From the IMG/VR virus record IMGVR_UViG_3300020457_000123, positions 1 to 21,282 of that record: a DNA stretch of 21,282 nt. One strand, 5' to 3'. The notes beneath the pieces were generated by a model. It ran no database searches and was not told the origin of the DNA. It saw only the letters and a program-made list of their open reading frames with translations. Numbering within the stretch: position 1 is the stretch's first letter; every line of letters begins with the position of its first letter. The position numbers and the translations under genes are program-made. Source of the DNA: a virus. This document shows positions 1-21,282 of the stretch, in pieces.

Positions 1-3000
1 CCGGTTATAAATCTAGCTTTTCTCAAAGAAGCGTTGGTGTTGGTTTTCAAGCTGGGAGTAGAAGCCAAGCCGATGATTCTATCTATTTAGGAAGATATGC
101 TGGATACCAAAATACTACAGACGATCTATTAATAATAGGCAGAAATAAATCCGCGTCTAATGGAACCTTGATAAAAGGTGATATGTCATCTAAAAAAGTT
201 GCTATTGGTAAAGCCGATGTTACTTTAAATGATACTCTTTATGTGGGTATAAATTCTTCAATAGATGTTGGCCTTGTAGTGCAGTCTGCTGCTGCTCAAT
301 CTTCAGACTTTACACAGTGGAAAAACAGCAATGGTGATGTTCTTGCAAAAGTTAAAAACTCTGGTATAATTGAAGCTGACACCATTGTTGCAACCGGAAC
401 GGGTTATTACTTTCCAGATGGAACTGTGCAATTTTCCGCAGCTGAAGCCGGTACGCTAACCAACATATATCAAAATGCTCAAGGTCATATTGGCGTTGGA
501 GTAATTAATCCACGAGCTTATCTGCATGTATCTGGAGATGCTAGAATAGATCAGGATTTAGTAGTTGCTGCCAGCGGTTTGGTTATCGGTAGTGGAGCAT
601 TGTCTGGAAACTATGATTTTGTTGGTATGAAGCATACCGCTATGACCGGTAGTAATGACTATATGATAATCAGCTCTGGAACCGATACTTTTGTTAGTGC
701 TGCAAATGATTCAATCTTATTTTTAAGAGGTGGTGGAAATGCCGCTGAATCAGAAATTAGATTATATGATGTAGCGGCTGGTAATGTTGGTATTGTTTTT
801 AATGAGGCTGGTGTTGATAGAGATGTTAGAATGGAAGGCGCTGGAGACACTAATCTTTTTAGACTTGATGCCAGCACAGATAGTGTTGGAATTGGAACAC
901 ACTTACCGGAATACAAATTAGATGTTAGGGGCAACATACAGGCAAAAGACACATTTGCAAAAATTCAAACTGTAGATGGCTCTGTTGTTACTAAAATACA
1001 ATCTGACTCAAGTGCTTCCGTTGGGTATTTTGGAACAGAGTCAAATAATGATTTACGCATCCGTACAAATAATACAGATATTGGTGTCTTTACAACAGAT
1101 GGCAGTATGGGCCTTGGCAAAACATCTTTAATATCTAGCACTAAACTAGACATAGATACCGCCAACAAAGATTATGGAGTTATAGTTGGAGGCACTAATG
1201 GTGCTAGCATATCGTTTCTTTCAAATGCAAGTATTACTGGAGTAAAAAGCGCAGCATATGGTTTTTATAGTTTTAGATTTCCAAGCACATCTGATGCTCA
1301 AATAAATAATCTTATTCATTTTCGTGCTGGTGGCCCGTATTCTTCTACGGCTAGCTCAACAGCTGTCACATCAAACATTGGATTTTATGCCGCTAGTGGT
1401 GTAAGATATAATGCTAGTAACGCATTTGGTTTTTATGGGGGTATAGAAGAGGGTAGTAACCATTGGAATCTATACATGTTTGGCTCTGGTCAAAACTATC
1501 TAGCTGGAAATGTTGGTATCGGCACAGATACACCACAATACCCACTTGAAGTTCATAGCAATAGAGCGCCGGGGCCGTGGATAAATCAGCAAGCTGGCAC
1601 AACAGGTGACGCTAGTACTATTGTATTACAGCAAAGAACAGCTGATGTTAGAATGGGTGTGGTTTACTCATACTCTACAAATTATGATGGCGGTAGTTTT
1701 CTAAGTGTTGGAGCTAGCGGTACTGCTTTTGCTAATATAGAAGGGCCAGTTGCTGTTGGAACACTGGAATCAAAGCCACTCACACTTGGCACAGCAAATG
1801 TAGAAAGAATAAGAGTAGCAGAAGGTGGCTATGTTGGTATCGGCACAAGTGAGCCAGCCTATAAACTGGATGTAGCTGGAACTGGTAATTTTGATTATCT
1901 AAATGTAAATGATAACGATAGCTTATTATCCATAGCTGGCAATGCTAGCAAAAGGGTAATTTTTAATGAAGATGCTCATGCTGACTATGATGTTAGAATA
2001 GAGGGTGCTTCTGATGTAAACTTATTCAGGACTGATGGAAGCTCGAATAAAGTTGGTGTTGGACTTATCCCGTCTTCTAAGTTCCATGTTAGTGGTGGCG
2101 TTGCAAGGTTTGATGGTAATGTAGGACTAGGCACTGCTGGAAGCACAAATGTCAGTATTTACTCTAGGAATCAAACCTCTTCTTCTGCTGCCGTACATTA
2201 TGGGTTCTTCATGCAGGATGACGTTGGCGGTGGCTGTACGGATCATTTGGGCTTTATATATTCAGGAAAATCAACTCAAAATTCCCTTAATTCATATTCA
2301 GCCTTTGTTGCTGGCAACGCTAAGACAATTACTGCTAGTACGGGTTATGGTTATTATATCACTAGTGGAGCTTTGATTGGAAGCGTAAACAATTATGGTT
2401 TTTACAGTCTTGTAAAGAAAGATGGTGATAAAAACTATAATCTTTATATGGACTCAGAAGCAACTAATTATCTTGGTGGTAATCTTGGTATTATGACAAC
2501 CACGCCATCAGTACCACTTTCTGTTTATCCAACAGGCATATCAGACACATCTACGCCAGCCCATGATGAGTTATTTAACAAGGTTATAGTTTATCAAGAT
2601 AATCCAAACACTAATGTCGCTGGATTTGGTGTAAGTACAAGCTCATTTAATATTGCAACTTCTGGTAGTATGCATCAAAGGTTCTGGACTAACTCCATAG
2701 AGCGAATGAGAGTTAGTAGTAATGGAAATATTGGCATAGGAACAACTAATCCTACACATCTTCTCGATGTTTCTGGTTCTGCTAGAGTTAATTCACTTAA
2801 TATAAATAGTGAGTTTACGCTACCGACAAGTGATGGTGTAGCTAACCAGATATTAAAAACTGATGGTGCTGGCAATGTTTTTTGGAGTACCACCGCCGCT
2901 GCTGGGATTGGCGCTGTTATTGATGACCTGACTCCACAGCTTGGTGGCAATTTAGATCTCAATGATTACGAGATACATGGAACTGGTAGTATTAATATTA

Positions 3001-6000
3001 TGTCTGGTTCTGGCATAATTACACATGAGGATGGTAAGTGTGGTTTGGTTGTTCAGGACACCGGTGGAAGTGGCGTACATATTGGCGACTGTGCTTATGG
3101 TCTTTCATCTCTATATTCGGGAATGAAGCATAGCGAGCATACTAATGGTAGTGAATATATGATCATTAGTCGCGGGCTAAACACATTTGTCAGCGCTAAG
3201 AGTGGAGCATCTTCTTTTATTAGAGCTGGTGCTAATTCTACGACTTATCAGGCGGTTGTATCTCCTACTTTTTTTGGTGTTGGTAATAGCTTTCATAGAT
3301 TAAGAATAGATTCTACTGGAGCAATCTTTAATACCGGATGCACAGGAGATTTAGACTTTCAGGTTAATCCTTTTGGCGATGAGGGGCATCTTCCCCTCAT
3401 TCATGCAGATGCCGCTTTGCATTCTGTTGGTATTGGCACTAATGCTCCTGACTCTTTGCTGCATGTTAAAAACACCGGCGTTGTAACCGACTTCAAGAAC
3501 GTTGTTCAAATAGAAGGCGATATAGACACGAACTCTTCGCCCTACACTGAAACCCTTGCTCTTGTAGGCACAGGATTATCTGGTTCTGCTTCTATTGGGT
3601 TTGGTCAATATTCTTATTCTGTAATAAAATCGGAGCATGACACAGACGGATCTCTTACTGCTGGCAAGTTAGATTTTTATATCAGATCTACTGCTTCTTC
3701 GCCAACCGTAAACATGACTCTAAATAGCAGTGGAAATTTAATTGTAACCCCTGAAAATAATAATGATTATGCTGTTCGGATTGGAAATAAATCTGGCGGT
3801 GGTGGTTCTGTAACTGGCGTTACTCTAATTGGTCTAGATCATTGGAATCCAACAGACGAATTTGCTTCAGCAGAAATTGGCGTTGTTGAAAATTCTACAG
3901 CGTCTTATAAATCAAATATTGTTTTCAATACTAGAGACACTTCCGCTAATGTAAAAGCCACAGAAAAAGTTAGAATTACACACGATGGTAATATTGGTGT
4001 TGGGACTACTGAGCCAGCCTTACAAAGTGCTGGTCGTGGCATACATATACATGACACCACATCTTCTGAAATTAAATTTACCAATGATACAACAGAATCA
4101 ACAGCCACAGACGGTACTGCTCTTGTATTAAATAGTAATAGCTTTACGATAAATAATAGAGAAGTTGGAGATTTGTTCTTCTCAACTAGCAACACCCAAA
4201 GAATGCAGATTTTATATCAGGGTGATGTTAGAATTAAAGGCAACACTAATGACAATTTGTTTTACACTGATTTTAGTGCAGACAGAATTGGTATTGGAAC
4301 TGATAGTCCTGACACCCTGCTTCATGTCGATGGAACTTCTAAATTATCTAATATTCAAATTTTTGATGGCAACATAGCTTCTCCCAACAGTGATCTTCAA
4401 ATAACAGCTGGCGGGTCTCAAGATACTAGAAATCATATATTATTAACAAATACTGGAGGTATTACACTAAATGGATCAACTCTTGTAACCGCAACTAATA
4501 AAAACATAAAGCTGGACTTAAGAGATAATGGTGGATCAATAATATTAGATGGTGGAAATGTAGGTATAAACAACGCCGCTCCCGCTTTCAACTTAGATAT
4601 TACCGGATCGGGTAGAATCACACACAATGATGGTAAGTGTGGGTTATTTGTAGAAGATACAAATGGTAGTGGTATTCATCTCGGTGACTGTGCTTATAGT
4701 AGTTCAAGCGCTTATTCTGGAATGAAACACTCTAATCATAGTGGCTCTAGTGAATATATGATTATAAGTAGCGGTCATTCTACCTTTGTGTCCTCTGCTA
4801 CTGGCGCTGGAACATATCTTCGGGCTGGCAATAATGATAGCACATATCAAGCTTTAATTACTGATACAACTTTTGGTATTGGCACTAATTCTGATAGGAT
4901 TAGGGTTAATAGTCAGGGTGTAATATTTAACAATGATCTTGGCAATTATGATTTTAGAATCATGCCTTTTGGTGTTGACAGGCCAACACTTCATGTTGAT
5001 GCGAGCAGTACTACGGGTGGTGCGGCTGGAAGAATAGGTGTTGGTAGGTATGCTGATGATTATATGATAGATGTTTCTGGTGGTTTACGCATTAGCCCAC
5101 TTGCTACTGCAACCCGTAACATTAGCGTGAATAGAAATGCTAGCACTCCAAGTATTACCGCAGATGGAGACACGGCTGAAAATCAGTGGTTGATAATGGA
5201 CAGTGCTGGTATGCGCTGTGCCTTGAATTACTTTGTTAGTGATGACGTAGTTTTGGCTCATGGCGGTGGAGGTGTTGGCATCGGGACTAATGCTGCTCCG
5301 GGTTCTTATGCGTTGAGAGTAGAAGGTGGCACTTCCGCGTTTAACGCTAGTCAAATAGAAGCTGCTAATTTTAGAGTTTTCGGAGAAGACGATGATGCAT
5401 TAATTTTTGGAGATGCTGGATTAAATCAAGTTGGTCTTGGCACATCTGTTCCTAGAACTAAACTAGAAGTTTTTGGTAGTGGTGTTGCTGGTCAAGCTAA
5501 GATAGAGGGAACTATACTAAGTAGAACTTTCCATCATGATTCTTATGCCGGTCTTTTGATTCGTGATAGGGACGATGTTAACATAGGCACGTTCCAACAT
5601 GGTGGATCTGGTACGAATGTAATTTCTAATGAAATAGCTATTGGTAGTAGACAAGACGCTACCCCGGTTGTATTTTATCAGGGCGCTGCATCCGCTGGTC
5701 AAGGCTTAGAAGACCGAGACAAGAGGCTTACGTTTGATACAGATCGCAATGCGGTTTTCCAAACTGGTGTTAATGTTGGTATTGGCGACACTTCGCCAAA
5801 CGTTCCCCTTTCAATTACTCCCGCATCTTATGCTGTAACAGCTACCCCAAATATTGATGAGGCGATTAATAAACTTAGACTGTATGATGTTGATGGTAAT
5901 GGGGTTGCTGGTTTTGGTATTAGTACTAGCACCTTCAATATTGCTACATCTGGAGCAATCAATCAAAACTTTTGGACTAATGGTTCGCGGGCGATGCAGA

Positions 6001-8627
6001 TTGGTCATTCAGCTCAGACTGTAGGCATAGGTGCTGATGCTACTACCGCATATCATCTGTATGTTCATACTGACATAACTAATTCTACTAGGCGTGGCGC
6101 TTATATAGATATAGACGCAGAAACAACAGAAACAGAAGTTACTAAGTTCAATATTGGTCAAACAATAGATTTAAGAAAGAATGTTCATCATGAAATTCGT
6201 GATAGTGGATACGCTTTAGGTTTAGATGTTAATGGTCTTATAGATGGTAGTGGTTACAGTAGATATGCTTATGGGGCAAGAACCTATGGTGGTGGTTATA
6301 CGGGATTCGGAGAAGGTGGTGTAATTGATCATACTTATGGTTTATACTCTAGAGCATTAAATTTTGGCTCTGGAACTATGGTCAATGCATATGGACTGTT
6401 TAGTGTAGTACAAAAAGTTCATAGTGCTGGAACTATTACTAATGCCTATGGTTTATATATTAATGCTATAGGTACTAATGCCACAAATCCATATGGTATA
6501 TATCAAGCCGGAACTAGTGATGATAATTATCTTGCTGGCAATGTAATGATTGGTAGAACAACATCCCATGAATTTACAGGATATAAAACGTTATCTATAG
6601 ATGGGACAAACGGATCGTTCATTGATCTTTACGATAATGGAACAGCCGAGCTTAGAATACAGGGGAATACTGAACATCAAACAATACAAACACTAAACTT
6701 ATCACCCCTTAGATTCTCTACAAATCAAATTGAAAGAATGAGGATTGGCCCAAGTGGTAACGTTGGTATTGGGACAACGACTCCTGCTCAAGTGCTTGAT
6801 GTGACCACTTCTGAAACGGAAGGGTTTGGTATTAACCTTCAACCACCATCGGCTCCAGCTGGAAGTGGTGATCATCAAAGTTTAATTACAGAAAATCGTT
6901 CAGATAGTATTATTACCAAACATCTTGAAAATGTGGCAAATGGTAGCTCTACGCTAGTAATGAAAAATCTGATTAGATATGGGGCAGATTTTGTATCTAT
7001 TGATGGCGCATACACTACTGGACTTGGCACTACCTTTGATCCTAAACTGTTAGTAAACACAGATAGTGGATATGTTGGTATTGGAACAAGTACCCCATCC
7101 CGCACATTAGATGTTTTGGGTTCTGGTAGATTTGTTCACTCGGATGGCACATGCGGATTAGTTGTTGAAGACACTGGTGGTAGTGGTGTTCACATTGGAG
7201 ATTGTGCGTATTTAACTGGTTCTACTTACACCGGAATGAAGCACAGCGCCCACACCAATTCTAGCGAGTATATGATAATAAGCCGAGGTGATCATACATT
7301 CCTCAGTGCAAAAGATGCTTATGGAGTTATTATTAGAGGTGGCAACAATAATTCATCGTCTGAAATACGAGTTTACGATGCTACTTCTGGCACTAACGGT
7401 GTTGTAATTAATGAGCAGGGTTCCGATGTAGATACTAGAATCGAAGGTGCTAATGATCAAAACTTATTGAAAGTAGATGCTAGTGCCGACAGTATTGGCA
7501 TAGGTACAAATTCACCAGCTTATAAATTAGACGTTGCTGGTAGTGGCGGCTTTGATGCTTCCGTTATGGTTGGTAGTGGTGTTGTTCTTCCTAACGCCGT
7601 GCCTTCTGATACATCTAATAAACTTTATAATGACGCTGGTACTTTAAAGTTTAATGGTTCTTCTATCGGTGGCGGTGGTGGCATAAGCAGTTTAGTAGAA
7701 GATACTACACCACAACTTGGTGGTAATTTAGATCTTAATAATAAAAATATAACTGGAATAGGTAATATTAATATTACTGGATCGATTGATGCTACTAGTG
7801 CTACATTTAGTGATGGTGCTGGTTCTTTTACTCTTTCAAGGGTTGCCTCAACTATTGCTACATGGAAAGAAGCCGCTGGTAGTATAGAATTAATAGCTGG
7901 TGCAGGCTCTACTCCTGCAATAACGATTACTAATCATACATTTGAATCAACTCCTACTGTAACCATCAATGATGATCAAATAGACATGGACTTTAGAGTT
8001 GAAGGTGATTCTGATGAAAATTTATTGTATGCAGACGCTAGTGCAGACAGTATTGGTGTAGGTACAAATTCACCAGCTTATAAATTAGACGTTGCTGGTA
8101 GCGGTGGTTTTGATGCTTCCCTTATGGTTGGTAGCGGGGTTGTTCTTCCTAACGCTGTGCCTCCTGACACTTCCGATAAACTTTACAATGATGCTGGTAC
8201 TTTGAAGTTTAACGGTTCTTCTATCACTGGCGGTAAAACAGATGAAGAAATACAAGACATTGTTGGTGGCATGGTTAGTGGTAATACTGAATCAGGAATT
8301 AGTGTTACCTACGATGACGCTGGAGATGGAACTGGTAAATTAAATTTTGCTGTCGCCTCTCAAACAGATGAAAACTTCACAACCGCTGATCATAGTAAAC
8401 TTGATCATATTGAAGCTTTAGCTGATGTTACTGATGCCACAAACGTAGACGCTGCTGGTGCGGTCATGAACACCGACACTTCGACTGCGAGCATGGATTT
8501 TGTTATAGATGAAGACAATATGGCATCTGATTCTAATACCAAAGTTCCAACACAACAATCTGTAAAAGCTTATGTAGACACCGAAGCTGTTCGCCCTTCG
8601 TATATAATGAGTATAATGTTTGGATAG
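1..8627 (+). CDS. Giant repeat-built tail fibre protein, 5' end outside window
   Basis: Phage tail fibre or receptor-binding adhesin, probably a trimeric fibre on the virion surface. The frame is open from base 3 to the TAG at 8625-8627, giving 2,874 visible residues; the TTG at 168 lies inside this frame and is not a convincing start, so the true start is upstream. The first 55 residues carry GxxAG-type repeats (e.g. GRYAGYQNTT) like the head beta-roll of YadA-like adhesins. Next comes a QWKNSNG segment (near 318), then about 23 loosely spaced repeats of the form V/I-G-I-G-T-x-x-P-x-x-x-L-D-V-x-G. Two PQLGGNLDLN spacers lie near 2935 and 7714. The C-terminus holds TDEEIQDIVGGMVSGNTESG and VPTQQSVKAYVDTE, then stops 8 residues later. 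No Peptidase_S74 autochaperone was recognised. Only nine cysteines are present. Fibre role confident; receptor unknown. Confidence 0.88.
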   Translation, partial: GYKSSFSQRSVGVGFQAGSRSQADDSIYLGRYAGYQNTTDDLLIIGRNKSASNGTLIKGDMSSKKVAIGKADVTLNDTLYVGINSSIDVGLVVQSAAAQSSDFTQWKNSNGDVLAKVKNSGIIEADTIVATGTGYYFPDGTVQFSAAEAGTLTNIYQNAQGHIGVGVINPRAYLHVSGDARIDQDLVVAASGLVIGSGALSGNYDFVGMKHTAMTGSNDYMIISSGTDTFVSAANDSILFLRGGGNAAESEIRLYDVAAGNVGIVFNEAGVDRDVRMEGAGDTNLFRLDASTDSVGIGTHLPEYKLDVRGNIQAKDTFAKIQTVDGSVVTKIQSDSSASVGYFGTESNNDLRIRTNNTDIGVFTTDGSMGLGKTSLISSTKLDIDTANKDYGVIVGGTNGASISFLSNASITGVKSAAYGFYSFRFPSTSDAQINNLIHFRAGGPYSSTASSTAVTSNIGFYAASGVRYNASNAFGFYGGIEEGSNHWNLYMFGSGQNYLAGNVGIGTDTPQYPLEVHSNRAPGPWINQQAGTTGDASTIVLQQRTADVRMGVVYSYSTNYDGGSFLSVGASGTAFANIEGPVAVGTLESKPLTLGTANVERIRVAEGGYVGIGTSEPAYKLDVAGTGNFDYLNVNDNDSLLSIAGNASKRVIFNEDAHADYDVRIEGASDVNLFRTDGSSNKVGVGLIPSSKFHVSGGVARFDGNVGLGTAGSTNVSIYSRNQTSSSAAVHYGFFMQDDVGGGCTDHLGFIYSGKSTQNSLNSYSAFVAGNAKTITASTGYGYYITSGALIGSVNNYGFYSLVKKDGDKNYNLYMDSEATNYLGGNLGIMTTTPSVPLSVYPTGISDTSTPAHDELFNKVIVYQDNPNTNVAGFGVSTSSFNIATSGSMHQRFWTNSIERMRVSSNGNIGIGTTNPTHLLDVSGSARVNSLNINSEFTLPTSDGVANQILKTDGAGNVFWSTTAAAGIGAVIDDLTPQLGGNLDLNDYEIHGTGSINIMSGSGIITHEDGKCGLVVQDTGGSGVHIGDCAYGLSSLYSGMKHSEHTNGSEYMIISRGLNTFVSAKSGASSFIRAGANSTTYQAVVSPTFFGVGNSFHRLRIDSTGAIFNTGCTGDLDFQVNPFGDEGHLPLIHADAALHSVGIGTNAPDSLLHVKNTGVVTDFKNVVQIEGDIDTNSSPYTETLALVGTGLSGSASIGFGQYSYSVIKSEHDTDGSLTAGKLDFYIRSTASSPTVNMTLNSSGNLIVTPENNNDYAVRIGNKSGGGGSVTGVTLIGLDHWNPTDEFASAEIGVVENSTASYKSNIVFNTRDTSANVKATEKVRITHDGNIGVGTTEPALQSAGRGIHIHDTTSSEIKFTNDTTESTATDGTALVLNSNSFTINNREVGDLFFSTSNTQRMQILYQGDVRIKGNTNDNLFYTDFSADRIGIGTDSPDTLLHVDGTSKLSNIQIFDGNIASPNSDLQITAGGSQDTRNHILLTNTGGITLNGSTLVTATNKNIKLDLRDNGGSIILDGGNVGINNAAPAFNLDITGSGRITHNDGKCGLFVEDTNGSGIHLGDCAYSSSSAYSGMKHSNHSGSSEYMIISSGHSTFVSSATGAGTYLRAGNNDSTYQALITDTTFGIGTNSDRIRVNSQGVIFNNDLGNYDFRIMPFGVDRPTLHVDASSTTGGAAGRIGVGRYADDYMIDVSGGLRISPLATATRNISVNRNASTPSITADGDTAENQWLIMDSAGMRCALNYFVSDDVVLAHGGGGVGIGTNAAPGSYALRVEGGTSAFNASQIEAANFRVFGEDDDALIFGDAGLNQVGLGTSVPRTKLEVFGSGVAGQAKIEGTILSRTFHHDSYAGLLIRDRDDVNIGTFQHGGSGTNVISNEIAIGSRQDATPVVFYQGAASAGQGLEDRDKRLTFDTDRNAVFQTGVNVGIGDTSPNVPLSITPASYAVTATPNIDEAINKLRLYDVDGNGVAGFGISTSTFNIATSGAINQNFWTNGSRAMQIGHSAQTVGIGADATTAYHLYVHTDITNSTRRGAYIDIDAETTETEVTKFNIGQTIDLRKNVHHEIRDSGYALGLDVNGLIDGSGYSRYAYGARTYGGGYTGFGEGGVIDHTYGLYSRALNFGSGTMVNAYGLFSVVQKVHSAGTITNAYGLYINAIGTNATNPYGIYQAGTSDDNYLAGNVMIGRTTSHEFTGYKTLSIDGTNGSFIDLYDNGTAELRIQGNTEHQTIQTLNLSPLRFSTNQIERMRIGPSGNVGIGTTTPAQVLDVTTSETEGFGINLQPPSAPAGSGDHQSLITENRSDSIITKHLENVANGSSTLVMKNLIRYGADFVSIDGAYTTGLGTTFDPKLLVNTDSGYVGIGTSTPSRTLDVLGSGRFVHSDGTCGLVVEDTGGSGVHIGDCAYLTGSTYTGMKHSAHTNSSEYMIISRGDHTFLSAKDAYGVIIRGGNNNSSSEIRVYDATSGTNGVVINEQGSDVDTRIEGANDQNLLKVDASADSIGIGTNSPAYKLDVAGSGGFDASVMVGSGVVLPNAVPSDTSNKLYNDAGTLKFNGSSIGGGGGISSLVEDTTPQLGGNLDLNNKNITGIGNINITGSIDATSATFSDGAGSFTLSRVASTIATWKEAAGSIELIAGAGSTPAITITNHTFESTPTVTINDDQIDMDFRVEGDSDENLLYADASADSIGVGTNSPAYKLDVAGSGGFDASLMVGSGVVLPNAVPPDTSDKLYNDAGTLKFNGSSITGGKTDEEIQDIVGGMVSGNTESGISVTYDDAGDGTGKLNFAVASQTDENFTTADHSKLDHIEALADVTDATNVDAAGAVMNTDTSTASMDFVIDEDNMASDSNTKVPTQQSVKAYVDTEAVRPSYIMSIMFG
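573..750 (+). repeat. Degenerate copy of the GMKH fibre module (copy 1)
   Basis: Encodes the sequence around GMKHTAMTG and DYMIISSG, ending in a TFVSA segment. It aligns with the three later Cys/His modules but lacks both cysteines and the second histidine. The sequence that follows it (SEIRLYD ... EGAGDTNLF) matches what follows copy 4, so copies 1 and 4 share a longer unit. Confidence 0.6.
2481..2747 (+). repeat. VPLS/FNIATSG fibre module (copy A)
   Basis: Encodes N-L-G-I, T-T-T-P-S-V-P-L-S-V, then A-G-F-G-V-S-T-S-S-F-N-I-A-T-S-G and a W-T-N-S segment, ending in the next GIGT repeat. The same series, about 88 residues, recurs at 5772-6035. Protein similarity is strong and DNA similarity moderate, so this is an older duplication than the C-terminal twin repeat. 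Confidence 0.75.
3003..3236 (+). repeat. Cys/His fibre module (copy 2)
   Basis: A module of about 78 residues reading S-G-S-G, H-x-D-G-K-C-G-L, S-G-V-H-I-G-D-C-A-Y, G-M-K-H-S-x-H-T, S-E-Y-M-I-I-S and T-F-V-S-A in order. The cysteine codons are at 3039 and 3090, and the GMKH histidines at 3129 and 3138. It closely matches copies at 4605 and 7119. Confidence 0.8.
4605..4839 (+). repeat. Cys/His fibre module (copy 3)
   Basis: Same order of elements as the copy at 3003: DGKCGLFVED, GIHLGDCAY, GMKHSNH, EYMIISSG and TFVSS. Both cysteines and both histidines of the GMKHSxH element are kept. After the module the sequence again parallels copy 2 (TYQA, then a short F-G-x-G segment), so the duplicated unit is longer than the core listed here. 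Confidence 0.8.
5772..6035 (+). repeat. VPLS/FNIATSG fibre module (copy B)
   Basis: Second copy of the module at 2481-2747: N-V-G-I-G, T-S-P-N-V-P-L-S-I, A-G-F-G-I-S-T-S-T-F-N-I-A-T-S-G, F-W-T-N-G, then the next GIGT-type repeat. Confidence 0.75.
7119..7356 (+). repeat. Cys/His fibre module (copy 4)
   Basis: Elements in order: HSDGTCGLVVEDTGGSGVHI, GDCAY, GMKHSAHT, EYMIISRG and TFLSA. Cysteines and histidines are at the same places as in copies 2 and 3. The downstream flank (SEIRVYD, EGANDQNLL, DASADSIGIGT) follows copy 1 rather than copies 2 and 3, which suggests the fibre grew by shuffling of modules. Confidence 0.8.
7479..7667 (+). repeat. C-terminal twin repeat, copy 1
   Basis: A unit of 189 bases, 63 codons, that recurs 558 bases (186 codons) downstream at 8037-8225. 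Both encode DASADSIG, GTNSPAYKLDVAGSGGFDAS, MVGSGVVLPNAVP and LYNDAGTLKFNGSSI. The DNA is identical over about 41 bases starting at 7503 and 8061, including synonymous positions, so the duplication is recent or kept alike by gene conversion. Confidence 0.85.
8037..8225 (+). repeat. C-terminal twin repeat, copy 2
   Basis: Partner of the repeat at 7479-7667 and in the same reading frame. The segment between the copies holds a PQLGGNLDLN spacer and a distinct beta-rich stretch. Recombination between the two copies would remove exactly 186 codons without breaking the frame. Confidence 0.85.
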
Positions 8628-8630
8628 GAG
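8626..8630 (+). promoter_or_regulatory. Ribosome binding site AGGAG that bears on start choice
   Basis: AGGAG overlaps the fibre stop codon. It lies 3 bases before the ATG at 8634 and 6 bases before the ATG at 8637. The wider spacing is nearer the usual optimum, so the second ATG may be the real start of the next gene. Confidence 0.6.
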
Positions 8631-8633
8631 AAA

Positions 8634-9227
8634 ATGATGATAGATGAAGAATTGGCCTTGGCGTATTTTGGAGAGCCTCCATACTATAGATATATCCCAA
8701 GTGGCAAAGTTACGAAACTACCATTTAGTGTTCGTATGCCTGATGGTAGCGTTAGAACAGATCCGTTGCAGTGGTCGCAAGATCCTGAAGTTATGATTTA
8801 TGCTGGTTTTGAGCTAACAGAGATCACAGAACAAGATATAGAAAATGCTTTACCTAAATTATCTGAAGAAAAAGAAAGATCAATAAATCAGCTACATATA
8901 AATTGGGAAAATTATGTAAAATACAATGGCTTTGTTACTAGCGAAGGTTGGTCATTAGGAATTGACACCAATGATGTCTCTTTACTAACTGGAGCTTTCT
9001 TATTGCTAAAAGAAGGTAGTTCTCTAGGACTAGGCGATGCAACAACTATTGTAGATATGGATGGTGTTCAACACACGATTAATTTACAAGACATGACAAC
9101 ATTGATGTTACAGTATGGTCAGTTCAGGTCTTTAAAAAGCCAACAATATTCAGACAAGTTACAATCTATAAAGAACGCAACAACCATTCAAGAATTAAAT
9201 AATTTGGATCTTAATATAGGAGAATAA
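8634..9227 (+). CDS. Tail fibre assembly chaperone candidate (DUF4376-like)
   Basis: A 197-residue protein (196 if the ATG at 8637 is used), directly behind the giant fibre. The N-terminal part holds LPFSVRMPDGSVRTDPLQW, a pattern seen at the start of many phage tail-tip accessory proteins. The C-terminal part, about residues 80-197, resembles DUF4376: a helix, an F-V-T-x-E-G-W strand, G-I-D-T-N-D-V-x-L-L-T-G-A, then V-D-M-D-G-V-Q-H-T-I-N-L-Q-D-M and a closing helix. DUF4376 proteins commonly lie next to fibre genes and are taken to help fibre folding or attachment. Adjacency to a fibre that lacks a recognisable autochaperone fits this. The family assignment is from memory; a small structural part of the tail tip is the main alternative. 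Confidence 0.62.
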   Translation: MMIDEELALAYFGEPPYYRYIPSGKVTKLPFSVRMPDGSVRTDPLQWSQDPEVMIYAGFELTEITEQDIENALPKLSEEKERSINQLHINWENYVKYNGFVTSEGWSLGIDTNDVSLLTGAFLLLKEGSSLGLGDATTIVDMDGVQHTINLQDMTTLMLQYGQFRSLKSQQYSDKLQSIKNATTIQELNNLDLNIGE

Positions 9228-9229
9228 TA

Positions 9230-9604
9230 ATGACAGCGCCTAATTTAATTGCGCCAACTACAATTACAGGAAAGACAACATATATAAGTCTATCTGACAC
9301 CAGTGAAACTACACTATTAAGCAATGCAGCTTCTTCTGGAAAAGTTTTTAGAGTGCATTCTATTTATGCTGCAAATATAGATGGTTCTAGTGCAGTTAAT
9401 GTTACTTTAAAAATTAAGGATCAAGACGATGGTGCAGGCACTGGATATTCTTTGGCTTCAACGGTTAGTGTTCCTGCTGATGCTACTATTGTATTAGTCA
9501 ATAAAGAAGCTTCGTTATGGCTAGAAGAAGATAAAAGTTTAACAATTACTGCCAGTGCTGGTGGTGATTTAAATGTTGTTTGTTCTTATGAGGAAATTGC
9601 ATGA
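9230..9604 (+). CDS. Small beta-rich virion protein
   Basis: A 124-residue protein of alternating hydrophobic strands, without signal peptide or membrane segment. It opens with NLIAPTTITGKTT, continues through a V-F-R-V-H-S-I-Y-A-A-N-I-D-G-S strand pair, then V-P-A-D-A-T-I-V-L-V, L-W-L-E-E-D-K-S-L-T-I-T-A, and ends VVCSYEEIA. Small proteins with this plan occur among structural genes of marine phages, where they are probably decoration or tail-tip proteins. AGGAG at 9218-9222 lies 7 bases before the ATG. Its stop overlaps the next start as ATGA. The coding call is strong; the function is only inferred from neighbours and fold type. Confidence 0.82.
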   Translation: MTAPNLIAPTTITGKTTYISLSDTSETTLLSNAASSGKVFRVHSIYAANIDGSSAVNVTLKIKDQDDGAGTGYSLASTVSVPADATIVLVNKEASLWLEEDKSLTITASAGGDLNVVCSYEEIA

Positions 9605-10629
9605 GCATAATTCAACCAACTTTGTTAAGCCCTAGAGTCGCTGGTCACATTAGATCGGTTGGCCCTTATTCTAATTCTTATCGTGCTAGTGCGCCAATGT
9701 GGACTCATCAAGAAATTTACGATAGGAAAAATGAAAATAATGCTTGGCCTCTAGATTTTGTTTATGATGGTTTGATTACATATATGAATGCCAATGACGA
9801 TGAATCACTAATATCTTCAGCTACAACGGACAGTTTCGGGTTTGCTCAACCGGGGCTTGATCAACTAGGAGATGGCACAGCTACGGCGAATGGTGGATTT
9901 CCATTGACTGATTTTAAATCAATAGTTAGCCCAACTCACAACCAGCGAGCAAATCGTTTGTACATTTTTGGTGAAAGTGCTAACAGTGCCTCTGTAACAG
10001 TAAATACTGACAGTGGTGCAAATAACGGTAAATCTTTGTATATTAATGGCAACGGTAATTATTGTGCTGGTTTAGCACCAACCTATCATGATAGTGTTTC
10101 CTTTCCGACAGCTGCTGATCAGATTAAAAATGTTACGCTTACAGGATTCGTTAAAGCTTATCTAAATGAAGGTGGCGTATTTTTAAAATTAGGTTGGTTT
10201 GGTTGGCCCTCCCATCCTTCCAGACCAGATGGTAATCCAGATGGATTTGCTGTTGGTATAGGTAGTGGTAGCAATACTACTAATGTTTTTGCTAGTAATG
10301 GTAATCGTGTTGTTGCTAGATACTGTGGTGTTACTGGTGGTAATTTAAATACTTCTACCAACTGGGATTCTGGGTGGCAAATGGCTACAATAACTTTAGA
10401 TTCAAGCAGCACTGCTAGAATTTACAAAAATACTACATTAGTAGGCACTCTTTCTGGCAAAACCCCAGTAGCTCCATCTTTCTGGGCTTATGTTGGTAGA
10501 AATGCTGGTGATGGAGAACAATGCGCTCAAGTGAATATCGGTACATTTTTATGTTACAATAGGGCTTTATCTTCAGACGAAATAACACAAAATTATAACG
10601 CCTTTAAAGGTTTTTATGGCTTAAGTTAA
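9601..10629 (+). CDS. LamG/concanavalin-like lectin-fold virion protein
   Basis: A 342-residue protein, probably surface-exposed and carbohydrate-binding. The C-terminal two thirds, about residues 110-342, look like a LamG-type jelly roll: G-K-S-L-Y-I-N-G-N-G-N-Y early, then W-Q-M-A-T-I-T-L-D-S, A-R-I-Y-K-N-T-T-L-V-G-T-L-S-G, and the characteristic ending IGTFLCYNRALSSDEITQNY followed by a short NAFKGFYGL tail. The N-terminal about 100 residues (NLIT-type strands, Y-D-G-L-I-T-Y-M-N-A) may be a virion anchor or the first strands of the fold. GAGGA at 9590-9594 and the ATGA overlap suggest translational coupling to the gene before. LamG folds in phages often serve as host-surface binding modules; the ligand here is unknown. 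Confidence 0.8.
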   Translation: MSIIQPTLLSPRVAGHIRSVGPYSNSYRASAPMWTHQEIYDRKNENNAWPLDFVYDGLITYMNANDDESLISSATTDSFGFAQPGLDQLGDGTATANGGFPLTDFKSIVSPTHNQRANRLYIFGESANSASVTVNTDSGANNGKSLYINGNGNYCAGLAPTYHDSVSFPTAADQIKNVTLTGFVKAYLNEGGVFLKLGWFGWPSHPSRPDGNPDGFAVGIGSGSNTTNVFASNGNRVVARYCGVTGGNLNTSTNWDSGWQMATITLDSSSTARIYKNTTLVGTLSGKTPVAPSFWAYVGRNAGDGEQCAQVNIGTFLCYNRALSSDEITQNYNAFKGFYGLS

Positions 10630-10734
10630 TTAAAAAAGGAAAAAATAGGCTTATATAAAAAATGCAAATACCATAGAGGAATTAAATAATTTATAATTAT
10701 CGTAAAATGTGTATAAAAAACCGGAGGTAAAAAA
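10630..10734. other. 105-base intergenic gap with possible weak promoter
   Basis: Very AT-rich, with no ORF longer than a few codons. TATAAAAA at 10654-10661 matches the T4-type late box at 7 of 8 positions, and TATAAT occurs at 10692-10697 without a recognisable -35 box. GGAGG at 10723-10727 is the ribosome binding site of the next gene, spaced 7 bases from its ATG. No clear terminator hairpin. In DNA this AT-rich such boxes arise by chance. Confidence 0.3.
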
Positions 10735-11061
10735 ATGGCTTTTGTAGAAGAAGCGCATGTAAATGATATAGGTACTACTTTTCGTGTGACAGTATTTGAC
10801 ACTACATCTACTGGATCACTAACAGTTGCTGATATCAGTACTGCTACAACAAAACAAATTATATTGCGTGACCCAAATGGCAACACGCTAACGAAAACCG
10901 CTGTTTTTACCACTGATGGTACAGACGGTCAAATAGAATATGTAAGCGTTGATGGAGACTTGGGTATTGCTGGCACTTGGGCAATTCAAGCTAATGTAGT
11001 TACCGCTTCAAGTAATCACAAAACTTCTGTGGGCAAATTTAGAGTTTTCGAGAACTTATAA
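10735..11061 (+). CDS. BppU-N/Ig-like small tail or baseplate protein
   Basis: A 108-residue protein that forms one domain. It reads D-I-G-T-T-F-R-V-T-V-F-D, then ADISTATTKQIILRDPNGNT, L-T-K-T-A-V-F, D-G-T-D-G-Q-I-E-Y, G-D-L-G-I-A-G-T-W-A-I-Q-A and ends F-R-V-F-E-N-L. This order of strands is typical of the Ig-like domain found at the N-terminus of lactococcal phage baseplate protein BppU and of stand-alone relatives in many phages. It has the strongest ribosome binding site of the window (GGAGG) and a leading gap, which suggests high expression. Role as a tail-tip or decoration protein is inferred. Confidence 0.72.
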   Translation: MAFVEEAHVNDIGTTFRVTVFDTTSTGSLTVADISTATTKQIILRDPNGNTLTKTAVFTTDGTDGQIEYVSVDGDLGIAGTWAIQANVVTASSNHKTSVGKFRVFENL

Positions 11062-11072
11062 AGGTTATTATT

Positions 11073-11579
11073 ATGGCACAGCAATGGAAAGTAGACTTAG
11101 TATTAATGCTTAGATCCATCATAGGTGACTTAGATGCATCTAAATTTACTGACGAAAGAATAAAACAAATTCTTGTCGTTGGTGCTTATAATGTTTTAGG
11201 TGACGCTGATTTTTCTGAAGATTATGTCGTTGATGTTGGCACAGTTTCTATTACACCAGATCCGATATCAAAAAATGATGTAGATTTTTCCACATTAACT
11301 GTTTATAAATCTGCATGTATTCTTTTAGGTAGTGAGGTAAAAACTGAAGCTGCTAATTCCATCTCTATTAAAGATGGCCCATCGGCTATTGATCTAAGAG
11401 GGGTAACGCAAAGCCTAACAGTTTTATATAATGACTTATGCAAAAAATATGATGAGCTTTTGAAGACTTATCAGTATAACAATACACTAGTTGGTCAGGC
11501 TATTCTTGGCCCCTATAGTCCCGGTAGCATGATACTAGGCGCAAATCAATTCGATTATCGTGGAAACGTATTTAGATAG
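11073..11579 (+). CDS. Virion protein, possible head-tail adaptor
   Basis: A 168-residue protein with a helical N-terminus (residues about 5-40, including DLVLMLRSIIGDLDASKFTD), a central strand region with SITPDP, a helix around TLTVYKSACILLGSE, then S-I-S-I-K-D-G-P-S-A-I-D-L-R-G and another helix ending in a tyrosine-rich tail. Helical proteins of this size and plan often act as connector or adaptor proteins below the portal, but no decisive motif was seen. Only a weak AAGGT lies upstream of the ATG. The coding call is firm because the frame is long, with good codon flow and tight spacing to both neighbours. Confidence 0.6.
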   Translation: MAQQWKVDLVLMLRSIIGDLDASKFTDERIKQILVVGAYNVLGDADFSEDYVVDVGTVSITPDPISKNDVDFSTLTVYKSACILLGSEVKTEAANSISIKDGPSAIDLRGVTQSLTVLYNDLCKKYDELLKTYQYNNTLVGQAILGPYSPGSMILGANQFDYRGNVFR

Positions 11580-11592
11580 GAGATAAAATCAA

Positions 11593-12114
11593 ATGGCAAT
11601 TTCACAAAAAATTATTTCTGGTAATGCACAACCGGCGGGTGGTAATGGCATTGTCAGTGTTGGTGGGGCTAGAGGGTTGGGCAATTCTGGCACTTTATTG
11701 ACAGAAGTATCTAGCACAAATATAGTCTCTCCATTCCCACCACTTAACGCAAGTCAGTTAGATGACTCTGTGGCTGTAAACAATAATGACCTTAATTATC
11801 GTTACAATGCTGATCAAGTCTATACGGCAAATCTGGGTATTTCTGGCAATGGTACGCAATCTGTTATTGATGCCGTAGCTGGTCATTCTATTGATGTTGT
11901 AAGTTATGCCCTCATTGCAAGTGCGGCTACTACATTTCAATGGCTTTCCGATAGCACCCCAATTTCAAGCGGTATGGCTATAGCGGCTAATGGCGGCGCA
12001 GCATTAAGCGCAACCGAAGATGGGCCTCTGCTTTCAACTAATCAGGGCGAAGCTCTTAAGATTTCAAGCACGGCTGGAACTGTTGGTGGACACATATCTT
12101 ACAAGGTGGTATAA
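11593..12114 (+). CDS. Beta-rich virion protein of unknown role
   Basis: A 173-residue protein. The first 80 residues are Gly/Ser/Asn-rich with PFPPLNASQLDDSVAVNNND, and look like a flexible arm. The C-terminal about 90 residues form a compact beta pattern: VIDAVAGHSIDVVSYALIAS, T-F-Q-W-L-S-D-S, A-I-A-A-N-G-G, then Q-G-E-A-L-K-I-S-S-T-A-G-T-V-G-G-H-I-S-Y-K-V-V. That C-terminal plan resembles small decoration-type phage proteins and is broadly similar in layout to the 124-residue protein at 9230, although sequence identity is low. AGGAG at 11578-11582 lies 10 bases before the ATG. The stop shares its last base with the next start. Confidence 0.7.
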   Translation: MAISQKIISGNAQPAGGNGIVSVGGARGLGNSGTLLTEVSSTNIVSPFPPLNASQLDDSVAVNNNDLNYRYNADQVYTANLGISGNGTQSVIDAVAGHSIDVVSYALIASAATTFQWLSDSTPISSGMAIAANGGAALSATEDGPLLSTNQGEALKISSTAGTVGGHISYKVV

Positions 12115-12533
12115 TGACTTCTTATGCTGGTGGCGGCGCTTCTGCCGTAGGCTTACTAGGTATCGGGGGAGGTTTAGCTTCTTTTGGAGCTAATAAGCCA
12201 CAGGATTACTATACAGAACCGCCAGCTGGAGAAGACTTCATGGTTTCACACGCTGGCTTTTCTGATGTGAATGGCTGTTATAAAAAACAAACAGGTAGCA
12301 GTCAATACAACTTATATAAAAATGGTAAATATTTTTTATGGCGTGGATCATCTTATGTTGGCGGCTGGGGCATGGTAAATATTGGATGGTTTATATCCAC
12401 TAGTATAGGTGGTGGAAAAATAGCATATTATGTGTCATCGTTATCATCTGTACCACCTTTAGATGGCTGGAAATGTACATCTAAGTGTATTGGTGTTAAA
12501 CCTGTGCCTGTTTTAAGTGTGTCTTCGTGTTAA
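12114..12533 (+). CDS. Small Gly-rich virion-associated protein
   Basis: A 139-residue protein that starts in a TAATG overlap, so it is probably translated by coupling; AAGGTGG lies just before the start. Residues about 5-25 are Gly/Ala/Leu-rich and hydrophobic. Residues about 42-139 resemble a small phage domain seen in fibre-accessory proteins: V-S-x-A-G-F-S-D-V-N-G-C-Y, then an aromatic strand N-L-Y-K-N-G-K-Y-F-L-W-R, W-F-I, A-Y-Y-V-S-S, P-L-D-G-W and V-P-V-L-S. Four cysteines (one in the VNGCY segment, two in K-C-T-S-K-C, one at the C-terminus) are unusual for a cytoplasm-assembled virion protein. No name can be given; location among structural genes is the main clue. Confidence 0.6.
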   Translation: MTSYAGGGASAVGLLGIGGGLASFGANKPQDYYTEPPAGEDFMVSHAGFSDVNGCYKKQTGSSQYNLYKNGKYFLWRGSSYVGGWGMVNIGWFISTSIGGGKIAYYVSSLSSVPPLDGWKCTSKCIGVKPVPVLSVSSC

Positions 12534-12553
12534 TATAAAAAATAGGAGTAAAT

Positions 12554-13060
12554 ATGGCTATCAATATACCCAGCACGGTATTCGATACGTATAATGAGGC
12601 GGTTCTTTTGTTTACAAGAACCGCTACTCTTGTATATCCAGAAAAAAGGGAAGACTGCCCGAATTGTCGTTTAGACACCTTGGGTACTAGGGGTAAATCT
12701 ATCAGCGTGTTTGTTCCCGGTGGCCCATATCCTTTTGAACGAGGTATGCCGTGTCCGTACTGCAATGGTAAAGGTTTTAAGGGTGTAGAGACAAGTGAAG
12801 ACATCACTTTAAGAATATATTGGAATAGAAAGTTTTGGATTGATGTGGGCATACCTATTGATATTCCAGATGGGTCAATTCAAACAATATCATATTTAAC
12901 CGATCTTCCAAAAATAGAAAAATGTAAATACCTGATACCTAATTATGACGGTATTGAAAAGTACGACAAATCAAAATATCAGAGGAGTGGGCCTTCTTAT
13001 CCGCAGGGTTTTAAGCAGAATGATACTAAGTATGTAGTAACTTTTTGGAATAGAGTATAA
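12554..13060 (+). CDS. CxxC-type putative zinc-binding virion protein
   Basis: A 168-residue protein with two CxxC pairs: C35-P-N-C38 and C67-P-Y-C70, the second followed by N-G-K-G-F as in DnaJ-type zinc ribbons. Between the pairs is V-P-G-G-P-Y-P-F. The rest is beta-rich (LRIYWNRKFWIDVGIPIDIP). The four cysteines could hold one zinc ion. Similar CPNC/CPYCxGxG proteins appear among neck or connector genes of large phages, as I recall, with no proven function. AGGAG at 12544-12548 lies 5 bases before the ATG. It starts a run of three genes joined by TAATG overlaps (13060 and 13674), which suggests one coordinated connector module. Confidence 0.72.
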   Translation: MAINIPSTVFDTYNEAVLLFTRTATLVYPEKREDCPNCRLDTLGTRGKSISVFVPGGPYPFERGMPCPYCNGKGFKGVETSEDITLRIYWNRKFWIDVGIPIDIPDGSIQTISYLTDLPKIEKCKYLIPNYDGIEKYDKSKYQRSGPSYPQGFKQNDTKYVVTFWNRV

Positions 13061-13674
13061 TGTTAAGTATAAAATTACTAGAATCAGATAATATCATTAC
13101 TAAAAAGATACATTCAGCATATGCTAAAATGTTGGATCAGCATCTTTCTAGGGCTTCTGGCAAAGTTGTTTCTGCGCTTAGACCGATAATATCTTCTGCT
13201 ATAAGTTCTAGTCCAGAAATGCAATCTGTTTCTGGTGGCATTTTAAAAGCTGATTTTGGTTTAACTTTAGATCCGGTTCCCAATATAGCGGCTGCTGTAG
13301 CAGATACCATAAATTTACAATACAACAAAATTAGATCTGATGGCAGGAAGTTTACTGGTGGTTTCATTCTAACTATACAACCTAACGATTATGCAAATGT
13401 TTTAGGTCTTTCTGTTGCAACACAAGCAATACAAGGCGGTTCTTTGCCTTGGTTAAGTTGGCTACTCACACTTGGCGATGCGGTTATTATAGCCAACTAT
13501 ACGGTTGAATATGGGCCGTATGGTAGAACTGGTAGAGCCAAAATGACCGAAACAGGCAGACCGTTTAAAGTCAATAGTGCTTTTTCTGGTGACGCTAACG
13601 ATAATTTTATAACTAGAGCAATGCAGGCTAATAAAAATACAATAATTAATACTATAGTAAGGACATTAGAGTAA
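13060..13674 (+). CDS. Tail-completion or neck-like virion protein
   Basis: A 204-residue protein starting in a TAATG overlap. The N-terminal half is helical (residues about 10-60) and reads like gp10-type tail-completion proteins, with S-G-G-I-L-K-A-D-F-G-L. The C-terminal half holds F-I-L-T-I-Q-P-N-D-Y, then the distinctive LPWLSWLLTLGDAVIIANY, E-Y-G-P-Y-G-R-T-G-R-A-K-M and NDNFITRAM. Proteins with an LPWLxWLL-x-x-GD core recur between connector and tail genes in other phages; the exact job is not known to me. Context between the zinc protein and the 319-residue neck candidate supports a head-tail joining role. Confidence 0.62.
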   Translation: MLSIKLLESDNIITKKIHSAYAKMLDQHLSRASGKVVSALRPIISSAISSSPEMQSVSGGILKADFGLTLDPVPNIAAAVADTINLQYNKIRSDGRKFTGGFILTIQPNDYANVLGLSVATQAIQGGSLPWLSWLLTLGDAVIIANYTVEYGPYGRTGRAKMTETGRPFKVNSAFSGDANDNFITRAMQANKNTIINTIVRTLE

Positions 13675-14633
13675 TGGCTGGTGGCCCACATACAAGATTA
13701 GCTAATCTAAATAATGCGCAAGATTCGACACTATCGAATATCTTGTTGGATAATCTTATATATTTTTACGATTGGGGTCTTCTTGATCGAGGATCATTTT
13801 ATAATATAAAGATTCCTCAGTCTGGTATTTATGGTGGAGACAGACATAAGCTAAGAGTTGCTGACGATCCTAACTATGCCTCTGGTCAGGTGTGGGAGGG
13901 TTATAGGAAAAATTGGGTCTGGGAAACTGGTGTATCTGCCACAACTCAACAGCCTATAGAAATTTCTGGCGTATTTGTTGATGGGACTTTTAGGGCGACA
14001 GGGAATGTTCAAGAACCTTATTATATTGATTATCAAAATGGTAGAGTCGTTTTTGATTCTGCTGTAGACACATCTAAAACTGTACAATTAGAGTTTAGCC
14101 ATAAGTGGGTTGATGTAATACCAGCTGAAGGCGTTCCTTTCTTCAGAGAAATCCAACAGGGTTCTTTTAGAACTGATGAGGGTTTTCAGGTTAGTAATTC
14201 TGGAGGCTGGGCGCAAATGGGCGAAACTAGAGTTCAGCTTCCAGCGGTGGCTGTAGAAGTTAATCCACCAAAATCTCTAGAGGGTTTTCAGCTTGGTGGT
14301 GGTCAGTGGGTTAATAATGATATTATTTTTTATGTTATGTCTGAAAATCACTGGGAATGCTCAAATCTTTTAGACACAATATTATATCAAAATGAGCGTA
14401 CCATACATCTATTTAATCCAACCGCTATTGCGATATCTGGTGTTTTCCCCTATAATTATCGTGGCGAATTAAATGAGAACGCCCTACCAAGCGGAATGTA
14501 CCCAAATCTAATTGATGATTTCCCCTTTAGTAAATGCTGGATTAATAGCTCTAGGGGCAATGAAATAAGCCAATTATCTCCAGATTTATATATTGGCACA
14601 GCTAGATGCACCACCCAAGTTAAAGCCATATAA
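13674..14633 (+). CDS. Neck or tail-terminator candidate virion protein
   Basis: A 319-residue protein starting in a TAATG overlap with the previous gene. It has a helical start, then YFYDWGLLDRGSFYNIKIP, S-G-I-Y-G-G, G-Q-V-W-E-G-Y-R-K-N-W-V-W-E-T-G, P-I-E-I-S-G-V-F-V, YYIDYQNGRVVFDSAV, a central QLPAVAVEV strand, and a helix SNLLDTILYQNERTIHLF. The C-terminus (LYIGTARCTTQVKAI) is a strand pair. This motif order is shared with conserved structural proteins just upstream of tail-tube genes in large phages, as I recall. Terminator or connector roles fit that position, but no motif proves one. It ends the coupled connector block; a 61-base gap follows. Confidence 0.62.
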   Translation: MAGGPHTRLANLNNAQDSTLSNILLDNLIYFYDWGLLDRGSFYNIKIPQSGIYGGDRHKLRVADDPNYASGQVWEGYRKNWVWETGVSATTQQPIEISGVFVDGTFRATGNVQEPYYIDYQNGRVVFDSAVDTSKTVQLEFSHKWVDVIPAEGVPFFREIQQGSFRTDEGFQVSNSGGWAQMGETRVQLPAVAVEVNPPKSLEGFQLGGGQWVNNDIIFYVMSENHWECSNLLDTILYQNERTIHLFNPTAIAISGVFPYNYRGELNENALPSGMYPNLIDDFPFSKCWINSSRGNEISQLSPDLYIGTARCTTQVKAI

Positions 14634-14648
14634 TTTCATTTCTGTGTA

Positions 14649-14656
14649 TATAAATA
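14649..14656 (+). promoter_or_regulatory. TATAAATA box, T4-type late promoter candidate
   Basis: Exact TATAAATA lies in the only sizeable gap between the connector block and the tail tube gene. Transcription would start about 12 bases downstream, leaving a leader of roughly 30 bases with AGGAG at 14683-14687 and the ATG at 14695. TATAAATA is the established late promoter of T4-like phages, read with a phage sigma factor. The box also occurs once inside the fibre gene (2801-2808), and one or two chance copies are expected in 21 kb of this composition, so position is the main support. Confidence 0.42.
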
Positions 14657-14694
14657 TGCCTTTACCAGAGGACTAGTTATATAGGAGAAATATA

Positions 14695-15738
14695 ATGGCT
14701 CGAAACCAACGTATATTTTACGCCTGCCAAGCTGTAGCTATCGTTAGAACCGGAGATACGAGTATCGACGCGGCTAAACAGATAGTTAAGGGTTTGCAGA
14801 GTGTTGGAATGAGTTCTACATTTACTCTTGATCAGGTTTTTGAAATGGGCCAGATTGAGATTTATGAAAATGTGGAGCAGGTAGCAGACATCGAGGTGAC
14901 ACTAGAAAAAGTTATTGATGGTGAAGCCCTCATTTATACTCTTGCTACGATTGATAATGCTGGAACAGCTGCTAGTTGTAGAACTGACCTTGTTGCGGCA
15001 TCGAAAGAAAAGTGTGATGTCTATGTTGCTATTTATGATGATGGTCTTTCACACGCCACGGGTACTCCCAGAAATGTCTGCATGAATTCAGGTATGTACG
15101 TTAGTTCTGTAAGCTATAGTTACAGTGTTGATGGAAGTGCTACTGAGTCTGTTACACTTGCTGGTAATGATAGATTCTGGAATACTACAACAGCTGGCGT
15201 TATTGGCACAAGCCCAGCCACAAACTATGGCAGTCCATCAACAGGATTTAATGGAGCAGATAGCGCTGCTTCTGGTGTTGTTCGTAAGGTTAATGTTGAT
15301 CTTTCAGCATCAACTCTACCGGCTGTCGTTAAATCTCAGGGTGGGGATATTTCTACTGCTGATAATAATTTCCATGTTCAGAGTATTACTGTTAGTACTG
15401 ACTTTGGACAGGAAAACATTGAAGAACTCGGACGATTCGGGCCGTATGCTCGTTATGCAACGTTCCCAATCGAAGTTACTGCTGAGTTTGAAGTTATTGC
15501 TACATCCGGTGACTTGATTGACGTTTCTGGAACAGCTCCTAACCTTTCTGATAATGATATTGTTATTAAGGATACAGCTGGAACAGTTCTTAATCTGGGT
15601 TCTGGTGGAGCTGGTAAGAATAAACTTACTTCCGTTTCCTATTCTGGTGGTGATACCGGTGGTGGAAATGCTACTGTTACATATAGTTTTTCAAACTTTA
15701 ATGTTCTAACAGTACATGATAGCTTCGACTTAAGCTAG
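14695..15738 (+). CDS. Major tail tube protein (probable)
   Basis: A 347-residue protein. Early residues hold FEMGQIEIYENVEQVADIEV followed by T-L-E-K-V-I-D-G, typical of a tube-forming beta fold. The middle has SGMYVSSVSYSYSVDGSATE and S-V-T-L-A-G-N. The C-terminal half has I-T-V-S-T-D-F-G-Q-E-N-I-E-E-L-G-R, GPYARYATFPIEVTAEFEV and VSYSGGDTGGGNATVTYSFS. These patterns match a tail tube family of large metagenomic phages as I recall it. Strong AGGAG, its own leader and a possible late promoter fit a highly made protein, and it lies three genes ahead of the tape measure gene. No sheath gene is adjacent, so the tail may be non-contractile. A major decoration protein is the less likely alternative. 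Confidence 0.75.
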   Translation: MARNQRIFYACQAVAIVRTGDTSIDAAKQIVKGLQSVGMSSTFTLDQVFEMGQIEIYENVEQVADIEVTLEKVIDGEALIYTLATIDNAGTAASCRTDLVAASKEKCDVYVAIYDDGLSHATGTPRNVCMNSGMYVSSVSYSYSVDGSATESVTLAGNDRFWNTTTAGVIGTSPATNYGSPSTGFNGADSAASGVVRKVNVDLSASTLPAVVKSQGGDISTADNNFHVQSITVSTDFGQENIEELGRFGPYARYATFPIEVTAEFEVIATSGDLIDVSGTAPNLSDNDIVIKDTAGTVLNLGSGGAGKNKLTSVSYSGGDTGGGNATVTYSFSNFNVLTVHDSFDLS

Positions 15739-15761
15739 GTTATAGTCATTTAGGATTTTGG

Positions 15762-16820
15762 ATGGACGATATATTTTACGAAAAAATATTATATAGAATA
15801 TTACAGGGTCGCTTAAGGCTGAAGCTTGGCGACCTTGTTCTATATGTATATGAACCCAGTAAAGATCTGTTAGAAGAGTCTATAGATATATACGAAGAAA
15901 CTTATAATAAGTCTTATTTTTCTGGTGTGCCAATTAAAAGTGAATTATTAGAGACTTTATTTGATAATAATCTATGGAGTCCCGATGATGACAAAAGGGC
16001 AGATGAGATAGATAAACAAATAGAACAAATGAAAGTAGAGGCTTTTAAAAACTTTCTCAAAAAGAAAAAGCTTCGAGGAATAAAAATGAATCTTAGGATG
16101 ATGGAAGGGCAAGCTAAAAAATATAGATCTAAGAGAATGGCACTAGACCACACTTCTTGTGAGGGGGCTGCTAATTTTGCAAGATCTGTTTGGATCACTT
16201 CTAAGACCACTAAGAACGTTGATGGCTCTGATTATGATTGGTATAAGTATACTATATCACATATCATGGAGCAGTCTAAAGAGCATGAAATATTAGGTAG
16301 TCATTATAGAAAAATAGCCAGATCAGAACCTTGGAGATCAATGTGGCTCGCTGGTACAAAGCAGGGAAATATTTTTAATAAGCCTTCCTCTGAATTTACC
16401 AAGGAACAATCTGTTCTTTGTTCTTTTTCTAATATGTATGATAATATTTATGAAAGTCCAGATGCCCCAGATCAAGATGTAATTGAAGACGATGACTGTT
16501 TGGATGGCTGGATGATTGAGCAGAAAAGAGAATCAGAAAAAAATAAGAAGAAAAAACAAGCAGAAGCGCTAATTAAGAATCCAAAGATTGCTAATTCAGA
16601 TGAGATATTTATTATGGCGACAGAAAAAGAAGAGGTTGATGCAATTTATGGAATGAATGATCCTTTTGCTAAAAATACTATCAACAGAAGAAATGCACAA
16701 ATAGACAATAGTGACGGCAATCTTGACTTTAGAAAGTTACAAGATGTTAAACAAGACATGCAAATGCAGTCCACTCAGGGCGGCATTGCACACGTAAAGA
16801 ATTTGCAGAGGAGTAAATGA
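15762..16820 (+). CDS. Tail assembly chaperone-slot protein, paralogue of the gene at 17202
   Basis: A 352-residue, highly charged protein. Residues 32-141 align without gaps to residues 30-139 of the protein at 17202, with about 27 identities in 110. Shared fixed points are P32, S40, Y44, S54-G55, W72-S73, R125, A127-L128-D129, S132, E134-G135 and A140-R141. The C-terminal half has an acidic stretch followed by CLDGWMIEQKRESEKNKKKK, likely a coiled or disordered arm. Position between tail tube and tape measure is where assembly chaperones such as lambda gpG/gpGT usually lie, but no sequence match to those was seen. A weak AGGA lies 6 bases before the ATG. Its stop overlaps the next start as ATGA. 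Confidence 0.65.
   Translation: MDDIFYEKILYRILQGRLRLKLGDLVLYVYEPSKDLLEESIDIYEETYNKSYFSGVPIKSELLETLFDNNLWSPDDDKRADEIDKQIEQMKVEAFKNFLKKKKLRGIKMNLRMMEGQAKKYRSKRMALDHTSCEGAANFARSVWITSKTTKNVDGSDYDWYKYTISHIMEQSKEHEILGSHYRKIARSEPWRSMWLAGTKQGNIFNKPSSEFTKEQSVLCSFSNMYDNIYESPDAPDQDVIEDDDCLDGWMIEQKRESEKNKKKKQAEALIKNPKIANSDEIFIMATEKEEVDAIYGMNDPFAKNTINRRNAQIDNSDGNLDFRKLQDVKQDMQMQSTQGGIAHVKNLQRSK
16808..16813 (+). promoter_or_regulatory. Ribosome binding site GAGGAG that bears on start choice
   Basis: GAGGAG lies 3 bases before the ATG at 16817 and 6 bases before the ATG at 16820. As at 8626, spacing favours the second of two tandem ATG codons. Confidence 0.55.
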
Positions 16821-17212
16821 TGGATGAAGATTACAATGGTTTCTTAAAAAGATCCTTAGATTTAAAAGCCGCTAGGGAGTCTAGATTTAAAGATTTATCA
16901 AGAGATAAATTATTTAAAACGGCTAAGAAGAAAGTACAAACCACTATGATTGGAGCATTATCCACCATAGAGGAACATTTTGGATTTCTTTGGGGTCTTG
17001 GTGTCAATGAAGACGATAAAAGCGAGGAGCAGAGAAAGCTACAAGAGTTGTATGAAGAAGTGAGAGCGAAGATACTAGACAGAGGAAACACACAAATTAG
17101 GAACTTAGAATCTGAATTTGTTAATTATGACATTACTAGAAAAAAGTATTTAATTAATCTACCGGTTTCAAAACCAGAAGAGAAAGAAGGAGAAGATAAA
17201 AATGAAGGATAA
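16817..17212 (+). CDS. Small helical protein in tail assembly chaperone slot
   Basis: A 131-residue protein (130 from the ATG at 16820), mostly helical and charged. Notable segments are KKVQTTMIGALSTIEEHFGF followed by LWGLG, and Y-E-E-V-R-A-K-I-L-D-R-G-N-T-Q-I-R-N-L. The K-x-T-T-x-I-G-A-L and I-L-D-x-G-N-x-Q-x-R segments are features I recall from small proteins near tail genes of other large phages. The C-terminal 20 residues are Lys/Glu-rich and probably disordered. It overlaps the next gene by 11 bases. It lies between two paralogous proteins, which suggests the three act together, perhaps holding the tape measure protein before tube assembly. That role is inference from position. Confidence 0.6.
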   Translation: MMDEDYNGFLKRSLDLKAARESRFKDLSRDKLFKTAKKKVQTTMIGALSTIEEHFGFLWGLGVNEDDKSEEQRKLQELYEEVRAKILDRGNTQIRNLESEFVNYDITRKKYLINLPVSKPEEKEGEDKNEG

Positions 17213-18170
17213 AAAATTACCAGAACAGGAAAGACTTATTAAAAGCGTTGATAGCGAAGATAATCCGGTGGAGGTTTTGGTTAAAAGACCAACTGCGGAA
17301 GATTATCGTGATTCTCAAGTAGCTTACAATAAAGAGTTTCGTAACGCACTTGATTCAGGGGGTTTGCTAAGACACAAACTAGTGGAGTACATGGAGGAGC
17401 AAGGAATCTGGAGCGATGAAAAACAAAAAAAGAATGATAGTTTTGTCGCACAGATTAGATCTAAGGAAGATGCTCTAAAGGCTGGTGGAATTAAATTGTC
17501 TGATGCAAAAGACATAGCATTAGAACTAAGAAATCTTAGATCAGAGTTCCAGTTATTCTTAGCAGAACGTAACGCTTTAGATGGCAACTCCGTAGAGGGG
17601 CAAGCAGACAACGCAAGATTCTCTTTCTTGATACTAAAATGCCTCTTGAACCCTAAAAGCAAAACGCCTCTTTTTGCCTCACAAAAAGATTACGATAAAG
17701 TTGCTGGCGAGCCATACATAGTAGAAGCCGCTGCTGAACTTGCCAATATGCTCTATGGGCTTGATCCCGACTATGCTCAAAATCTAGAAGAAAATAAATT
17801 CTTGAAAGAGTTTAAGTTTGTGAATGATGACTTAAGGCTTGTCGATAACGATGGGCATCTGGTTGATCTCGATGGGCGATTAATTAATGAAGACGGAAGA
17901 TTTATTGCCTACAGAACTGAAGAGGGCAGAAAGAAGAAAGACCAAGATCAGGTTTATTATGTTAATAAAGAGGGCGAAGAGGTTGTTCTCAAAGTAGATG
18001 CTGATGGAAACGAAGATTGGGTTACTTTAGACATGCAAGAAAGAAAGCCATTCTTGGATGATAATGATAAGCCTATAATTAGTAATTCAGATAAAAACAC
18101 TGAAAAAAAGGCTGCAAGTGCTTCAAAGAGGAAAAAACGCAGCACAAAAACAGAGGCTGAAACCTCATAA
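17202..18170 (+). CDS. Tail assembly chaperone-slot protein, paralogue of the gene at 15762
   Basis: A 322-residue protein. Residues 30-139 are homologous to residues 32-141 of the protein at 15762, keeping S-G, I-W-S, A-L-D and S-V-E-G-Q-A-D-N-A-R. The middle (residues about 140-212) is helical. Residues 213-235 hold three D-G turns in a row: V-D-N-D-G, V-D-L-D-G and I-N-E-D-G. A further V-D-A-D-G follows near residue 267, and the last 40 residues are Lys/Ser/Thr-rich and likely disordered. AAGGAG at 17187-17192 lies 9 bases before the ATG, within the preceding gene, so independent translation is likely. A terminator follows the stop. The function is inferred from its slot before the tape measure gene. 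Confidence 0.65.
   Translation: MKDKKLPEQERLIKSVDSEDNPVEVLVKRPTAEDYRDSQVAYNKEFRNALDSGGLLRHKLVEYMEEQGIWSDEKQKKNDSFVAQIRSKEDALKAGGIKLSDAKDIALELRNLRSEFQLFLAERNALDGNSVEGQADNARFSFLILKCLLNPKSKTPLFASQKDYDKVAGEPYIVEAAAELANMLYGLDPDYAQNLEENKFLKEFKFVNDDLRLVDNDGHLVDLDGRLINEDGRFIAYRTEEGRKKKDQDQVYYVNKEGEEVVLKVDADGNEDWVTLDMQERKPFLDDNDKPIISNSDKNTEKKAASASKRKKRSTKTEAETS
17838..17906 (+). repeat. Three tandem DG-turn repeats in the 322-residue protein
   Basis: Encodes L-V-D-N-D-G-H, L-V-D-L-D-G-R and L-I-N-E-D-G-R in direct succession, seven residues each, then F-I. The spacing of acidic residues recalls calcium-binding D-x-D-G loops, but it could equally be a simple beta-hairpin repeat. Confidence 0.6.
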
Positions 18171-18202
18171 TTGTGTATTAATTAAAAAGGACACACCGGT
18201 TT

Positions 18203-18229
18203 AGGGGGAAATTTTTCCCCCTCCTTTTT
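18203..18229 (+). terminator. Rho-independent terminator before the tape measure gene
   Basis: AGGGGGAA at 18203-18210 pairs with TTCCCCCT at 18215-18222 around a four-base loop, giving an 8-bp stem with five G-C pairs. TTTTT at 18225-18229 follows. The stem works only in the + direction, since the other side has no T tract. It lies 32 bases after the stop of the 322-residue gene and only a few bases before the ribosome binding site of the tape measure gene. Confidence 0.8.
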
Positions 18230-18240
18230 ATGGAGCAAAG

Positions 18241-21200
18241 ATGGCAGAACGGTTCAATCTTACAGCGCAGCTACAGCTACAAGCACCTACTAATACAAGA
18301 CAAGTAGTATCACAAATACGTAGTCAACTTGGCAACATTAATGCAAATGTTAATGTTCAGGCTAACGCTAAGGCTATTAGTCAAACTAGTGGAGCTTTGC
18401 AAACTACTGCAAAAAATGCTAAACAGGCTGGTAGGGACATTGGTGTTCTTAATAAGAATCTTTCTGAAGCTGCTAGACGCTTTGGTGTAATTACTTTAGC
18501 TACTGGCACAATGCTGTCATTTGCTCAGGCTGTTAAAAGGGCTGTGGGCGAGGCAATAGCCTTTGAACGCGAGCTTGTAAAAATTTCTCAAGTAACAGGT
18601 AAAACGGTAAAGGAGTTATCTGGTCTTACTTCGGAAATAACCAACTTGGCTACTGGTCTTGGGGTTTCATCTTCTAGCCTTTTGGAAACATCTAGAATTT
18701 TAGCTCAGGCCGGTTTTTCTGCTGAAAAGACAAAGCAGGCATTAGACATTCTCGCTAAAACAACTTTAGGCCCAACATTTGATAGTATATCAAATACGGT
18801 AGAGGGTGCTATTGCTGTCTTAAGGCAGTTTAGGGCTGAAGCTCAATCTGCTGGTGGTGAGATACAGTATCTAGAATCAACACTAGATGCAATCAACAGC
18901 GTGTCGAAAAGTTTTGCGGTTGAATCTTCTGACTTGATTACTGTAATCCGTCGTGTGGGTGGTGTGTTTTCTGCTGCCGGTGGCGGTGTCAATGAGCTTA
19001 TAGCTTTATTTACATCTGTTCGTTCTACTACGCGAGAATCTGCTGAGACTATCTCCACAGGTTTAAGAACTATTTTTACACGTATTCAGAGAACAGAAAC
19101 TGTTGATCAATTAGAACAATTAGGTATTTCTCTTCGTGATGCTCAGGGTCAATTTGTTGGAGCTTTTGAGGCTACAAAGAGACTAGCTACAGGACTTTCG
19201 GCACTTGATCCTAAAGACTATAGATTCAGTCAGATAGTAGAACAGCTTGGTGGATTCAGACAGATTGGCAAAGTTATTCCTCTTATACAGCAATTCGCCG
19301 TAGCACAAGATGCTTTAAATGTTGCACAAAACGCTTCCGGTTCTGTGGCGCGTGATGCGATTACCGCACAACAATCATTAGCTGTTCAAGCCCAAAAGGT
19401 TAGAGAGGAATTCTCGGCTCTTATTCGTACATTAGCAGACAGTGAATCATTCAGATCTATCGCTGGTGGGGCTTTGCAATTAGCTAGCGCTTTAATTAAA
19501 ATAGGTGAAGCTTTAGAGCCTGTACTTCCATTATTGACGAGTTTGCTCGCTCTCAAGATAGGTCAAGGTTTAGCTCCGGGGCTTGCGGCTCTTGTTGGTG
19601 TTAGAAGAAAGTCTCAAGGGGGAGTCATACATCGCGCGAGTGGTGGATATGTTCCGGGTACTGGAAATAGAGATACAGTTCCCGCAATGCTTACGCCGGG
19701 AGAGTTTGTAATAAAGAAGAGTAGTGCTGCTAAACTTGGCTCTGATACTCTCAACGCCATGAACAATAATAGATTTAGCAGGGGTACAACTCTAGCTGAC
19801 ATTAACAGAATGAAAAGCGATGTTGGCTCAGGATCAATTGCTTTAAATACAAAACAAGATGCTCAGGGTAAATCAAAAGTTCTAGGCACTATGAAGCTTG
19901 CAAAAAGCAGAGCTGAAGCATCTGCCGATAATGATAGTTATGGCGCAGCTTTCTTGCGTCCTGTTGGTTCTCTTGGTGATTTTGACGGCTCTCTAAAAAA
20001 GGGAGAGATGACAAAATACCTACAGGGATCTGTTGGTTATAAGGCTCTTAAAGCCCTTCAGAAAAGATTTCCTACCATAAAAGCTCAAGCTGATAGCGTT
20101 ATAGATTCATATGCGAATCGTAATACTTATTCTTTTCGTGCTGGTAGCTTAGGTCAGAAAGATGCTGCTGATTTAGAGGGTATAATTTATAGTGGCGTAA
20201 TTAATACGGTAGAAAGCGGTGTCGATAGGCTGGGGCAGCAGTTAGGTATAAGGGACAACATTGATGCTGCGGCTGCTTTAAAACAGGCTAACATCGATCA
20301 AACTGTTGGTAATATATTTGAGTCTATATTAACTTTTGGTGGCGCTCCATTTGACAAAAACACTCAAAGGGCTGCAAATGCCCCGTTTGATTTTCCAACA
20401 GGTCTTGGTAGTGGTTTGGCTCAAAGGTTTGGATCACTAGCTCCAAATAGACCAACCGATGCTAAAGCAAGCTACAATCAAGATGCGCTTAAATCCGTAA
20501 TTGGTAAAATAAGAGCTACATTATTCAAAGAAAGTGAACTTGAGCTTGATCCAATATTAACGGCTGCTGCTACCGCCATCCAACAACAGGCTCTTGGAGG
20601 TGATCCTCTTACGGCAGATAGAAAACAAATTAGAAAACTTAATGAAGCAACAGTTGGTGCTAGAGCAGCAAAAGCGGCTAGAAGAAGAATGGCTTCTGGT
20701 GGAATGGTCGATACAGTTCCAGCCCTTCTTACTCCCGGCGAGTTTGTTGTTAATAAATCTTCCGCACAAAGTATAGGTTACAGTAATCTGAGCAAGATGA
20801 ATCAAACCGGTGTTGCCAAGTTTAATACTGGTGGTGTTGTTCGCAAATACGCTAATGGTACTGGCCCTACCGGTGTTACTAGAGGTTCACTAGCCGGATC
20901 TCCTATTGCTCTTGCTGGTGACAATGCTGGACTTTCTGCTGCTATAGATAGATATATAAAAGCACTAACTAATGCTTCAATGCAAACAAGTAAAACTTCT
21001 AGCAGGGCTAATGCAGAAAGTCAAGCTAGATCCAAACTAGTTAATATGTATATTGCTTTGAGTCAATCAACATCTAATGCAAATAACACAACAAAAACGT
21101 TTAGTCAGCAGGTAAAAAAGACATTTCCAAGATTTACTCAACTTGCAAGCGCTATTCAGCGTGGCTCGGCATCATTAGCTTCTGGTGTGAGTGGTGCTGT

Positions 21201-21282
21201 TGGCTCTGTTCGTGGTGCTATTAGTAGCCCTCAAGGTCAAGCTGGATTGCAGCAATTAGATCAAGTTGCTGGATCTATGCAG
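18241..21282 (+). CDS. Tape measure protein, 3' end outside window
   Basis: Sets tail length and is threaded through the tube. The frame is open from this ATG to the window edge, 1,014 residues visible. GGAG at 18232-18235 lies 5 bases upstream. Residues 1-60 are Gln/Asn-rich and helical. Residues about 100-330 look like the TP901/PhageMin_Tail core: FERELVKISQVTGKT, G-L-G-V-S-S-S-S-L-L-E-T-S-R-I-L-A-Q-A-G, and later TISTGLRTIFTRIQRTE. Residues about 425-457 are hydrophobic. Two copies of D-T-V-P-A-x-L-T-P-G-E-F-V lie at residues 478-490 and 824-836. Between them, residues about 569-760 form a distinct domain with E694, D717 and D740-A741-K742. After 860 the sequence returns to Gln/Ser/Ala-rich helix. 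Identification is confident; the inserted domain is uncertain. Confidence 0.9.
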   Translation, partial: MAERFNLTAQLQLQAPTNTRQVVSQIRSQLGNINANVNVQANAKAISQTSGALQTTAKNAKQAGRDIGVLNKNLSEAARRFGVITLATGTMLSFAQAVKRAVGEAIAFERELVKISQVTGKTVKELSGLTSEITNLATGLGVSSSSLLETSRILAQAGFSAEKTKQALDILAKTTLGPTFDSISNTVEGAIAVLRQFRAEAQSAGGEIQYLESTLDAINSVSKSFAVESSDLITVIRRVGGVFSAAGGGVNELIALFTSVRSTTRESAETISTGLRTIFTRIQRTETVDQLEQLGISLRDAQGQFVGAFEATKRLATGLSALDPKDYRFSQIVEQLGGFRQIGKVIPLIQQFAVAQDALNVAQNASGSVARDAITAQQSLAVQAQKVREEFSALIRTLADSESFRSIAGGALQLASALIKIGEALEPVLPLLTSLLALKIGQGLAPGLAALVGVRRKSQGGVIHRASGGYVPGTGNRDTVPAMLTPGEFVIKKSSAAKLGSDTLNAMNNNRFSRGTTLADINRMKSDVGSGSIALNTKQDAQGKSKVLGTMKLAKSRAEASADNDSYGAAFLRPVGSLGDFDGSLKKGEMTKYLQGSVGYKALKALQKRFPTIKAQADSVIDSYANRNTYSFRAGSLGQKDAADLEGIIYSGVINTVESGVDRLGQQLGIRDNIDAAAALKQANIDQTVGNIFESILTFGGAPFDKNTQRAANAPFDFPTGLGSGLAQRFGSLAPNRPTDAKASYNQDALKSVIGKIRATLFKESELELDPILTAAATAIQQQALGGDPLTADRKQIRKLNEATVGARAAKAARRRMASGGMVDTVPALLTPGEFVVNKSSAQSIGYSNLSKMNQTGVAKFNTGGVVRKYANGTGPTGVTRGSLAGSPIALAGDNAGLSAAIDRYIKALTNASMQTSKTSSRANAESQARSKLVNMYIALSQSTSNANNTTKTFSQQVKKTFPRFTQLASAIQRGSASLASGVSGAVGSVRGAISSPQGQAGLQQLDQVAGSMQ
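19639..19764 (+). repeat. TPGEF motif of tape measure protein, copy 1
   Basis: Residues 467-508: S-G-G-Y-V-P-G-T-G-N-R, DTVPAMLTPGEFVIKKSSA, then L-G, a leucine and M-N. This motif is frequent in tape measure proteins of diverse phages, with unknown role. It carries six extra residues (472-477) compared with copy 2. Confidence 0.8.
20695..20802 (+). repeat. TPGEF motif of tape measure protein, copy 2
   Basis: Residues 819-854: S-G-G-M-V, DTVPALLTPGEFVVNKSSA, then I-G, a leucine and M-N at the same spacing as copy 1. It is followed by a second glycine-rich T-G-G-V-V turn. Confidence 0.8.

Follow-up and report, generated by a model that had tools for sequence, protein, structure and literature searches.

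Does the stretch between the tail tube and tape measure genes of this phage encode a pair of tail assembly chaperones, and if so, is the pair made without recoding? Most long-tailed phages produce two forms of one tail chaperone by ribosomal frameshifting, and the frameshifted gpG/gpGT pair is among the most widely conserved tricks of these phages. The chaperone coats the tape measure protein, the ruler of tail length, during assembly, and its two forms are needed at a fixed ratio. We analysed a linear viral record from IMG/VR, 21,282 bases long, the whole of which is referred to as the window. The initial annotation had described in it two paralogous proteins, here P1 and P3, on either side of an unrelated small protein, P2, and had proposed a heteromeric complex that coats the tape measure protein, unlike gpG/gpGT. 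The three genes lie exactly where it had placed them, in the following arrangement:

14695..15738, + strand: candidate major tail tube protein gene, 347 aa
15762..16820, + strand: P1, paralogue 1, 352 aa, with a chaperone-like domain at about residues 17-205 followed by a helical C-terminal extension
16817..17212, + strand: P2, 131 aa, small and conserved, unrelated to P1 and P3 and without a known family
17202..18170, + strand: P3, paralogue 2, 322 aa, with a chaperone-like domain at about residues 9-190 followed by C-terminal regions
18241..21282, + strand: tape measure protein gene, N-terminal 1014 aa, continuing beyond the window

The gene at 18241 can be assigned firmly from its sequence, its product matching the PHROG 4211 tape measure family (E 4e-23) and Pfam PF10145 (E 6e-22). 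The gene preceding P1, which we infer to encode the major tail tube protein, belongs to a family in which 14 of 28 relatives match PHROG 985 'virion structural protein' (best E 5.8e-7), and a PDB sequence search with the candidate tube protein gave no match. Further upstream, also on the + strand, a large fibre-like protein is followed by several small genes and then by the candidate tube gene. The fibre-like protein is a very large open frame (window 3-8627, at least 2874 aa), in which VGIGTxxPxxxLDV recurs many times and the blocks SGVHIGDCAY... and YMIIS.G..TFVSA are repeated.

The paralogy of P1 and P3 had been proposed from a gapless alignment of P1 residues 32-141 with P3 residues 30-139 at a constant offset of 2, with 27 identities in 110 counted by hand, and a recount gave exactly this number. 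The best ungapped segment between the two proteins lies on the same diagonal (P1 29-152) and has a BLOSUM62 score of 112, compared to a maximum of 50 in 200 shuffles. A gapped Smith-Waterman alignment scored 123 (44.1 ± 6.9 for 1000 shuffles, none as high), and pairwise BLASTP resulted in an E value of 5e-7. The gapless character holds for this pair, but the alignment is nearly, not perfectly, gapless once more sequences are included. Profile-profile comparison with hhalign, which had been suggested as a check, gave a probability of 96.1 and an E value of 3.5e-9 with 26 relatives on each side, and a probability of 99.2 and an E value of 2.4e-19 over 134 columns with 46 diverse P3 against 45 diverse P1 sequences. 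In the corresponding controls with the P1 profile, none of 15 column-shuffled P3 alignments scored above 17.7 and the reversed P3 alignment gave 12.4, whereas the real alignment scored 132. Weaker similarity extends beyond the diagonal to about residue 207 of P1 and 191 of P3, and a conserved Trp and an E-G-x-A motif are kept in the shared domain of both proteins. Thus, P1 and P3 carry one homologous domain, and the signal is stronger than had been claimed.

We then asked how widely this arrangement is found. A first scan for P3 gave 34 viral contigs; scans with family alignments located 331 places encoding relatives of P3, 243 of P2 and 159 of P1, of which 80 loci each were kept, and an additional 8 contigs came from marine or environmental MAG bins. 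The order P1-P2-P3 is present in 211 of 219 loci, the remaining 8 being cut by the end of the stretch. As many loci overlap, they correspond to 88 distinct versions of the cassette. Divergent queries added 22 loci, all with the same order, and among the stretches with enough room in both sets (219 loci and 22 further ones) we saw none lacking P1, P2 or P3. The surroundings are constant too: among relatives with room, P1 is immediately preceded by the candidate tube gene in 72 of 73 and P3 immediately followed by the tape measure gene in 85 of 85. The cassette hence occupies the position between tube and tape measure genes, with the reservation that the tube gene is a candidate.

A tree of the shared domain, built by maximum likelihood from 33 P1 and 33 P3 sequences over 126 columns, separated a P1 clade from a P3 clade with a support of 100/100 and a single label change. 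As each protein forms a clade of its own, P1 and P3 stem from one ancient duplication, which is therefore older than the sampled radiation, both copies having been retained since. The mean identity of the shared domain is 46% within the P3 family, 32% within the P1 family and 19% between the families, i.e. P3 is more conserved and P1 evolves faster.

P2 is not a third copy of this domain. We considered this origin and rejected it, as P2 matched neither the P1 nor the P3 profile (hhalign probability under 1%), in agreement with its description as an unrelated protein. Each of the 88 distinct sets and of the 22 further loci has P2 between P1 and P3. As an obligate third member of the module, P2 would probably serve as an adaptor or partner of the other two proteins.

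If two related products are encoded in the chaperone slot, a programmed frameshift of the lambda type has to be considered, with P1 and P3 as a conventional G/GT pair that has taken up an extra gene. Short slippery-like heptamers do occur in P1, P2 and P3 of the window. Canonical in-frame A/T-type heptamers, however, are shared at the best aligned column by only 18 of 86 P2, 9 of 83 P1 and 9 of 86 P3 genes, so that no aligned position carries one in more than 18 of 86 relatives. Moreover, the frame of P2 relative to P1, and that of P3 relative to P2, differs between relatives, and in the window ribosome-binding-like sequences precede P2 (AGAGGAG) and P3 (AAGGAG). With no conserved heptamer, varying frames and ribosome-binding-like sequences, the three genes thus appear to have a translation start each. 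We regard a hidden programmed frameshift in the cassette as extremely unlikely, and the initial distinction from the frameshifted lambda pair stands in this respect.

We next compared the predicted structures of the two proteins. AlphaFold (AF2) models calculated from the family alignments have a mean pLDDT of 86.4 for P1 and 84.2 for P3, and the shared part is modelled confidently. The predicted elements are strands 17-22 and 25-30 and helices 34-53, 59-68, 74-96, 101-125 and 133-149 in P1, and strands 10-16 and 22-28 and helices 32-51, 57-66, 72-94, 99-128 and 131-147 in P3. Both models therefore consist of a two-strand hairpin followed, in identical order, by helices of 20, 10, 23, 25-30 and 17 residues, so that neither the profiles nor the predicted folds contradict the proposed relationship. 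The models diverge past about residue 205. P1 continues with a long, conserved, helical C-terminal region that has its own conserved motif, EDDDCLDGW, and P3 with beta-rich DGxLVDxDGRLIxEDGR repeats and a disordered Lys-rich tail.

The P3 tail varies among the relatives. In one branch (L026, L027, L028, L029, L031, L032 and L033) it reads PKKRGRPKKTEE, which is AT-hook-like. The Pfam family AT_hook was matched by 7 of 26 P3 members with a best E value of 0.016, and the other tails are rich in Lys without an AT-hook-like sequence.

A search of 350,542 PDB chains with the P3 model resulted in the HK97 tail assembly chaperone (2ob9) as top match with both VIA-align and Foldseek. VIA-align aligned 98 of the 107 residues with a Z score of 8.8, the next match having 6.7; Foldseek ranked 2ob9 first (probability 0.92, TM score 0.57 on the target) and its second chain seventh. 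In absolute terms the match is middling, with a Foldseek E value of 0.4 and a Z score that unrelated helical models can also reach. It seems to require a long inserted helical hairpin in P1 and P3. A search of viral structures (BFVD) with P1 and P3 gave weak matches only, among them several annotated tail chaperones such as the 'pre-tape measure frameshift protein G' of Xylella phage Sano. PHROG 344 'tail assembly chaperone' was matched by 5 of 46 P3 members (best E 0.0095), a weak and only suggestive result, and apart from this family single P1 and P3 members yielded sub-threshold noise against the PHROGs. We found neither an above-threshold sequence match of P1 or P3 to curated chaperone families nor a meaningful Pfam match, and nothing meaningful in a PDB sequence search with the P1, P2 and P3 profiles.

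These modest scores leave room for a reading in which neither P1 nor P3 is a chaperone, P1, P2 and P3 being structural proteins of the tail whose genes precede the tape measure gene by chance, and the HK97 match reflecting a common helical arrangement. Z values of this size can arise by chance for helical bundles, and a significant family match is lacking. What gives the match its weight is that a tail assembly chaperone tops the list for a gene in the chaperone slot, an unlikely coincidence among 350,542 chains, and we consider the structural reading to be quite improbable.

Somewhat less improbable, but still unlikely, is that only P3 is the tail assembly chaperone and that P1 is a diverged paralogue with another task in the tail, such as starting or completing the tube, and remains part of the virion. 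The HK97 chaperone is the top PDB fold match for P3 alone, and both the faster evolution of P1 and its long conserved helical C-terminal region with the EDDDCLDGW motif would suit such a role. However, the VIA-align search with the P1 model compared only 317 chains, so the absence of 2ob9 from them is uninformative, and the shared domain is full-length in both proteins, including the conserved Trp and E-G-x-A. The P1 matches from VIA-align were rejected as functional evidence, since they cover only coiled-coil-like helices over residues 58-132.

Taken together, P1 and P3 are probably paralogous tail assembly chaperones, each with a gene of its own, and the two genes go back to one old duplication. 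The initial placement of the locus in the chaperone slot is borne out by a duplicated chaperone-like domain flanking a small unrelated gene, by the synteny with the tape measure gene and by the fold match of P3 to the HK97 protein. Its statement that the arrangement is unlike gpG/gpGT holds genetically, yet separate-gene chaperone pairs have a precedent.

This precedent is phage T4, whose gp26 and gp51 reportedly represent a separate-gene TAC-N/TAC-NC chaperone pair (said to have been described by Vladimirov, Gautam and Davidson in 2022). Like P1 and P3, these are two paralogous chaperone or chaperone-like proteins from two genes, without a frameshift; in a single-sequence hhalign comparison gp26 and gp51 matched with a probability of 59 and an E value of 9e-5. 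The P1 and P3 profiles gave hhalign probabilities of 0.1-0.9 (P 0.06-0.8) against the single sequences of gp26 and gp51, and homology to T4 gp26, gp51 or gp28 was rejected, as none was found. The layouts differ as well. T4 genes 26 and 51 are encoded on different strands and enclose no third gene, whereas the cassette contains a conserved one, and in T4 genes 27 and 28 part gene 51 from the tape measure gene 29, whereas P1-P2-P3 touches the tape measure gene. Finally, T4 belongs to a different lineage, and we found no sheath gene in 16 records of the P1-P2-P3 phages. Frameshift-free chaperone pairs are known from T4, and P1/P3 differ from them by lineage, the third gene, adjacency to the tape measure gene and an apparent lack of a sheath. 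We also considered homology to the tail-region genes of Bacillus phage Slash, Microcystis phage MaeS and SPbeta, which were chosen for a distantly similar terminase or tape measure protein; none was found and this origin was rejected.

The resemblance to HK97 lies in the fold of P3 and in the position of the gene, the HK97 chaperone gene occupying the same slot before the tape measure gene. The HK97 chaperone has only 107 residues compared to about 180 in the domain of P3, which shows an apparent helical insertion, and there is no sequence match; P1 (352 aa) and P3 (322 aa) as a whole are much longer than the HK97 protein. In lambda the long form gpGT is made by a -1 frameshift (PMC5009743). 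The lambda tape measure protein is bound by gpG and by the G portion of gpGT, and tube protein is recruited through the T portion (PMC5009743, PMC4493119). The cassette shares with this system two products that have a common N-terminal domain and are encoded between the tube and tape measure genes. It differs in that P1 and P3 lack a conserved slippery site, are both extended at the C-terminus and are separated by a third gene.

From these comparisons we infer a scheme comprising chaperone function, co-assembly, tube recruitment, a role for P2 and transcriptional control. P1 and P3 would each provide the same N-terminal chaperone domain and a C-terminal extension of their own. By analogy with gpG/gpGT, the shared domains might assemble jointly along the tape measure protein to keep it in solution, and either the P1 or the P3 extension might bind and recruit tail tube subunits in the manner of gpT. 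Because the two forms come from separate genes, the P1:P3 ratio would be set by separate initiation instead of frameshifting. It speaks against this scheme that both proteins are much longer than the HK97 chaperone and bear C-terminal extensions, which leaves no short 'G-only' form. A further-reaching version, possible but rather doubtful in our view, is a putative obligate heteromeric sleeve of P1, P2 and P3 on the tape measure protein that originated independently of T4 and whose stoichiometry is set not by recoding but by operon layout, with promoters ahead of the tube and tape measure genes and a terminator following P3. With P1 and P3 as two separately encoded chaperones, this would be a lineage of large phages that apparently solves the gpG/gpGT problem by gene duplication, keeps both copies throughout the sample and has added a third conserved protein. 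It would offer a natural experiment in which each of the two chaperone roles can be deleted, expressed or mixed independently of the other, and it suggests a likely function for hypothetical proteins in hundreds of metagenomic phage contigs that match no annotated family.

The region also contains candidate expression signals:

14643..14652, + strand: promoter-like motif TGTGTATATA, upstream of the candidate tube gene
18171..18180, + strand: strict promoter-like motif upstream of the tape measure gene
18203..18222, + strand: terminator-like hairpin followed by a T run, between P3 and the tape measure gene

In 70 of 74 relatives the motif tttTTGTGTATA lies no more than 130 bp ahead of the candidate tube gene, with a median distance of 56 nt to the start of the open reading frame. 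Before the tape measure gene the strict motif is present in 51 of 85 relatives, about 75 nt upstream (0.02 expected per 65 bp). Within 130 nt upstream of the starts of P1, P2 and P3 the promoter-like motif was absent from all relatives (0/83, 0/88 and 0/88, respectively). The conserved motif TTGTGTATA is possibly the late promoter of this phage group. It also occurs at window position 10708, before a gene at 10735.

The 90 nt past P3 fold with a mean z score of -2.6 (43 relatives, mononucleotide shuffles), and the other junctions of the cassette gave -0.8, -0.2 and +0.6 with the same shuffles. With dinucleotide shuffles the z score of the hairpin between P3 and the tape measure gene is -1.8 in the window and ranges from -1.0 to -4.4 in 7 relatives. 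In most relatives this region thus folds more strongly than its shuffled versions, which does not hold for the other junctions. On sequence grounds, the tube gene, P1, P2 and P3 look like one transcript ending at the hairpin, with the tape measure gene under its own promoter. The ratio of chaperone to tape measure protein may then be set by transcription, through the hairpin and the separate promoter-like motif of the tape measure gene.

Tblastn searches of 50,697 phage records with P1, P2, P3, the tube gene and divergent P1 and P3 sequences recovered no true relative, nor did a search for P3 in plasmids. The phage group is apparently common (331 P3-bearing stretches) and uncultured, with contigs of up to about 175 kb and no isolate in INPHARED. 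Its members are apparently sheath-less phages of about 100-165 kb. The tail sheath family PF04984 was absent from the 16 records, which span 92-161 kb, and was detected in control genomes. A contractile tail is therefore unlikely, although the absence could also stem from a diverged sheath or from incomplete records. The contigs L212-L219 were binned with MAGs of SAR202, Micavibrio, Verrucomicrobiales, Flavobacteriales and Woesebacteria, i.e. of unrelated phyla; these are probably binning errors, so they do not indicate a host. The terminase of the group shares about 26% identity with its counterparts in Bacillus phages Stills and Slash and in Microcystis phage MaeS, and shows a distant relationship to Bacillus phage Slash and SPbeta.
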